From contig CP029803.1 of assembly GCA_003226295.1 (NCBI GenBank), positions 1,172,211 through 1,236,210 on the forward strand: DNA of 64,000 bases, given 5' to 3'. The DNA is from Candidatus Moanabacter tarae. Its GTDB lineage: Bacteria; Verrucomicrobiota; Verrucomicrobiia; Opitutales; UBA2987. The translations under genes and the position numbers were made by a program. The notes below the pieces were generated by a model. The model was not told the DNA's origin. It was given only the letters and a program-made list of their open reading frames with translations, and ran no database searches. Of this stretch, positions 1 to 64,000 are shown in pieces (the stretch's first letter is position 1; each line of letters starts with the position of its first letter).

Positions 1-1497
1 GATGCGCAATATAAGTTGGGGGTGGCTTACTCTACCGGGCAGGGAGTGACAAAGGTAAAAGAGGAGGCATACAAGTGGTTCCTCTACGCGGGAGAGCAAG
101 GACATGCGGCTGCCCAAACCAGTGTGGGGCGATGCTTTGAAAGTGGCTTTGGCATAAACTTAGATCTGGGAGAAGCGGCAAAATGGTATCGTCAATCTGC
201 TGAACAAGGATACGCACCAGCTCAATTCTACCTAGCCAACTTGTATGTTTCCGGGCAAGGCGTACCCAAAGATCATGCTGAAGCAGTTCGTTTATTCACC
301 CTAGCTGCAGAGCAGAACCACGTCCTGGCTCAATTAAATCTTGCGGCAGCCTACGAGGAGGGAACAGGTGTGGAAAGAGATTACGAAGAAGCCCTTCGTC
401 TGTACAAATTGGCTGCAGAAAATCCCAGTCCGCTAACAGAGACCGAATTAGGGCGGGCCTTTCTTCGAGGAGCAGATCCAAGGGAATCAGATCCAGAAAA
501 AGCTCAGCAGCATTTTGATCGGGCACTTTCAATGAATCCTACATATATTCCTGCACTCTTTAGCCGAGGACTCGCAAAACAACAATTAGGAGAGCTAGAA
601 GCAGCCTTGGCTGACTTCCATAGTATTCTCGCGGTGGATCCTAAATCAATGGTTGGGTTGATGGCTCAAGGAAATCTGAAATTGCGAATGGATGACATAG
701 AGAATGCGATTGAGGATTTCACTGAAGTGATTCAGCTATATCCCAATCAGGGAGCCGCCTTCCGGCAGCGAGGTTGGGCTTTAGAAAGGCTGGGATACGT
801 GGAAAGAGCAATATCCGACTTTTCCAAAGTGATCGAAATTGATCCAAACGCCGCTGATGCCTTTGTGACACGAGCAAAACTGAAAGTTAAACAAGGAACC
901 TTAGAGAGTGCATTGAAAGATCTCGATGAAGCGATATCCCTATCTCCTGATGATTACACAGCCTATCTCGAAAGAGGATTCTATAGTTACGTTTCGGGAA
1001 CTCTAGAAACCGCCTTTAATGATCTCCAAAAAGCTCTGGAACTTGACCTGGAACCGGAGGGGAGGGACTACATCAGCCTTTGGCTGTGGATGACACTAAC
1101 TCAAATGGGCGACTCATCCAAAGCAGATAAAATATTGAGTGAACACGTCAAAGCTAGAAATCCTGAAAATGGTGAAGAGTGGTATCTGCACCTGGCCGCC
1201 TTCCTTCTCGATTCCATTGATGAAACGCGTCTTTTAGATCTAGCTCGCTCCTCACAACCCGAAAAACAAACCGAGTATCTTTGCGAGGCCTATTTCTACA
1301 CTGGGAATAAGCGTCTACTGAATGGCGATATGGGAGGTGCTCTAAAGATGCTAGAACTGTGCTTGGGAACGAGAGTTAATCGATTCTACGAGTATTCTGG
1401 AGCAAAGGTACAGCTCGAACGATTTTCTCCACAATTATCCCCCCACCCCGTCCAAGGTAATTCCAATGACCACGGGGGGACTTCTTTTCCTCCTTAA
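1..1497 (+). CDS. Sel1-like/TPR repeat protein, 5' end outside the window
   Basis: The frame is open from base 1, where D-A-Q-Y-K-L-G already forms the start of a Sel1 repeat, so the true start lies upstream. The first ~140 residues are four Sel1-type repeats (pattern A-x-x-x-L-G-x-x-Y-x-x-G-x-G-V with K-W-Y/F aromatic positions). Residues ~165-340 are TPR units with the A-L/A-I-x-D-F pattern ending in D-P or S-P. The last ~130 residues are less regular and end in a Ser/Pro/His-rich tail. Such solenoids are protein-protein interaction scaffolds and no enzymatic motif is visible. The partner is unknown. It is followed by a 412-bp gap and is probably not part of the Bat operon downstream. Confidence 0.8.
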   Translation, partial: DAQYKLGVAYSTGQGVTKVKEEAYKWFLYAGEQGHAAAQTSVGRCFESGFGINLDLGEAAKWYRQSAEQGYAPAQFYLANLYVSGQGVPKDHAEAVRLFTLAAEQNHVLAQLNLAAAYEEGTGVERDYEEALRLYKLAAENPSPLTETELGRAFLRGADPRESDPEKAQQHFDRALSMNPTYIPALFSRGLAKQQLGELEAALADFHSILAVDPKSMVGLMAQGNLKLRMDDIENAIEDFTEVIQLYPNQGAAFRQRGWALERLGYVERAISDFSKVIEIDPNAADAFVTRAKLKVKQGTLESALKDLDEAISLSPDDYTAYLERGFYSYVSGTLETAFNDLQKALELDLEPEGRDYISLWLWMTLTQMGDSSKADKILSEHVKARNPENGEEWYLHLAAFLLDSIDETRLLDLARSSQPEKQTEYLCEAYFYTGNKRLLNGDMGGALKMLELCLGTRVNRFYEYSGAKVQLERFSPQLSPHPVQGNSNDHGGTSFPP

Positions 1498-1909
1498 GAA
1501 AGGCGTTAGTACAAAAGCAAAAAGGCCACTGATTTTTTCCGGAAAGATTAATTCAAATATATTCGATTGAGAGGCACTCATCAATAAGTACGTTCTACCA
1601 TCCATAGGACTTCCAGAAATACAGAATGTTCGGCTCTAGAATCAGACAATATCCCCTAAAATTCAAACAAATCCCTTCCAAGATCAAACGTGAATCTGAT
1701 GAACATAGATTGCACAAAGAGAAACCCTTCTCCCACTCACCTATTAACCTAAATGAAACCTTGCCTATTAGAATTTGTCGGCTTTAAAGGATGCCCTTTG
1801 GTCATTTCCATGCTTATCGGAACTACGTTCTGGGAATCTTGTGAATACGATCAGCCCCGGAAACCTTATTTGATAGCGCTTACATGATCAGGAATAAGTC
1901 TGTAGAGAT
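1498..1909. other. non-coding gap before the MoxR/Bat operon
   Basis: No gene was recognised. A 44-codon ORF on the plus strand (1753-1887, starting MKPCLLEF) has a short hydrophobic stretch but no convincing ribosome binding site and no family resemblance, so I do not call it. The promoter of the downstream operon must lie here, but I see no box pair close enough to consensus to place it. Confidence 0.5.
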
Positions 1910-2902
1910 ATGCAAACTACAATTAGCGAAATAAACGAACGCGTTAAGGAAACCTCGGTTTGGATCAACCTTATAAAAACCGAGATTGGCCGAGTCATCG
2001 TCGGACAACAATATCTCATTGATCGACTTCTCATCGGATTAATTACGAATGGCCACGTTCTGCTTGAAGGGGTACCTGGACTAGCTAAGACACTCTCTAT
2101 CCGCACTCTGGCCGCAGCCATAAATGTCCAGTTTCAACGAATTCAATTTACACCTGATCTCCTTCCAGCGGATATAATTGGCACTCTCATATATAACCCA
2201 AGAGAGGGTGAGTTTTCGACCAAGAAGGGGCCAGTTTTTACTAATCTTTTACTAGCCGACGAGATAAATCGTTCTCCCGCTAAAGTGCAAAGTGCTCTCC
2301 TTGAAAGTATGCAGGAACGTCAGGTTACAATAGGGGAGACAACTTATCCACTCCCGAACCCGTTTCTTGTCCTCGCTACCGAGAATCCGATCGATCAGGA
2401 GGGGACATATTCACTCCCAGAGGCTCAAATCGATAGATTTATGTTGAAACTAATAATCGACTATCCTTCGCGTGAGGAAGAGCGACAGATTCTCGACCGT
2501 ATGGCAACGACCTCACCCAACACCGAGGTAAATTCCGTTATCAATCCCGATACGATTCTTGAATCAAGAAAAATTGTTAATGGCATATATATAGATGAAA
2601 AAGTGCGGGACTATATCGTAGACATTGTTTTCGCCACTCGAGTACCCGATAAATTCGGACTACAGGAAATTAGAGATTTCATTCAATACGGAGCCTCCCC
2701 TCGAGCTACTATCTCACTCACACTTGCAGCAAAGGCATGGGCTTTTCTCCAGGGTCGGGGTTATGTAACGCCCCAAGATGTTAAATCAATTGGCATGGAT
2801 GTCCTCAGGCACCGCGTTATAATTAGCTATGAGGCCGAAGCAGAAGATATGTCCAGTGAAGATATTATTCGCTCTGTATTCGATACAATACCTGTACCAT
2901 AA
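1910..2902 (+). CDS. moxR: MoxR-family AAA+ ATPase of the Bat operon
   Basis: A MoxR-type AAA+ ATPase of 330 residues, normal for the family. Walker A is GVPGLAKT (54-61), Walker B is LLLADE (113-118), sensor 1 is ATEN (156-159), and the MoxR pattern E-I-N-R-S-P-A-K-x-Q follows Walker B. The C-terminal lid carries the arginine-rich P-R-A-T region. MoxR ATPases act as chaperone-like partners of von Willebrand factor A (VWA) proteins. Here the gene heads a seven-gene run containing a DUF58 protein and two VWA proteins, the standard MoxR-DUF58-Bat arrangement. The specific client is inferred from context only. Confidence 0.93.
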   Translation: MQTTISEINERVKETSVWINLIKTEIGRVIVGQQYLIDRLLIGLITNGHVLLEGVPGLAKTLSIRTLAAAINVQFQRIQFTPDLLPADIIGTLIYNPREGEFSTKKGPVFTNLLLADEINRSPAKVQSALLESMQERQVTIGETTYPLPNPFLVLATENPIDQEGTYSLPEAQIDRFMLKLIIDYPSREEERQILDRMATTSPNTEVNSVINPDTILESRKIVNGIYIDEKVRDYIVDIVFATRVPDKFGLQEIRDFIQYGASPRATISLTLAAKAWAFLQGRGYVTPQDVKSIGMDVLRHRVIISYEAEAEDMSSEDIIRSVFDTIPVP

Positions 2903-3093
2903 CGACAAACCCCTTCGAATCAATTTTAGCTGCTTTCTCTTTCTAATCAATATTCGGCAGTAGGCTTGGACTTGCTTATGTATTCTGTATATTGCCCAAT
3001 CAAAGCAGTAAATTCGGCATAATTTTAAACGAAGCCATCAAAAGACTTGGAAACCCACAAGCCAGATGCTCGAGGTTTACTTTGAAGGGGAAA

Positions 3094-4026
3094 ATGCCTG
3101 AATCCGTGGAAGTTACTCGAGAGATCCTAAGGAAGGTTCGTCAGGTCGAGATTCGCAGTCGTCGATTCGTAACCGAAACAATGGGTGGTGCATATCAGAG
3201 CGTATTCAAGGGCCAAGGGATGGACTTAGAGGATGTCCGTGAATATGCAACCGGGGACGATATCAGAGATATCGATTGGAACATCACTGCCAAAATGGAT
3301 AAACCCTTCGTTAAGAAATATCGCGAGGAGAGAGAGCTTACTATCATGCTTTGTGTTGATCTCAGCGCTTCTGGAAACTTTGGATCAACCGATCAAAGTA
3401 AGCGTGATATAGCCGCCGAATTGGCCAGTGTACTGGCTTTTTCCGCAACTCGTAACAATGACAAGGTTGGATTACTCCTTTTCACTGATAAGATTGAAAA
3501 AGTAATTCTCCCTAAAAAGGGACGACAAAATGTTCTTCGTGTGATCCGAGAAGTTTTATTCTTCGAGCCAACAAATTCTGGGACAAATATCGTCCTAGCC
3601 CTTAACACTCTGAACAAAATCCTGCGTCGCAAATCTATCTTATTCTTACTCTCTGATTTTTTAACTGAGGATTCGCTCTCTTGGATACGGCCCTCAATCG
3701 CGACCAATGGAGATCTTTTTAAAACCGTTACCTTGACGAACAAGCGACACGACTTAATTTGTGTTGAAATCTCAGATCCCAGGGAATTCGAGCTTCCGAA
3801 TGTTGGGATTATTAATCTCGAGGATGCAGAGTCGGGAGAGACGGTTGAAGTTGATACCGGAAACAGCGAGTACCGGCTCCTGTATAAACAACAGAATCAA
3901 CGAAGACTGGTTTCCTTGAAGCGAGGATTACGACAAAGTGGAGTCGACCATCTTTCAGTCTCAACCGATCGCCATTACATCGCTGTATTGAGGGAATTTT
4001 TTCGCTTACGTGAGAGGCGCAAATGA
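3094..4026 (+). CDS. DUF58 domain protein
   Basis: A 310-residue DUF58 protein. The family signature region Y-A-T-G-D-D-I-R-D-I-D-W-N is clear, followed by K-K-Y-R-E-E-R-E-L and a VWA-like metal site D-L-S-A-S. The frame is open to a TTG at 2992, but I prefer the ATG at 3094. It is preceded by AAGGGG at a suitable distance, and the extra 34 residues do not look like family sequence. DUF58 proteins accompany MoxR and Bat proteins, probably linking the ATPase to the membrane VWA partners. The stop overlaps the next start by 4 nt (ATGA), which implies translational coupling. Confidence 0.88.
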   Translation: MPESVEVTREILRKVRQVEIRSRRFVTETMGGAYQSVFKGQGMDLEDVREYATGDDIRDIDWNITAKMDKPFVKKYREERELTIMLCVDLSASGNFGSTDQSKRDIAAELASVLAFSATRNNDKVGLLLFTDKIEKVILPKKGRQNVLRVIREVLFFEPTNSGTNIVLALNTLNKILRRKSILFLLSDFLTEDSLSWIRPSIATNGDLFKTVTLTNKRHDLICVEISDPREFELPNVGIINLEDAESGETVEVDTGNSEYRLLYKQQNQRRLVSLKRGLRQSGVDHLSVSTDRHYIAVLREFFRLRERRK

Positions 4027-4796
4027 GAATTCGTTCTGCCCTTTTTCTGCTGTTTCTTTGTCTCTTCGGAATACAAATTTCGAAAGAGACGGCTTTATCC
4101 AGTGAAATCAAAGGATTGGAACCTGAAGGTTATAAGAACCCTCGACAGAGTCCTCTCATCCAATTCTCCAACGGGTCTAAAGCCTCTTTCCCCTCTCTAG
4201 CCCAATTGTCAGTTCCTTCTCTAGATCGGCAGACGGAGGATATACGGGATATTCGCAATCTCCTGACAATTCCAATCCCATGGCTTCCCTACGCTATTGC
4301 CTTGGTAGTAACGGCTGGAATACTTATTCTTGGATTTTTCACCTACCGTTGGGTTATGAGTCACAAGAAGAAGGCAAATGAAACATTCCTTCCTCCTTAT
4401 GAACAGGCCCTTCTCGATCTCCACTCCACTCGGTCCCTAATTAATTCGGCCAAAGACAAGGAATTTTCCTCGGCTGTCTCAGACGTCGTACGTTACTTCC
4501 TGGAACGCCAGTTTAACATGCCAGCTCCAGAATCAACCACCGAGGAGTTCCTCCACCGAATTACGGATGACAGACTCATAAAAGGCAAATTAGCCGATGC
4601 ATTTTCTGAGTTCTTGGTTCTCTGTGACTTAGCCAAATTCGCCCGTCATTCCCACGGTCGAGTTGGCATGCAGAAACTTTACCGAAAAGCAGAAAGTCTA
4701 ATTGAGGAAACCTACCTCAAGCATCGAATGCAGATTTCAGTCCTTGGCACTAAACAAAATGAAAAACCAGTATCTAAGACGGTGGAATTGACTTAA
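4023..4796 (+). CDS. DUF4381-like single-pass membrane protein of the Bat operon
   Basis: 257 residues: an N-terminal hydrophobic signal segment (about 5-20), a periplasmic stretch, a transmembrane helix at about 88-112 starting W-L-P-Y-A-I-A, and a cytoplasmic helical domain. The latter has the pattern S-x-x-x-R-Y-F-L-E-R-Q-F and T-T-E-E-F-L typical of DUF4381 proteins, which sit between DUF58 and batA in many Bat operons. The start codon overlaps the DUF58 stop, and its own stop shares one base with the batA start (TAATG). The function is unknown beyond its place in the complex. The family call rests on position and pattern rather than a strong motif. Confidence 0.75.
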   Translation: MRIRSALFLLFLCLFGIQISKETALSSEIKGLEPEGYKNPRQSPLIQFSNGSKASFPSLAQLSVPSLDRQTEDIRDIRNLLTIPIPWLPYAIALVVTAGILILGFFTYRWVMSHKKKANETFLPPYEQALLDLHSTRSLINSAKDKEFSSAVSDVVRYFLERQFNMPAPESTTEEFLHRITDDRLIKGKLADAFSEFLVLCDLAKFARHSHGRVGMQKLYRKAESLIEETYLKHRMQISVLGTKQNEKPVSKTVELT

Positions 4797-5824
4797 TGAT
4801 TTTTAGATTTGCATCCAGCGATTTGCTCTGGCTCCTACTCGTAATTCCGCTCCTTGCTCTTCTGAAAGGCAAGCGTGGAGCATCAGCTGCCGTCCAATTT
4901 CCTGCTACTGAACTGGCCAAACAAATCTCTTCTTTCGTGCGCAACCGGCCAGGGCGACTCCTCCCCCATATACGTCTTCTAGCTCTTAGCTGCCTAATCT
5001 TGGCTCTCGCTCGTCCGCAAATAGGAAGCGGCATCAGCGAAATCGAATCGAGCGGAATAGATATAGTTCTCGCAGTCGATCTTTCAACATCAATGTGGGC
5101 CCATGATTTTAAAATTAAGGGAAAACGGACTGATCGACTAACGGTAGTTAAAGCAGTTGTAAAAGACTTTATAGTGAAACGCCCCAATGATCGAATCGGC
5201 CTGGTGGCATTTGCTGGAATCTCCTCCTTGGTTAGTCCTTTAACCCTAAATCACGAGTGGCTCTTGCAGAATCTTGAACGACTTCGGATTGGTATTTTAG
5301 AGGATGGAACCGCAATTGGCACTGCAATTGGAACCAGCGTGAACCGTTTACGTATCCAAAAGGCAAAGAGCCGAATTCTTATTGTTCTGACTGACGGAGC
5401 TAATAATGCAGGCAAGATCAGTCCTCTCGCTGCCGCCGAAGCAGCTAATGCATATAACATCAAGATTTATACGATTGGGGCTGGCCAAGAAGGGGTGGTT
5501 CCGGTCCCTAGAGGCCTCGATCCTAATGGAAACCCATTACTTGACCGTAACAGAAAATTACTTCTCAAGAATATACAATCGGATATCGATCTCGATTCAC
5601 TCAAGGAGATTGCCCGACTTACACGAGCACGATTTTTCCACGCCACTGACACGGCGTCACTCGAGGAGATATATCACGAAATAGATCGCCTAGAGAAATC
5701 AGAGATTAAGCTGAAACATCGCACTAATTTTACAGACATTTTTATATGGCCTGCGATAGCTGGACTTTCCCTACTCGTTCTCGAGCAATTGATGAGTAAC
5801 ACCTTTTATCGCCGAATTCCTTAA
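4796..5824 (+). CDS. batA: BatA, membrane von Willebrand factor A protein
   Basis: A 342-residue VWA protein anchored at both ends. N-terminal hydrophobic helices lie at about 8-24 and 57-72, the VWA domain at about 86-300, and a C-terminal helix near 313-330. The metal-ion-dependent adhesion site is complete: D-L-S-T-S (95-99), a threonine in the G-T-A-I-G-T segment, and L-T-D-G. The aerotolerance (Bat) proteins were named in Bacteroides, and their molecular role is still poorly defined. The gene is translationally coupled to the gene before it and lies 2 bp from batB. Confidence 0.9.
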   Translation: MIFRFASSDLLWLLLVIPLLALLKGKRGASAAVQFPATELAKQISSFVRNRPGRLLPHIRLLALSCLILALARPQIGSGISEIESSGIDIVLAVDLSTSMWAHDFKIKGKRTDRLTVVKAVVKDFIVKRPNDRIGLVAFAGISSLVSPLTLNHEWLLQNLERLRIGILEDGTAIGTAIGTSVNRLRIQKAKSRILIVLTDGANNAGKISPLAAAEAANAYNIKIYTIGAGQEGVVPVPRGLDPNGNPLLDRNRKLLLKNIQSDIDLDSLKEIARLTRARFFHATDTASLEEIYHEIDRLEKSEIKLKHRTNFTDIFIWPAIAGLSLLVLEQLMSNTFYRRIP

Positions 5825-5826
5825 TC

Positions 5827-7674
5827 ATGAATTTCGACCAAAGTATTTGGCTTTTCATCGCTATCGCCACCTTTCCGGTATTAACACTTCTCTACATCCA
5901 CGCAGAAAAACTTAAGAGGAATCGCCTTGAGACATTTGCTGCCTTCAAACTTCTTTCAAATCTTGCCGCCTCCGTCAGCCCGACAAAACGAAACATCAAG
6001 GCAGGCCTTATAATCGCCGCATCCTGCCTAATTCTAGTCTCCTTGGCCCGTCCTCATTGGGGCTATTATTGGCAAGAGACAAGAGGCAAAGGAATCGACA
6101 TTCTCATAGCCCTTGATACTTCGAAGAGCATGCTTGCAGAAGACATTAACCCGAACCGTATGGAGCGGGCTAAACTGGCGATCCTCGACCTTGTAAACCG
6201 TATCGAGGGAGACAGAGTAGGCTTGATCGCCTTTTCCGGAAGCGCCTTTCTACAATGTCCTCTGACTCTCGACTACAATGCATTTCGCCTAACCCTGGAG
6301 ACAATCAACACTTCCGTTATATCTCGTGGAGGAACAAACTTTTCCGCTGCCATAGCTGAAGCCCAGGCATCATTCGCTGTAGATGATAACTTCAAAGTCC
6401 TCGTATTAATCACGGATGGCGAAGATCTCGAAGGGGCAGGCATAGAACAAGCCAAACTAGCAGCTAGGGAAGGGGTTAAGATTTACACAGTTGGAGTGGG
6501 GAGCCCAGGCGGGGAACTCATACCATTTCATGGAGTAGACGGCAACATTGATTTTCTCCGTGATGATAATGGGAACGTCATCAAAACAAGATTAGACGAA
6601 ACAACTCTACGTGAGATTTCTAAGATCACGGACGCATTCTATTTTCCTATGGGTAGCAAAGGTGACGGACTCGATAAAGTCTATGAAGTGGGTCTTGATT
6701 CGATACCCAAACAAGAGAGGCAGGCTCATATGCAAAAGCTTCCCTATCAGCGTTTCCAGTGGCCGCTAGGTCTCGCCGTCATTGCACTTATTGTAGAGTC
6801 CCTTATTAGTTCTCGAAAGTACGCAAGGCGTCGCACATATTCAAATATTGGGCTTCTCCTGTTTCCATTACTAATTCTTTACCCTTTTGGCTTTGAAACA
6901 GTTGATGCCTCTCCTTCAAAGGCGGAGAAGTTCTATAACGAAGGGAACTATCTGGATGCGAAGGAGCACTATAAAGAAGCAATTGAAAAATCCCCTAATG
7001 ACAAACGACTTTACTATAATCTAGGTTCGACGGAATATCGCGATGGATCATTCGATGCGGCTGAGAAAGCCTTCCAATTAGCGCTCGAAACCGACGATTT
7101 AGATATCCAGAAGAATGCTTTCTACAATCTTGGAAATACGCGATACCGCATGGGGGAAAAATCTTTAAAAACCGATCCGAAAGACACTATTAAATTCTGG
7201 GAACAGGGCATTAAAGACTACAAGAACACACTCACCCTCGACCCAGCGAACCAAGATGCTACGTTCAATCTAGATTTTATTACCAAGAAACTCGAGGAAT
7301 TGAAAAAGCAACTAGAACAACAGAACCAGGAAAAGGAAGAAAATCAGACCGAACACAGCCAAAACAAGGATAAAACGAGTCAGGATAGAGAAGGTCAGAA
7401 GAAACACCAAGACAAAGAAAAGAACCAAGGGCAACCAACTGAACAAAACTCTCAAGAGGGGAAAGGAAAACCTGAAGGCCTACCGAAAGAAACCAAGGAT
7501 AAGGAAGAACTAGAGGAGGATCAGTGGGAAAGGAAATCCAACGGGCTCATGACACGGGAAGAAGCGCGTCAGCTTCTCGAATCGCTTAGAAACGAGGAAA
7601 AGAAACTTCCAATAACAATTTTCGAGTTTCCGGATAAAAGAGATTCAGAGAATCGAAACCTGAAGGATTGGTAA
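5827..7674 (+). CDS. batB: BatB-BatC fusion: VWA domain plus TPR repeats and a charged tail
   Basis: A 615-residue protein. Two N-terminal membrane helices precede a VWA domain (about 88-270) with MIDAS motif D-T-S-K-S (97-101) and I-T-D-G-E-D. Two hydrophobic segments follow near 310-325 and 338-355. Residues ~360-480 are TPR units, and ~490-570 are an extreme low-complexity stretch rich in Gln, Lys, Glu and Asn. In Bacteroides-type operons BatB (VWA) and BatC (TPR) are separate. Here one reading frame carries both, with no stop or frameshift at the join. The disordered tail may tether the TPR part. It lies 2 bp after batA. Confidence 0.9.
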   Translation: MNFDQSIWLFIAIATFPVLTLLYIHAEKLKRNRLETFAAFKLLSNLAASVSPTKRNIKAGLIIAASCLILVSLARPHWGYYWQETRGKGIDILIALDTSKSMLAEDINPNRMERAKLAILDLVNRIEGDRVGLIAFSGSAFLQCPLTLDYNAFRLTLETINTSVISRGGTNFSAAIAEAQASFAVDDNFKVLVLITDGEDLEGAGIEQAKLAAREGVKIYTVGVGSPGGELIPFHGVDGNIDFLRDDNGNVIKTRLDETTLREISKITDAFYFPMGSKGDGLDKVYEVGLDSIPKQERQAHMQKLPYQRFQWPLGLAVIALIVESLISSRKYARRRTYSNIGLLLFPLLILYPFGFETVDASPSKAEKFYNEGNYLDAKEHYKEAIEKSPNDKRLYYNLGSTEYRDGSFDAAEKAFQLALETDDLDIQKNAFYNLGNTRYRMGEKSLKTDPKDTIKFWEQGIKDYKNTLTLDPANQDATFNLDFITKKLEELKKQLEQQNQEKEENQTEHSQNKDKTSQDREGQKKHQDKEKNQGQPTEQNSQEGKGKPEGLPKETKDKEELEEDQWERKSNGLMTREEARQLLESLRNEEKKLPITIFEFPDKRDSENRNLKDW

Positions 7675-7795
7675 TATGCGACTCCTGAATCTTCAATGCT
7701 TACAGAAATGTTGGAGTGGATCCAAAGTGGTTAAATCAACCGCGGGTTCATTGAAACCTTCGTGCATGGCCCTAGAAGGCCTTCTATATTGGAGG

Positions 7796-9646
7796 ATGAA
7801 AAGTGTAAGCATTTCTTCTTCAATAAGATTATCATTAATATTTTTTTTGCTTGGTCTACTCAGTAGTCCTGTAATTTCACTCCCCGCTCAGCCAACAGTT
7901 ACTAGCACGATTAATCCCAATTCAATCGCCTTAGGCTATACTGCTACCTACATCGTTTCAATACAGGCAGAAGAACAGCCACCCGCATGGTTACCGCCTA
8001 AGGTGCAAGATCTTGAAATCGATTTCATTGGAACCGGCCAAAGTATGCAAATTTCAACTATAAACCGGAACACCAAGACTATAGTCACCAAGAAATACAA
8101 CTTCCGTGTTAAGCCTAAGAGAACTGGAAGGTTCATCATACCGACCTATGATCTCAGTATCGGAAGACAAAGAATAATGGTTCCCGCAGCTGTTATCACG
8201 GTCAACTCTCCAAACGGAAAACCAGCGACAAATCTTGAAGATCTTACCTTTCTTGAATTGGATAAAGAAGAGAGACCAACCTATGTCGGTCAAAACTTAA
8301 AATATGTTCTCAAACTCTTCGTTCATACGGGACTAAGTGAAGTTCGGGCAGGAGAACTCTTGCAAAAAGGTGATGCCTTTTCCCAACACGAAATGGCACA
8401 ATCGACCAACTCCTACGGAGCTCGGAGGAATAACCTCGACTATCAAGTCTACGAAATTCCTGTCTCCATTACACCCCTGAAATCCGGGCTCCAGACCCTC
8501 GAGTTTGAACTGACTATTCAGGTCGCACTTCCCCGACAGAGACAAAGTTCTTCATCTTCCTATTTCGACGAATTCTTTAACAAAGACTTCTTCAGCTTTG
8601 GAGGATTCAGGGAACGACGCAATATCTCGGTTTCGACAGGGCCAGTTGAGATAGCGGTTCGGATGCTCCCTGAAGAGGGGAAGCCCAAAAGTTTTTCTGG
8701 TGCCATTGGTCAATTTTTAATAAAACAGACACTCTCCCCTATCCAGATCAATGCTGGAGATCCACTCACACTTAAAGTTGAAATCACGGGAAACGGAAAC
8801 TTCGACCGTATCCAGCCTTTACAATTGGAGGCGGGCGATCAATGGAAAATTTACCCGCCTAAGTCAGAGTTCATTGCCGGGGATAAAATGGAACATTCCG
8901 GAAAGAAGATCTTTGACTATATCCTTATACCACAGTCGATCGATATCACCCAATCACCTCCAATACACTTCAGCTTCTTTGATCCCAGAACTGCCCAATA
9001 TGTTCAACTCTCTCACGAGCAAGTTGCTCTCACCGTCAATCCTGCTACTGATTACATTTTCGCTAATACATCTGTCACTCAAACCACAACCTCCAACAAT
9101 GATACGCTGGGAACATCGAAAGCTCCGGAAAGAAATATTCTACCTATACAACTTCTACCTGGCCGCTGGATAAGTTCCATCCAGCCCACCTTTAAATCCT
9201 CCTACTTCCTGTCATCGCAATTAATTCCCTTAATTATTTTCTCCAGCATTTACTTATTCCGAAAGCGGCAAATCCGTTTCCGAGAAGATGCCTTTTATGC
9301 CCGTCGCCTAAAAACGACTCAATCCATGCGAAAGTGGCTTAAATCCGCCAAAGAGGCCTCCTCAAAGAACGACTTTGTCGCATTCTTTGCCGCCGCCCAA
9401 AGAGCTATTCAGGAGAGTGTGGGGAAACATTTCACATGTAGTGCTTCCACTCTCACCCTGGCCGATCTTGAATTGTTTCTCCTAGGAAAGGATTCCAACA
9501 GCAAGACAGTCAACGAAGTTCGGAAATTCTTTGAAGCGGGTGATGCTGTACGATTTTTTGCAGGTAATCAGGCTCAAGAACAAACGCTTCTCGATTGGAA
9601 TAGAGCTCTTCTCAAGCTTATTGCCCAGCTCTCAGCCTTAAAGTAG
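7796..9646 (+). CDS. batD: BatD-like periplasmic/membrane protein
   Basis: A BatD-type protein. I place the start at ATG 7796 because a classic signal peptide begins there (K-S-V-S-I then a hydrophobic core L-I-F-F-L-L-G-L-L). The frame is also open to ATG 7676, only 1 nt after the batB stop, which would add 40 residues ahead of the signal. GGAGG touches ATG 7796 directly, so the ribosome site does not settle the question. The body has repeated beta-sandwich-like segments (G-D-P-L-T-L-K-V-E-I-T-G-N-G-N), typical of BatD, and a serine-rich loop. One transmembrane helix lies near the C-terminal third, followed by a basic cytoplasmic helical domain. It is expected to work with the two VWA proteins. 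Confidence 0.82.
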   Translation: MKSVSISSSIRLSLIFFLLGLLSSPVISLPAQPTVTSTINPNSIALGYTATYIVSIQAEEQPPAWLPPKVQDLEIDFIGTGQSMQISTINRNTKTIVTKKYNFRVKPKRTGRFIIPTYDLSIGRQRIMVPAAVITVNSPNGKPATNLEDLTFLELDKEERPTYVGQNLKYVLKLFVHTGLSEVRAGELLQKGDAFSQHEMAQSTNSYGARRNNLDYQVYEIPVSITPLKSGLQTLEFELTIQVALPRQRQSSSSSYFDEFFNKDFFSFGGFRERRNISVSTGPVEIAVRMLPEEGKPKSFSGAIGQFLIKQTLSPIQINAGDPLTLKVEITGNGNFDRIQPLQLEAGDQWKIYPPKSEFIAGDKMEHSGKKIFDYILIPQSIDITQSPPIHFSFFDPRTAQYVQLSHEQVALTVNPATDYIFANTSVTQTTTSNNDTLGTSKAPERNILPIQLLPGRWISSIQPTFKSSYFLSSQLIPLIIFSSIYLFRKRQIRFREDAFYARRLKTTQSMRKWLKSAKEASSKNDFVAFFAAAQRAIQESVGKHFTCSASTLTLADLELFLLGKDSNSKTVNEVRKFFEAGDAVRFFAGNQAQEQTLLDWNRALLKLIAQLSALK

Positions 9647-9648
9647 CC

Positions 9649-10380
9649 ATGAATAAGTTGGACAAACTCCTGGCTATCATTCTTCTTGCAGTCCCTCTTC
9701 CGCTTACCGCCGAGAATCCTTCCCTCCTTTTTGAGCAAGCAAATGAGTACTACAGCAAAGGGGATTACAAACTTGCCATAAAGGTGTATAGAGAGGCCCT
9801 CGATATCGCTCAGTCTGCTCCTCTTAACTACAATTTGGGAAATGTTTACTTTAAGATTGGAGAAATTGGGTTAGCAGTACTACACTATGAGCGATCACTC
9901 GCTATTGATCCATTAAACCCCGAAGTTCGGGCCAACTTGGCTTTTGTTAGAGAATCCGCAGAACTCCAAGAGCCCTCCTATGGGCCTTTAACCCAATTTA
10001 GTATGTTGCTTCCTCTCGAGTATTGGTGTTGGTCGCTTTCGATTGGATTTTGGGTCACAATATCCCTTGTGGTTTTTCCCCGTCTCTACGGTGGAGGAAA
10101 TTTGATCACGCGATTCTTTCTCCTCTTATCTGTTTTCGCTACTTCTACCTGCCTTCTGGCCTTAATCGGAACTCACAAAAAAGGCAAAGGGGGGATCATC
10201 CTGACAACCAACACACTTCTTAGAGTAGCACCTTCAAAGGGGAGTCCAGAAGCTGGCTATCTACAATCTGGAGAAGTAGCCTCTATCAAAAAGATTCATC
10301 AAGATTTTGTTTTTGTTGAATTGGAAGCAGGAAAATCTGGATGGATTAAGGAATCAGAAATCGGGAGAATCTGGGAATGA
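9649..10380 (+). CDS. batE: BatE-like TPR plus SH3-type protein
   Basis: 243 residues: a signal peptide (about 1-21), two TPR units (about 28-105, pattern Y-Y-S-K-G-D-Y-x-x-A-I-x-x-Y-x-x-A-L), two transmembrane helices (about 125-145 and 152-168), and a C-terminal bacterial SH3-like domain ending in G-W-I-K-E-S-E-I. This layout matches BatE. It is the last gene of the operon, 2 bp after batD. The stop overlaps an ATG of a 28-codon ORF (10377-10463) that I do not call as a gene. Confidence 0.85.
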   Translation: MNKLDKLLAIILLAVPLPLTAENPSLLFEQANEYYSKGDYKLAIKVYREALDIAQSAPLNYNLGNVYFKIGEIGLAVLHYERSLAIDPLNPEVRANLAFVRESAELQEPSYGPLTQFSMLLPLEYWCWSLSIGFWVTISLVVFPRLYGGGNLITRFFLLLSVFATSTCLLALIGTHKKGKGGIILTTNTLLRVAPSKGSPEAGYLQSGEVASIKKIHQDFVFVELEAGKSGWIKESEIGRIWE

Positions 10381-10679
10381 AAGTTGCTGCCGCTCTCGAA
10401 AACCTAGTGGCGGCATTAAAACGTATCGATTACCTTACCTCTGCCGTTGCCCTCCTTTCCTAGGACGGACAGGTAAAATTTCCAGTGGGAGCTTAGATCC
10501 TAGGACAAATGAATTAAAAGTCATGTTTGATTTAGTTCATCGAGAAAAACCCAACCACACATTGGAGAACGGTTAGAAACTATGATAAAGTGGTCCAGTA
10601 ATTCCAAATAAAATGAGTTTTTAACTCGACTGGCTAAAAGTCCTGTAAAACCGTTAGACGATAGAAAACCGACAGATTC
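10381..10679. other. convergent gap between batE and dnaX
   Basis: About 300 bp between converging genes. It contains a 28-codon ORF overlapping the batE stop by 4 nt (10377-10463, starting MKVAAALENL) and a 5-bp hairpin GAGTT-TTT-AACTC at about 10615-10627. No strong intrinsic terminator is visible for either gene. Longer open frames here resemble nothing I know. Confidence 0.4.
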
Positions 10680-12104
10680 CTATATTAACTTTTGCTGATC
10701 AACTTTACGCACTTCACGGAAACGGCCACGCAAATCACTCTCCAGAATCTTTCGTGTCTCAGGTGATATCTTCGATACCATATCTTCAAGCTTAGGTTTG
10801 ACCCGATCTTTTTCCTGCTCAGATTCCGTATCATGAACTAGCTCCTGAGGGCTATCCCCTACGGGCTCTCCTTCAACCTTAGATGCCTTTTTTGGCGGAA
10901 CATCACGACTAGATGAGGCTTTATTTAAGCCCGTGTCCGTTGAATCTGGATCCGAAGATGGTTGACTGACAGGAGACTGAGAATCAGGCATATTTACCGC
11001 AAGACTACTTAAGCGATTAATTACGGAATCGATGGCTCTTGATCTGCTAGCTTCGACAGCCTTGAGCAAGGTAACTTCAAAATTTACCTTCTCGCTCAAT
11101 CCCATTTTTACCGATCTTTCGCCCTCATGTAGGACTTCAATGATTCGGAGCAGAGATTCAGATGTAAGGCCTGAAGGACCCAAAGCACGGGTCCTCCCAC
11201 CCTCCCGAACAGAAGAAATAAGAACCTCTCTTAGAACCACCTGAAGATCTACTAAGATCCGGTATAAGTCGCGACCTTCCGAGGCAAGTTCTTCAACTAA
11301 CTTTAAAAGTGTACTGTAATCAGAGGAAACAATCGTCTGGGCAAGAGCTTCCACCCTTTCTTGAGAAGCGAGTCCGTAGACATCGAGCACATCCTCCTCC
11401 TCAATCTTTTGTCCACAAAACGAGATCATCTGATCAAGAATCGATTGAGCGTCACGCATCCCACCATGAGAAAGGTGTGCGATTGACTGCAACGCGCCTT
11501 TATCAACTTCAATTTTTTCAACGGCCGCTATCTCTTCTAATTTGGCTGCAATCTGCTCATCTGGAATAGGTCGAAATTCAAACCGTTGGCACCTGGAAAC
11601 GATAGTTGGCAAAACCTTATGAGACTCAGTTGTCGCAAAAACGAACTTAACATGAGAAGGTGGCTCTTCAAGTGTCTTAAGGAGGGCGTTAAAGGCCTGA
11701 TTCGTCAGCATATGCACCTCATCAATTATATAGATCTTATATCGACACTGCGAAGGAACGTATTGACAATCCTCTCGAATATCTCGGACCTGATCAACCG
11801 AGTTGTTAGAAGCTCCGTCTATCTCAATCACATCCATACAACTCCCCTCCATGATGGACTGACAAATCGGGGAATCGTTCGGCGGAATTAAGGAAGGCCC
11901 GCCCTCGCAATTGAGTGCCTTAGCAAAGAGTCGGGCCATGCTTGTCTTACCAGTACCACGTGGTCCTACAAAAAGATATGCGTGGGCGATCCGCCCCTGT
12001 TCGATAGCATTCCGTAGCGTTCTAACAATGTGATCCTGCCCTACTAACTCCTCAAATTGTTGAGGACGCCAACGACGCGCAATGACCTTATACGATGAAG
12101 ACAT
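10680..12104 (-). CDS. dnaX: DNA polymerase III subunit gamma/tau
   Basis: The clamp-loader ATPase subunit, 474 residues from the ATG at 12104. The frame extends 20 codons further upstream, but family sequence starts at [12 protein letters not shown]. Walker A is GPRGTGKT (47-54), Walker B contains D-E-V-H-M-L, and S-R-C-Q-R-F marks the sensor region. Of the four cysteines that usually bind zinc after Walker A, only those equivalent to the first (C66) and last (C81) remain; C89 lies later and the CxxC pair is absent. The C-terminal third is Ser/Asp/Lys-rich, and the protein is too short to carry the full tau-specific domains. No A-run slippage site was noticed. Confidence 0.93.
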
Positions 12105-12403
12105 GAAAGAAATATAGATTGTTAGGTTAGGGAATGATCTAATCAAACTCAATCTACTCGCCATTCATAGATTTTTTCAGTCTCCGAATAGGCGCACTCG
12201 AAGGAAATGAAACGCCCCTTTTTTTCGACACAAACTATCACTTTTTGGTACCTAATCGTTCTCTTTAACAGTTGTAAACTTTCCACATACAAAAGCGATC
12301 TTAGGCCCTTAATAGAGGAACGGAGAATGCACCCGAACAAAAACACTCCCGACTCAAATGACTAGACGAAGGGAATCTCCTAACTTGAGGTAAGGTATAA
12401 AAA
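12105..12403. other. gap between the SRP RNA and dnaX
   Basis: This should hold the dnaX promoter on the minus strand. A 65-codon open frame (12149-12346, minus) runs through it but lacks a ribosome site and shows no family pattern. I see no firm feature. Confidence 0.35.
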
Positions 12404-12501
12404 AGGCCAGGCACCCTACGGCACACAGAGTTTCTGGTTACCGTTGCTCCCTTCCGGGCCTGGCGGACTTCACCGACACTCCGTTGCATAGGACCCGGCC
12501 G
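12404..12501 (-). ncRNA. ffs: small signal recognition particle RNA (4.5S type)
   Basis: On the minus strand the apical SRP loop is unmistakable: CAGGCCCGGAAGGGAGCAAC, with the GGAA tetraloop and the asymmetric bulge bound by Ffh. The flanks pair into one long hairpin. The 5' segment GGCCGGGTCCTATGC matches the 3' segment GCCGTAGGGTGCCTGGCC over most of its length, with the usual internal loops between. The size of about 96 nt is that of the short bacterial form without an Alu domain. The 3' end runs straight into six T residues (12404 downward), which serve as an intrinsic terminator. The RNA guides Ffh to ribosomes making membrane proteins. Confidence 0.95.
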
Positions 12502-12676
12502 GATCTAGACCTATTCATCTTACAGCAAGTCTTCAACACTTATTTCCAATAACAAGACCGAATATTAAAACAGTCATCGATAAGCCTCTGTCTAACTGAT
12601 TACTAGACGTAAGAAGACCAGCCATGATCGTAAACACCCGCCAGCAGTATTTCCCTAATTAACTGCTAAATTGTTA

Positions 12677-13243
12677 TCAATCAGGTTCAGTTAAACGCTT
12701 GCAAACGGTCGAGACTATAACTTCAAGGTCGCTCAACTTTCCCCTTCCCTCGTATCCACAAGCCAAGATTCCCTCGTCTGGTTCAATGATCAGATTTCCT
12801 CGATCCTTCAGAACCTTTAGATTTTTCCGCGTTGCAGGATGCTCCAACATCTTCCCATTCATGGCAGGAGCAACAACTACTTGGGAATCTGTCGCTAGGT
12901 AGATTGACGTCAGTAAGTCAGGAGCCAATCCGAGGGCGAAACAGGCGATTACATTTGCCGTAGCCGGTGCTATCAGGAGTAAATCCGATCGATCCGCCAC
13001 CTCGATATGCCCAGGTTGCCAACCTTCCCCTTCCTTCCAAAGATCAACCCCAACCGGATTCCGGCTCAAGGTCTGAAAAGTCAAAGGAGTTACAAACTCG
13101 ATAGCTTCACGAGTCATGACGACGAATATATTGGCTCCTTTTTTGACCAACTGACTCGTTATATCCGCCGCCTTGTATGCTGCAATCGATCCGCTCACTC
13201 CCAAAACAATCGTCTTCCCTTTAAGCTGCTGATCTTCTTCCAT
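12677..13243 (-). CDS. coaC: phosphopantothenoylcysteine decarboxylase, stand-alone flavoprotein
   Basis: 188 residues, an HFCD-family flavoprotein that decarboxylates phosphopantothenoylcysteine in coenzyme A synthesis. Visible motifs are the FMN-binding S-G-S-I-A-A-Y-K-A (17-25), the catalytic histidine H79 in P-G-H-I-E, A-P-A-T-A-N (92-97), P-A-M-N (126-129) and the substrate clamp A-C-G-Y-E-G-R-G-K-L (161-170). Most bacteria carry a CoaBC fusion. Here the synthetase half is missing after the clamp, so a separate coaB is expected elsewhere. A lantibiotic-type cysteine decarboxylase is less likely, given the PAMN motif and the absence of a peptide gene nearby. Confidence 0.85.
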   Translation of the reverse strand: MEEDQQLKGKTIVLGVSGSIAAYKAADITSQLVKKGANIFVVMTREAIEFVTPLTFQTLSRNPVGVDLWKEGEGWQPGHIEVADRSDLLLIAPATANVIACFALGLAPDLLTSIYLATDSQVVVAPAMNGKMLEHPATRKNLKVLKDRGNLIIEPDEGILACGYEGRGKLSDLEVIVSTVCKRLTEPD

Positions 13244-13476
13244 AGTAACACACTATATGCTTAGTCTTTGGATACTTTATCCACTAAACTGAATTTATCT
13301 AATTTATCTTCCTCCATTCAATCTCTACTGTAAACTTCATTATTGTTCCCCAAAATCCAAATTGGAAGAGTTAAAGAATATATTTCAAGTAGCTGCATTA
13401 AGATATGTCCGAAATAATGATGCTTCTTTAAACTGATTCAGCGCCCTATCACAAACAAGCTCTCGGGTAACAAGTC

Positions 13477-13505
13477 TTGACATGCATTTAGGAAACCCCT
13501 CTTAT
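13477..13505 (+). promoter_or_regulatory. sigma-70-type promoter for the leuA leader transcript
   Basis: A perfect -35 box TTGACA (13477-13482), a 17-bp spacer and a -10 box TCTTAT (13500-13505, 4 of 6 consensus bases). Transcription would start near 13511-13513 and give a leader of about 245 nt before leuA. The spacing is optimal and the site lies just upstream of a leucine-rich leader ORF. Confidence 0.55.
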
Positions 13506-13528
13506 CCCGGGAATTCGGAAATTCAAAT

Positions 13529-13588
13529 ATGTTCCTAACCGCACCATTTGAGATTGCGCTTAGCGCACTGTTGCGACTTCTCCCCTGA
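13529..13588 (+). CDS. putative leucine-rich leader peptide upstream of leuA
   Basis: A 19-codon ORF, MFLTAPFEIALSALLRLLP. It holds six leucines (codons CTA, CTT, CTG, TTG, CTT, CTC), four of them within the last six codons. Its TGA stop falls inside the loop of an 8-bp hairpin. It begins about 17 nt after the predicted transcription start and lies 168 nt before leuA. This is the layout of a transcription-attenuation leader, in which ribosome stalling at leucine codons changes RNA folding. The ribosome site is weak (GGAA about 12 nt upstream). Confidence 0.5.
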   Translation: MFLTAPFEIALSALLRLLP

Positions 13589-13669
13589 GGGGGAGAAAAG
13601 GGTTCGATCTGTACATATTTTTTCTTAACCGCTGGAATTGTTATATCCAATTCCCTCGAGAAACGGTTA
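13578..13669 (+). promoter_or_regulatory. candidate attenuator hairpins in the leuA leader
   Basis: Hairpin 1: TTCTCCCC (13578-13585), loop TGAG, GGGGAGAA (13590-13597), starting inside the last leucine codons of the leader peptide; six T residues follow at 13618-13623. Hairpin 2: GGAATTG (13634-13640), 7-nt loop, CAATTCC (13648-13654), enclosed by TAACCG (13626-13631) and CGGTTA (13664-13669). A second CGGTTA near 13691 and a TCCCCTC segment near 13674-13680 offer competing pairings, the latter with the right arm of hairpin 1. No hairpin abuts a T-run directly, so the termination step is uncertain. The 13244-13476 part of this gap shows nothing else. Confidence 0.4.
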
Positions 13670-13756
13670 CCCGTCCCCTCCGCGTCGCCCGGTTATATAT
13701 GATTCTTTGCGATTCGCCAACCAGCCCCAATTCTCCATAAATAGCTTTTAAGAACA

Positions 13757-15484
13757 ATGCACGAAAACCTAAGAACTAAATACCGCCCGTTCCCCAGAAT
13801 AAAATTGCCTGATAGACAGTGGCCCGACCGTAGAATCGACACAGCTCCAACTTGGTGCAGCGTCGACCTGAGAGACGGCAACCAGGCACTTTCTGTGCCA
13901 ATGAATCTGGAGGAAAAACACGAGCTTTTTCAAACTCTCGTCAAAATTGGATTCAAGGAAATTGAGGTCGGGTATCCTTCAGCCTCGGATACAGAGTTTA
14001 ATTTCACCCGCTTTCTAATTGAAAAAGGGCACATTCCAAACGATGTCAGGATCCAAGTCCTGGTAGCCTCTCGTGAACATCTTATCCGACGAACCTTTCA
14101 AGCAATAAAAGGAGCTGATAAGGCGATCATACATCTCTACAATTCAATAAATCCGCTCCAACGTCGAGTGACATTTGGAATGAGTAAAAAGCAGATCAAA
14201 GCCATCGCCGTTGAGGGAACCAAACTCGTGAAAGATCTGGTTCCTAAGGTGCCTGAAACTGAGATTTTCTATCAATATTCACCAGAGAGCTTTTCCGATA
14301 CCGAATTGGATTTCTCTCTAGAAGTCTGTCAGGCTGTGATGAATGTTTGGGAACCTACCGTTGAAAGGCCCATTATTCTGAACTTGCCGGCAACGGTTGA
14401 GCTATCGACGCCAAACACCCACGCCGATCAAATCGAGTGGTTTTGTCGAGAACTCAAGGATAGGGATAAAGCAATTATCAGCCTTCATACTCACAATGAT
14501 CGTGGTACCGGAATTGCAGCGACTGAATTTGGTCTTATGGCCGGCGCCCAACGCGTGGAAGGAACCCTATTTGGAAATGGCGAACGGACCGGCAATCTCG
14601 ACATCGTCACGGCCGCCTTGAACATGTTCTCCCAAGGAGTGGATCCCGATCTTGATTTCCGACGCCTGAATCACATTAGGGAAACCTACGAAAGATGTAC
14701 TAGAATGAATGTTCACGAACGCCATCCCTATGCTGGGGATCTTGTGTTCACCGCCTTTAGTGGAACTCATCAAGATGCTATAAAGAAGGGAATGGACCAA
14801 ATGGACGGAGAAATCGACTCTCTCTGGCAAGTCCCCTACTTACCGATCGATCCCGGAGACATCGGCCGTGCATACAATGCAATAATTAGAATCAATAGCC
14901 AAAGCGGGAAAGGTGGTATTGCTTATGTCATGCACAGAGAATTTGGCTTTGATCTGCCAAAAGCAATACATCCAGATTTTGGAGCCATTGTAAATCAGAT
15001 CGCAGACAGAGAAGGTAGAGAACTCTCATCTCTTGAAATTCGCGACGCTTTTTTAAGGGAATACTCCGATCTGACCTTTCCTCTTTCATTAAATTCATAT
15101 CAGATTAAGAAGAGACCGGAAGATCACAGTCATGTTTCAATCTCGGCTGAAATTACCTACAAGAATCAATCAGAATTCATAGAAGGTAGCGGGAATGGAC
15201 CTATTGCCGCCTTCGTCGATGCTCTCGATTCAATCTCTTTACAGAACTTCCATATCACTGATTTCCGCCAGCATGCCATCACAAAGGGATCTACCGCAGA
15301 AGCAGCTGCCTACGTTGAGATCGAGCGAACCAGTGATCGAAAACGATTCTGGGGTGCTAGCGTTGAAAGCAACATTGAGTTTGCAGGAATCAAAGCATTG
15401 GTCAGTTCGTTTAATCGCACAAATGTTCTCGCAGCGAAGAAAGATACTATAGCGACTGCACCAGAGGTGTCACATAAATCGTGA
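13757..15484 (+). CDS. leuA: 2-isopropylmalate synthase
   Basis: 575 residues, the first committed step of leucine synthesis: condensation of acetyl-CoA with 2-oxoisovalerate. The HMGL-like TIM barrel carries the catalytic and metal motif D-L-R-D-G-N-Q-A-L (R39, D40) and the metal-binding H-T-H-N-D-R-G. The N-terminus (P-D-R-Q-W-P-D-R) and overall length match the long actinobacterial/fungal LeuA class. The C-terminal ~150 residues form the LeuA dimerisation domain that normally mediates leucine feedback inhibition. It stands alone, without leuB/C/D next to it. Upstream lies the putative leucine leader. Confidence 0.95.
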   Translation: MHENLRTKYRPFPRIKLPDRQWPDRRIDTAPTWCSVDLRDGNQALSVPMNLEEKHELFQTLVKIGFKEIEVGYPSASDTEFNFTRFLIEKGHIPNDVRIQVLVASREHLIRRTFQAIKGADKAIIHLYNSINPLQRRVTFGMSKKQIKAIAVEGTKLVKDLVPKVPETEIFYQYSPESFSDTELDFSLEVCQAVMNVWEPTVERPIILNLPATVELSTPNTHADQIEWFCRELKDRDKAIISLHTHNDRGTGIAATEFGLMAGAQRVEGTLFGNGERTGNLDIVTAALNMFSQGVDPDLDFRRLNHIRETYERCTRMNVHERHPYAGDLVFTAFSGTHQDAIKKGMDQMDGEIDSLWQVPYLPIDPGDIGRAYNAIIRINSQSGKGGIAYVMHREFGFDLPKAIHPDFGAIVNQIADREGRELSSLEIRDAFLREYSDLTFPLSLNSYQIKKRPEDHSHVSISAEITYKNQSEFIEGSGNGPIAAFVDALDSISLQNFHITDFRQHAITKGSTAEAAAYVEIERTSDRKRFWGASVESNIEFAGIKALVSSFNRTNVLAAKKDTIATAPEVSHKS

Positions 15485-15624
15485 ACATTGAACCAAAGAC
15501 CAAGACTCGAGAACAATTAAGAAACAAGAGCTTCAGTTTGCTATCTCAATTTATTACAGCTTCTAAAATTAACTAAAAACTTTAGGAAAAGTATTAATTT
15601 CAGACCTCTTCTTAGCATCAGGAT

Positions 15625-16227
15625 CTATCTGGACGGATCAGAAACTTTCGAGATAGCAACCCCGATTTCATCACTCAATTGGGCCAATCCAGTCCCCAGT
15701 TCACTAACCAAAGTCCCATACTTCGTCCCATTCCACATTCCATTAAACCGAAAGTCACCCGAATCGACTGTCTCTCCTCCTTTCCCGACAATGGACCACC
15801 CAGCATGAATTGCCACTAAACCGCCTCTAACTCCATCAAATCTAGTGAGACGGATCTTAACCCGATAGTCTAACTCCGTTGGAGCTGACCAAGGGAATCG
15901 CGAAATTTTGACTCCCGGAAGTTTATTAGCTAGATGCGAATACAACACTCGTGCTATGCCCTGTTCGAGATCCTCAGCCCATCGATTAAATTCTGAATAA
16001 GTAATCTCACTCCCCTCTCTTCGAAGCACTATCTTTGAAGTCTTTAAGTAGTCTGGCATCTCAATAATAAGCAGACCCACATTCAGGGTCTTGAGGATAC
16101 CACTCGCTTTAATTGGGGTTGGTTCAGTCAAGACATAGAACCGAGTTGGATCCAGTTTAGGATCCAAATCAATACATCCCCCGGTCATTGAAAATAAGAC
16201 AACGCAAACCGATGTTCGATACATCAT
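15625..16227 (-). CDS. PqiC/ABC_trans_aux-type lipoprotein of the Mla-like operon
   Basis: 200 residues with a short N-terminal hydrophobic segment and a cysteine at position 18 in T-G-G-C, a slightly non-standard lipobox, so probably an outer-membrane lipoprotein. The R-F-Y-V-L motif early in the mature protein and the R-Y-S/N-R-W-A-E-like segment (F-N-R-W-A-E-D-L) are typical of the ABC_trans_aux (PqiC/YmbA) family. It is the last gene of a four-gene run behind the MCE, ATPase and permease genes, which fits a role as outer-membrane receiver or tether for lipid transport. Confidence 0.82.
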   Translation of the reverse strand: MMYRTSVCVVLFSMTGGCIDLDPKLDPTRFYVLTEPTPIKASGILKTLNVGLLIIEMPDYLKTSKIVLRREGSEITYSEFNRWAEDLEQGIARVLYSHLANKLPGVKISRFPWSAPTELDYRVKIRLTRFDGVRGGLVAIHAGWSIVGKGGETVDSGDFRFNGMWNGTKYGTLVSELGTGLAQLSDEIGVAISKVSDPSR

Positions 16228-16258
16228 TTTCCTAAAAATTATTTATTTCCCGCCTCTT

Positions 16259-17260
16259 TCAATTTTCCTTCGGACTCTTTCCTCTCAATAATGAATTAGG
16301 ATTTCGTTCCAAATAATTAACTAAAATACGAATTGCTTCCGCCGCTTCCTTCACCTCTTCCAGAGCATCTTCGATCCGGTAACGAAAAGACGATTCTGAA
16401 GAAAACAAGAACTCTGCTTTAGATGTCGTTTCCCCGACTTGTTTCAGCAATCGTTGTAGCTCTTCATTAGTTTCGCCGGCCTCAGCCAACACCGTATCAA
16501 ATCGACTGTTAAGCTTTGTAGCGAATAGTCGAAACTCATTCACGGTCTCTTTTATCGCCGTTATGGTCTCTCCAAGCTCAGGCGATTCTAAAAAATTCGA
16601 AGTAGAATGGCTGGCTTCTTTAATTAATTCGCTAACTCCTCCAAAATCAACTTCCTCCAACCCTTCTCGAGCATTTTTTAATACTCTTATGAGTTCATCA
16701 TTGATCATTGGTATGTCGAGCGCACCTAATCTTACAAAGACCTCCTCCACACTCTGACCTAATTGAGCGTTCAAGGAAGGCACTGTTGGGATCTCCTTAT
16801 AGACAACCTTCTCTTGTACCAGTTTGGGCTTTCCTGCCTCAAACACGATATCGATTTCAATATATCTTAACCCCGTAATGAAGCTTTCTGTCACTAACTT
16901 TGCTCGATACCCCAGGGCTATGATTTTAGAAAATGTATCGTCATCGCGAATATCCACATCTACACCGATAGAACTATTGAGAAGAGACAAATCTAATTGC
17001 ATGACCACTGGAATATGATCAATTTTATCCCCCTGGTTGAAGCGTAAAAAGATTTCCTTAACGCTCCCAATTTTCACGCCACGAAACTTTACAGGAGATC
17101 CAATATCAAGGCCACTGACTGGTTCGTCGAAGTAACAGATAAATTCCTCATGGTCGCTAAAAAGCTTAAAGGAACCAAAGAAAATAAGGGATCCCGCTGC
17201 TAGGATCAATCCTCCGATCACAAACAGGCCGATGACTGTATAGTTAGCTCTTCTGCTCAT
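16259..17260 (-). CDS. mlaD: MlaD-type MCE-domain lipid-binding protein
   Basis: 333 residues. One N-terminal transmembrane helix (about 8-30) is followed by an MCE domain with the family pattern F-x-x-x-V-S-G-L-D-I-G-S-P-V-K-F-R-G-V-K-I-G-S-V. After the domain (about 150 onward) comes a long helical region with heptad-like spacing, longer than in E. coli MlaD. MCE proteins form hexameric rings that pass phospholipids between inner and outer membranes. The gene lies between the ATPase and the lipoprotein. Confidence 0.9.
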   Translation of the reverse strand: MSRRANYTVIGLFVIGGLILAAGSLIFFGSFKLFSDHEEFICYFDEPVSGLDIGSPVKFRGVKIGSVKEIFLRFNQGDKIDHIPVVMQLDLSLLNSSIGVDVDIRDDDTFSKIIALGYRAKLVTESFITGLRYIEIDIVFEAGKPKLVQEKVVYKEIPTVPSLNAQLGQSVEEVFVRLGALDIPMINDELIRVLKNAREGLEEVDFGGVSELIKEASHSTSNFLESPELGETITAIKETVNEFRLFATKLNSRFDTVLAEAGETNEELQRLLKQVGETTSKAEFLFSSESSFRYRIEDALEEVKEAAEAIRILVNYLERNPNSLLRGKSPKEN

Positions 17261-17293
17261 TGGGAATAGTGACCCCGGGGCACCCTTGAGAAT

Positions 17294-18049
17294 TTACTTA
17301 CCGCCCCTGGTAAGGAATTCATAAACATTTGTATTGGGTGGATCCTCTACTAGTTGCTTTGGATGCCCTATTGCCGTCATCGTCTTAGGACCAGCGTCGA
17401 GAAAGATTGCGTTATCGGCAATCGAAAAGATGCTCTTTAACTCATGGGTTACAACTACGACAGTAGTACCCAAGCTGTCCCTCAGCTGTAAAATCAAGTC
17501 GTCAAGTCTTCGAGAATTAATCGGATCGAGCCCAGCCGAGGGCTCATCAAAGAATAAAATCTCGGGATCCAACGCCATGGCTCTAGCCAATCCAGCTCGC
17601 TTTCGCATTCCTCCGCTTACCTGAGATGGATAAAACTCCTGAAATCCTTTTAACCCGACCAATGACAGCTTGTAAGAAACGAGTTCCGAGATTTCTCTTG
17701 AATTCAGATCGGTATATTCCTCCAACGGCAACGCCACGTTCTCAGCCAAGGTCATCGAACTCCACAAAGCCCCACCTTGATAGAGAACACCGAATCGACG
17801 AACTTGAGACTGCTTCTCCTCTTCGGAGGCATGTACAAAACTAATCCCATCGTAAAGAATATCTCCTCGAACCGGTTCCGATAAACCAATCAGATGTTTA
17901 AGAAGGGTACTTTTCCCACATCCGCTCCCACCCATAATAATCATGACTTCACCGCAAAGAATCTCAAAATTAAGATCTCGCATAACGACGAAGGACCCAT
18001 AGGCCATATCCAATCCTTTGACATCAATATGAACCCGTTTAGAAGTCAC
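17294..18049 (-). CDS. mlaF: MlaF-type ABC transporter ATPase
   Basis: 251 residues with a complete ABC ATPase core: Walker A G-G-S-G-C-G-K-S-T (40-48), Q-loop in L-Y-Q-G-G-A-L-W, signature V-S-G-G-M-R-K-R (144-151), Walker B I-L-F-F-D-E-P (164-170) and the switch histidine in V-V-T-H-E. The Q-G-G-A-L and G-G-M-R-K-R-x-G-L-A-R-A forms are characteristic of Mla/Ttg2A ATPases. It powers lipid movement through the MlaE permease encoded 26 bp upstream. Confidence 0.93.
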   Translation of the reverse strand: MTSKRVHIDVKGLDMAYGSFVVMRDLNFEILCGEVMIIMGGSGCGKSTLLKHLIGLSEPVRGDILYDGISFVHASEEEKQSQVRRFGVLYQGGALWSSMTLAENVALPLEEYTDLNSREISELVSYKLSLVGLKGFQEFYPSQVSGGMRKRAGLARAMALDPEILFFDEPSAGLDPINSRRLDDLILQLRDSLGTTVVVVTHELKSIFSIADNAIFLDAGPKTMTAIGHPKQLVEDPPNTNVYEFLTRGGK

Positions 18050-18075
18050 TTCTCAATAACAATTGTGTTCAAATT

Positions 18076-19197
18076 CTAGATGTCGTAGATTGCAGCAATC
18101 CAGTCAATTATAGCATTGAAGAAAATGACAAGTGTGATTCCAGTTACTACCGCTGAGGTAGTAGCCAACCCTACTCCTTCTGCACTACCCCTAGATTGCA
18201 TTCCGCGCAGACATCCTGAAATGGCAACTAAAATTCCAAAAACTATTCCCTTGAAGATACCCAATAAGTAGTCCGGCAAAGCCACAGCAACTTTCATTCC
18301 GTTAAGAAAAATAGGAACCGAAACATCGAGCATTAGATTGGAAACAAGCATGCCACTTGCAACTCCTATCACATCGGCATACAATACAAGGAGTGGCATC
18401 ATCAAAAAAAGCGCCAAAATACGGGGAAGGAAGATAAAATCGATTGGATCAATCCCCAGGGTCTTAAGAGCATCAATTTCCTCGGAAAACTTCATGCTCG
18501 CGATTTCGGCCGCAAAAGCTGCCCCCGTTCGGCCTGCAATAATTATTCCTGTCATTAAAGCACCTAATTCCCTTAACATTCCATATCCAATAAGATAGGA
18601 GACGTAGACATCAGCACCGAATCGATTTAATATTACTGCCCCCAGAAATGCGATAATTAGGCCGATCAAAAAGCTGACAAGAGTAACGATCCAGATAGCA
18701 TTAGCCCCCACCTCTTGAACAATGAGCCAAAAGTCCTTCCATCGTACCGAGGTCCGTCCAGCTAGCATCCGAAGAACACTCGCAAAACACTCTCCAGTGA
18801 AAACCAGCATTTCCAAGAATTCTCCATATCGATCAACCGTTGCCTTTCCAACTCGGCCCAAGAATGACTTTGTCTCTACATCCAGTTGGGCGTTTTCATG
18901 TTCCGGTACAGCCAAGGACAAATTAAGCAGCATTCTTAAATCATGAGGAAGCGGGGACCGATCGAATTCCAATTTGTGTCTTCTACATAGATGCACGAGT
19001 TTAACCAAATATGTCATAAGCATCGAATCCCAAGTCTCGACCTTATTCGTTGTAACCGCCACAACTCTGACATCCCCAACTGTGTCGAATAATTCTTCGA
19101 TTGAAGCAAAATTTGGAGGGGATGAATCCACCCGCCAGTTGCCCATTAAGTGAATGGTTAACACCTCTTCTCCAAAGTCCATCTGTATTGTAGCCAT
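18076..19197 (-). CDS. mlaE: MlaE-type permease with a fused STAS-like N-terminal domain
   Basis: 373 residues. The C-terminal ~260 residues are the MlaE/YrbE permease with several membrane helices and the family pattern G-R-T-G-A-A-F-A-A-E-I-A-S-M-K-x-S-E-E-I-D-A-L. The first ~110 residues are soluble and STAS-like (beta-helix pattern and a central L-M-T-Y-L-V-K segment), equivalent to the separate MlaB protein of E. coli. It is first in the operon mlaE-mlaF-mlaD-lipoprotein and divergent from recD2. Confidence 0.9.
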   Translation of the reverse strand: MATIQMDFGEEVLTIHLMGNWRVDSSPPNFASIEELFDTVGDVRVVAVTTNKVETWDSMLMTYLVKLVHLCRRHKLEFDRSPLPHDLRMLLNLSLAVPEHENAQLDVETKSFLGRVGKATVDRYGEFLEMLVFTGECFASVLRMLAGRTSVRWKDFWLIVQEVGANAIWIVTLVSFLIGLIIAFLGAVILNRFGADVYVSYLIGYGMLRELGALMTGIIIAGRTGAAFAAEIASMKFSEEIDALKTLGIDPIDFIFLPRILALFLMMPLLVLYADVIGVASGMLVSNLMLDVSVPIFLNGMKVAVALPDYLLGIFKGIVFGILVAISGCLRGMQSRGSAEGVGLATTSAVVTGITLVIFFNAIIDWIAAIYDI

Positions 19198-19406
19198 CTG
19201 AGTCTAAAATTGGATCCTTAAAACCTATCTCCTAGCAATAGGAAAATATGAATCTGTGAGTGATAATCGGCTGTGATTTCAGATTCCAAACCCTAATATA
19301 CCAATATTCAAAAGCCGTAGCGCTGCAAAACTCTAGATCGAGAGTTGCAACACCACGTTCACGAACGAAGACTATCTCGCAACCGATACGAGACTTTTCT
19401 AGGAAC

Positions 19407-21590
19407 GTGAAGACGAAGAACAAAAATGAACTCCAAGGAATTCTGGAGCGAATTATTTTCCTGAATGACGAATCACAATTTTGCATAGGCGAATTCAAGT
19501 CCAGTAAGGAGGGAAAGAATCTAACCATTAAAGGCACCCTTCCGGGCGTTCAATGCGGCGAAACATTGCACCTTCACGGCCACTGGGAGCGTCATCCCAA
19601 GCACGGCGACCAATTTAATGTTACGCAATTCAAATCGATTCTTCCCTCTACGGTTTACGGTATTCGAAAGTATCTAGGAAGCGGTTTGGTTCCTGGGATC
19701 GGGAAAGTTTATGCCGATAAAATAGTAGACCGTTTTGGAACCGATACATTACGCATCATCTCAGAAGAATCAGCTCGTCTCAAAGAAGTCTCAGGAATTG
19801 GACAAAAACGAATTCAAGCCATCAGAAGCAATTGGATTGAACAAGAAGCTCTTCGAGATGTAATGACATTCCTTCAAACCTATGGTGTTTCCGTCGCCCA
19901 ATGCCTCCGCATCGTGCGTCGATACGGCCCATCGGCCAAAAGAATCGTCCGCGAGGAACCCTACAAGGTTGCCCGGGATATTCCTGGAATCGGGTTTAAG
20001 AGTGCCGATAAAATCGCCATTAACATTGGTTTCGCAAACGACAGTATGGAACGAATCGAAGCGGGAATTCATTACGCCCTACAATCCCTCGAGGATGAAG
20101 GTCACACCGGTTTTCCTTTCGACTCCTTGGCTACTCACGCGGCAGAACTCCTTCAGACCAAAATTGATTCTGTTCGAAGCTGTTTGGCTTCACTAATTGA
20201 AAAAACAGAATTAGTTTTTAGTTCCAATCAACCCCTCGTTCAGTTACCAACATTGGACCAAGCTGAGCGCACTATCGCGAAGGCTATTCACAAGATTTCA
20301 ACCGGCCCCTCTCACTATCCTGGGATCAAAGTTGAAATCGCAATAAATTGGGCACAAGAGCGTGCTCGCATACCTTTTGCCGAGGACCAAAAACATGCCA
20401 TTCGCACCGCTCTTACAGAAAAAGTCTCAATTATTACTGGCGGACCCGGAACTGGGAAGACTACTATTCTCCGGGCTGTAGTAGAGATTCTAAAAGCAAA
20501 AAAAGTTAACGTTCTACTAGCCTCTCCCACTGGTCGGGCTGCCCAGAGAATGTCGGAAGCAACCGGCAGTTCAGCCCAAACGATCCATCGTTTGCTGAAA
20601 TTCGATCCCGCGAAAGGGAGATTCTCTGTTAATCAATCTTCTCCACTAAACGCAGATTTACTGATTGTAGATGAAGTAAGTATGTTAGACTGCCGTCTTG
20701 CCGCCGCCCTTCTCCAGTCGATTCCCTCTTATGCTCATCTCGTTCTAGTTGGCGACATAGATCAACTACCTTCCGTTGGAGCTGGAAACATTCTTACTGA
20801 TCTTATTACTTCGAAAAGCATACCAGTGACTCTTCTATCCACGATCTTTCGTCAAAAAGAGAAAAGCGAGATTATCAAGGTTGCTTATCGAATTCTCAAA
20901 GGCAATCCCAGCCCGCCACGTCCTAGGACAGGACTTAGCTCTCCTCATCTCAACGAAGACCTCCAATTCCTCAAGACAACTTCCCCTCAAGAATGCGTCG
21001 AATTGATTGCAGACATTTGTAAAAATTTTATCTCCACCCAAACTAACTATGATCCCCTTATGGATGTACAAGTCTTGGCCCCACTTCACAAGGGAATAGC
21101 AGGGATTCGGAACCTGAACCTTGAACTTCAGGCCCGGCTTAATCCCAATGATAACGGTCTATACACCGGTAACACGCGGTTCCTAATCGGCGATAAGGTG
21201 ATACAAACCCGAAACAATTACGACAAATCTATCTTCAATGGCGATATTGGAAAGGTCGTTTCAATAGAACATGACGAAAATAGACTTACCGTCGCATTCA
21301 TTAACGAGACCGTCGTCCTGGACCGGTTCGATATTAGTGATCTCCAACTAGCATATACCACTAGCGTCCACAAAGCTCAGGGAAGTGAATTCCCCATCGT
21401 TATAATTCCTCTTCTCAAACAGCATTATATCATGCTTCAGCGAAACCTACTCTATACCGCTATCACTCGTGGCAAAAATAAAGTCATCATCGTGGGCGAT
21501 CCCGCCGCCTACGCCATTGCGGTTAATAACAAACAGTCGGCTACCAGATTTACCGGTCTAAGGAGTATAATAGAGAAATGGGAAGAATGA
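19407..21590 (+). CDS. recD2: RecD2-type 5'-3' DNA helicase
   Basis: A superfamily 1B helicase of the RecD2/TraA-like type that acts without RecBC. N-terminal OB-like region, two helix-hairpin-helix segments (G-I-G-K-V-Y-A-D-K-I, G-I-G-F-K-S-A-D-K-I), Walker A G-G-P-G-T-G-K-T, Walker B V-D-E-V-S-M-L-D, G-D-I-D-Q-L-P-S-V-G, and the C-terminal motifs T-S-V-H-K-A-Q-G-S-E-F and Y-T-A-I-T-R-G. I use the GTG at 19407, where family sequence begins (K-N-E-L-Q-G-I-L-E-R-I), giving 727 residues, the usual length. The frame stays open to a GTG at 19260, which would add 49 residues without family resemblance. Confidence 0.92.
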   Translation: MKTKNKNELQGILERIIFLNDESQFCIGEFKSSKEGKNLTIKGTLPGVQCGETLHLHGHWERHPKHGDQFNVTQFKSILPSTVYGIRKYLGSGLVPGIGKVYADKIVDRFGTDTLRIISEESARLKEVSGIGQKRIQAIRSNWIEQEALRDVMTFLQTYGVSVAQCLRIVRRYGPSAKRIVREEPYKVARDIPGIGFKSADKIAINIGFANDSMERIEAGIHYALQSLEDEGHTGFPFDSLATHAAELLQTKIDSVRSCLASLIEKTELVFSSNQPLVQLPTLDQAERTIAKAIHKISTGPSHYPGIKVEIAINWAQERARIPFAEDQKHAIRTALTEKVSIITGGPGTGKTTILRAVVEILKAKKVNVLLASPTGRAAQRMSEATGSSAQTIHRLLKFDPAKGRFSVNQSSPLNADLLIVDEVSMLDCRLAAALLQSIPSYAHLVLVGDIDQLPSVGAGNILTDLITSKSIPVTLLSTIFRQKEKSEIIKVAYRILKGNPSPPRPRTGLSSPHLNEDLQFLKTTSPQECVELIADICKNFISTQTNYDPLMDVQVLAPLHKGIAGIRNLNLELQARLNPNDNGLYTGNTRFLIGDKVIQTRNNYDKSIFNGDIGKVVSIEHDENRLTVAFINETVVLDRFDISDLQLAYTTSVHKAQGSEFPIVIIPLLKQHYIMLQRNLLYTAITRGKNKVIIVGDPAAYAIAVNNKQSATRFTGLRSIIEKWEE

Positions 21591-21899
21591 GCACAGCCCA
21601 ACCATTCGACTCTTCAACTACCTTTTTCCCCTACAATTCAATTAGAAATAGATATTGATTGCACCTCCATTTGGCTGACCATAAAGTTCGAATAGCAAAA
21701 CTCAAACTATCCAGTTTAGTTTGTATTTAAATCTAGGACCTCTCTCAATAAGATCTTAGACTCAACCAGATGTTAATCGACCGGATTTCTTTCGGCACTG
21801 GAAACAACGAACCATGTGGATTGCTGCTATGACGAAAGCCGCTCTAGCAGGTAGCCCATTGAGGGAAAAATTAGGCAGAGGTCAGATTAGGAGTCTTCA
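21591..21899. other. convergent gap between recD2 and the nucleoside transporter
   Basis: About 310 bp between converging genes. I see no ORF worth calling and no hairpin with a T-run. Confidence 0.4.
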
Positions 21900-23198
21900 C
21901 TAGCTGAGAATCCCAGCAAGAGTTGCCGTCATGAGGCTTGCACAGGTTCCGCCTATCATAGCTCGAAACGCCATTCTAGCTAGGTTTTCCCTCTGTCCAG
22001 GAGCCAACACAGAAATGCCTCCGATCTGGATTCCCATACTACTAAAATTTGCAAAACCACATAAAGCAAATGTCGAAATAATAAAGGATTTTTCATTTGT
22101 CAAATGTCCTGCATCTATAAGAACTCTCATCTCCTGAAAGGCCACAAACTCATTCATTACCATCTTCTGCCCCAGCAGTTGTCCCACTACCAGAAGATTT
22201 CCACCATCAACACCCATTAGAAAAGCAACTGGTGAAAAAAGAACCCCGAAAATGAACTGTAGAGTGAGACTTTCGTAGATCCCCCCAGTGGAATCTGAAA
22301 TCATCTCGTTGATACCTGACCAGGATCCAATCCAATCGGTTGCTATGTAATTGAGCAAAGCCATCAAGGCTAGGAAAACTAGCACGATGGCACCTACATT
22401 CACTGCCAACTTTAATCCTTGGGTTGTTCCGTTCGCAACTGCATCAAAGAGATTAACTCCTATGGACTCTTTGCCTACCCTTAGATCCGTTTCAACTTTC
22501 TCGCTCTCAGGAAAAAGCATTTTTGCGCAGATTATTGCTCCTGGGGCAGCGATGATAGAAGCGGAAATAAGATGTTTTCCGACTTCAATTTTTCTAATTT
22601 CATCTTCTCCTCCAAGAATATTCATGTAGGCAATAAGGACCGCCCCTGCAATTGTGGCCATTCCCCCAGTCATCAGACAGACGATTTCAGATTTTGTCAT
22701 TCGCTCCAGATAGGGCCTAACAATGAGGGGGGCCTCGGTTTGCCCAATGAAAATATTTGCAGCAGCGGCCACACTCTCAGCTCCTGAGAGACGCATCGTT
22801 TTTTGCATAACCCATGCGAAAACGAAGATAACTTTCTGCAGGATGCCAAGATAGTAAAAAAGAGAAGCAAGGGCAGAGAAGAAAGCAATCGAAGGGAGAA
22901 CCCTAAAAGCAAAAAATGCCCCGTAGGATGGGTCCGTTGGTAGTTCGCCGAAAAGAAACGTCGAACCTTCTAGGGAGAACTCAAGAAGCTTTAGAAAAAG
23001 TCCTGAGACATTACCGATAATTCTGTTGAAAAGGGGAACCTTAATAACCAGGACAGCAATCAGGACTTGTAAAACAAAACCACTGCCCACCAACCTCCAA
23101 TCGATATTTCTTCTTTCAGAACTAAAGAAATACAGAAACAAGAAAATCGCCACAAACCCTAGTGCCCCCCGCGCCAGGTCAACAAATACTTCCGGCAT
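21900..23198 (-). CDS. nupC: NupC-family concentrative nucleoside transporter
   Basis: 432 residues, a polytopic membrane protein of the CNT family. Diagnostic motifs are G-Q-T-E-A-P-L (first nucleoside-binding hairpin), M-T-G-G-M-A-T-I-A-G, and N-F-S-S-M-G-I-Q-I-G-G near the C-terminus. CNT proteins take up nucleosides by sodium or proton symport. It is a single gene on the minus strand with 150 bp upstream. The exact substrate range cannot be read from sequence. Confidence 0.92.
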   Translation of the reverse strand: MPEVFVDLARGALGFVAIFLFLYFFSSERRNIDWRLVGSGFVLQVLIAVLVIKVPLFNRIIGNVSGLFLKLLEFSLEGSTFLFGELPTDPSYGAFFAFRVLPSIAFFSALASLFYYLGILQKVIFVFAWVMQKTMRLSGAESVAAAANIFIGQTEAPLIVRPYLERMTKSEIVCLMTGGMATIAGAVLIAYMNILGGEDEIRKIEVGKHLISASIIAAPGAIICAKMLFPESEKVETDLRVGKESIGVNLFDAVANGTTQGLKLAVNVGAIVLVFLALMALLNYIATDWIGSWSGINEMISDSTGGIYESLTLQFIFGVLFSPVAFLMGVDGGNLLVVGQLLGQKMVMNEFVAFQEMRVLIDAGHLTNEKSFIISTFALCGFANFSSMGIQIGGISVLAPGQRENLARMAFRAMIGGTCASLMTATLAGILS

Positions 23199-23348
23199 TA
23201 GGCCAAAGATTGGGCAGCTTTTGCCCTTTGCACAACTATAACTTTACTACCTGATTCAACCTGGTCCGCTCCTAAGCTCACCAAAATGTTTAAAACAAGA
23301 CTGAAAGTTTCCTAAAATTAACGCCATAAGTTGTGAAGATAATTCAGG

Positions 23349-24539
23349 TTAAAGGATTACCTCTTCTAATACCTCATCCAGGCTCCGTCGAACCGGTGTG
23401 GTTCCCTTAACCAAAGGGTAGCGAAAGACTTTCCCTGCGTAATTCCGAAGAACCACCTCCTCATCATTAATTCGCTCAACGTAATCAGGGTTCAGAGGAA
23501 TCTTACCCCCACCACCAGGAGCATCGATCACGAACTGGGGAACTGCATAGCCCGAAGTATGCCCCCGAAGACCTCGAATAAGCTCAATTCCCTTGGTTAT
23601 TTCTGTCCTTAAATGGGCACTTCCCGTGATTAAATCGCACTGATAAAGATAGTAGGGACGGACCCTCATCATTAATAGACGATGGACCAATGATTTCATG
23701 GTCTCCAAATTATCATTCACACCCTTAAGAAGTACTGACTGATTGCCCAAAGGAACACCCGCAAAGGAGAGCTTTTCACACGCTTCATATAATTCACGCG
23801 TACACTCCGATGGGTGGTTAATATGTAAACTTATCCAAACCGGACCATTCTCCTTCAGAACCGCGCAGAGTTTGTCCGTCACTCTTTGCGGAACAAAGAC
23901 TGGAACTCGCGACCCTATCCTAATAAATTCAACATGTTTAATCTGACGCAAACGCCCAAGCAGGTATTCTAACTTGCTGTCGGCAAAGAGAAGCGGATCA
24001 CCTCCACTTAATAAAACGTCACGCACACTGACATTTCTCTCAATATAATCCAGCCCTCCTTCAAGATCCGATCGGAAGTTATACTCCTGCGAATTAGAAA
24101 CCATCCGGCTACGAGTACAGTACCGGCAGTAAGCCGCACACCGATCCGTGACCAAAAACAAAACTCTGTCAGGATACCGATGGACAATTCCGGGTACCGG
24201 CATCGTTTTTTCCTCCCCCACCGGATCCCGCATTTCTTCTGTTGCCGTCTCCATCTCCTCAATTCGAGGCACAACCTGACGCCGGATAGGACAGTTCGGA
24301 TCATCTCGATTAAGCAGGTTAAGGAAATAAGGAGTTACCGAAACAGCCAACTTCTGATCAGCAAATCCAAACCCCTCTTTCTCTTCTTTAGTCAGACATA
24401 GGTACTTCGAGAAATCCTCAACCGTACTAATCCGGTTTTGAAGCTGCCAGCGCCAATTCCTCCAATTCTCATCGGGCTCCAAGTCCCAATGTCCCTTCCC
24501 TTGGTACCAGCTATTTAATGCGTCCTTACCCTTCATCAA
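23349..24539 (-). CDS. kamA: lysine 2,3-aminomutase (radical SAM, KamA type)
   Basis: 396 residues. The radical SAM cluster motif is C-A-A-Y-C-R-Y-C-T-R (C134, C138, C141). The W-R-N-W-R-W-Q-L opening and the P-G-G-G-G-K-I-P-L segment carrying the PLP lysine match KamA. The enzyme interconverts L-lysine and L-beta-lysine. The length and CRYCTR form favour KamA over the shorter EpmB, which acts on EF-P lysylation. No beta-lysine acetyltransferase (ablB) lies next to it, so a compatible-solute role is possible but not shown. Confidence 0.88.
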   Translation of the reverse strand: MMKGKDALNSWYQGKGHWDLEPDENWRNWRWQLQNRISTVEDFSKYLCLTKEEKEGFGFADQKLAVSVTPYFLNLLNRDDPNCPIRRQVVPRIEEMETATEEMRDPVGEEKTMPVPGIVHRYPDRVLFLVTDRCAAYCRYCTRSRMVSNSQEYNFRSDLEGGLDYIERNVSVRDVLLSGGDPLLFADSKLEYLLGRLRQIKHVEFIRIGSRVPVFVPQRVTDKLCAVLKENGPVWISLHINHPSECTRELYEACEKLSFAGVPLGNQSVLLKGVNDNLETMKSLVHRLLMMRVRPYYLYQCDLITGSAHLRTEITKGIELIRGLRGHTSGYAVPQFVIDAPGGGGKIPLNPDYVERINDEEVVLRNYAGKVFRYPLVKGTTPVRRSLDEVLEEVIL

Positions 24540-24852
24540 CCCTTTCCGCCCAGAAAAACATTATTATATCTAAATCTGTCAATGAACTTTTTAGCTTTTT
24601 AAGTTTCGAACACCTGAATGAAGCTTTATCGAAACACCTTTGGTAAGATTAAGTCATAACTAGGATACGGATATTAATGTTACCCTATTTTCCAAACTGC
24701 AGACATAAGAACAACGCATCCGGGTAAGTAACGGAGAATTAGGACTGACACAGTTAACCGTACCATATCTGATAAAAGTCTTGCTATAGATAGAAGCTTA
24801 ATCTGGATAAGCACGCAAGGTCCTTGTTTCCCAAAAAAGCGGTAGGCAAAAA
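24540..24852. other. gap upstream of kamA and downstream of kdsB
   Basis: About 310 bp, AT-rich. It should contain the kamA promoter. No recognisable gene, RNA or repeat. Confidence 0.4.
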
Positions 24853-25599
24853 TCAATCTAGATACCGTTCAAAAGAAGCTGCATCTTCCGGAGTATCAAT
24901 GCCAATAGTTGACTGGTTTGTGATGCCAACAGCGACCTTGAACCCATTCTCCAAAGCACGCAGCTGTTCCAGCATCTCTATCATCTCCAAACATCCTCTA
25001 GGCAATTTTTGAAAAAGCTGTAAGAAATCAGCCGTATAGGCATACATTCCCAAATGCCAGAAACAGTGGTTTTCTCGCAGCAAATTGACGTCCAACCGAC
25101 CACGTCGTTGCCGTGAAAATGGGATCGGTGCCCGCGAAAAGTAAAGGGCATTATGGTTGCGATCGATCACTACTTTTACTTTGTCTGGATCACGAAAGTC
25201 CTCCTCGGTTAGAAAGGGAGTAGCTAGTGTCCCCATAACCGGCTCTCCCCTAATCAAGTCTCCTAAGGCTTTGATCTGACTCCCAGTGACCGTGGGTTCA
25301 TCTCCCTGCACATTGATAATGTGCGTCGCTCGGATGGTTTCATTTGCTTCCGCTATTCGGTCAGTGCCACTGGAATGATTACTTGAGGTCCTGACCACAT
25401 CAAATCCGCAGCCTTCCAGCAGTATTGCGACAGATTCGTCTTCGACCGCAAAATAAAGAGGAAAACCAGGGGCCTGCTCCGTGATACGCTCACCAGTCCA
25501 TAGAATAAGCGGCTTCCCCCTGATTTCATGGAGGGGTTTACCTGGGAAACGTGTCGCGGCGAGTCTAACTGGAACGACGATAGCTATATCTTGCGTCAT
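24853..25599 (-). CDS. kdsB: 3-deoxy-manno-octulosonate cytidylyltransferase (CMP-KDO synthetase)
   Basis: 248 residues, the usual KdsB length. The N-terminal nucleotide-binding motif P-V-R-L-A-A-T-R-F-P-G-K-P-L, the N-V-Q-G-D-E-P motif that binds metal and substrate, and F-W-H-L-G-M-Y-A-Y are all present. KdsB activates KDO for lipopolysaccharide inner core, so this organism makes a KDO-containing outer membrane. It is a single gene, with a divergent ZIP transporter 97 bp away. Confidence 0.95.
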   Translation of the reverse strand: MTQDIAIVVPVRLAATRFPGKPLHEIRGKPLILWTGERITEQAPGFPLYFAVEDESVAILLEGCGFDVVRTSSNHSSGTDRIAEANETIRATHIINVQGDEPTVTGSQIKALGDLIRGEPVMGTLATPFLTEEDFRDPDKVKVVIDRNHNALYFSRAPIPFSRQRRGRLDVNLLRENHCFWHLGMYAYTADFLQLFQKLPRGCLEMIEMLEQLRALENGFKVAVGITNQSTIGIDTPEDAASFERYLD

Positions 25600-25696
25600 A
25601 CAGATTTATTTTCTTAGAAGGAATAAAGGATTGGTTGGTAAACCTACCATTAACAAACCGGATGGAAGACACATAGACCGATAAAATTTTGAATTA

Positions 25697-26443
25697 ATGC
25701 TGATAGTTTGGATACTTACATTTAGCCTTTCAGGTACGATCGGAACGATTGTCGCCGCATCCCTCTTTCTTACTTCACAGAGGAAAATCAGTCGTGTAAC
25801 GCTTTCCTGCTTTCTCAGTTTTGCAGTAGGAACTCTCCTTTCAGTTGCATTTCTAAGGCTGTTGCCAGAGGCACTCGAGCTAGCCAAAAGTAGATCGATC
25901 ATGGTAACCGTTCTATTTGGTATAGTGCTCTTCTTTGTACTTGAAAAGTTACTTATTTGGCGCCATTGCCACGAACAAGAGTGCCAGGTCCATGCAACAG
26001 GTGGACACCTCATTCTCTTGGGAGATTCATTTCACAACTTTGTAGATGGAATTACAATAGCAGCTGCCTTCATGACATCGATCCCCCTTGGGGCAACTAC
26101 TGCCTTGGCAATCATTATCCATGAAATCCCACAGGAAGTGGCTGACTTCTCAATTCTTCTTAAACAAGGATTTTCTGCTAAAAAGGCTATCCTTTTCAAT
26201 ACACTGTCTAGCCTCACTATGTGCCTAGGAGCTCTCATCGCCTATTTTGCCCTTGATCTCATGAATCCTCTCATCCCCTTCATTCTAGCCATTTCAGCCT
26301 CTAGTTTTATCTATGTTGCGACTGTCGACCTAATTGCAAATCTTCATCGCGATTCTGAAGACCAATCTCCTCGACTACAGCTCTTCTTTGTCTTCTGCGG
26401 TATCGCCACTATCAGTATTCTCGGTGGTTTGCATACTCATTGA
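25697..26443 (+). CDS. ZIP-family divalent metal transporter
   Basis: 248 residues, with about seven to eight hydrophobic helices. The paired metal-site motifs of ZIP transporters are present: H-N-F-V-D-G-I (helix IV) and H-E-I-P-Q-E-V-A-D (helix V). A histidine-bearing loop (C-H-E-Q-E-C-Q-V-H) lies between helices III and IV. It probably imports zinc or a related metal. The last 69 bases overlap, antisense, the end of the amidohydrolase gene on the minus strand. Confidence 0.9.
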   Translation: MLIVWILTFSLSGTIGTIVAASLFLTSQRKISRVTLSCFLSFAVGTLLSVAFLRLLPEALELAKSRSIMVTVLFGIVLFFVLEKLLIWRHCHEQECQVHATGGHLILLGDSFHNFVDGITIAAAFMTSIPLGATTALAIIIHEIPQEVADFSILLKQGFSAKKAILFNTLSSLTMCLGALIAYFALDLMNPLIPFILAISASSFIYVATVDLIANLHRDSEDQSPRLQLFFVFCGIATISILGGLHTH

Positions 26444-27325
26444 ATCCCCTAATAGACGCTCTAGATTACCTCGAAAGACTTGAAATAACTCCTCTTCCGT
26501 CAATCCTGATTCTGCGACCTCTTCAGCAAACCGAAGGAATCCAGGCTGTTGCTCCTCCTTTGGATAGAGTCGGATCGGATAGTCCGAGCCGAAAAGAATT
26601 CTATCCGCACCAACGATATCGGCGACAACACGAAAGATCTTATGGTCATAGAGAAGCGGACTGGCTGAGGTATCGTAAAATACATTCCTTAATGACTTAC
26701 GACACTCTTTATTAAGTTCGTAAAAAGGCAGCCCGCCTCCCCAATGCGAAAAAATGAACTTCAGATTAGAAAACTCTTTTGCTAGGCATTCATATTCGCT
26801 TAACGGTCCGTATACCTTACCCTCATAGTGGTGACCAGCAGGCTCAGTCACGTGAAGGTTGACGGGGATTCCAATCTCTTGTGCCCATTCTAGTATCCTT
26901 ATCCACACCTGATTCCTCATGGTGAAGCCCTGGACTGCTGGGAAAATCTCTCCAATCCCCTTTAATCCGGAGTCTATTGCGCGACGCACATCATCGAAAG
27001 CCCGGTCCCCAGCACGAGGTTGCACAGCGGCGAATCCTATCATTCTCTCTGGATCTTCCTCTACCCACCTCAAATGCCATTCATTCTGAAGCCGGCAGGT
27101 CTCCTCCTGTTCCCAGTACCAACCCATCAAGACAACTTGCTTGACACAAGCACTCTTCATATCTGCTAGGAGTCGTTCCCGACTAGCCCACCCCTGAATA
27201 GACCTTCTGCTTCCCCGATCCGTCACCAAATTAACCCAGTGATCCTCTTTCAAACTACGACCCCATCCCTCAGGATCGTTAATTACTTCTTCGGGATAGC
27301 GGTGAACATGACTGTCGATAATCAT
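26375..27325 (-). CDS. amidohydrolase_2 (ACMSD-like) metal-dependent hydrolase
   Basis: 316 residues in a TIM-barrel amidohydrolase pattern. The first metal motif is D-S-H-V-H (4-8). Later ligands are a histidine in N-V-H-L-T-E, one in F-S-H-W-G-G-G and an aspartate in F-G-S-D-Y-P. Relatives decarboxylate or hydrolyse small carboxylates, but the substrate cannot be assigned. It lies 65 bp after tsf on the same strand and may be co-transcribed with rpsB-tsf. The Thr/Asp/Glu-rich last 20 residues are encoded within the overlap with the ZIP gene. Confidence 0.82.
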   Translation of the reverse strand: MIIDSHVHRYPEEVINDPEGWGRSLKEDHWVNLVTDRGSRRSIQGWASRERLLADMKSACVKQVVLMGWYWEQEETCRLQNEWHLRWVEEDPERMIGFAAVQPRAGDRAFDDVRRAIDSGLKGIGEIFPAVQGFTMRNQVWIRILEWAQEIGIPVNLHVTEPAGHHYEGKVYGPLSEYECLAKEFSNLKFIFSHWGGGLPFYELNKECRKSLRNVFYDTSASPLLYDHKIFRVVADIVGADRILFGSDYPIRLYPKEEQQPGFLRFAEEVAESGLTEEELFQVFRGNLERLLGDSMSMQTTENTDSGDTAEDKEEL

Positions 27326-27390
27326 GTCTCAGAGATCCGTCTAAGAGCACTAAATCCTCGAATCTTCGAGTTTCCTTAGCAGAGTTGCAA

Positions 27391-27984
27391 CTACTCCCCC
27401 AATTGATATCGGGTGAACCGCCTGATATTAATATTCTCCCCCAACTTTGCGATACGCTCCGTAAGAAGATCCTTGATCGTCTTATCGGGATCTTTGACAA
27501 ACGGCTGTTCCATGAGACAAATCGATTCGTAAATCTTTTCTATTTTTCCCTCCACAATTTTTTGCACAATGTGAGGAGGCTTATTCTGGACCTGAGAAGC
27601 AGCAATTTCTCGCTCTTTTTCCAGATATTTTTCCGGGACCTCCTCTGGAGTGATAAATTCTGGGTTAGCTGCAGCTATATGGAGACAAATGTCTTTCACT
27701 AATTCGCCAAAGTCCTCAGTCTTTGCCACAAAGTCCGTCTCACAGTTGACCTCCACTAAAACACCGACTTTCCCTCCCATATGGATATATTGCTCGATAA
27801 GACCCTCACTAGTGGCCCGTCCAGCTTTCTTCTCCGCCGAAGCGATTCCACTCTTTCGCAAAATAGTGATCGCTTGCTCTAAATCACCGGCCGCCTCGGT
27901 CAAGGCGTTCTTACAATCCATCAAACCCGCGCCCGTCGCTCCTCTCAGCTCCCCTACCATCTTTGCCGTAATTTGAACACTCAT
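27391..27984 (-). CDS. tsf: translation elongation factor Ts
   Basis: 197 residues, the short EF-Ts form with one core domain. The N-terminal UBA-like part (V-G-E-L-R-G-A-T-G-A-G-L-M-D-C-K-N-A-L) and the EF-Tu-interacting T-D-F-V-A-K-T-E-D-F are intact, as is the C-terminal L-M-E-Q-P-F-V-K-D motif. It recycles EF-Tu-GDP. It lies 41 bp after rpsB, the universal rpsB-tsf order. Confidence 0.96.
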   Translation of the reverse strand: MSVQITAKMVGELRGATGAGLMDCKNALTEAAGDLEQAITILRKSGIASAEKKAGRATSEGLIEQYIHMGGKVGVLVEVNCETDFVAKTEDFGELVKDICLHIAAANPEFITPEEVPEKYLEKEREIAASQVQNKPPHIVQKIVEGKIEKIYESICLMEQPFVKDPDKTIKDLLTERIAKLGENINIRRFTRYQLGE

Positions 27985-28025
27985 CTTTAATCCAGTTGTA
28001 TTATCGTGTAAAGGCCGACAAATTT

Positions 28026-28892
28026 CTAGTTTCCTCCTGATTCCATTGGCGAATCTGAATCGTCATCTGTTGAATAGGAATCAGGAACTTCCTCAACGGT
28101 TGTGTCGCTCGATAAAGAAGCTGCAGGCGCCATTGGAGTCACTGGAAGCTGCTCCTCTTTTGCTTCTTCGCGCACCATCGGGGTTAGAGACCTACCCATA
28201 TTGGCTTCCTCACGTCTGGATAGACCATTCTGCATCGCATCCAAAAGGACCTCGACGATAATTCGTATTGACTTCACTGAATCGTCATTTCCTGGGATTG
28301 GATAGGTAATGAGCGAAGGATCGGAGTTCGTATCAACTAAAGCCACAACTGGAATACCCAGCCGATTGGCCTCCGCCACAGCTATCTGCTCCGTTTTGGA
28401 ATCGATTACAAGAACCGCAGCTGGAAGCTCCGGCATCTCTAAAAGTCCTTCAAAATTACGATGCATGCGGCTCATTTCACGACGAATAACAGCCGCTTCC
28501 TTCTTGGGCGTCTTCGCCAAACTGCCATCCGCTTCCATGGAAAGGTAGCCCTTATACTTTGCTATGCTTTTTTTAATCGTTGCGAAATTCGTCAGTGTCC
28601 CACCCATCCACCGATTCGAACTGAAAGGCATCTGGCATTGAGTAGCAGCTTCACGGATTATCTCCTGAGCCTGGCGTTTAGTCCCAAGAAGAAGAATTTG
28701 CTTCCCATCCGAAATCGACTCTTCAATGAAATCGCTTGCCTTTTGCAAGAGATCGTAAGTCTTCTCCAAATCAACAATGGAAATACCGTGGCGGTTATCA
28801 AAGACATACTCCCTAGCCTTGGGATTATATCTTCTCAACTGGTGTCCGAAATGAACCCCCGCATCCAAGAGATCTTTAATCGTTATATTCAT
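28026..28892 (-). CDS. rpsB: 30S ribosomal protein S2
   Basis: 288 residues. Classic S2 sequence: L-L-D-A-G-V-H-F-G-H-Q, N-R-W-M-G-G-T-L-T-N, and I-P-V-V-A-L-V-D-T-N-S-D-P. The ribosomal core ends near residue 230. The last ~55 residues are an extra Ser/Asp/Glu/Pro-rich tail, as seen in several phyla, probably disordered. It is followed by tsf. Upstream, 83 bp separate it from a doubtful small ORF. Confidence 0.96.
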   Translation of the reverse strand: MNITIKDLLDAGVHFGHQLRRYNPKAREYVFDNRHGISIVDLEKTYDLLQKASDFIEESISDGKQILLLGTKRQAQEIIREAATQCQMPFSSNRWMGGTLTNFATIKKSIAKYKGYLSMEADGSLAKTPKKEAAVIRREMSRMHRNFEGLLEMPELPAAVLVIDSKTEQIAVAEANRLGIPVVALVDTNSDPSLITYPIPGNDDSVKSIRIIVEVLLDAMQNGLSRREEANMGRSLTPMVREEAKEEQLPVTPMAPAASLSSDTTVEEVPDSYSTDDDSDSPMESGGN

Positions 28893-28975
28893 ATTAATCG
28901 TCGCCCCTCGAGGTGAGGAAACAGCCGTCTCTTCCGGAAAGCTTTGGCGATGTAAGGTTGAGATTGATACTTTGG

Positions 28976-29215
28976 TTAAGTGTCTGAAGAGTTACTCGAG
29001 CAAGAGCCATCTGGCATATTCACTGCAAGAATAAACTGCCGGATGTCGTCAATACCCCAGTGCCATTCGTAAAAGATCCCACTTCCTTCGAATACTATCG
29101 CTTTTATGCTTTCCAAAGAAGCCAGACCCATTTCCTCCCTCCGACCGAAGAATAGAACTACAAGCTGAAGGAATAAAAAGACTGCCAGGAATATCTTAGA
29201 GCAACCGGATTGCAA
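28976..29215 (-). CDS. possible small membrane protein, unrecognised
   Basis: A 79-codon ORF on the minus strand, starting with TTG, between the DUF4870 gene and rpsB. Residues 8-24 form one clear hydrophobic helix (I-F-L-A-V-F-L-F-L-Q-L-V-V-L-F-F), followed by a soluble stretch containing F-Y-E-W-H-W and a Ser/Asn-rich end. The ribosome site is poor. It may be a real second gene 23 bp behind the DUF4870 gene, or chance. The rest of this 346-bp gap holds the rpsB leader. Confidence 0.35.
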   Translation of the reverse strand: MQSGCSKIFLAVFLFLQLVVLFFGRREEMGLASLESIKAIVFEGSGIFYEWHWGIDDIRQFILAVNMPDGSCSSNSSDT

Positions 29216-29238
29216 GAAGATTCTATCCGCAAAAGATT

Positions 29239-29601
29239 CTAATCGTTTTTAAAGAAAGGAATAGCCAATGGGTAATGGTATTCCCTCCCCTCATTGGTTC
29301 GAATCGACGCGATTACGACAAAAATCACATTGGTAATGGCTAATGCAATGAACAAAGGAATTCCAACGACGATAAACATTAGAGGAATCGTCACCAACGC
29401 GTAGATCGTCATAGATAACTGAAAATTCAGAGCCTCTCTTCCAGATCGATCCACTAGTGGCATTTCCTCTCTCTTGATTAGCCAAATAACCAGTGGCCCG
29501 AAAACATTACCGAACGGGATACCGATAAAGGATACCAACGCCGAAAGATGAGTGAATAGCGCCCACAACTTTTCGTTCTTATTAACATCCATTTCAGTCA
29601 T
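29239..29601 (-). CDS. DUF4870/Tic20-like small membrane protein
   Basis: 120 residues with three hydrophobic segments and the DUF4870 pattern: an N-terminal W-A-L-F-T-H-L-S-A-L, then G-P-L-V-I-W-L-I-K-R-E, then G-R-E-A-L-N-F-Q-L-S, and a final A-x-x-G-R-x-Y-x-Y-P-L. The family is widespread and uncharacterised, distantly similar to Tic20. No operon partner is apparent except the doubtful ORF downstream. Confidence 0.8.
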   Translation of the reverse strand: MTEMDVNKNEKLWALFTHLSALVSFIGIPFGNVFGPLVIWLIKREEMPLVDRSGREALNFQLSMTIYALVTIPLMFIVVGIPLFIALAITNVIFVVIASIRTNEGREYHYPLAIPFFKND

Positions 29602-30068
29602 CTGAATTTCCTTCCTGCAAAAGTATACTTAAGAGGACCGTATGCAACTTGTAGTCGATGATGCAACCCCGATTCTTTTACATCTCTTAATAGTTATCGT
29701 CCTAACAGAGGAAACCAAAGAAAAAAACACAAAACCCAGCCGACTACTTTACATGAACATAATCAAAAAGATTACAAAAGAAATCCAGTTCAAGAGAATG
29801 GGACATGGGACCTCATCCATTGATTTTAAGTTCAGCCATCTATTATATAATGTTAGTCCTGGTCAGATGCTTTTGCCATAGCAGTAAGCAACCCAAATCA
29901 GCAAAAGTCTAAAGGCAAGGAATCGACTATCCGGTATGAACTACCATCCCAGCAAATAGACATCCTCTCAAAATCGGAATGAGCTCAATATATAATGGCA
30001 AAACAATTTTTCAGCTCTTATCTCGATTTTGGACACTTTTTTCCAAAAAGAACATGGATTTTCCCATT
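29602..30068. other. gap between the DUF4870 gene and the PdxA2-like gene
   Basis: 467 bp, AT-rich. A 79-codon plus-strand frame (29642-29881) exists but shows no ribosome site or family pattern. No terminator hairpin or RNA gene recognised. Confidence 0.4.
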
Positions 30069-31085
30069 TCACAGATCCACCCCTTTTCTGTTCATAACCA
30101 TAGAAGTAGCCAATTTTATTGCCTCATTCATACTTCTAGGATCTGCTGTCCCCTTTCCTGCCTTATCAAAACTCGTGCCATGTTCGACTGATGTTCTGAT
30201 AATGGGCAGACCCAGAGTAACATTCACTCCGCGCCAAATTCCAAGCATCTTTGCAGCCACATGGCCCTGGTCGTGGTACATAGCAACCACTCCGTCAAAA
30301 TGCCCTTGAAGAGCGCGGAAAAAAATCGTATCGCCCGGATAGGGGCCTGAAACTCGATAGTCTCGGCTTATCGCCTCTTCGATCGCCGGTTGGATATATT
30401 TTACCTCCTCATCACCAAACAACCCATTCTCTCCAGCATGAGGATTGAGTCCTGCTATGGCAATATGAGGATTGTCGATTCCTAATTCCTTAATTCCTTC
30501 CCTAGCTAACTCTATTACTTTGAGAATCCTTTCTGGCCGTACTCGATCAAGGGCCTTGCGCAGAGAAACATGGGTTGATACATGGCAAATTCGCAACTTG
30601 TCCACTACCAACATCATCGTTACATTAGGAATGCCACAGAGCTTGGCCAAAAGTTCAGTATGGCCGTCAAAGTGATGACCCGCTTTGTTCAGCGACTCCT
30701 TGTTTATAGCTGATGTTACCATCCCATCCGCTTCACCTTGTTGACACAGATTCGCTGCCTCCTTGATGTACTCATAAGCCGCTTGACCCGCCCCTATGTT
30801 TACTTCACCTCGAATCAGTCTCCCTAAATCGATATTCTGTAAATCGAATACTTCTATTGTGTCTTTCGCCCATTCAGCTTCTGAGATATTTAGAATCGAA
30901 CGTACTCTTCCCGGCATTCCCGTAATTTTCAACGCTGCCTTCATAATATCCGCATCGCCGATCACAATAGGCCGGCAACCGTTACGAATCCCTTCATCTG
31001 TCAAAGTTTTAGTGATGATCTCCGGTCCGGTCCCGGCAGCATCTCCCATAGTAACTAGTAATATAGGCCTGTAATGCTCCATCAA
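30069..31085 (-). CDS. PdxA2-type 4-phosphate dehydrogenase of acid-sugar catabolism
   Basis: 338 residues of the PdxA family. Present are M-G-D-A-A-G-T-G-P-E-I near the start and the three metal-binding histidine regions H-F-D-G-H-T-E, N-P-H-A-G-E-N-G and Y-H-D-Q-G-H. PdxA itself makes pyridoxal phosphate precursor. The PdxA2 subfamily oxidises D-threonate or D-erythronate 4-phosphate, giving dihydroxyacetone phosphate after decarboxylation. The DUF1537 kinase gene 99 bp upstream on the same strand argues for the PdxA2 role, which is inferred from context. Confidence 0.85.
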   Translation of the reverse strand: MMEHYRPILLVTMGDAAGTGPEIITKTLTDEGIRNGCRPIVIGDADIMKAALKITGMPGRVRSILNISEAEWAKDTIEVFDLQNIDLGRLIRGEVNIGAGQAAYEYIKEAANLCQQGEADGMVTSAINKESLNKAGHHFDGHTELLAKLCGIPNVTMMLVVDKLRICHVSTHVSLRKALDRVRPERILKVIELAREGIKELGIDNPHIAIAGLNPHAGENGLFGDEEVKYIQPAIEEAISRDYRVSGPYPGDTIFFRALQGHFDGVVAMYHDQGHVAAKMLGIWRGVNVTLGLPIIRTSVEHGTSFDKAGKGTADPRSMNEAIKLATSMVMNRKGVDL

Positions 31086-31184
31086 AGTTCGTTCTAATAT
31101 CGCCGATTGTATTCTTGTCCTAAATAAGGAAAATCTATCGCTATAACTGTTCTAATATTGCAACCCCATACCTTAATTGGAATC

Positions 31185-32354
31185 TTATTTATCAGTACGC
31201 CGCTTCCAGATTCCCTTCGGCCATTCATAGCTCCCTGGCTTAATGGTTACGGTAGGCGCTGATCTATCAAGAGGACGCATCGAGACCACTCCGAGTTCAA
31301 TTTCCTGAACAACCTCGAATTCCTTCCATCCCAGTTCCTCAAGGACAAATGATGCAGTAGCGCCTCCCTCCATCCAAAGATGGTCAATTGGCATATTCTC
31401 TAAAACGATCTTAGATAATCGCCCAAGGGTTAGCCCCAACCGAGCTGGAATTTCGGGTTTCAAAGAGATCGGCTGCCCAATGGTAACGATAGTTTCGGGG
31501 AAATTTGATAACGAATCAAGAACCCTCTCAGCCCAAGTACGCAGTTCCCCACATTCGTCTTCATGTACCTCCATCAGGGAGGCTGGCATAGGGATAACTG
31601 TTAGCCCACGTTCCTCTGCTTCGAGGATTCGATATCGACAAGAGGCTGACGTACTACCCGAAATCCATAAATTCTTATCGTCTCGTTTGAACTCCCATAA
31701 GCATGGATCCTCCTCCAGATTCAAATTTTTCAAAATAGCAACAAGAAATTCGGATCCTCCAACCGGAAAAATCGTCTCCTTAACTACTTCTGAAGCCCAC
31801 CGGTTCAAATCCTTTTTGTTCCTCACATCTCCCACGATAATACCTTCATTGGGAATGCTAGATTCCTGCCTACAGGAAGTAACTGACCAACTAGTAGGCC
31901 TTCCCAGCAACCCGATCACATCTGAACAACGAGCTGGATGTTCAGGATCGTGAGCGAAGTCCGTTTTATCTATCAAGCAATCGCCAACGTAGTAAATACC
32001 GTTTCTTATCTGACGACCTAGTGATGGATTTGCGGGCAGAAGCAAAGCGCGTTCGAACCCGAAAGAGTCCCCCAACGCTATGACCTCGTCATAAACATTT
32101 CCCCGAAGAACTGAGTCCACCTTCTTATAGATCCACTCCGGTTTCAACTCTTCCAGTTGATTCGCCACCCTGCTAAGCCTTTTACCAGCCTCAATGGGAC
32201 CAAGAGACCGAGAATCGGTATCAATCACGATGACATCGGCTGAACACTGTAATCCATCGACATCGCGTACAACACAGGTCTCAAGACCAAACCGTTGGCA
32301 AACCCCACCTACTTCCGCTGCTCCAGAAATATCGTCTGCTACTATTCCTATCAT
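31185..32354 (-). CDS. DUF1537 four-carbon acid sugar kinase (DtnK/DenK-like)
   Basis: 389 residues with the two-domain four-carbon acid sugar kinase pattern. N-terminal part: A-D-D-I-S-G-A-A-E, the D-T-D-S-R segment and Y-K-K-V-D-S-V-L-R-G-N. C-terminal nucleotide-binding part: M-E-G-G-A-T-A (usually G-G-D/E-T-A). The family phosphorylates D-threonate, D-erythronate or oxo-tetronates at C4. With the PdxA2-like gene downstream it forms the known kinase-dehydrogenase pair that feeds dihydroxyacetone phosphate into central metabolism. The exact substrate is not settled. Confidence 0.85.
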   Translation of the reverse strand: MIGIVADDISGAAEVGGVCQRFGLETCVVRDVDGLQCSADVIVIDTDSRSLGPIEAGKRLSRVANQLEELKPEWIYKKVDSVLRGNVYDEVIALGDSFGFERALLLPANPSLGRQIRNGIYYVGDCLIDKTDFAHDPEHPARCSDVIGLLGRPTSWSVTSCRQESSIPNEGIIVGDVRNKKDLNRWASEVVKETIFPVGGSEFLVAILKNLNLEEDPCLWEFKRDDKNLWISGSTSASCRYRILEAEERGLTVIPMPASLMEVHEDECGELRTWAERVLDSLSNFPETIVTIGQPISLKPEIPARLGLTLGRLSKIVLENMPIDHLWMEGGATASFVLEELGWKEFEVVQEIELGVVSMRPLDRSAPTVTIKPGSYEWPKGIWKRRTDK

Positions 32355-32545
32355 AGCAAATCTAGAAACAAATCAGCACTAGAACTTCGTGAATCAGAAG
32401 TTCACCTCCCAGTGGGCAAGCCAGAAACAGAAAGACTTTGGCACATTAGCGGAGGAATCCTTACTAATGTAACAATATTCATGATCTAATCGGATCCCGA
32501 TACAGGTTGCTTTAAACTTTATCAGTCTGCATCTGAACCTGCTTT

Positions 32546-33661
32546 TCAACCGTCGACACTTCCATCAAGTGCACTAACCCGATATTCTTTTAGAACTTCC
32601 ATATTAAGTTCCAGACCCAACCCAGGTTCATCTGTCAAAATAAGATTTCCGTCCCTAATCATCTCGTTAGGAATTGTAAGTTTCTGTCTCCAAGACACCT
32701 CTCCCCAGGCAAATTCCATCATCATGAATTGGGGAAAAGAAGAAACCGCTTGTGACGAAGCTACCAAGGAGAATGGTCCACGTGGCCCGTGAGGAGAAAC
32801 AAAAGTTCCGTAATTGGAAGCAGCTTTGGCTATCTCTCTCAGAACATGGACTCCCCCAATATAGCAGATATCAGGCATGATCACATCCAAACATTGGCAT
32901 TCAAGAAGCTTAATGAATTCAGAAGCCCTTCTAAATCCTTCACCGCCGGCTAGGCGAATTCCGCATTCCTTTCGATAACGGGCAACTGCATCAAGGTCTG
33001 TCTCAACAAAAGGTTGCTCTATCCAGAAAAGATCAAGGTGGCGAAGTGCCTCCGCTAATTCTAAAGCACCCTTCATGGTAAAGTGGGAATGAACGTCGAC
33101 CATAAGCCGAATCGTTGGTCCTATTGATTCGCGTACTGCTTCGACACATGCTATTCCCTCTTTCGCATTCTCCGCATTATCGATTTCGTAAGGAAACCCA
33201 TCAAATGGTGCCAACTTTACAGCATCGAATCCATCCGCCACGGCTGCTACTGCGTTTCGAGAAAAACCTTCAGGAGAACGATCTACTGTCGCTCGGTTGA
33301 TATTGGCGTAAAGGGCGACAGGATCTCCCCCCGAAGGGAAGAATTGTCGCCACATCGGCGCATCCGCTAACTTTCCATCTATGTCCCAAAGCGCCTGCTC
33401 TATAGCACTGAAAGAAGAAAGAGAGGAGGCATCAAGATTCATATCGACCATTCGGCGGACCAGCGGCTCTATTTCACGCGGATCATATCCATGCAATTCT
33501 TTCGCTAACTGGTGTAAGGACTCTACGCGATCGGCATAATTGACTCCCGCATTAATTTCTCCAAAGCCTCTAACACCTTCATCGGTTTCAACAATTACGA
33601 AGAGCCAATCACCTCTATGGTTAACCGTTACTGCTTCCCATCGTATTTCTGTTATCTCCAT
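32546..33661 (-). CDS. mandelate racemase/enolase-superfamily enzyme, probable acid-sugar dehydratase
   Basis: 371 residues, enolase-superfamily fold. Capping domain, then a barrel with a lysine in A-V-K-L-A-P, metal ligands in V-D-V-H-S-H, W-I-E-Q-P-F and G-G-E-G-F, and a catalytic histidine in S-P-H-G-P-R-G-P-F. Such enzymes commonly dehydrate aldonic or acid sugars. Its place upstream of the DUF1537-PdxA2 pair, on the same strand with a 191-bp gap, suggests it supplies or works beside a C4 acid-sugar route. The substrate is not assigned. Confidence 0.82.
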   Translation of the reverse strand: MEITEIRWEAVTVNHRGDWLFVIVETDEGVRGFGEINAGVNYADRVESLHQLAKELHGYDPREIEPLVRRMVDMNLDASSLSSFSAIEQALWDIDGKLADAPMWRQFFPSGGDPVALYANINRATVDRSPEGFSRNAVAAVADGFDAVKLAPFDGFPYEIDNAENAKEGIACVEAVRESIGPTIRLMVDVHSHFTMKGALELAEALRHLDLFWIEQPFVETDLDAVARYRKECGIRLAGGEGFRRASEFIKLLECQCLDVIMPDICYIGGVHVLREIAKAASNYGTFVSPHGPRGPFSLVASSQAVSSFPQFMMMEFAWGEVSWRQKLTIPNEMIRDGNLILTDEPGLGLELNMEVLKEYRVSALDGSVDG

Positions 33662-33779
33662 TTTGCGTTCTTAAGTCCGACTAATCAAAATTGAATAGGG
33701 GACAACCAACTGTTGTCTGATATTATAAGATTAGAATCTATAACCTCCAAAAGAACCGGATTACAAGCCTAGGCCTTTT

Positions 33780-34247
33780 CTATTCTGAAAAATTTCCTAA
33801 TTCTGGTTGTTCTATTTTTATGTAATCCTTAAAGCGCATGTTAGCTGACACTGCATTGTCACCGATATTGAAATTGATTGTCGCGTTGGACCCGAGCTTC
33901 TCATCACAGTAAGTTGATAACCCAAAAAGACTGCCAAAAGGCGGAATAGATCCAGGATTTAACCCTGTCAAACCCAACAATTCTTTTCGATCAGCAAACC
34001 GTAGTTTCCGCCATCCATACACCTTTCGAACCCGCTTACTGTCCAACTTGCAGTCAGCTGGAAGAACGAACATTACAAATTGTTTTTCACATTTGCAAAT
34101 CAACGCTTTGGCCCCACTGCACAAAGCAACACCCCGAACAGCAGCCGCCTCCTCACTCGTATAAACGGGCTCATGCCGTAACAGCCTGAATACAACTCCT
34201 CTCGATTCAAACAACGTCTTCAAACGCCCTAATACAGAATTCACCAT
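33780..34247 (-). CDS. YbaK/EbsC-type aminoacyl-tRNA deacylase domain protein
   Basis: 155 residues, a single YbaK/ProX-like domain. Visible are the H-E-P-V-Y-T-S-E-E-A-A opening, G-A-K-A-L-I-C-K with the conserved lysine, the central G-S-I-P-P-F-G motif and the closing F-N-I-G-D-N-A-V-S-A. Proteins of this family hydrolyse misacylated tRNAs in trans. Which tRNA is edited cannot be told. It is a single gene, divergent from the amidohydrolase-malate synthase pair. Confidence 0.85.
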   Translation of the reverse strand: MVNSVLGRLKTLFESRGVVFRLLRHEPVYTSEEAAAVRGVALCSGAKALICKCEKQFVMFVLPADCKLDSKRVRKVYGWRKLRFADRKELLGLTGLNPGSIPPFGSLFGLSTYCDEKLGSNATINFNIGDNAVSANMRFKDYIKIEQPELGNFSE

Positions 34248-34454
34248 AACCCTTTCTTTCTCCCGTTTCTTGAAATTTCTCCATGGCTTTATTAATAAAA
34301 TGATGGTTCATCTTATATTTAGTTGAATTCTAAAGAACAAATACAACCTAAGCCTTCTAGGGATTTGGAGTCCACGAAAGAATGAGACTCAAGAGTTCCC
34401 TTATCTCCATACTGGACACGAAGGCTAATATCTAAAATTCTATCTGCACTATTT

Positions 34455-35753
34455 ATGAGTACCCAACTTCAAGAATTTGTCTCCCAAATCAAAATCTGTG
34501 ATACCCATGAGCATATGTGGAAACAGGAAAGCTGGGAAGCTGATAAGCCGGACATTCTTTCGGAAATTTTCGACAACTATGTGCTTGCAGACTTCGTTAC
34601 CGCTGGTCTTCCGGAAAGCGATAAAGAACGCTTGAGGAATTCTTCCAATCCTGATATCTCAGCTCGCTTCCAGTCTGTGGAGACAGCCTGGAAAGCGATT
34701 CAGTTCACAGGTTACGGTCAAGCCTGTAGTCTCATCGCAAAGAAATTCTTTGGTATAGAAGAGATTACCTGCCACAGCCTTGTCCAGGCCCAAGACTCCC
34801 TCCCGATACAATGGGAAGCTAAGGATCGATTGGCTATTCTGAGAGATGAAGGAGGCTTCCATCACATCCAAACAGACGATTCATCTTGGGAATGCATAAG
34901 AGATGAATCCGGACCGGATTTTTTCCTCTATGATCTGTCATGGGCCACCTTTTGTTCGGGCACTTTTGATCTGGTTTCGCTCCGCGAGTATTCCGGGATA
35001 GAGGTAAGAAATCTCAATTCCCTTAAAATTGCTATGGAGAAGCTATTTTCCCTCTATGGTCCGCTCGCCATTGCGGTCAAATCGCAACATGCCTATAATC
35101 GAACTCTAGTCTGGAAGGAACGGTCCGAAGAAGAAGTTTCACCCCTTCTACAAAAGCGGATAAAAGGAAAGGAACTTACCACTGAAGAAAAGAATTGTAT
35201 CGGGGATTGGTGTTGGGCCCGAGGTGTTGAACATGCCATTGAACATAACCTTCCCTTTAAAATCCATACTGGGTACTACGCTGGATACAATCGGATGCCG
35301 ATCAACTTCATAAGGGCAGGAAATCTCTGTCCCCTTCTTGCCAAATATCCAAAAGCCAGATTCGTACTTATGCATATATCTTACCCCTATCAGGAAGAAC
35401 TGATAGCGTTGGCCAAGCATTACCGAAATGTTTGGGTGGACATGTGCTGGGCTTGGTCTATTAATCCCCATGCCTGCACAGATTTCCTACGGCGCTATCT
35501 TCATGCGGCACCAATAAATAAGCTATTCGCTTTCGGTGGCGATACCTATCGACCTCGGGCCGCGGTTGCCTATTCTATACAAGCACGTAATCGTGTTGTC
35601 CAGGCCTTGAAAAAGGAAATCGATAATGGTGAAATCACGGAAAAACAATCCATTGAAATTGCTCAAAACATTCTACAAAATAACCAACTGGAATGTTTTG
35701 ACTACAATGGTCGAATTCAAGCGTTGGAATCAGAGAAATGCAAAATAGAATAA
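34455..35753 (+). CDS. amidohydrolase-family protein coupled to malate synthase
   Basis: 432 residues. TIM-barrel amidohydrolase features: D-T-H-E-H (first metal pair), a lysine/histidine region K-I-H-T-G-Y-Y-A-G, a histidine in V-L-M-H-I-S-Y-P, and a late aspartate in F-G-G-D-T-Y. The H-E-H form and length recall the uronate isomerase side of the superfamily, but residues specific to that enzyme are not evident, so the substrate is open. The stop lies inside malate synthase (16-nt overlap), so the two are translated together. Confidence 0.78.
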
Positions 35754-37927
35754 GCGTACACGGACTCGAGATCGACAAGGGACTTTACGATCTTGTCGGC
35801 AATAAAATTGCCCCGGGAACAGGGGTTGATCCAGCTCACTTTTGGACTACCTTTTCAGAAATCGTTACTGACTTGGGACCAAAAAACCGGAAGTTGCTAA
35901 CAAAACGTGACTCCCTCCAGAAAAAAATCGATTCATGGCATTCGGAACAAAAAGGGAAGCGAATTAATTCTCAGGAATACAAATCCTTTCTCAATGATAT
36001 CGGTTATCTGCTTCCAGACGGAAAGACATTTACAGTAAATTCTACGGGTGTTGACCCAGAGATTGCAGAGATTGCTGGCCCTCAATTGGTTGTCCCAGTA
36101 GACAATGCTCGGTATGCATTGAATGCGGCCAACGCACGTTGGGGTAGCCTCTTTGACGCACTATATGGAACTAACGTTATCTCGGAAAACAATGGTGCCG
36201 GGATCAGTGAATCCTACAACCATTTACGCGGACAAAAGGTAATAAAGCTGGCCGAAGCCTTTCTCGATGAGTTTTTTACGCTAAAAGACGGAAGTTATTC
36301 AGATGTCACTCAATTTTCACTGAACTACGAAAACTCGGGTCTTTACCTCATTTGCGAACTAAGTAACGGAAGAAGAACTGTATTAAATGAGAGGGAAAAA
36401 TTCTGCGGATATCACAGTGACGGCAATGACATAACTCGAATTCTTCTGAAAAACAATGGTCTCCATGTTGAAATTCAAATCGATAGAAATCACCCTGTTG
36501 GCAGTAAGCATCGGGCAGGCGTGTTCGATATTCTAATCGAATCTGCAATTACTACAATCCAGGATTGCGAGGATTCAGTTTCCACTGTAGACGCCGAAGA
36601 CAAGGTACGCATTTACAGTAACTGGAATGGAATCATGAGGGGAAATCTCACCGTAACCTTCGAGAAGAATGGAAAAAATGTGACACGTCACTTAAACCCC
36701 GATCGGGTTTATACAACACCTCAGGGAGAAACTCTAACGCTCTCCGGCAGGAGCCTACTCCTGATAAGAAATGTCGGTCTTCATATTTACACCGACACCG
36801 TTCAGAAAAATGGCAGCAATATCCCAGAAGGGTTTCTCGATGCCATGGTAACCTCGCTAGCTGCAATCCATGACCTGAAGGGCAGTGGTAGATTTAGGAA
36901 CAGCAAGACCGGGAATATTTATATTGTGAAACCGAAACTTCATGGTCCAGAAGAAGCCGCTTTCACAATCGAGTTATTCGATCGCGTCGAAGATGCCCTT
37001 GGACTAGACACCCATACCTTGAGAATTGGGATCATGGACGAAGAACGCCGGACAACCGTCAATCTTAAGGAGACAATCCGAACTGCCCAAAATCGGGTTT
37101 TTTTCATCAATACTGGTTTTCTGGACCGAACTGGGGACGAGATTCATACCAGTATGGAAGCCGGAGCTGTGATTCCGAAAGTTGAGATAAAATCGCAACC
37201 ATGGATGCTCGCCTACGAAGACTGGAATATCGACATAGGCAATGAAGTAGGTTTGCCAGGACGCGCACAGATGGGAAAGGGAATGTGGACTATGCCGGAT
37301 GAAATGAAGGCAATGATGGAGACAAAGATAAGTCATCCTGAGTCTGGCGCGAGTACCGCTTGGGTACCTTCCCCGACTGCAGCGACCCTTCATGCCCTCC
37401 ATTACCATAAAGTCAATGTAGCCAATCGCCAAACCGAACTCTTGAATAGGGAAAGAGCCAGCCTTCAAGATATCCTTACCCCACCACTTCTCGATCGGGA
37501 ACTATCATCCGAAGAAATAAAGAGAGAACTAGAAAACAATGCGCAAGGGATTCTCGGATATGTGGTTCGATGGATTGATCAGGGCGTAGGTTGCTCCAAG
37601 GTGCCGGATATCTCCGATGTCGGTCTTATGGAAGATCGGGCGACTCTCCGTATCTCAAGCCAACACATCGCGAATTGGCTACATCACGGCATTACAAACA
37701 GACAACAAGTAAGGGAAATATTTGAACGTATGGCCGCAGTAGTGGACCGGCAGAATGATCTAGATCCAAATTACAGAAATATGGCTCCTGATTTCGACGA
37801 TAGCATCGCCTTTCAAGCAGCACTCGATCTCGTGTTCAAGGGGAGAAATGAGGCGAATGGATATACGGAACCCATCCTTTATTCCCGCCGAAGACAGATT
37901 AAAGAACAAGCAACCGTTGAATCGTGA
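35738..37927 (+). CDS. glcB: malate synthase G
   Basis: 729 residues, the length of the monomeric G isoform. It joins glyoxylate and acetyl-CoA to malate. Diagnostic segments are [24 protein letters not shown] in the N-terminal part, I-Q-D-C-E-D-S-V near the middle, G-I-M-D-E-E-R-R-T and [17 protein letters not shown] in the C-terminal half. No isocitrate lyase is nearby, so it probably serves glycolate/glyoxylate use rather than the glyoxylate bypass. It overlaps the amidohydrolase gene by 16 nt. Confidence 0.96.
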
Positions 37928-38001
37928 AAATCAAGTCGTCAATAAATCTTAAAGGATTTTCTGGTTAGACATTAATTCCTCGACCGCTAGAAAGTTACAC
38001 C

Positions 38002-38724
38002 ATGCCCGAATTTGAAGATTGTTCTAACGCCGTAGATCCAGGCTTAGCTCAAAAGCAACCCACGGATCTAAATGAACTGAACTCCTCTTCAACGAAGCCG
38101 GAAAATCCACTAAATCAGCCCATAGCGCCTCATCGCGGAGAAGCCGTTGAATACATACCACAAAGATCGAACAGTGGGATTTCAGATTCGAAAGAGAAGC
38201 CTTTTGGAAGAACTCAAGGTAGTGTAGGAGATGGAAACCTCCGAGCCCGACGTAATATTCGGATACGGAATGCCTACACGAAAAAAAACCTTCCAGCGAG
38301 CATAGCCCGTATGCCGAAAAGCCCCAAGGGACCTAATCTATTTACCCGGCTCAAGACATTCCTGATCCGCCTATTGAAGCGATTTTTGGAAAAAAACGAC
38401 AACCAGTCCTCGAGGTCGCGGTACAGACGGAGAAGAAACAAGAACAGACGCGAGAATTCGAGGAAAGGGTATCCAAGACGTCGAGAGAGGATGAGTAATC
38501 AGGAACGCAGAGGCACTAACACTGGACGAAAACGAAACGGCACTAAAGTCCGAAATCGTGGATCACAACAACAACCTCAGAAGTCTAGGGATTTTTCAAT
38601 AATTCGGGATTCCACAAGTGATAGACAGAATATTGAGAAGAAACCAAGCCCCAAGAATTTGGCTACGAAACGGAATCGGAGCCCAGGGAGAGGACAAAAA
38701 AAACCTAATTCATCAACAAATTAA
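38002..38724 (+). CDS. very basic, disordered protein of unknown function upstream of murA
   Basis: 240 residues, almost all low complexity. The first ~80 are Asn/Ser/Pro/Gln-rich and mildly acidic. The rest is dominated by Arg, Lys, Asn and Ser, including runs such as R-Y-R-R-R-R-N-K-N-R-R. The only ordered-looking part is a short amphipathic stretch near residues 112-130 (L-F-T-R-L-K-T-F-L-I-R-L-L-K-R-F-L-E-K). It resembles nucleic-acid or ribosome-binding tails, but no domain is recognised. It lies 74 bp after malate synthase and 81 bp before murA. Confidence 0.6.
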   Translation: MPEFEDCSNAVDPGLAQKQPTDLNELNSSSTKPENPLNQPIAPHRGEAVEYIPQRSNSGISDSKEKPFGRTQGSVGDGNLRARRNIRIRNAYTKKNLPASIARMPKSPKGPNLFTRLKTFLIRLLKRFLEKNDNQSSRSRYRRRRNKNRRENSRKGYPRRRERMSNQERRGTNTGRKRNGTKVRNRGSQQQPQKSRDFSIIRDSTSDRQNIEKKPSPKNLATKRNRSPGRGQKKPNSSTN

Positions 38725-38805
38725 GAAATGCTCCTTTGCAAAGCGACATGCCCCAATCTTTAAAGTTAAAAAGACGATTACTAGGCCGCTAATCTGGTCT
38801 TTACG

Positions 38806-40104
38806 ATGGATGTAATTCGAATTGAGGGAGGCAGGCCTCTTAGGGGTAAAACTTATGTGAGCGGTGCTAAAAATGCTGCTCTCCCCATTTTTGCAGCCAG
38901 TCTTCTGACTGACGAAAAGTGTGTGATCGAAAATGTCCCCGACCTCTCGGACATTCGATTTATGGCCGAGATTTTGACTCACCTCGGAGCACAAGTCGAT
39001 CGCATTAAGTCCAATACCTGGTCAATTCAATCTGGTGATATAAAAACGACTGCACCCTATGAGTTAGTACGAAAAATGCGAGCTTCAGTCTGCCTGATGG
39101 GACCTCTCTTGGGAAAAATGGGGAAAGCAGAGGTGTCATTTCCCGGTGGCTGCGTCATTGGTCCACGCCCAATTGACCTCCATCTTAAAGGATTCGCAAA
39201 AATGGGATGTGATGTAACAGTCGACAACGGTTATGTACGACTCAACGGCAGAAATTTGAAGGGAGCTGACATCTTTCTTGGTGGCAGACATGGAAGTACC
39301 GTCCTCGGTACAGCCAATCTGGTAATGGCCGCAGTTTTGGCTCCGGGGGTTACTAATATTGAAAGCGCTGCCTGCGAACCTGAAGTGGTCGACCTCTGTA
39401 ATATGCTCATGAAAATGGGGGCCAATATCGAGGGTATAGGTAGCCACCATCTCAGAATTGAGGGAGTACAAAGACTTAGAGGCTGCACCTATCGAATCAT
39501 ACCGGATCGTATTGAAGCCGGTACTTTAACTATCGCAGCCGTAATCACGGGTGGTAGAATTTCGATCAGTGGAGTTAAAATAGATCACTTACGTGCTCTT
39601 ATCGACAAATTGGAAGAAGCAGCAATTAGCGTGTCAATTGAAAGTCCCGACTGTATAGTAGTCGAAGGCAATGGGGAACATCGAGCAGTTGATGTAATAA
39701 CCCTTCCCTATCCTGGATTTCCAACCGATCTTCAGGCGCAAATATGCGCCCTCATGAGTGTGACGAAAGGATTGAGCATCATTACTGAAAGAGTTTATCC
39801 AAATCGCTTCATGCACATCCCAGAATTACAACGGATGGGTGCGAATATTGCAATTGAAGGCGCCAGCGCAATCGTGGATGGTGGCGTTCAACTTTCTGGC
39901 GCACCGGTTATGGCTTCAGATCTCAGAGCTAGTGCCGCCCTCATACTGGCCGGACTAGCGGCCTCGAATGAAACTTGGGTTCAAAGGATCTATCATATCG
40001 ATCGCGGGTTTGAAAAAATCGATCAAAAACTCCAATCTCTCGGTGCTGTGATCGAACGGCTCGAGGCAAAGTACATGCCAGCGGGATTTCGTAACCAAGA
40101 ATAA
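38806..40104 (+). CDS. murA: UDP-N-acetylglucosamine 1-carboxyvinyltransferase
   Basis: 432 residues, the first committed enzyme of peptidoglycan synthesis. Key sites are K22/N23 in G-A-K-N-A-A-L-P and the catalytic, fosfomycin-target cysteine C116 in P-G-G-C-V-I-G-P-R-P-I-D. The C-terminal A-S-D-L-R-A-S-A-A-L segment is also typical. Cysteine rather than aspartate at 116 predicts fosfomycin sensitivity of this enzyme. It lies 18 bp before ruvB and is probably co-transcribed with it. Confidence 0.96.
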   Translation: MDVIRIEGGRPLRGKTYVSGAKNAALPIFAASLLTDEKCVIENVPDLSDIRFMAEILTHLGAQVDRIKSNTWSIQSGDIKTTAPYELVRKMRASVCLMGPLLGKMGKAEVSFPGGCVIGPRPIDLHLKGFAKMGCDVTVDNGYVRLNGRNLKGADIFLGGRHGSTVLGTANLVMAAVLAPGVTNIESAACEPEVVDLCNMLMKMGANIEGIGSHHLRIEGVQRLRGCTYRIIPDRIEAGTLTIAAVITGGRISISGVKIDHLRALIDKLEEAAISVSIESPDCIVVEGNGEHRAVDVITLPYPGFPTDLQAQICALMSVTKGLSIITERVYPNRFMHIPELQRMGANIAIEGASAIVDGGVQLSGAPVMASDLRASAALILAGLAASNETWVQRIYHIDRGFEKIDQKLQSLGAVIERLEAKYMPAGFRNQE

Positions 40105-40122
40105 TTTTAAATTCCACAGTAT

Positions 40123-41163
40123 ATGAATTCCCCTGAACCACAAAAGGGCACCCGTCTAACCGATCCCTCTATGAAACCAGAGGATGAAGCTGAGGCGGTA
40201 CTTAGACCCCTCAAATTTTCGGATTTTACCGGGCAAAACAAAACCAAGGAACGTCTTGAAATAATTGTTGGAGCTGCCCGCGGGAGGGGTGACGTCCTCA
40301 ATCATGTCCTTATTAGCGGTCCCCCGGGTTTGGGCAAAACTACTCTCGCCTATGTCCTCGGAAGCGAGTTAAACACTCAGGTTCGCTCCACCTCTGGACC
40401 AGTGATCGAAAAACCAGGTGATTTGGCGGGAATGCTAACCAATCTTGAAGAAGGCAATATCCTATTCATCGATGAGATCCACCGTATCCCCAAAACCGTA
40501 GAAGAATATCTTTACTCTGCAATGGAGGATTTTCATATAGATATTATGTTGGACCAGGGTCCTAATGCCCGGAGCGTACGTTTGAATATTCCCAGATTCA
40601 CCCTAGTCGGAGCAACCACGCGCCTTGGTCTTCTAACTGCCCCCCTCCGAAGCCGTTTCACTCTTCAGACACGCCTTGATTACTATGGCAAAGAAGATCT
40701 GAGAGCAATCGTACGAAGAACCTGTCGGATCCTCGATATCGCCATTGATGTTGAGGGTGAAGAAGAAGTAGCAGGTAGAGCCCGCGGCACCCCAAGAATC
40801 GCAAACAATTTAATATATTTCATCCGCGATTATGCTCAACAACGAGCAAACGGAAAGATCACCCGTTCAATTGCCTCCTCTGCCCTCGAGTTACTTGAAA
40901 TCGACCGACACGGATTAGATGAAATGGACAAGCGTATTCTCCGAATAATCGCAGAGAACTATGGTGGAGGACCAGTTGGACTTGGGACTGTCGCCATAGC
41001 TGTTGGAGAAGAAGAACACACACTTGAGGAAGTCAACGAACCCTTTCTAATTCAGGAAGGATTCCTCCAACGTACGCCCCAAGGTCGTATCGTAACTCCC
41101 AGGGGATTCGAGGTCATAGGACTCAAACGCAACTCAACAGACAACCAAATGGAATTGATTTAG
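40123..41163 (+). CDS. ruvB: Holliday junction branch migration ATPase RuvB
   Basis: 346 residues. Walker A G-P-P-G-L-G-K-T (66-73), Walker B I-L-F-I-D-E-I-H-R (113-121), sensor 1 G-A-T-T-R, arginine finger region P-L-R-S-R-F and the winged-helix end I-Q-E-G-F-L-Q-R-T-P-Q-G-R are all present. The N-terminus carries a short acidic extension (D-E-A-E-A-V-L-R-P) typical of RuvB. It drives RuvA-dependent branch migration; ruvA and ruvC are not in this window. Confidence 0.97.
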   Translation: MNSPEPQKGTRLTDPSMKPEDEAEAVLRPLKFSDFTGQNKTKERLEIIVGAARGRGDVLNHVLISGPPGLGKTTLAYVLGSELNTQVRSTSGPVIEKPGDLAGMLTNLEEGNILFIDEIHRIPKTVEEYLYSAMEDFHIDIMLDQGPNARSVRLNIPRFTLVGATTRLGLLTAPLRSRFTLQTRLDYYGKEDLRAIVRRTCRILDIAIDVEGEEEVAGRARGTPRIANNLIYFIRDYAQQRANGKITRSIASSALELLEIDRHGLDEMDKRILRIIAENYGGGPVGLGTVAIAVGEEEHTLEEVNEPFLIQEGFLQRTPQGRIVTPRGFEVIGLKRNSTDNQMELI

Positions 41164-41258
41164 CCATTCGAGCCTAAGAAGATCATCTGAGAGCCTCGAG
41201 ACAACCCAGGAGGTTTGGAATTTCCTGAAACGCAGCAAAACTATTCCAATAACCTTAT

Positions 41259-42245
41259 CTAGCAAACAAACCTTCGGAAATCCTCGACAGATCCGGAGAA
41301 TCCTCCGCTAACTCCTTTATTAATAACCGCAACTGCATCATGAGCATGGAGCGATTCTAGATGAACGCATGCAATCTGAAAATCGATAATCCGTTTGTCC
41401 ACATTGAATTTTTCGTGGAGGAGTCTAACAGCGTCCTCTACGAACTTAGGAAAGCTTCCGTTCAGTTCAGCGAATGCTTGTTCGTCTTCCCGTTTCACCA
41501 TAGACTGAACCTCAGTTCTGAGGGCCTCAAGACATTTTTCGCGGATATTTTCGATCGTGACTAAAGCACCAGACCGAACCTCAACACTTACCCTCGCTTT
41601 ACTTCTTTGAGCATGGGGCAAAGCATACTTGCCTCTCATGTTACGGGCGTGTTCAGCCAACTCGGCTGAATTCGGGCAAACTGAAGAATAAATAAAGTCT
41701 AAGTGCATCCGCTTTCGAAATCGATCGAGGTCATCAATAATTCCTTCATAATCGACATCGTAGTAGAGATATCCCCCCAACCCACTGCGAAGGCTTTCCT
41801 GATAGATCGGATAAGAAAAACGAACAGTGAGACGCGCACGGCTACTCTCCAAAGTTTCTTTGTAGCGAAGAAGAATCTCCTCAAGTAACTCCAGTGTAAA
41901 GACCCGATCCTTGAATTCATAGAAAGTCCGGATAATTCGAGACATGTTGACTCCTTTCCGGTCTGAACCCAATGAGACCGTACCCGTAACTGCCGCCTCT
42001 AAATCAATTGATTCGTTTTGCGCCGTAAGAACTTTCAAGGGCAAATGGAAATTAGAAATTCCCACCTCAATGATTGGAACACCATCACCATGGATCTCCA
42101 CCCCAGTTCTGTTTTGCACGTCTGGCAAAGACTCGCGATACGGTCGACTAACGGTAAATCCATCGTCGTATTGGTGATCGAGCGATTTCGGCCGACCGGC
42201 CCTATCAAGATCAGAGATTAGTTCTTTATCTTCACTCATTCTCAT
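41259..42245 (-). CDS. folE2: GTP cyclohydrolase FolE2 (type IB)
   Basis: 328 residues. FolE2 makes 7,8-dihydroneopterin triphosphate from GTP for folate and queuosine-type pathways, using various divalent metals rather than strictly zinc. Family motifs: V-G-I-S-N-F-H-L-P-L, K-G-V-N-M-S-R, the S-S-V-C-P-N-S catalytic cysteine segment and L-P-H-A-Q-R-S-K-A with the metal histidine. It converges with ruvB and is divergent from the MBL hydrolase gene. Presence of FolE2 often reflects zinc-limited growth. Confidence 0.94.
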   Translation of the reverse strand: MRMSEDKELISDLDRAGRPKSLDHQYDDGFTVSRPYRESLPDVQNRTGVEIHGDGVPIIEVGISNFHLPLKVLTAQNESIDLEAAVTGTVSLGSDRKGVNMSRIIRTFYEFKDRVFTLELLEEILLRYKETLESSRARLTVRFSYPIYQESLRSGLGGYLYYDVDYEGIIDDLDRFRKRMHLDFIYSSVCPNSAELAEHARNMRGKYALPHAQRSKARVSVEVRSGALVTIENIREKCLEALRTEVQSMVKREDEQAFAELNGSFPKFVEDAVRLLHEKFNVDKRIIDFQIACVHLESLHAHDAVAVINKGVSGGFSGSVEDFRRFVC

Positions 42246-42342
42246 CTAAAAATGCAGAGACAGGGAGAGTTCGGCAAGCAAGTAAATTCTAACATCGGAA
42301 AGGATTTACAAAAAGAGGAACATCCACCAAAAGAATTGATGT

Positions 42343-43143
42343 ATGTTCCTCCAAATACTCGGTAGTAGTAGTTCAGGAAATTGTGCCCTCCTTGTTACTG
42401 AACAATGCCGTGTACTTATCGATGCAGGATTTTCCACCAGAAAAACATGTGCATTTTTAGAAGCGAGCGGAGAGTCAATCAATTCTATTGATGCTATTTT
42501 TGTAACCCATGAACACAGTGACCACACAGCCGGTCTGACAGGATTATCAAAAATCCCTCATATCCGTACCTTTGCCAATTTCTCAACCGCAAAGGCGATT
42601 CAGGACTCCTTAAAACGAAAAGCTAATTGGCAGATATTCGAAACAGGGCGTACCTTCCGTTTTCGTGACCTAGAGATAACTTCCTTTCCTGTTCCCCATG
42701 ATGCTTTAGATCCTGTAGGATTCGTTTTTGCTAGCGGAGGCGAAGATCTCTTTAATCCGAGGCGCAGCATGGCTTGGTGCCTTGACCTCGGGCATATTCC
42801 ACAGCTCGTAAGAGAACATGTACGGCCAGTCAATGTACTCGTTATGGAAGCAAATTACGAAACTGATATGCTTAATGAAGATAAGAAACGACCGTGGTCA
42901 GTGAAACAGCGAATCAAAAGCAGGCATGGCCATCTTTCAAATGCATCAGCACTTGAGTTTCTTAGAACCGAATCTGAACCTGGCTGGGAAAAAGTTTTCC
43001 TAGTTCACCTCAGCAAAGACTGTAACGACGTTTCCCTAATCTCATCATTGATTAACCAGTCCCCGTTTGAAGGAGAGAAGCGTAAGTTCACTATCAGCGT
43101 AGTTGATCCAAACGGTGAACACACCCCTCCTTACCAACTGTAA
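42343..43143 (+). CDS. metallo-beta-lactamase-fold hydrolase, WalJ/YycJ-like
   Basis: 266 residues. The opening L-G-S-S-S-S-G-N-C, then L-I-D-A-G-F-S and the metal motif H-E-H-S-D-H (56-61) match the WalJ/YycJ group of MBL-fold proteins, implicated in nuclease-type functions and cell-wall or replication homeostasis. Further histidines in P-H-D-A (substrate face) and G-H-L-S-N (C-terminal) complete the site. The true substrate is not known. Confidence 0.87.
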   Translation: MFLQILGSSSSGNCALLVTEQCRVLIDAGFSTRKTCAFLEASGESINSIDAIFVTHEHSDHTAGLTGLSKIPHIRTFANFSTAKAIQDSLKRKANWQIFETGRTFRFRDLEITSFPVPHDALDPVGFVFASGGEDLFNPRRSMAWCLDLGHIPQLVREHVRPVNVLVMEANYETDMLNEDKKRPWSVKQRIKSRHGHLSNASALEFLRTESEPGWEKVFLVHLSKDCNDVSLISSLINQSPFEGEKRKFTISVVDPNGEHTPPYQL

Positions 43144-43500
43144 ACCGTTCGTTTCTTCGGATGAGGATACCCTCTTTCTGGTCTAAACCGACCCCTACAT
43201 GCTAAATCATCCGATGGGCAACGCCATTTGTCATATTAAGAACCCACGATCAACTGTTACTTATAGTGTTTCTGGAGAAAACAAGAATTTGGGTTAACTT
43301 TGATTAACCCATAGTAATAATAGTGTTTCCATGCTTCCCTTTGTAATAAATTCTCGGTCGAAGTGGCAGTCGAAGACCGAAGAATGCACGGGAATATCTA
43401 GGACGTCGTTCTATTAGGAAACATATCTTAGAAAGACAGGATCAACAATTGACCCCAGGAATTCAACAGATCACTTGGAAAACGATCTAATCTGGAGTAT
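43144..43500. other. convergent gap holding an inverted repeat flanked by direct repeats
   Basis: 357 bp between two converging genes. It has no gene but contains the repeat structure described in the next entry. Confidence 0.5.
43263..43329. repeat. direct repeats ATAGTGTTTC around a perfect palindrome
   Basis: The 10-mer ATAGTGTTTC occurs at 43263-43272 and 43320-43329. Between them lies GGGTTAA (43291-43297), a 6-base loop, and TTAACCC (43304-43310), a perfect 7-bp inverted repeat. There is no T-run after the hairpin in either direction, so it is not a standard terminator. It could be a protein-binding site or the remnant of a small mobile element. Confidence 0.45.
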
Positions 43501-44112
43501 TTATCTAGCCCGTAAAAGAGGCTCGGCTCGAATCCAAGAGGAGAGGTCATCTACATCCTCAAGAGGTTCCAGAACTTCGGAAGTAAGTCCCATCGATTTA
43601 ATTCTCTTCAAAGTAATAGGCAAAACATTGCTTGTACTCCATGGAATGTTGACGAACAATTTAGATTGAAGCTGATTCATGCCTAGCAAATAGTAGCCCC
43701 CGTCCAACGATGGCCCCACAACCACGTCGTGAATCTCAAGGGAATTTGATGCTCTCAAGAGCAGAGGCAAGGAAACATAGGGACAGTCGCCTCCGAGTAA
43801 GATAACAGACTCTGCTCCCCGGTCCAAAGCACCCCTAACAGCTGTCCGCATTCTATGGCCAAGATCACCTTTCACCTGGGGAAAATACGGATGATTTGGC
43901 CCCAGCCATAGTTCCATGAGATTCCTCGCACTTCCTGGCGAGAAATGAATCTCAAATGGGGCGTAAGGAGCCAAACAATCGAATAGTTTTTCAGTCATTT
44001 TTTGGTAGGCAGAAAGTGCCTGGACCTCGCCGATTTTCTCCGCTAGGCGTGTTTTGACCCGTCCTAATTCAGGGGCCTTCAGAATGAGAAGTATGGTTGA
44101 TTTAACTCTCAA
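43501..44112 (-). CDS. DUF2064 (TIGR04282-type) glycosyltransferase-like protein
   Basis: 203 residues. The opening K-A-P-E-L-G-R-V-K-T-R-L-A (usual form P-x-x-G-x-V-K-T-R-L), the central L-G-G-D-C-P and the V-V-G-P-S-L-D-G-G-Y-Y-L-L-G motif identify the DUF2064 family, a GT-A-fold nucleotidyl/glycosyltransferase group. Members occur in arsenosugar and other glycan pathways, but no such partners lie here. Function is not assigned beyond the fold. Confidence 0.85.
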   Translation of the reverse strand: MRVKSTILLILKAPELGRVKTRLAEKIGEVQALSAYQKMTEKLFDCLAPYAPFEIHFSPGSARNLMELWLGPNHPYFPQVKGDLGHRMRTAVRGALDRGAESVILLGGDCPYVSLPLLLRASNSLEIHDVVVGPSLDGGYYLLGMNQLQSKLFVNIPWSTSNVLPITLKRIKSMGLTSEVLEPLEDVDDLSSWIRAEPLLRAR

Positions 44113-44617
44113 CCGTTTTGTTATCCCTTGAAATTAGAAGGTCGCTCAGGGTGTTGACCTAAAATCCACGGAGGCAGTCAAAGCACACAAGAATTTGTCA
44201 TCAATAAAAAAATAAATAATCAAGATCGAATATCCATCCTTAATACAATGTCTTTAAGGATACAAATTCTCGGAAAAACTCAGTATTGGGGGCTGGATCG
44301 AGGAGGTCAGTTACTTGAAAAACATCCTCACTACCATTGGGAATAATTAGCAGCTCCAGCCTAATGGATTCAAATCAGCCTCTGTCTTCATCTGCGAGCA
44401 GAGACCTAGCCCTATGGCTTATAGCTACGTAACCCATTTGCCACGATCGTCGATCACTCGATTAAGACTCTAAAACAAAATGGGTAACCTGCTCTTCGCA
44501 GCGATATAATTCGTCCATCGAAATCGTCTGTAAGACTCCTCTTAACTTGCCCTATAAAACAAAAGATACCTATATTAATCTCTCGGAGATTGCTCTGGAA
44601 GCGTAGCCACAACGCAG
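44113..44617. other. gap between the DUF2064 gene and the LptF/G permease
   Basis: 505 bp. It holds a perfect 8-bp inverted repeat, ATCCTTAA (44236-44243) and TTAAGGAT (44254-44261) with a 10-nt loop, about 125 bp upstream of the DUF2064 start. No gene recognised. Confidence 0.4.
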
Positions 44618-45727
44618 TCACATCTGTCGTCTGTTGAACCAGAAAGCTGTCAGCCCCATAATCGAATTTGGCAACCATCCAGCACTAATCGGATCAAGTA
44701 TTCCCCGTTCACCCATTAGGGTAGAGACATTTGCAACCAAGTAATAAGCAAAGAAGAGACCAACTGTTTTAGCCACACCAACGACAGGACTAACGCGAAC
44801 TCCAGAAACAACAAAAGGAATTGCAAGAGCAATTACAATAATAACGCTAAAGGGATTAGCTAGGATACTGTGATATCGAACTTTGTAAGCAGGAAATCGT
44901 GGATCATCTACAGCCCCGAGATATTTCAAAACGTGATGCAACTGGAAAAGCGATAAATCTTTAGGGCGTTTTTCTAGAGAGCGCATGAGCACAGGGTTCT
45001 CTTCAAACTCAGAATAAGATCGCTGAATAATGGGAAGCGACCTAAGAGCCTCTCCCGTTTCAACATCAAATTCAATGATTCGCCCCTCATAAAAAATCCA
45101 GCGTTTACCTTCCCATTCGTAGTGAACCTCATTGGCTACAATCCGAAATTCCTCCCTCCCGGTTTCACTAAGTTCGGAAACAGTAATACCATAGCCTCTG
45201 TTTTCGTATTCATTAAAGCGGTTCATAAACCACAACCGTCGCTCCAGATGATTATAGAAAGTTAGGTTGTAGATTATTCCGAATTCGCTTTCTACTCCTT
45301 CCAATCCATGACTATATCGAGCAAAATCATCCCTCATTGCTCCTGCCTTTTCAATCGACGAAGGAACGAGTTGGGCATTCAGATAGAAAAGCACGATTGA
45401 TAGGAAAATTCCTATTGCCCAGAAAACTCGACTTATTCTCCATAAGCTCAACCCGACTGATTTAAACGCTGTTATCTCGTTATGTTGGTATAGATTTCCA
45501 AGTCCGAGGAGAACTGATATCAGCAATGAAACGGGAAGGACTGTTGGAATGAAACTAGGCAGCAGAACAATATAGTACCGAAGAATATCTTGTCCTCGGA
45601 TTCCCATTTTCAACAAGTCTGGAAGGTCATTATAGATATTCTCAAGGATGAGAATCCCGAGGGTCGCTGCCAAAGCCAAAGCAAACCATCTAATCCATTC
45701 GAAGAAAATATACCCGTCAATTTTCAC
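44618..45727 (-). CDS. lptG: LptF/LptG-family lipopolysaccharide export permease
   Basis: 369 residues. Three N-terminal helices, a large periplasmic beta-rich domain (about 140-265, with W-E-G-K-R-W-I-F-Y-E-G-R) and three C-terminal helices, the standard LptF/LptG layout. Segments P-S-F-I-P-T-V-L-P-V-S and Y-Q-H-N-E-I-T-A-F-K-S-V-G match the family. With LptB it extracts lipopolysaccharide from the inner membrane. Whether this is F or G cannot be decided without the partner gene. It is divergent from the NSS transporter, 68 bp away. Confidence 0.88.
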   Translation of the reverse strand: MKIDGYIFFEWIRWFALALAATLGILILENIYNDLPDLLKMGIRGQDILRYYIVLLPSFIPTVLPVSLLISVLLGLGNLYQHNEITAFKSVGLSLWRISRVFWAIGIFLSIVLFYLNAQLVPSSIEKAGAMRDDFARYSHGLEGVESEFGIIYNLTFYNHLERRLWFMNRFNEYENRGYGITVSELSETGREEFRIVANEVHYEWEGKRWIFYEGRIIEFDVETGEALRSLPIIQRSYSEFEENPVLMRSLEKRPKDLSLFQLHHVLKYLGAVDDPRFPAYKVRYHSILANPFSVIIVIALAIPFVVSGVRVSPVVGVAKTVGLFFAYYLVANVSTLMGERGILDPISAGWLPNSIMGLTAFWFNRRQM

Positions 45728-45795
45728 TGTATCAGTTCGATCTCCGATTTTTTGCTGGTATTGTCAACCAACCCAGTCTCAAATAAGTAACCATA

Positions 45796-47514
45796 ATGGC
45801 ATCGGGAAGAGAATCCTGGAATTCCCGGGTTGGAGTTATTCTAGCAGTTTCTGGAAGCGCCGTAGGACTGGGTAATTTTCTGCGCTTCCCCGGCCAAGCT
45901 GCTCAGTACGGTGGAGGAGCCTTCATGTTGGCCTACTTCTTCGCCTTCCTTTTGATCGGGTTACCTATTTGTTGGGCAGAGTGGACGATGGGGCGATTTG
46001 CAGGACAAAAGGGGTTTAATTCGTGCCCGGGAATACTGAATGCAGTCGCATCACATCCATCCGCAAAATACTTGGGTATTATCGGCGTCATAATTCCCGT
46101 GATCATCTATTTTTATTATGTCATCGTTGAGGCCTGGTGCCTCGGATACTCTGTAAATTTCCTAATGGGAAATATGAACTTTGACGGAGCCGATGAGTCC
46201 GGAGCCTTCTTTTCCTCCTTCACGGGCATGGAGAGCAACGGCTCCGCAATCGGATTTGGAATCCAGAATGTAGGAATCTACTTGGTCTTTGTTTTTTTTA
46301 TAAATTTTGTTCTCATCTACAGAGGACTGACTAAGGGCATAGAATTTTTTTGCACCTTCGCCATGCCAACCCTTTTTATTCTGGCAATCGTAATACTTAT
46401 TAGGGTTCTTACTCTCGGTGCACCTAATGCCGAAATACCTGAGAATAACGTCAACAATGGACTCGGATTCATGTGGAACCCAGGAAAGGTTGTACTGAAG
46501 GAAAACATTAGTGACGAACCTAATGTGGAAAAATGGATCGTTGTCGAGGAAGTATTGGGGAGCGCGGCCATCGAGAGAATACAAGCTGAGGTCGATCAGG
46601 ATTCAAATCTTATCCTAGATAAGGTGTCGATTTGGGAGCAGTTATATAATCCAAGACTTTGGCTGGCTGCAGCTGGACAGATCTTTTTCTCCCTATCTGT
46701 CGGGTTTGGTATTATTCTGACTTACTCTAGCTATCTAACTGCTGGTGATGATGTAGTTCTGAGCGGGCTGGCTGCAACCAGTGCCAATGAGTTCTGTGAG
46801 GTTGCATTGGGTGGCTTAATAACAATACCAGCCGCAGTTGCGTTCCTAGGGGTATCCGGAATCGCCGGAAGCCTGAGTAGCACTTTCGCAACTGGATTCA
46901 ACGTACTTCCGATGGTCTTTTCAGTCATGCCATTGGGTGTTTTCTTCGGCTTCCTATTTTTCTTCCTTCTCTTCTTGGCTGCAGTTACCAGTTCCCTTTC
47001 CATGCTCCAACCCGGGATCGCTTTTCTCGAGGAAACCCTTAATATTAAACGTAAACAGTCAGTCGCTATCCTCGGTTTGATTACAGCATTCGGTTGTGGC
47101 TTTGTCCTCTATTTCAGTGAGGACATAAAGGCGCTCGACACACTTGATTTCTGGGCGGGAACCTTTCTTATTTTTGTCCTGGCCACAATTCAGATCATTA
47201 TTTTCGGTTGGGTCATGGGAGTGGAAAAGGGAATGCAGGAAGCAGAAGTAGGGGCAATTATTAAAATACCAAAAATCTTCCGCTTTATTATTAAATTCCT
47301 GTGCCCAACCGCTCTTATTGCAATATTTGTTATGTGGCTTCTATTTAACGTAATAGGACTGGGAACGGGAACCCTCGATTATCACGTGGTAGATCTCGTA
47401 GGTAGCAAAACAGAAAGCCCCAACTTAGTAGCTCAACTTAGCGTCCTTATGTTGCTAGTTATTGCGGTCTTCATTGCTATAGTTATTTCTCGAGTAAAGC
47501 AATATAAGCAATGA
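45796..47514 (+). CDS. sodium-dependent amino acid transporter (NSS/SNF family)
   Basis: 572 residues, about 12 membrane helices. The helix-1 sodium and substrate site S-G-S-A-V-G-L-G-N-F-L-R-F-P is diagnostic for neurotransmitter:sodium symporters. The loop around residues 215-285 is unusually long and acidic (for example D-E-P-N-V-E-K-W), an insert beyond the LeuT-like core. The 3' end overlaps by 4 nt the start of a 52-codon companion gene of the kind that accompanies bacterial NSS transporters. The substrate is unknown. Confidence 0.92.
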   Translation: MASGRESWNSRVGVILAVSGSAVGLGNFLRFPGQAAQYGGGAFMLAYFFAFLLIGLPICWAEWTMGRFAGQKGFNSCPGILNAVASHPSAKYLGIIGVIIPVIIYFYYVIVEAWCLGYSVNFLMGNMNFDGADESGAFFSSFTGMESNGSAIGFGIQNVGIYLVFVFFINFVLIYRGLTKGIEFFCTFAMPTLFILAIVILIRVLTLGAPNAEIPENNVNNGLGFMWNPGKVVLKENISDEPNVEKWIVVEEVLGSAAIERIQAEVDQDSNLILDKVSIWEQLYNPRLWLAAAGQIFFSLSVGFGIILTYSSYLTAGDDVVLSGLAATSANEFCEVALGGLITIPAAVAFLGVSGIAGSLSSTFATGFNVLPMVFSVMPLGVFFGFLFFFLLFLAAVTSSLSMLQPGIAFLEETLNIKRKQSVAILGLITAFGCGFVLYFSEDIKALDTLDFWAGTFLIFVLATIQIIIFGWVMGVEKGMQEAEVGAIIKIPKIFRFIIKFLCPTALIAIFVMWLLFNVIGLGTGTLDYHVVDLVGSKTESPNLVAQLSVLMLLVIAVFIAIVISRVKQYKQ

Positions 47515-47669
47515 CTGCTGGGGGATGGATAATATTGATTATGTCGATTGGAACGGTCTCCATTCTGTTTTTTTGGTGTATCTTCAAGGTCCTTTCGACT
47601 CCAAAGGAAACCAAGCACGATTGTGAATTCAAAAAAACAAGGGAGAAAGGAAGAAAAGAATACCCTTAG
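47511..47669 (+). CDS. small single-helix subunit of the NSS transporter (MetS-like)
   Basis: A 52-codon gene too short for ordinary ORF filters. It starts with the ATGA overlap at the transporter stop, so it is translationally coupled. The sequence begins M-T-A-G-G-W-I-I-L-I-M-S-I-G-T and forms one membrane helix ending in W-C-I-F-K-V-L, then a Lys/Glu-rich tail. This matches the tiny MetS-type subunits that follow NSS methionine/alanine importers and are needed for their activity. The stop overlaps the mtaB stop on the other strand by 4 nt. Confidence 0.8.
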   Translation: MTAGGWIILIMSIGTVSILFFWCIFKVLSTPKETKHDCEFKKTREKGRKEYP

Positions 47670-49033
47670 CGGAGGACCTTTACAACCGAACCCTCAACAA
47701 CATCACCTCGAATTCGATCCAACCTTACTTTGGCAAGGCGATTGGTCATCTCGGTTTTAGATCGAGATATGACACGGATATAGTTTTCCGTGTAACCTGG
47801 AAAGTAATCATCCTTTTTATCTTCGAAGAGCACCTCTAGCACCTGACCCAGATATCTCTTTTGGTAATCGTATTTACGGACTGCTCCTAGTCTCCGACAG
47901 ATGGCACTACGTTTGGCCTTAACCCCATCTGGAACGTGGCCATCTTGCTTAGCTGCGAAAGTTCCCTCTCTTTTAGAATAAGGAAAGACGTGGCAATACG
48001 AGAACGGATTTTCTGAAAAAACACTGCAAGTTTTTAGAAAATCATCTTCCTCTTCACCCGGTGAACCTACTAGAAGGTCGGTGCCAATACAGAGATCCTT
48101 TACCGTAGAATTAGCATAGCGAATGAAAGAAACAAACTCAGCGACGCTGTAACGGCGACGCATCCGATTTAAAACACGGTCAGATCCACTCTGAAGTGGT
48201 ATGTGAAGATAAGGCAGCAAAGCATGCGCTCGATCAGACATCCGCTCCAGCAAATCAACTGGAATCGTAGTTGGCTCGATACTACTTATGCGAATTCGTT
48301 CAACCCCAGGTTGTTCATCAAGGGCATCAACGATTGATACAATATTCCAACCCTCCTGTTCGAAAGTACCAAGATTGACACCTGTAAGGATTATTTCGCG
48401 CACTCCTCTTTGGGATAAGCTATCTACCTCTTCCATAAGGTTTTTCAGCCTTCGACTCCGGGCACGCCCTCGTGCACGAGGAATAATACAGAAGCCACAC
48501 ATAAAATCACACCCATCTTGGATCTTAAGATTAGCTCTTTTCTCGAATGAACCTGCTCCGAACAAATTGATGGAAAAATCTTCTCTTCCCATACGGTTAT
48601 CAAGAATTATAGGGTGGCGCGTCTTTCCACCTCTAACATAATTGTGTACATTCAACTTATCCTGACTCCCAACTATGAGATCCACACCTGGGATATCGGC
48701 AATCGTCATAGCCGCCATCTGAGAATAGCAGCCGACAACAGCGGTGAAAGCATGTGGGTTCTTTCGGATGAATTTACGTATGGCCTGACGACACTTTGAA
48801 TCCGCCTCCGACGTAACAGTGCAGGTATTTATTATACCCAAATCAGCGCTCTCTCCGAAAGGAACCAGATCATACCCAGCATTGATAAGACTATCCTTTA
48901 TCAGCTGACTTTCCGATTGATTTAGCCTACACCCCAAAGTATGGACAGAAGCGCACTTCCGTTTTCGAGAATACCAATCCTCGGGAAAACGGAATGTCTC
49001 CGAAGAAGGGAAGTCACAAACTCCAACTGCCAT
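47666..49033 (-). CDS. mtaB: MtaB-type tRNA methylthiotransferase
   Basis: 455 residues, a MiaB-like radical SAM methylthiotransferase. N-terminal UPF0004 cysteines lie in T-L-G-C-R-L-N-Q-S-E, N-T-C-T-V and G-C-Y-S-Q. The radical SAM motif is C-D-F-M-C-G-F-C-I-I-P. A C-terminal TRAM-like region ends in V-E-G-S-V-V-K-V. The GCRLNQ form places it in the MtaB group, which converts t6A to ms2t6A at position 37 of some tRNAs, rather than MiaB or RimO. The family core begins near residue 27, so the exact start is uncertain by a few codons. Confidence 0.9.
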   Translation of the reverse strand: MAVGVCDFPSSETFRFPEDWYSRKRKCASVHTLGCRLNQSESQLIKDSLINAGYDLVPFGESADLGIINTCTVTSEADSKCRQAIRKFIRKNPHAFTAVVGCYSQMAAMTIADIPGVDLIVGSQDKLNVHNYVRGGKTRHPIILDNRMGREDFSINLFGAGSFEKRANLKIQDGCDFMCGFCIIPRARGRARSRRLKNLMEEVDSLSQRGVREIILTGVNLGTFEQEGWNIVSIVDALDEQPGVERIRISSIEPTTIPVDLLERMSDRAHALLPYLHIPLQSGSDRVLNRMRRRYSVAEFVSFIRYANSTVKDLCIGTDLLVGSPGEEEDDFLKTCSVFSENPFSYCHVFPYSKREGTFAAKQDGHVPDGVKAKRSAICRRLGAVRKYDYQKRYLGQVLEVLFEDKKDDYFPGYTENYIRVISRSKTEMTNRLAKVRLDRIRGDVVEGSVVKVLR

Positions 49034-49570
49034 GCCAACTAAATCTGACGTGCCTTATTTATGACGCAAGAATTATCCCTTAGATCGAAGAGGGTCGCCT
49101 ATTAAAAAAAGTCTTGTTATCAGACACAAAACCACTCGAGCCTTATTAGAGATCTCTCACTTTGAATTCAATGGAAACACCTATTTATACGAACAAGAAT
49201 GGCTGGTAGACTATTTCCATTATAGCGAATCAGACCTTGTGTTCGAAATCGATTAATTTGGCTAATCCCCTATTGAGGCTCTCAACGAATTCAACGTTCA
49301 GATCACAAAGAAAACTCCCGGGCTAGTCTTGATAACCTCCATCGGATAAGTCCAAATATCCAATAAAAAAAGATACAGTTAGCCCATTGATTTCTTCAGC
49401 CAGTCACGGACAAACATCTTACTTCATTAACTATCATGCAGTAATAGCCAAAAAGGCGTTTGTTGTGTTTATCTTTCAGTCTATTACGAGATACAATGCT
49501 GAACTTCTCAAGAGATCTATAGCTCATTGAAACTCAGTAAAGCCAACGGAGCAGACAATAAATTACTGGA
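49034..49570. other. gap upstream of mtaB and downstream of the sulfotransferase
   Basis: 537 bp. No gene or RNA recognised, and no hairpin with a T-run behind the biosynthetic operon. Confidence 0.4.
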
Positions 49571-50728
49571 CTAATCTGTAACCTCAACCCCCTCAGGGAG
49601 ATCATAATTCCATACATCGAGGGCAAAACCCCAACCGCGGCGTATCTGTGCTACCTGTCTTTTACTTATCCTGTAGACATTTTTTCTGTAGTTTCGCTGT
49701 TCTTGGGCGTACTCTTGGATCGCATTGATAGCCATGTCCTTGTTTGGAAATTTGAAATGATCGTAAACTTTTTCAATTTCGAGGATAGGGTTCTCCTCCA
49801 AAGCCTCAAAGCGAAGCTCATAAAAAGAATCCGGATCGAAGTTGGACCGAAATTGGAGAAACCGTTTCATCATCAATTCATAATTTTCCAATGTTAACTG
49901 ATCGAAATCTATCTCATCCCACTCTTGCCAAGCAAAGGCGCTCATAGTGCGCTCATAATGTCTCACTGTGGAACAGAAAACCTCGAAAGGATTTCGAACA
50001 ATATGAATGAATTTTGCCCCCTTAAAAATAGATCTAAGCAGGGGAATTCGAGCCGTATTAGCCGGATTCTTGAAGAGAAGTCGCTTCCCCTGATTACGTT
50101 CACTTAAGGAAAGTTTCTTTGTAAGATAGAGGAAATTGTTTCGAAACCCTTGCAACTCTTCTTCATTTAAATCATCACACAAGATCGAGTCCCGATAAAC
50201 TCTCCTAAAATGCTGAGGGAAATAGTAGCAATAGTAATAACTTAGGGAACCCATATTGCCTAAAGCCATTTCTTCTTCTTGAGGTGATTCGATACTTAAT
50301 CTAACATTATCCATGCCTCGCGTATCGGGAAGAAACCTTTCAATTATAGGCAGTGCTATTTTAAGACGACTGAGAAAGTCCCAAGGCATCGCAGTCTGGA
50401 TGAAATTAGTCCACCCAAATTGGGGATCCTTACAGAGCAAATTATGCAAATGGGTAGTACCAGAACGCCAATGTCCTATTACAAAAACCGGATCTTCGGA
50501 AAGCTCCAAATTCTGAATCCTACGCCCATGGAAGATCCGCTCGGCACGATAGAAAGGGAACCGAAGTAAAACAGCTGATATCGCCAACAGACGCACCGGA
50601 AGAGAATATCTATTGAATGGCGCATACTTCCGAAAGGCACCCAATAAGGTTGCGAGATTGCTTCCTCCCAAAGGATGAAGGAGGGGCCTTTGAAAACCAC
50701 CAGATGCCGAAGGGGAGCGATCGTTCAC
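49571..50728 (-). CDS. PAPS-dependent sulfotransferase next to the megasynthase
   Basis: 385 residues, Sulfotransfer_3-like. The 5'-phosphosulfate loop is G-H-W-R-S-G-T-T (85-92), followed by H-L-H-N-L-L. The 3'-phosphate-binding region is I-H-I-V-R-N-P-F-E-V-F, with R and the downstream S of C-S-T-V-R. It transfers sulfate from PAPS to a hydroxyl or amine. It begins 12 bp after the megasynthase stop on the same strand, so it is almost certainly a tailoring enzyme for that product. It is unlike the ST domains fused to thioesterases in olefin-forming cyanobacterial synthases, because it stands alone. The acceptor is unknown. Confidence 0.9.
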   Translation of the reverse strand: MNDRSPSASGGFQRPLLHPLGGSNLATLLGAFRKYAPFNRYSLPVRLLAISAVLLRFPFYRAERIFHGRRIQNLELSEDPVFVIGHWRSGTTHLHNLLCKDPQFGWTNFIQTAMPWDFLSRLKIALPIIERFLPDTRGMDNVRLSIESPQEEEMALGNMGSLSYYYCYYFPQHFRRVYRDSILCDDLNEEELQGFRNNFLYLTKKLSLSERNQGKRLLFKNPANTARIPLLRSIFKGAKFIHIVRNPFEVFCSTVRHYERTMSAFAWQEWDEIDFDQLTLENYELMMKRFLQFRSNFDPDSFYELRFEALEENPILEIEKVYDHFKFPNKDMAINAIQEYAQEQRNYRKNVYRISKRQVAQIRRGWGFALDVWNYDLPEGVEVTD

Positions 50729-50740
50729 GCTGTATGTTAA

Positions 50741-53700
50741 TCAGTCCAAACCATGAACCCGAATAGGGGATCTAGTGTGATCGGATTCCAAGGATTCCCC
50801 AGCATTAAACAATTTAATTGTCTCCGGGGAGATAAAATAATTTTCACACTGGAGCTTGGCAGGCCCGAATTCAGGAGACTCCAAAAGTTTAAAATGAGCC
50901 AAAGAGTCCTCCAGACTGACAGGTCCCAATGTCGGTTTTATCTCAGGATTCCTACCAGTAAGTAAACCGGACAATATACAACCAGTAATTTCCTTCGAGT
51001 CCCGTCCCGCCAACGCGAGCAGCTGGTTCCCCCCGAGTTCCTCAAGGAGACTAGCAGTTCCGGAAGGTAAATAAATTGTCTCCTTGATCTCTTCTCCAAG
51101 ACGTAGAAGACCACTAGTCGTAAAAAGGATATCGTGATCAGTTTTCAATCGCTTGATAGCGTCGAATACTCGAAAACAAGGAGGAAAAGAATCATCGACA
51201 ATCAACGCACCTGCCTGAAGGCGTTCAACATCCAAGATTCCTGGAACATTCGTTGCTCCTAAGATGAACGTCGCATCATAGACTGCATCTGGGAGACGAC
51301 CTTTTGTTGTCTCGATTCGTATCTCCCCTCTAAACCCAAGATTACCCTGGAGCTCCGATCGAATCGTTTCGAGAGATTCCTGTTTTTGGTATAGATCGCA
51401 AAGAATAAGACTAGAAGGATGAGGAAGAACTTCCAGCATCAACCGGAGGGTAGCGTATCCAATAGATCCAAGCCCAAGGACGCAGACACACTCTGAAGCA
51501 AAATTACGATTGGTCTCAGAAAGGAGCCCTTCAATAGATTTTATAATGGTTGCGGTGGTGGTTGCGTGGCCAGTAGTAATTGCAGGAAGATCCTCGTTAC
51601 CCTTAACCCACTCTAAGACATTTCTTCCATAGTCAGTTGCAGATGGAATCAGACCGGTCAGAGAAACATTCCTAGCTCCCATTCGGGAAGCGAGTTCCAA
51701 AGCTTCCATAACATGCCGGCTCAATACCTCCTGGTCCTTGTAGAGCTCAGCACCAAGCCGAGGGAGCATGATCAACCCAATTCGGCCAAAACTAGTTTCG
51801 TAAAGATTGCTCACGAAAGGCTGTCCATGCAGCCAGGTATGAACGATATCTTCCCTGGTCAACCCAGTGAGTTTGAGGAAGGCATCCGGAATGTAAGCTA
51901 GGGCGACCGAATCAACCTTCGGTAAAGTTTCATCCTTCTTTGCAGTACTATCGAGGATATCGATAGTGAGATAGCTCGAATCGAGGTCATTGGGAAGTCC
52001 ACGATCTAATTCAATTACTTCATCTTTACTCTCCTGGAAAGACGGTTCCATATCCAGGTACTGAGCTAGGCTCTCTACCGTCGGATTTTGGAGGAAATTC
52101 TCCACCGGCATCGGCCGGTTAAATGTCTTCGATATTTCAGTGAGAATTTGGACAGCTAATAGGGAATCACCACCCAATTCGAAAAAGTTGTCTCGAATAC
52201 CTATACGATCACTTAAAAAAGCCTCATTGAGAATATCAATTAAGATTTTTTCACTTGGAGTTTGGGGTTCTATATACTCAACTTGAAGATCGGATCGCTC
52301 CAGTGTGGGCGCCGGCAATTTTCTCCTGTCAATTTTGTTGTTCGGCGTCATTGGGAAGTCATCGAGAGTCACGTAGATTCCCGGTCGCATGTATTCCGGC
52401 AATCGATTCGAAAGGAAACGCCGTAAGTTCACCACCAAACCCTCACTTGATTCTTCGGGAATGATGTAAGCAGCAAGGCTCTCACCTGGTATGTCATCAC
52501 GCTTCAACACCACCGCACTCTTAATCGAAGGATGACTAACGATCTGATGCTCAATTTCTTCAAGCTCGATTCGATAACCTCGGATTTTAACTTGAGAATC
52601 ATTGCGCCCCATGAATTCGATTTTGCCATCCGCCAAAAACCGGGCTAAATCGCCAGTATCGTAGAGCCTCTCTACCTTCCCATTAGGCAATGTAATCTCC
52701 ACGAATCGCTCCAAAGTAAGCTCCTCTTCTCCGTGGTACCCCCTAGCCAAACCATCTCCTCCGATATAGAGATTGCCGGTAAATCCGGGAGGCAACGCTT
52801 GGTTATTATCGTCTAAAATATAAACAGTGGTATTAGCAATTGGACGTCCTATCGAAACGTTTCCTACCCCCGAAGCAACTTTGTCCACCGTCGACCAAAT
52901 CGTCGTCTCGGTCGGACCATAGAGATTCCAGACTGCTCGAGTACAGGGCAGAAGCGCTTCGGCCAGTTCCCGAGAGAGTGCTTCACCACCACAGAAAGCC
53001 CTTAGGTCATACTTTCCCTCCCAACCTGAATCAAGCAACATCTGCCAAGTCGCTGGTGTCGCTTGCATAGTAGTGATAGCATATTCATCCATCAAGATCG
53101 ACAGACGACGGCCATCCATGGCCTCCTCTCTGGTTGCAATAACAACCTTAGCATTTGCGATAAGAGGTAGAAAAAGCTCTAAAATAGATATATCAAAGGA
53201 GAGGGTAGTTACTGCAAGCAGCGTGTCATCTGCACTTAACCCTGGAGTATCTCGCATAGAGATTAGGAAGTTCACAACCGCTCGATGAGGAATTTCAACT
53301 CCCTTAGGCTGGCCCGTTGAACCTGATGTATAGATTATGTAGGCAAGAGACTCAGAGGTCTGATCTTCCACATTCGGTGGAGAATATGCTTCCTCATTGT
53401 CATTCAAGTGGAGATTATTCCAGCTTCCCTTAGGTAAATTCTCATCCAGTTTGGCATGCGTAAGTATAACCTTTGGGTTTGCGTCGTTCAGCATCTGTTC
53501 CAACCGAAAAGTGGGAAAGGCTGGATCCAGCGGAACAAAACATCCACCTGCCTTTAATACACCCAGAACTCCAGGTAGCATGTCAATAGACCTATCAAGG
53601 AATACCCCGACTGGGTCATTAACCCCAACACCTTCTTTCTGAAGCTTACCTGCGATGGCATTGGCTCGGCGATCAAGCTGAGCATAAGTTAATGAATCGC

Positions 53701-56700
53701 CTTCACAAGTGACGGCAATGGAATTAGGTGTTCGAACTGCATGCTCCGCAACCAACTGATGTAAGCATGTATCGTCAGGGCATTCAGCGGCAGTGGCGTT
53801 CCACTCCTCTAGTATCTTCCTCTCCTCCTCCTTGTTGAGGAAGGATACTTCAGAGATTTTCTTATCAGAGTTAACGGCTAGATCCGCGAGAATCTGTTCA
53901 TAAAGCTCATTAAGAAGGGAAATAGTTTCGGGTTCAAAGAGATCACGGTTGTACTGCCAGCAGCCGTAGATATTTCCACCTGCTTCCTCAACAACAAGTG
54001 TTATTTCGAACTGGGCCTGACGTAAATTAAGGTCGATCGACTTGACCGAAAGATCTCCAACGCCAAATTCGTGCCCGCCCTGCCCAATCAGAAAAACCGC
54101 GATGCCCTGCTCATCAATTCCCGGGACTTTCTCCATTGAAAAAACTACTTGAAAGATTGGAGAACGACTCGAATCCCGCTTCACGTTAAGATGCTCAACC
54201 AATTTCTGCACCGGAAATTCTTGATTTTCGAACGCTCCAAAAAACGTTTTACTCACCTGTTGGAGATAATCTGTAAAAGTAGGATCATCCTCTACTCGGC
54301 TACGCAACGCTACTGGATTGATGAAATATCCAACAAGATCATGGAATTCCTGGTGGTGCCTTCCTGCTAAGGGGCTGCCAACAATAATATCATCCTGGTT
54401 GCTATAACGATGAAGTAAGATCTGAAACGCGGAAAGCAGAGTGATATACAGGGTGACATTGTTATCTGAAGCCAGAGCCTCTACCTTCTTAGTGAGTTCT
54501 CGGCTCAGCTTGAATCCGTGAGTGGAACCATTAAACGTCTGTACCACCGGCCGCGCATGATCAGTTGGTAAGTCGAGAACCATAGGGACGTCTCGGAGTT
54601 GTTCGGTCCAATATTCAAGAGTCTTAGAAATATCGGCACTTTCGAGTAACCGATTCTGCCATTGTACGTAGTCTGAATAGCGGTAATCCAATTCCTCGAA
54701 TTGCGGTTCTCCGCCAGCCTCAATCGAGAAATAGCTCTCGATAAGATCATTCATTAGCAACACGACTGACCAGGCATCAGAAACAATATGGTGCATGCAG
54801 AGTAAGGCAACATGTGCGTCGTCCTTGGTCCGAAATAGTTCAAGCCGAATCACAGGTCCTTTCTCCAGATCGAACGGCTTATTGGCGTGCTCAATCAGCA
54901 GGTCCTTTATTTGATCTTCAGACAGGTGGGTCGAATCATGCTCCCGAAAATCAATGGTCCTACCTTCATGCAAAACCTGAACAAGTTGTCCCGATTCACT
55001 CGAAAATGTAACGTCGAGCATGGGATGGCGCCGAAAAAGAGCCGCAAACGCCCTCTCCATTACAGGAATATTGACAGCTGGTGTTATGACCGAGCTAAAA
55101 ACAAGATTATAGGCAGAACTATCCGGGGCAAGACGGTTGAGAAACCAAAGTGCTCTCTGTCCGTAGGAGAGAGCAAATTCGCGTTCTGCTCTATCAGTTT
55201 TCTCGATTAAATCTCCCTTGCCGATTCCGGAGGCAGCACCATCTCTCTGGTCATCGCCTTCCAAAACCAGTTTCTCAAGCAACGGGATTGCAAGCTGCTT
55301 TATGTTAGGGCCTTGGAGAAAGTCGCTCATTGAAAGACTCGTCCCCAAACTAGACTCAAGTCTGTTCATAAGCTCGATAGCCATCAAAGAATCAAGTCCT
55401 ACCTGTGTAAGAGGCGTCTCTAAATCAATTTTCGAAGAACTGGTACCAAACACCTGAGCAACCTGCTCACAGATAAATGCCTCCATTATCTGGATCCTAT
55501 CTTCTGGAGCTGCCTCAAGGATTTGAGGCCGGATCATATTCTGGCCACCGGCTGCCTCTTCTGCAGCCTGCTCTTCAGCGATCAAGGACAGAGTACGAGA
55601 TCTGAGAGTAGCCGGGTTTATTTTGGCCAAGGCATTCCAGTCGATACGGGCTGCACCTAATTGAATAGGATCACGCCGCAAAATCTGGCCGAATATCTCC
55701 AGAGCTTCGCTAATAGTAAAGCTCTTCATCCCGATCTTATCTAAATACTGAGCTGTTTTCTGGTCTCTAGAGACAAACCCTGCCTCCAGAAGAGCCCCCC
55801 AATTGACCGTAAGGGCAGGTAGTCCGAGAAAACGCCGATGGTGCGCAAGCGCATCAAGAAAAAGATTTCCTGAACAGTAGTTGCTCTGTCGTCCAGCTCC
55901 AACCATCGAAGAAACCGATGAGAATGAAATGAAATAATCTAGCTGACAGTCTCTGGTATGCTGGTGTAGGAGCCAGGCCCCAATCATTTTAGGACGTAGA
56001 ACCTTTTCAAAGTCCTCACTAGCAAGATCCCTAATAAAGTCATCATGAAGAACCATGGCGCCATGGATGACACCCTTAAGCGGCGGTAATTCACTTTTGA
56101 TCTGCTCAACAATTCGAATAACATCCTCCTCCGACGAAATATCGGCTCTAGCGTCGACGACATTCACATTGTTTTCTCTAAGGGCCTCTATATCGCTCTT
56201 TTCGGATTCCGTTTTCGGACCTGACCGGCTCAATAAAACCAAAGTTCCGGCACCCAATTTTACCATCCACTTAGCTACTTCTAAACCAAAACCACTCGAC
56301 CCACCCGTGATCAAGTAGGTCCCTTCTCCCTCAAATAGATCCTGAACTTCGGTGGAAGGACCGACTGGAATATTCTTTTCATTAAACGACAGAACATTCT
56401 TCCCAATGTGTTGGGCCTGTGCGAAATAGCGAAAGGCCTCTACTGCCTCCGTAACAGGAAACTGCTTGAAAGGAAGTGGAGCCAGTCTTCCCTCGTGAAA
56501 CTCGGAAGACAGTTCCTTCATCAGGGAAGCGAAAAACTCAGGACGTTCCTCTAGGTGCTGGGCAAGGTCTATAGCAAAAAAGGAGATATTGTTCTTGAAA
56601 GGTTCTAGACCGATTTTCGAGTTCTGGTAGATATCAACCTTACCGATTTCAAGGTACCTTCCAAAGGGTGCAAGAACCGAAAGGTTCTTTGGTATAAAAT

Positions 56701-59700
56701 CATCAGCAAGGGCATTAAGAATAGCATCTACTCCCCTTCCCTCGGTAATCTCCATGATCTCATCAGCAAAATCTACGGAGCGCGAATCCATTACATAATG
56801 GACTCCCATCTCTTTTAGGAAGGCACGTTTTTCGGGAGAGCCTGCGGTCGAGTAGATTGTTAGACCGATATTCTGGGCAATACGGATGCCTGCCTGACCA
56901 ACTCCACCCGTCCCGCTATGGATGAGTACACTTTCTCCCTTCCTCATACGGGCAAGATGATTCAGCGCATAGTGAGCTGTAAGGTACACCGTAGGTAGAG
57001 TAGATGCTTCCTCAAACGAGAATTGGGGTGGCTTAGAGAACACTAAATCCCGATTAATAGTGACATATGAACGGAAAGAATTTGGCGCCATTCCAACAAC
57101 CGCATCTCCGACCCTAACATCGGTAACTTTGCTGCCAATACGCACCACAACTCCAGAGAAATCATCGCCTAGCCATTTGAGATCGCGACTGTTTCCCGGA
57201 TACATTCCTAAAACCTTCATCACGTCCCGGAAATTTATTCCACCCGCTTTGACTTGGACCTCGACCTCGTTTTCTCCCGGTGGATGACGCATCGTCTCAC
57301 TAAGGGAAAGATTATTAAGGATTCCAGGTGTAGGAATCTCAAGGCGGTAGGGCAAGATGTCATCTTTACTTACGGCGTTTTTGGTACGCTGCGGCACATC
57401 ATCTAGGGTTACTCTTGTAAGACGATTACAGAAGCGGTAACCGGAACGGAACGAAACTTCCAATTCATCATCATCCAAGATGACCTCCTCGAAAAGCAGA
57501 GTCACCTCATCCGAGTTTGCCTCTCTCCCTAGATCTATAGCAGTCCACCTATTCTCAGGATGCTCGTTATTAGCTACCCTCAACATACCGTAAACTGGGG
57601 TCGAAGCAATCCGGTCAATAGGTTCACCAGAAGTCACAGCATGGGCACCTCGGGTCACAACCCATACTCGAGGAGCACGCTCCTCCAATTCTATACGGGC
57701 AAGTGCCTTGCCAAGACCGAGTATACTGAAAACTCCACTCTTTTGACTTTCCGTCAATAATCCGGGGGAAGTTACTTCGGTCAAAGGATGATCAATGCTC
57801 AGCAAATGAATCACACCGGCAAGAGCAGCACCATTTTCTGAGGTTTTCCGGAGTAGTTCCTCAAGATCGTCTCCATGATCTGTTCGAAAGCGATAGCGCT
57901 TCTCGCCAATTGAAACAAATTCGTCACCTGGACTAGCCAGAATACACTGAGCCGAATGGTTCTCTTCAAGGAGCTGAACAAGGTGTTTTCCTATTCCAAC
58001 ATCTTCACCGACAACTAAATAGCCCGGCTTCGGACCTTTGCCCTCAACAACAATCGATTCATCCTCGCCGATTTCAGGGCCCTCAACGAGAAAAGCAGTC
58101 TGCTGAGCGAATGTTCCCTCCGGCGTGTCAACAAAGGATACCACATTGTTGAATTCACAATCTTTGAGTAAATCTTCCCACTGCTCCCGAGACAAGAGAG
58201 CGGAGTGCTTTCTCAACTCTGTATCAGTAAATTGCCACCACCCTTTTAACTGCCCGAATACCATATCCAGCGAAATTCTAGGAGTGGTTACCTCGAGGAA
58301 CATGAAAATACCTTTTGAAGCAAGCAGCTTCTTTATGATCGACAAAGTGTGTTTCAAATCGTGGGTAGCATGAACAACATTAGTAGCTATAATGAGGTCA
58401 AATGAATGGAGATCTACCCCTTGTTCTGAAGGATCTTTTTCGATATCCAGCAGCTCGTATTCAACAAAATCGTAGTCACTAAAAAGCTTTCTTGCCTCAT
58501 TGAAGAAAATGGGGCTGTTATCGGTAAAAGTGAATTCCGACCGATCAGAAGGAAGAATCGGCAAAATGTTCCTAGTGAGAGAACCAGTTCCTGCTCCGAC
58601 TTCGAGTACTCTAATTGTTCTCCTCGCAGGTAAATTTTTGATGGCAAACGAAACTGCATGCTGGATCATTTCATTATAGACTAGGAAATCCGCTCCTTCT
58701 CTATAAAATGTACCGAAAAGTTCGGCCGATCCTCCCGGGAAAATTAATTCCATCCCATCAAGCGCTCCAACCAGAATCTCAGCTAATCGAGGTCCACAGG
58801 TTGTAATCAGCGGGAGCTCGGAACCGAATCGCGGAAACTTCTCTCGTAGTTCCTCAAGACCTCGGAGGGGATCTTCCTGCCTAACTGGAACCCTAGACAC
58901 TTCCCACACATCCTCAGCAACAGAAACGAGGTACTGCTCATCTTTCAGGTAGTTGAGAAGAGCACGAGTCAATCGAACGTGTTGTTCGCGGATTTCAAGG
59001 TGCTCCGCAAATGGCTCAAGCTCTATCCGATCTCCCACAATAGGATTCCACCCTAGATCAAGAAAACAATTAACAGCGTATGGGACACAGAGTTTATCCA
59101 GAACAGGCATGAACTGATCGAAATAAGTCTGCAGGTCGTACCGCTCATAGATCGATCGAGCTTCGGAATCGACATTCTCAACAATTTCAAATGTTCTGCT
59201 GAGATTAGCAGACCCGGAGATTCCACTTCCTCGGAGATGCTGTTGTTTCCAGTTGAATTGATAGAAACAATTAACCAGATCATCGGCCGCCTTGGATTCG
59301 CTTTTCTCAACGCGTTCTACTCGAAAACCGAGTATATCGGCCACCCGCTTCCCATCATCGTTGTAAACCGCGATGTCTGCATCAACCACATTGCCGTCAT
59401 CAAGGTTAACGACACAGTGTGCCCACATCCGATCCTCGACGGGTAAATAAAGTCGTACCCTTCGCACCGCTGAGGGAAGAAAAAAGTTGTCCTCAGCCTT
59501 GTTCTCATCGGGAAAGACCTGTGCCCCTTTGACACAGTGGAAACAGGCATCCAAAACAGCTGGCTGGAAATGATAATCTGGTATCGTCTGTTTTACTTCC
59601 TCCGGAACAACAATCCTCCCGAGTGATTCACCGTCCTTTTTCCATATATCACTCAACTCCTGGAAATTTGGCCCAAATTGATAACCTGCAGCCTCATAAT

Positions 59701-62700
59701 CCGAATAGTACTCCTCATGGCTGATATGCTTTTCCATTCGTGCCTTGACGGCCTCCACATCGCCTGATGCACCCTCTCGAATTGAAAGTTTTTGAATACG
59801 GCATTGGGCATTCATCTCCCAATCACGTCCCGTTCCATTAGAACTAAAAATCTCAATGGACTTGTCCGACTCATCGTAGACAATCCGCATTTTGGGCACT
59901 TTGGTCTCCGAGAAAAAGAGAGCCTTAGTCGTTTTGAGATCCTCCACAACGTAGGATTCGTCTGGAAAAATCTGCTTGGCCACAGCAATCCCTATTTCCG
60001 CATAACCTGCAGCTGGAAAGATCATCGAATCCCAAAACCTATGGTCAGCCAGGTAACCGAAGAGACGATAATCAAGATCGTTCTCCCAGGTCGGATTCGG
60101 AGAACTAATCCTTAACCCGAGAAGCGGGTGCGGAGCAGTTGCGAATCTGTAGTCTCTCGATTCTTTTGACTCTAGCCAGAATTTTTCGTGCTGCCAGGGA
60201 TATGAGGGTAACCTTAGAAACTCGGTTTTAGCCCCATTCAAAGCCGTCCAATCCACCGGATATCCAAGTGCGTAAAGAGACCCGAATGCCTCCAGCATCA
60301 GAGCCTTTTCCGGCTCATTGCGGCGCAGCGAAACCAATGTTCGTCCACTCACACCAGCCCTACTCATACATTCTTTTGCGGAAGCAGTATGAATTGGATG
60401 GGCACCAAGTTCTAGAAATAGGCTTATTCCTCGCTCAACAATTTTGGTGAAGCCCTGCTCAAACTTTACTGGCTCTCGAACATTCCTCCACCAGTAGGCT
60501 GCATTCAATTCCTCAGTCTTTACAACATCCCCTGTAACGGTCGAAACGAATGGTATTTTGGAGGAGCGGGGATTGATGTCGGAAAGAGAATTAATCAGCT
60601 CTTCGCGAATAGGTTCCATCTGGTGAGTGTGAAAGGCGTAATCAATCGGCAGCCAACGCGTAAATACTCCCTCTTTTTCTAATGCCTCAACAACTGGCTC
60701 GATAGCCTCGGTATCCCCTGCTAAGGTTACCATGTTAGGACTATTCATAGCCGCTATCGCTACTTGGCTTTCGTATCCTTTAAGAGTCGCAAATGCTTTT
60801 TCATAAGAGAGCCCAACAGCAGCCATGCGGCCCGATCCACCCGTTGTATCCTGTAGGCGACTACGGTGGAAAATCACCTTTACGGCATCTTCCAGACTAT
60901 AGGCTCCAGACCAATAAGCAGCCGCCACTTCGCCCACGCTATGTCCAATAACAAATGATGGTTCGACCCCTAGTGATCGCCAAACCTCCGCTAGGCCCAC
61001 CTCTAGAGCAAAAATGGCTGGTTGAGCAAACTTGGTTCGATCAATCTGCGAATCTTCTTCGCTCCTTTGCATTTCCTGAAGCAGAGACCAGCCTCCCATG
61101 GACTGTATAATCCGATCGATTTGTTCGATCGTTTTCCTAAAAATCGGCTCGGTCTTAATAAGTTCCTGCCCCATTCCCCACCATTGCGAACCCTGGCCAG
61201 AGAAAACGAAGGCAATATTGGGGACTTCAGACCCGACCCGGTCAAGAACAGCACCGGGAGGAATTCGGTCTTCCAGTTCCCATTTTTTGATTTTTTCTAG
61301 AATATCCTCAACGTTATTACCCACGACCGCAAATCGCTGGTCGTGTTGGCTCTTCTTCAGGCTAGCCGAATAAGAAAGATCTCGAATATCGGCTTCCCCA
61401 TTCATCTTTTCAAGATACCCGCAAAATGCCTTAGCGTAGGATTTTAACGCCACATCAGTCTTTGCAGAAATTGGGACCACCGTTGGAGCAACTCGCCCAT
61501 TCCTACCCCGTCGTCGTTTGCTAGTCTTTCCAATTGGAATTTCCTCAAGAACGATATGAGCGTTGGTACCCCCGAACCCGAACGAATTTACCGCTGCAAC
61601 CGCAGTTTCTCCGACTGCTTTGAGCTTCTCAAGCTCTACTGGGACACGAAGCTTTAACTTTTCAAAGGGTATATTAGGATTGGGGGTCTCGAAGTTCAAA
61701 TTCGGAGGAATTTCTCCGTGTTTCAGTACCAAAGCAGCCTTAATGAGACCAGCGATGCCTGAACCTGATTCCAGGTGCCCAATATTAGTCTTAACCGAAC
61801 CTATGACACACTTGTTCCCTTCCGGCCGTTCCCGGGACAGGACCTCGCCAAGCGCTTGTACTTCGATCGGATCTCCTACAGGAGTCCCCGTTCCATGCGC
61901 CTCCATATAACAGACACGCCCAGGCTCTAAGCCCGCTTCTTTATAGGCTTCTTCCAGCATCTGCGACTGTGACTCCAAGCCTGGTACGGTCATAGCACTA
62001 GTCCGCCCATCCTGATTCACTACTGCCGCTCGAATAACCGCATACATTGGATCGCGATCTTTTAGTGCCTTGTCCAACGGTTTGATCGCAACCATTCCTA
62101 CGCCCTCGCCCCGAACATAGCCGTTGGCCCGAGCATCAAATGCAAAACACTGTCCGTCGGGAGAGAGCATTGAAGCTTTACTGAAACCAATCGATGAATC
62201 CGGAGTAATAATAGCATTCACTCCTCCAGCCAACGCCAGGTTACACTGCCCATCCCAAATACTTTGACAAGCCAAGTTAACCGCCACTAATGCCGAAGAA
62301 CAGGCCGTATCTACCGAAACGCTTGGGCCTTTCAAGTTGAACAGGTAGGAAATTCGATTAGAGGCGATGCTAAGGGTGCTGCCGCTGTTGGTATGAACAT
62401 CGACATCGAATGGACCCTTCTGTTGTATATTCGCATAATCGTTACTTGAGATCCCAACGAACACCCCAGTGCGGGTCCCTGAAATCTGATCCTGGGAAAG
62501 TCCTGCATCTTCTAGTGTTTCCCAGGCGGTTTCGAGAAGCCACCTCTGCTGCGGGTCCATCCGCAGAGCTTCTCGGGGAGAGATTCCAAAAAACTGGGCA
62601 TCAAACCCACCCACATTCTCAAGGAATCCACCCCATCGCGTTATCATCTTCCCGGGTACATCCGGGTTTGAATTAAAGTAACGTTCTAGATTCCACCGAT

Positions 62701-62830
62701 CATCGGGGACCTCAGAAATCCCGCTCTGTCCTTCGCGAAGAAACTCCCAAAACGAATTTGCATCAGATACGCCACCAGGGAGACGGCACCCAATGCCCAC
62801 AATAGCTAGGGGTTCACGTTTTTCTTTCAT
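50741..62830 (-). CDS. hybrid highly reducing PKS-NRPS megasynthase with an AAR-like terminal domain
   Basis: 4029 residues. Domain order: KS 1-430 (C177, H312, H352); AT 540-830 (G-H-S-V-G with S631, Y-A-F-H, malonyl-like); DH 900-1185 (H930, D1094); C-methyltransferase 1225-1530 (G-A-G-T-G 1412-1416); structural KR-like region 1600-1810; ER 1830-2150 (G-T-G-G-V-G at 1973-1978); KR 2168-2400 (T-G-G-S-S-G-F-G, S2305, Y2318); ACP 2440-2525 (S2481); C 2550-2985 (H-H-I-V-S-D-A-W from 2680); A 3005-3510; T 3525-3595 (S3556); AAR-like domain 3640-4029. All active-site residues are present, so one iterative PKS module plus one NRPS module appears functional. The ribosome site is strong (GGGGAGG, 62838-62844). 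No thioesterase, loading domain or phosphopantetheinyl transferase is seen. A sulfotransferase follows after 12 bp. Confidence 0.95.
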   Translation of the reverse strand: MKEKREPLAIVGIGCRLPGGVSDANSFWEFLREGQSGISEVPDDRWNLERYFNSNPDVPGKMITRWGGFLENVGGFDAQFFGISPREALRMDPQQRWLLETAWETLEDAGLSQDQISGTRTGVFVGISSNDYANIQQKGPFDVDVHTNSGSTLSIASNRISYLFNLKGPSVSVDTACSSALVAVNLACQSIWDGQCNLALAGGVNAIITPDSSIGFSKASMLSPDGQCFAFDARANGYVRGEGVGMVAIKPLDKALKDRDPMYAVIRAAVVNQDGRTSAMTVPGLESQSQMLEEAYKEAGLEPGRVCYMEAHGTGTPVGDPIEVQALGEVLSRERPEGNKCVIGSVKTNIGHLESGSGIAGLIKAALVLKHGEIPPNLNFETPNPNIPFEKLKLRVPVELEKLKAVGETAVAAVNSFGFGGTNAHIVLEEIPIGKTSKRRRGRNGRVAPTVVPISAKTDVALKSYAKAFCGYLEKMNGEADIRDLSYSASLKKSQHDQRFAVVGNNVEDILEKIKKWELEDRIPPGAVLDRVGSEVPNIAFVFSGQGSQWWGMGQELIKTEPIFRKTIEQIDRIIQSMGGWSLLQEMQRSEEDSQIDRTKFAQPAIFALEVGLAEVWRSLGVEPSFVIGHSVGEVAAAYWSGAYSLEDAVKVIFHRSRLQDTTGGSGRMAAVGLSYEKAFATLKGYESQVAIAAMNSPNMVTLAGDTEAIEPVVEALEKEGVFTRWLPIDYAFHTHQMEPIREELINSLSDINPRSSKIPFVSTVTGDVVKTEELNAAYWWRNVREPVKFEQGFTKIVERGISLFLELGAHPIHTASAKECMSRAGVSGRTLVSLRRNEPEKALMLEAFGSLYALGYPVDWTALNGAKTEFLRLPSYPWQHEKFWLESKESRDYRFATAPHPLLGLRISSPNPTWENDLDYRLFGYLADHRFWDSMIFPAAGYAEIGIAVAKQIFPDESYVVEDLKTTKALFFSETKVPKMRIVYDESDKSIEIFSSNGTGRDWEMNAQCRIQKLSIREGASGDVEAVKARMEKHISHEEYYSDYEAAGYQFGPNFQELSDIWKKDGESLGRIVVPEEVKQTIPDYHFQPAVLDACFHCVKGAQVFPDENKAEDNFFLPSAVRRVRLYLPVEDRMWAHCVVNLDDGNVVDADIAVYNDDGKRVADILGFRVERVEKSESKAADDLVNCFYQFNWKQQHLRGSGISGSANLSRTFEIVENVDSEARSIYERYDLQTYFDQFMPVLDKLCVPYAVNCFLDLGWNPIVGDRIELEPFAEHLEIREQHVRLTRALLNYLKDEQYLVSVAEDVWEVSRVPVRQEDPLRGLEELREKFPRFGSELPLITTCGPRLAEILVGALDGMELIFPGGSAELFGTFYREGADFLVYNEMIQHAVSFAIKNLPARRTIRVLEVGAGTGSLTRNILPILPSDRSEFTFTDNSPIFFNEARKLFSDYDFVEYELLDIEKDPSEQGVDLHSFDLIIATNVVHATHDLKHTLSIIKKLLASKGIFMFLEVTTPRISLDMVFGQLKGWWQFTDTELRKHSALLSREQWEDLLKDCEFNNVVSFVDTPEGTFAQQTAFLVEGPEIGEDESIVVEGKGPKPGYLVVGEDVGIGKHLVQLLEENHSAQCILASPGDEFVSIGEKRYRFRTDHGDDLEELLRKTSENGAALAGVIHLLSIDHPLTEVTSPGLLTESQKSGVFSILGLGKALARIELEERAPRVWVVTRGAHAVTSGEPIDRIASTPVYGMLRVANNEHPENRWTAIDLGREANSDEVTLLFEEVILDDDELEVSFRSGYRFCNRLTRVTLDDVPQRTKNAVSKDDILPYRLEIPTPGILNNLSLSETMRHPPGENEVEVQVKAGGINFRDVMKVLGMYPGNSRDLKWLGDDFSGVVVRIGSKVTDVRVGDAVVGMAPNSFRSYVTINRDLVFSKPPQFSFEEASTLPTVYLTAHYALNHLARMRKGESVLIHSGTGGVGQAGIRIAQNIGLTIYSTAGSPEKRAFLKEMGVHYVMDSRSVDFADEIMEITEGRGVDAILNALADDFIPKNLSVLAPFGRYLEIGKVDIYQNSKIGLEPFKNNISFFAIDLAQHLEERPEFFASLMKELSSEFHEGRLAPLPFKQFPVTEAVEAFRYFAQAQHIGKNVLSFNEKNIPVGPSTEVQDLFEGEGTYLITGGSSGFGLEVAKWMVKLGAGTLVLLSRSGPKTESEKSDIEALRENNVNVVDARADISSEEDVIRIVEQIKSELPPLKGVIHGAMVLHDDFIRDLASEDFEKVLRPKMIGAWLLHQHTRDCQLDYFISFSSVSSMVGAGRQSNYCSGNLFLDALAHHRRFLGLPALTVNWGALLEAGFVSRDQKTAQYLDKIGMKSFTISEALEIFGQILRRDPIQLGAARIDWNALAKINPATLRSRTLSLIAEEQAAEEAAGGQNMIRPQILEAAPEDRIQIMEAFICEQVAQVFGTSSSKIDLETPLTQVGLDSLMAIELMNRLESSLGTSLSMSDFLQGPNIKQLAIPLLEKLVLEGDDQRDGAASGIGKGDLIEKTDRAEREFALSYGQRALWFLNRLAPDSSAYNLVFSSVITPAVNIPVMERAFAALFRRHPMLDVTFSSESGQLVQVLHEGRTIDFREHDSTHLSEDQIKDLLIEHANKPFDLEKGPVIRLELFRTKDDAHVALLCMHHIVSDAWSVVLLMNDLIESYFSIEAGGEPQFEELDYRYSDYVQWQNRLLESADISKTLEYWTEQLRDVPMVLDLPTDHARPVVQTFNGSTHGFKLSRELTKKVEALASDNNVTLYITLLSAFQILLHRYSNQDDIIVGSPLAGRHHQEFHDLVGYFINPVALRSRVEDDPTFTDYLQQVSKTFFGAFENQEFPVQKLVEHLNVKRDSSRSPIFQVVFSMEKVPGIDEQGIAVFLIGQGGHEFGVGDLSVKSIDLNLRQAQFEITLVVEEAGGNIYGCWQYNRDLFEPETISLLNELYEQILADLAVNSDKKISEVSFLNKEEERKILEEWNATAAECPDDTCLHQLVAEHAVRTPNSIAVTCEGDSLTYAQLDRRANAIAGKLQKEGVGVNDPVGVFLDRSIDMLPGVLGVLKAGGCFVPLDPAFPTFRLEQMLNDANPKVILTHAKLDENLPKGSWNNLHLNDNEEAYSPPNVEDQTSESLAYIIYTSGSTGQPKGVEIPHRAVVNFLISMRDTPGLSADDTLLAVTTLSFDISILELFLPLIANAKVVIATREEAMDGRRLSILMDEYAITTMQATPATWQMLLDSGWEGKYDLRAFCGGEALSRELAEALLPCTRAVWNLYGPTETTIWSTVDKVASGVGNVSIGRPIANTTVYILDDNNQALPPGFTGNLYIGGDGLARGYHGEEELTLERFVEITLPNGKVERLYDTGDLARFLADGKIEFMGRNDSQVKIRGYRIELEEIEHQIVSHPSIKSAVVLKRDDIPGESLAAYIIPEESSEGLVVNLRRFLSNRLPEYMRPGIYVTLDDFPMTPNNKIDRRKLPAPTLERSDLQVEYIEPQTPSEKILIDILNEAFLSDRIGIRDNFFELGGDSLLAVQILTEISKTFNRPMPVENFLQNPTVESLAQYLDMEPSFQESKDEVIELDRGLPNDLDSSYLTIDILDSTAKKDETLPKVDSVALAYIPDAFLKLTGLTREDIVHTWLHGQPFVSNLYETSFGRIGLIMLPRLGAELYKDQEVLSRHVMEALELASRMGARNVSLTGLIPSATDYGRNVLEWVKGNEDLPAITTGHATTTATIIKSIEGLLSETNRNFASECVCVLGLGSIGYATLRLMLEVLPHPSSLILCDLYQKQESLETIRSELQGNLGFRGEIRIETTKGRLPDAVYDATFILGATNVPGILDVERLQAGALIVDDSFPPCFRVFDAIKRLKTDHDILFTTSGLLRLGEEIKETIYLPSGTASLLEELGGNQLLALAGRDSKEITGCILSGLLTGRNPEIKPTLGPVSLEDSLAHFKLLESPEFGPAKLQCENYFISPETIKLFNAGESLESDHTRSPIRVHGLD
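50744..51913 (-). other. C-terminal acyl-ACP-reductase (AAR)-like release domain of the megasynthase
   Basis: Residues 3640-4029 follow the last carrier domain. They lack the thioesterase G-x-S-x-G triad and the SDR-type thioester reductase pattern. They do match landmarks of cyanobacterial aldehyde-forming acyl-ACP reductase in order: a M-L-P-R-L segment, L-T-G-L-I-P-S, T-T-G-H-A-T-T-T-A, the nucleotide loop V-L-G-L-G-S-I-G (G3786-G3791), L-I-V-D-D-S-F-P-P, and E-I-T-G-C-I-L-S-G-L-L with C3951. The last aligns with the catalytic C294 of the Synechococcus elongatus enzyme. That enzyme reduces acyl-ACP thioesters to aldehydes by way of a cysteine thioester. The alignment was made by eye from memory. 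Confidence 0.7.
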
Positions 62831-63567
62831 GATTCAGCCTCCCCTTTGAAATATGAACCCAGGTTTTCCGGGTGTTGCTCCTTAAACCGATGCTCGTCGC
62901 TATTAAAAAAACTGTCAGGTCTTGCTCTTTGCAACCAACCTGAATTCGAGATTGCGGGCTGAAATGTGTAAATAGCAACCATTCTCATACGGACGGATTC
63001 CTCACAGTCATTACTAGGGTCAAAGAATTACTAAATGGATAAGCTGCAACCTGTTGTCTAGAAAATTTATAGTTCCCGCAATGGCCAGAACAGATCATCC
63101 GTAATCTGCCTACCCATGCACATAGAGAGCAAGAGGGTCCCTGAGTTTCATATTTATTCACACTCGAGAAGGTCTATTCCTAACGTTACGGATATCCGAA
63201 AGAAACAGAAGGTAGAGCGAGTTGTGTCGTTGAGTACTCAAGAATAAGCTTACAATCCTATCTTGCTTTCTTGAACAAAATACTGGATACAGTCAACAAC
63301 CCATAACGGGTAGTTAAAGGCAAAACATTAAACCGTGATGGCCAACTACTAACAGCCGGGAACCTGAGCTCCGAACTAGAGGTCATTGATTCGAATAGAC
63401 TCGAATTACGATAAGATCCGAGGGATGGCTCTAGGAAAGTGGTTGCCATCTTCGAGATAAAAAAATTCCCTAACTCCTTTGTCAATCAATTCGCTTCATC
63501 ATTCTACCCCTAATTTAGGAAGCGTCTTCAGGCTATTTCCGTGCCATCCTAACCTCCTGTCGAGTTG
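62831..63567. other. divergent intergenic region between the megasynthase and the RND gene
   Basis: 737 bp, the longest gap in the window. On the minus strand it supplies the strong ribosome site of the megasynthase. A perfect 6-bp inverted repeat, ATTCGA-atagac-TCGAAT (63389-63406), lies about 160 bp before the RND start and could be a repressor site. No consensus promoter could be fixed for either direction. A 75-codon minus-strand frame (63258-63485) has no ribosome site or family pattern. Confidence 0.4.
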
Positions 63568-64000
63568 ATGAGAATCACAAAGACCGCTCTTAGAGAGACC
63601 CGTCTTACCTGGACTCTGGTTGTTTTTACCATCCTCGGAGGAATTATTGCATTTTTAACTCTCCCTCGCTTCGAAGATCCGAAAATCCCGTTTCGCTATG
63701 CGCTGCTCACCACCATATATCCCGGTGCTTCGGTGGAAAGAATCGAGTCTCTAGTTACGACACGCATTGAGGAAGCAATGCATGAAATTTCCGAGGTGGA
63801 GTTCGTAAATAGTATATCGCGGAACAATGCTTGCGCCATACTCATCAAACTCAAAGATCGATATGACAAGCTTCAGCCAATTTGGGATCGAATTCGACGG
63901 AAGACCGAACAAATACGATCTGATCTTCCTGAGGGAGTTAGGGGTCCTTTTCTCAACGACCAATACGGTGAGGTCTTCGGAATCATCCTAACGGTATCGG
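63568..64000 (+). CDS. RND-family efflux transporter, 3' end outside the window
   Basis: The frame starts at ATG 63568 and is open to the window end (144 codons). It begins M-R-I-T-K-T-A-L with a first transmembrane helix (about 13-32, T-W-T-L-V-V-F-T-I-L-G-G-I), then F-E-D-P-K-I-P and Y-P-G-A-S-V-E-R-I-E, the standard N-terminus and first porter subdomain of AcrB/MMPL-like efflux pumps. No membrane-fusion protein gene precedes it; one may follow. It is transcribed away from the megasynthase, so a role in product export is possible but unproven. Confidence 0.88.
   Translation, partial: MRITKTALRETRLTWTLVVFTILGGIIAFLTLPRFEDPKIPFRYALLTTIYPGASVERIESLVTTRIEEAMHEISEVEFVNSISRNNACAILIKLKDRYDKLQPIWDRIRRKTEQIRSDLPEGVRGPFLNDQYGEVFGIILTVS

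Follow-up and report, generated by a model that had tools for sequence, protein, structure and literature searches.

We analyzed the region upstream of leuA in a 64,000-nt stretch of DNA (hereafter, the window) from a member of the Opitutales (Verrucomicrobiota), and found that leuA is probably preceded by a leucine-responsive leader-peptide attenuator. Judged by comparison with its relatives, this leucine leader of leuA is real and conserved; the comparison supported the broad interpretation given in the original prediction, but not its details of a classical hairpin switch. The genome is a single contig of 2.63 Mb, and the closest named relatives of its LeuA come from Opitutales MAGs (71% identity). 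The leuA gene (13757..15484, plus strand, ATG at 13757) encodes a 2-isopropylmalate synthase of the TIGR00970 type, and since both neighboring genes lie on the opposite strand it stands alone. Elsewhere in the window, a bacterial small SRP RNA (Rfam RF00169; 12402-12500, minus strand) adjoins a dnaX-like gene (10680-12164, minus strand). Several members of the order with small genomes (~0.8-1.9 Mb) gave no leuA match, which suggests leucine auxotrophy in those organisms.

The leader begins with a sigma-70-like promoter (13477..13505, plus strand) consisting of TTGACA at 13477-13482, a 17-nt spacer and TCTTAT at 13500-13505. A mechanical promoter scanner omitted this site because the second hexamer lacks an A at position 2; the TTGAC is nevertheless conserved in homologous leaders. 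Transcription is expected to start near 13512, ~16 nt upstream of the ATG of a 19-codon ORF, MFLTAPFEIALSALLRLLP (13529..13588, plus strand; ATG at 13529, stop codon TGA at 13586-13588), which is indicated by the sequence, by homologues in the same family and by third-position differences among them. The ORF (ATG TTC CTA ACC GCA CCA TTT GAG ATT GCG CTT AGC GCA CTG TTG CGA CTT CTC CCC TGA) contains six Leu codons (CTA, CTT, CTG, TTG, CTT and CTC), four of them within the last six codons. At the Ala-Leu-Ser codons, a GCGC-TTA-GCGC mini-hairpin (13556..13566, plus strand) that is invariant in four family members occupies the position of the CGACTTA motif found in other leaders, so that GCGCTTAGCGC is the window's counterpart of that motif. 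The end of the ORF lies within a perfect 8-bp hairpin, TTCTCCCC(TGAG)GGGGAGAA (13578..13597, plus strand), whose 5' arm holds the last Leu codons and whose loop holds the TGA. Beyond this stop-codon hairpin, which lies 168 nt from the leuA start, the rest of the leader (13598..13756, plus strand) has no recognizable terminator; it contains a U6 tract at 13618-13623 that starts 20 nt past the stem, a GGAATTG/CAATTCC hairpin at 13634-13654 and a C-rich stretch at 13669-13735. The strict motif CTNCTCCCCNNNNGGGG occurred only once in the whole genome. We dismissed a second, weak R1 match in the same genome, as there was no Leu leader at that place.

The promoter, the leucine-rich ORF and the hairpin enclosing the stop codon had all been named in the original prediction, and all three were confirmed in the window and recurred in relatives. 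In the same family, three genomes have the leaders MIVDQNLLLALSAVLRLLP, MIADQKLLPAALSAILRLLP and MIANQIWLLALSAVLRLLP, each ending in a stop codon and followed by the same hairpin at a comparable distance from leuA, with the peptide end ALSAxLRLLP-stop retained. Across the order we collected 48 distinct leuA leaders, selected for having the stop-codon hairpin, in which CTCCC..GGG[A/G]G is kept and is read in frame as CTN-CTC-CCC or a close variant. The stop codon (TGA, TAG or TAA) mostly lies in the hairpin loop, while in some lineages the ORF passes through the hairpin and stops just beyond it (..LLPLGE, ..LLPMGG and ..LLPGGGA before the stop). An in-frame Leu codon precedes the CTC in 43 of the 48 leaders, and Leu occurs in frame in ~15-23 of 48 at the majority of codons between -9 and -2, as compared to 0-9 in the other frames. 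TTGAC was found 74-149 nt upstream of the hairpin in 47/48 leaders, where 4.2 would be expected. The N-terminal peptide sequences vary among leaders, and related leaders, compared group by group, differ most often at third codon positions. Hairpin stability in these leaders gave a mean z of -2.0. The CTCCC hairpin hardly varies, so that it shows weak covariation and is too invariant to be judged by it; CTC-CCC is also under codon constraint.

A covariance model of 46 positions was used to scan 273 genomes of the order, and all 30 of the 30 best places were at leuA; 28 of them were shown there directly, and the other two (G003:C95 and G025:C169) lay just 5' of leuA matches. R1 matches from scans of the class and the phylum outside the order were treated as chance since the inspected loci were not at leuA, and the CTCCC version therefore looks restricted to the order, many members of which have no CTCCC element at leuA. 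A further leuA search, centred on G323, led back to the same order. At the level of sequence, then, the promoter, the ORF and its frame, the Leu codons, the hairpin and the linkage to leuA are conserved. The original prediction had proposed conservation of peptide and stem as a test that could refute it. It withstood that test, and the recurrence of the peptide end, frame, promoter and hairpin before leuA makes Leu-codon control of this lone gene the best reading.

We also examined leuA regions that lack the CTCCC hairpin, which often retain the promoter together with a short ORF that contains Leu. In leaders of the Pelagicoccus type (MNLNVQPTLRLSKLDSLLLA and its relatives) the stop codon is enclosed by a long hairpin, GACAGCC...GGCUGUC, and the leader L103 retains this stem through GACAAC/GUUGUC, a compensatory change. 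Of the 165 regions upstream of leuA, 40 contained the heptamer CGACTTA where 2.5 would be expected, with counts that are not fully independent because some of the regions come from close relatives. The heptamer lies inside short ORFs, where it is read in frame as Arg-Leu-Ser/Thr (CGA CTT A[GC]N), and such leaders reach another order (L198-L214) and another class (e.g., L229, L236, L253 and L254); CGACTTA ORFs with stop-spanning hairpins before leuA were also seen in L234 and L246. Among leaders without the CTCCC hairpin, 30 were picked by CGACTTA alone; their pairing across the stop codon was better than in shuffled sequences (mean z -1.8; 19/30 below -1.5), which gives independent support for the stop-codon hairpin. 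Some diverged leaders, such as MIARILPTARLSRPDLQGRRAG, have few Leu codons. In L211-L213 a very strong stop-codon hairpin (~-40 kcal/mol) is followed by a U-rich stretch and might act as a terminator that overlaps the ORF. These observations led us to consider, tentatively and at somewhat less than even probability, a Verrucomicrobiota-wide family of leuA leaders defined by an in-frame CGA-CUU-A and a hairpin spanning the leader's own stop codon. In such a family, ribosome stalling at a fixed Leu position would itself block the hairpin; an antiterminator would play no part, and the output, by Rho or by a U tract, would vary by lineage.

The original prediction had described further mutually exclusive pairings before leuA, and these were not borne out: the whole window leader folded no better than shuffled sequences (z -0.23), and across relatives the 3' arm of the hairpin (GGGGAG) paired with sequence further downstream no better than by chance (mean z +0.53), a result that argues against conservation of an antiterminator. 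Two conceivable antiterminator pairings of the window, GAGGGG/CCCCUC and GGAGAA/UUCUCC, were rejected, as they scored no better than shuffles and were not conserved. Neither an intrinsic terminator between leader and leuA nor an anti-Shine-Dalgarno structure was found in the window. Candidate terminators with U tracts were identified in several lineages, namely AAGCG..CGCTT+GTTTT in f10, GCACGCTTGTGTGC+TTTT in f20b, CGGC..GCCG+TTTTT in f20a and several in f19, and over the 48 leaders terminators at -8 kcal/mol or better modestly exceeded shuffles (11 vs 5.4). Three Coraliomargarita-type leaders (L011, L014 and L048) have a second conserved hairpin, GCGGGC..GCCCG, ~20 nt past the leader stop, and the candidate AAGCG..CGCTT+GTTTT closer to leuA. 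No YG pause-site signal was detected at a constant distance from the hairpin. The leader past the hairpin is C-rich in 45/48 cases, as compared to only 21/48 for the sequence upstream of the promoter, and C/(C+G) is 0.66 in the post-hairpin leader of the window. Since the genome also encodes Rho, Rho-dependent termination in this C-rich leader is no more than a reasonable guess for the window. In this comparison the sensor, made up of the putative leader ORF and the stop-codon hairpin, is conserved, and the outputs coupled to it are variable or were not seen.

We propose that transcription would begin ~16 nt upstream of the ATG and that a ribosome would initiate on the 19-codon ORF. Under a shortage of Leu-tRNA, the ribosome would stall on the Leu codons just before and inside the 5' arm of the hairpin and hold the stop-codon hairpin open, and leuA would be expressed. 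With ample leucine, the ribosome would terminate at the TGA in the loop and depart, the hairpin would close and leuA expression would presumably fall. In some relatives the stop-codon hairpin or a later one, together with a U tract, may serve as an intrinsic terminator, while for the window an output through Rho in the C-rich leader is our guess.

How the hairpin acts on leuA was weighed between several readings. The leucine attenuation put forward in the original prediction stood as far as Leu-codon control is concerned, on the strength of conservation; the alternative hairpins that were to decide on termination were not seen in the window and are not conserved. Such a three- or four-segment mechanism, in which the freed GGGGAG arm acts as an antiterminator and an intrinsic terminator otherwise forms before leuA, is possible but rather doubtful. 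The stop-codon hairpin does resemble the 1:2 hairpin of trp-type leaders and the Coraliomargarita-type, f20 and f19 lineages have conserved U-tract candidates; however, the window has no terminator, the overall excess of terminators is modest and the 3' arm shows no downstream pairing beyond chance. The stop-spanning hairpin could instead be the terminator itself, and a ribosome halted within its 5' arm would then block it directly, with no need of an antiterminator; we regard this too as possible though on the unlikely side. It agrees with the extended stems of the relatives L003 and L005, which are followed by UAUUUU-type tracts, with the U5-U7 shortly past the stem in f19 leaders and L134, and with the very strong stems and U-rich stretches of L211-L213, but the 20-nt gap before the window's U6 and the lack of a U tract at that place in GC-rich lineages count against it.

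Readings that set aside either termination or the Leu codons fared less well. A binding site or arrest peptide independent of the Leu codons, with a factor reading the peptide end (LLP-stop) or CGACTTA, would account for the conservation of that heptamer as nucleotides, including in leaders with few Leu codons. We consider it improbable given the strong in-frame Leu enrichment, the varied N-terminal peptides and the linkage to leuA. Control of leuA translation by a leader structure that masks the start of the gene, along the lines proposed for the LEU element of Actinobacteria, is likewise suggested by a Leu-codon ORF preceding leuA (PMC1262725), yet it appears quite improbable because the Leu codons pair with the adjacent arm rather than the leuA start. 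Moreover, the last 60 nt before leuA were no more structured than shuffles in the leaders compared (mean z +0.26), which speaks against a sequestered start and led us to reject it. Finally, a chance ORF next to a chance hairpin would fit the z of the total leader fold, but with the promoter, ORF and hairpin conserved at leuA in dozens of genomes, the comparison refutes this reading and leaves it hardly any probability. The leucine-responsive attenuator thus stays our preferred explanation. In a major environmental phylum it would offer a leucine switch that is conserved and testable, and a leader useful for asking how attenuators work with no recognizable terminator.

In the enterobacterial leu leader and in trp-type attenuators, a short ORF with the regulatory codons (Leu in the former) ends so that these codons and the stop lie within the first hairpin. 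As in other leader-peptide attenuators, the 48 leaders contain a short ORF enriched in frame in codons for the pathway product, a promoter upstream of it that would place ORF and gene on a shared transcript, and a hairpin that overlaps the Leu codons and would hence depend on ribosome position. The window shares with the enterobacterial leader (Rfam Leu_leader) a Leu-codon ORF before a leucine pathway gene; unlike it, the window has a single leuA instead of an operon, and it lacks the terminator and mutually exclusive antiterminator of a classical transcription attenuator. The original prediction held that the sequence resembles no known leader, which agrees with our searches: no Rfam family, Leu_leader included, matched the window leader, and a search of openly available papers for leader attenuation in Verrucomicrobia turned up nothing relevant, where absence is not proof. 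In the actinobacterial LEU element (Seliverstov et al. 2005, PMC1262725), the Leu run pairs with the leuA Shine-Dalgarno sequence and forms a pseudoknot. The window resembles it in having a Leu-rich ORF before leuA and no obvious terminator, but its Leu arm pairs with the GGGGAG directly after the stop codon and not with the Shine-Dalgarno sequence. The ilvB-II motif of Corynebacterium (PMC10272879) is similar in its conserved uORF, rich in branched-chain codons and spanning a hairpin, in its position ~150 nt before the gene and in occurring once per genome; it has a strong terminator stem with a U tract, and the window leader differs from it in gene, phylum and sequence. The ilv-leu operon of S. 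aureus has a leucine-rich attenuator (PMC5794164) that likewise relies on a Leu-dependent leader peptide, but there the regulated unit is an operon, a clear terminator lies 52 nt past the peptide and no sequence resemblance to ours was noted. Set beside these systems, the leuA leader appears to be a taxon-specific variant of leader-peptide attenuation, previously undescribed as far as our literature search shows.
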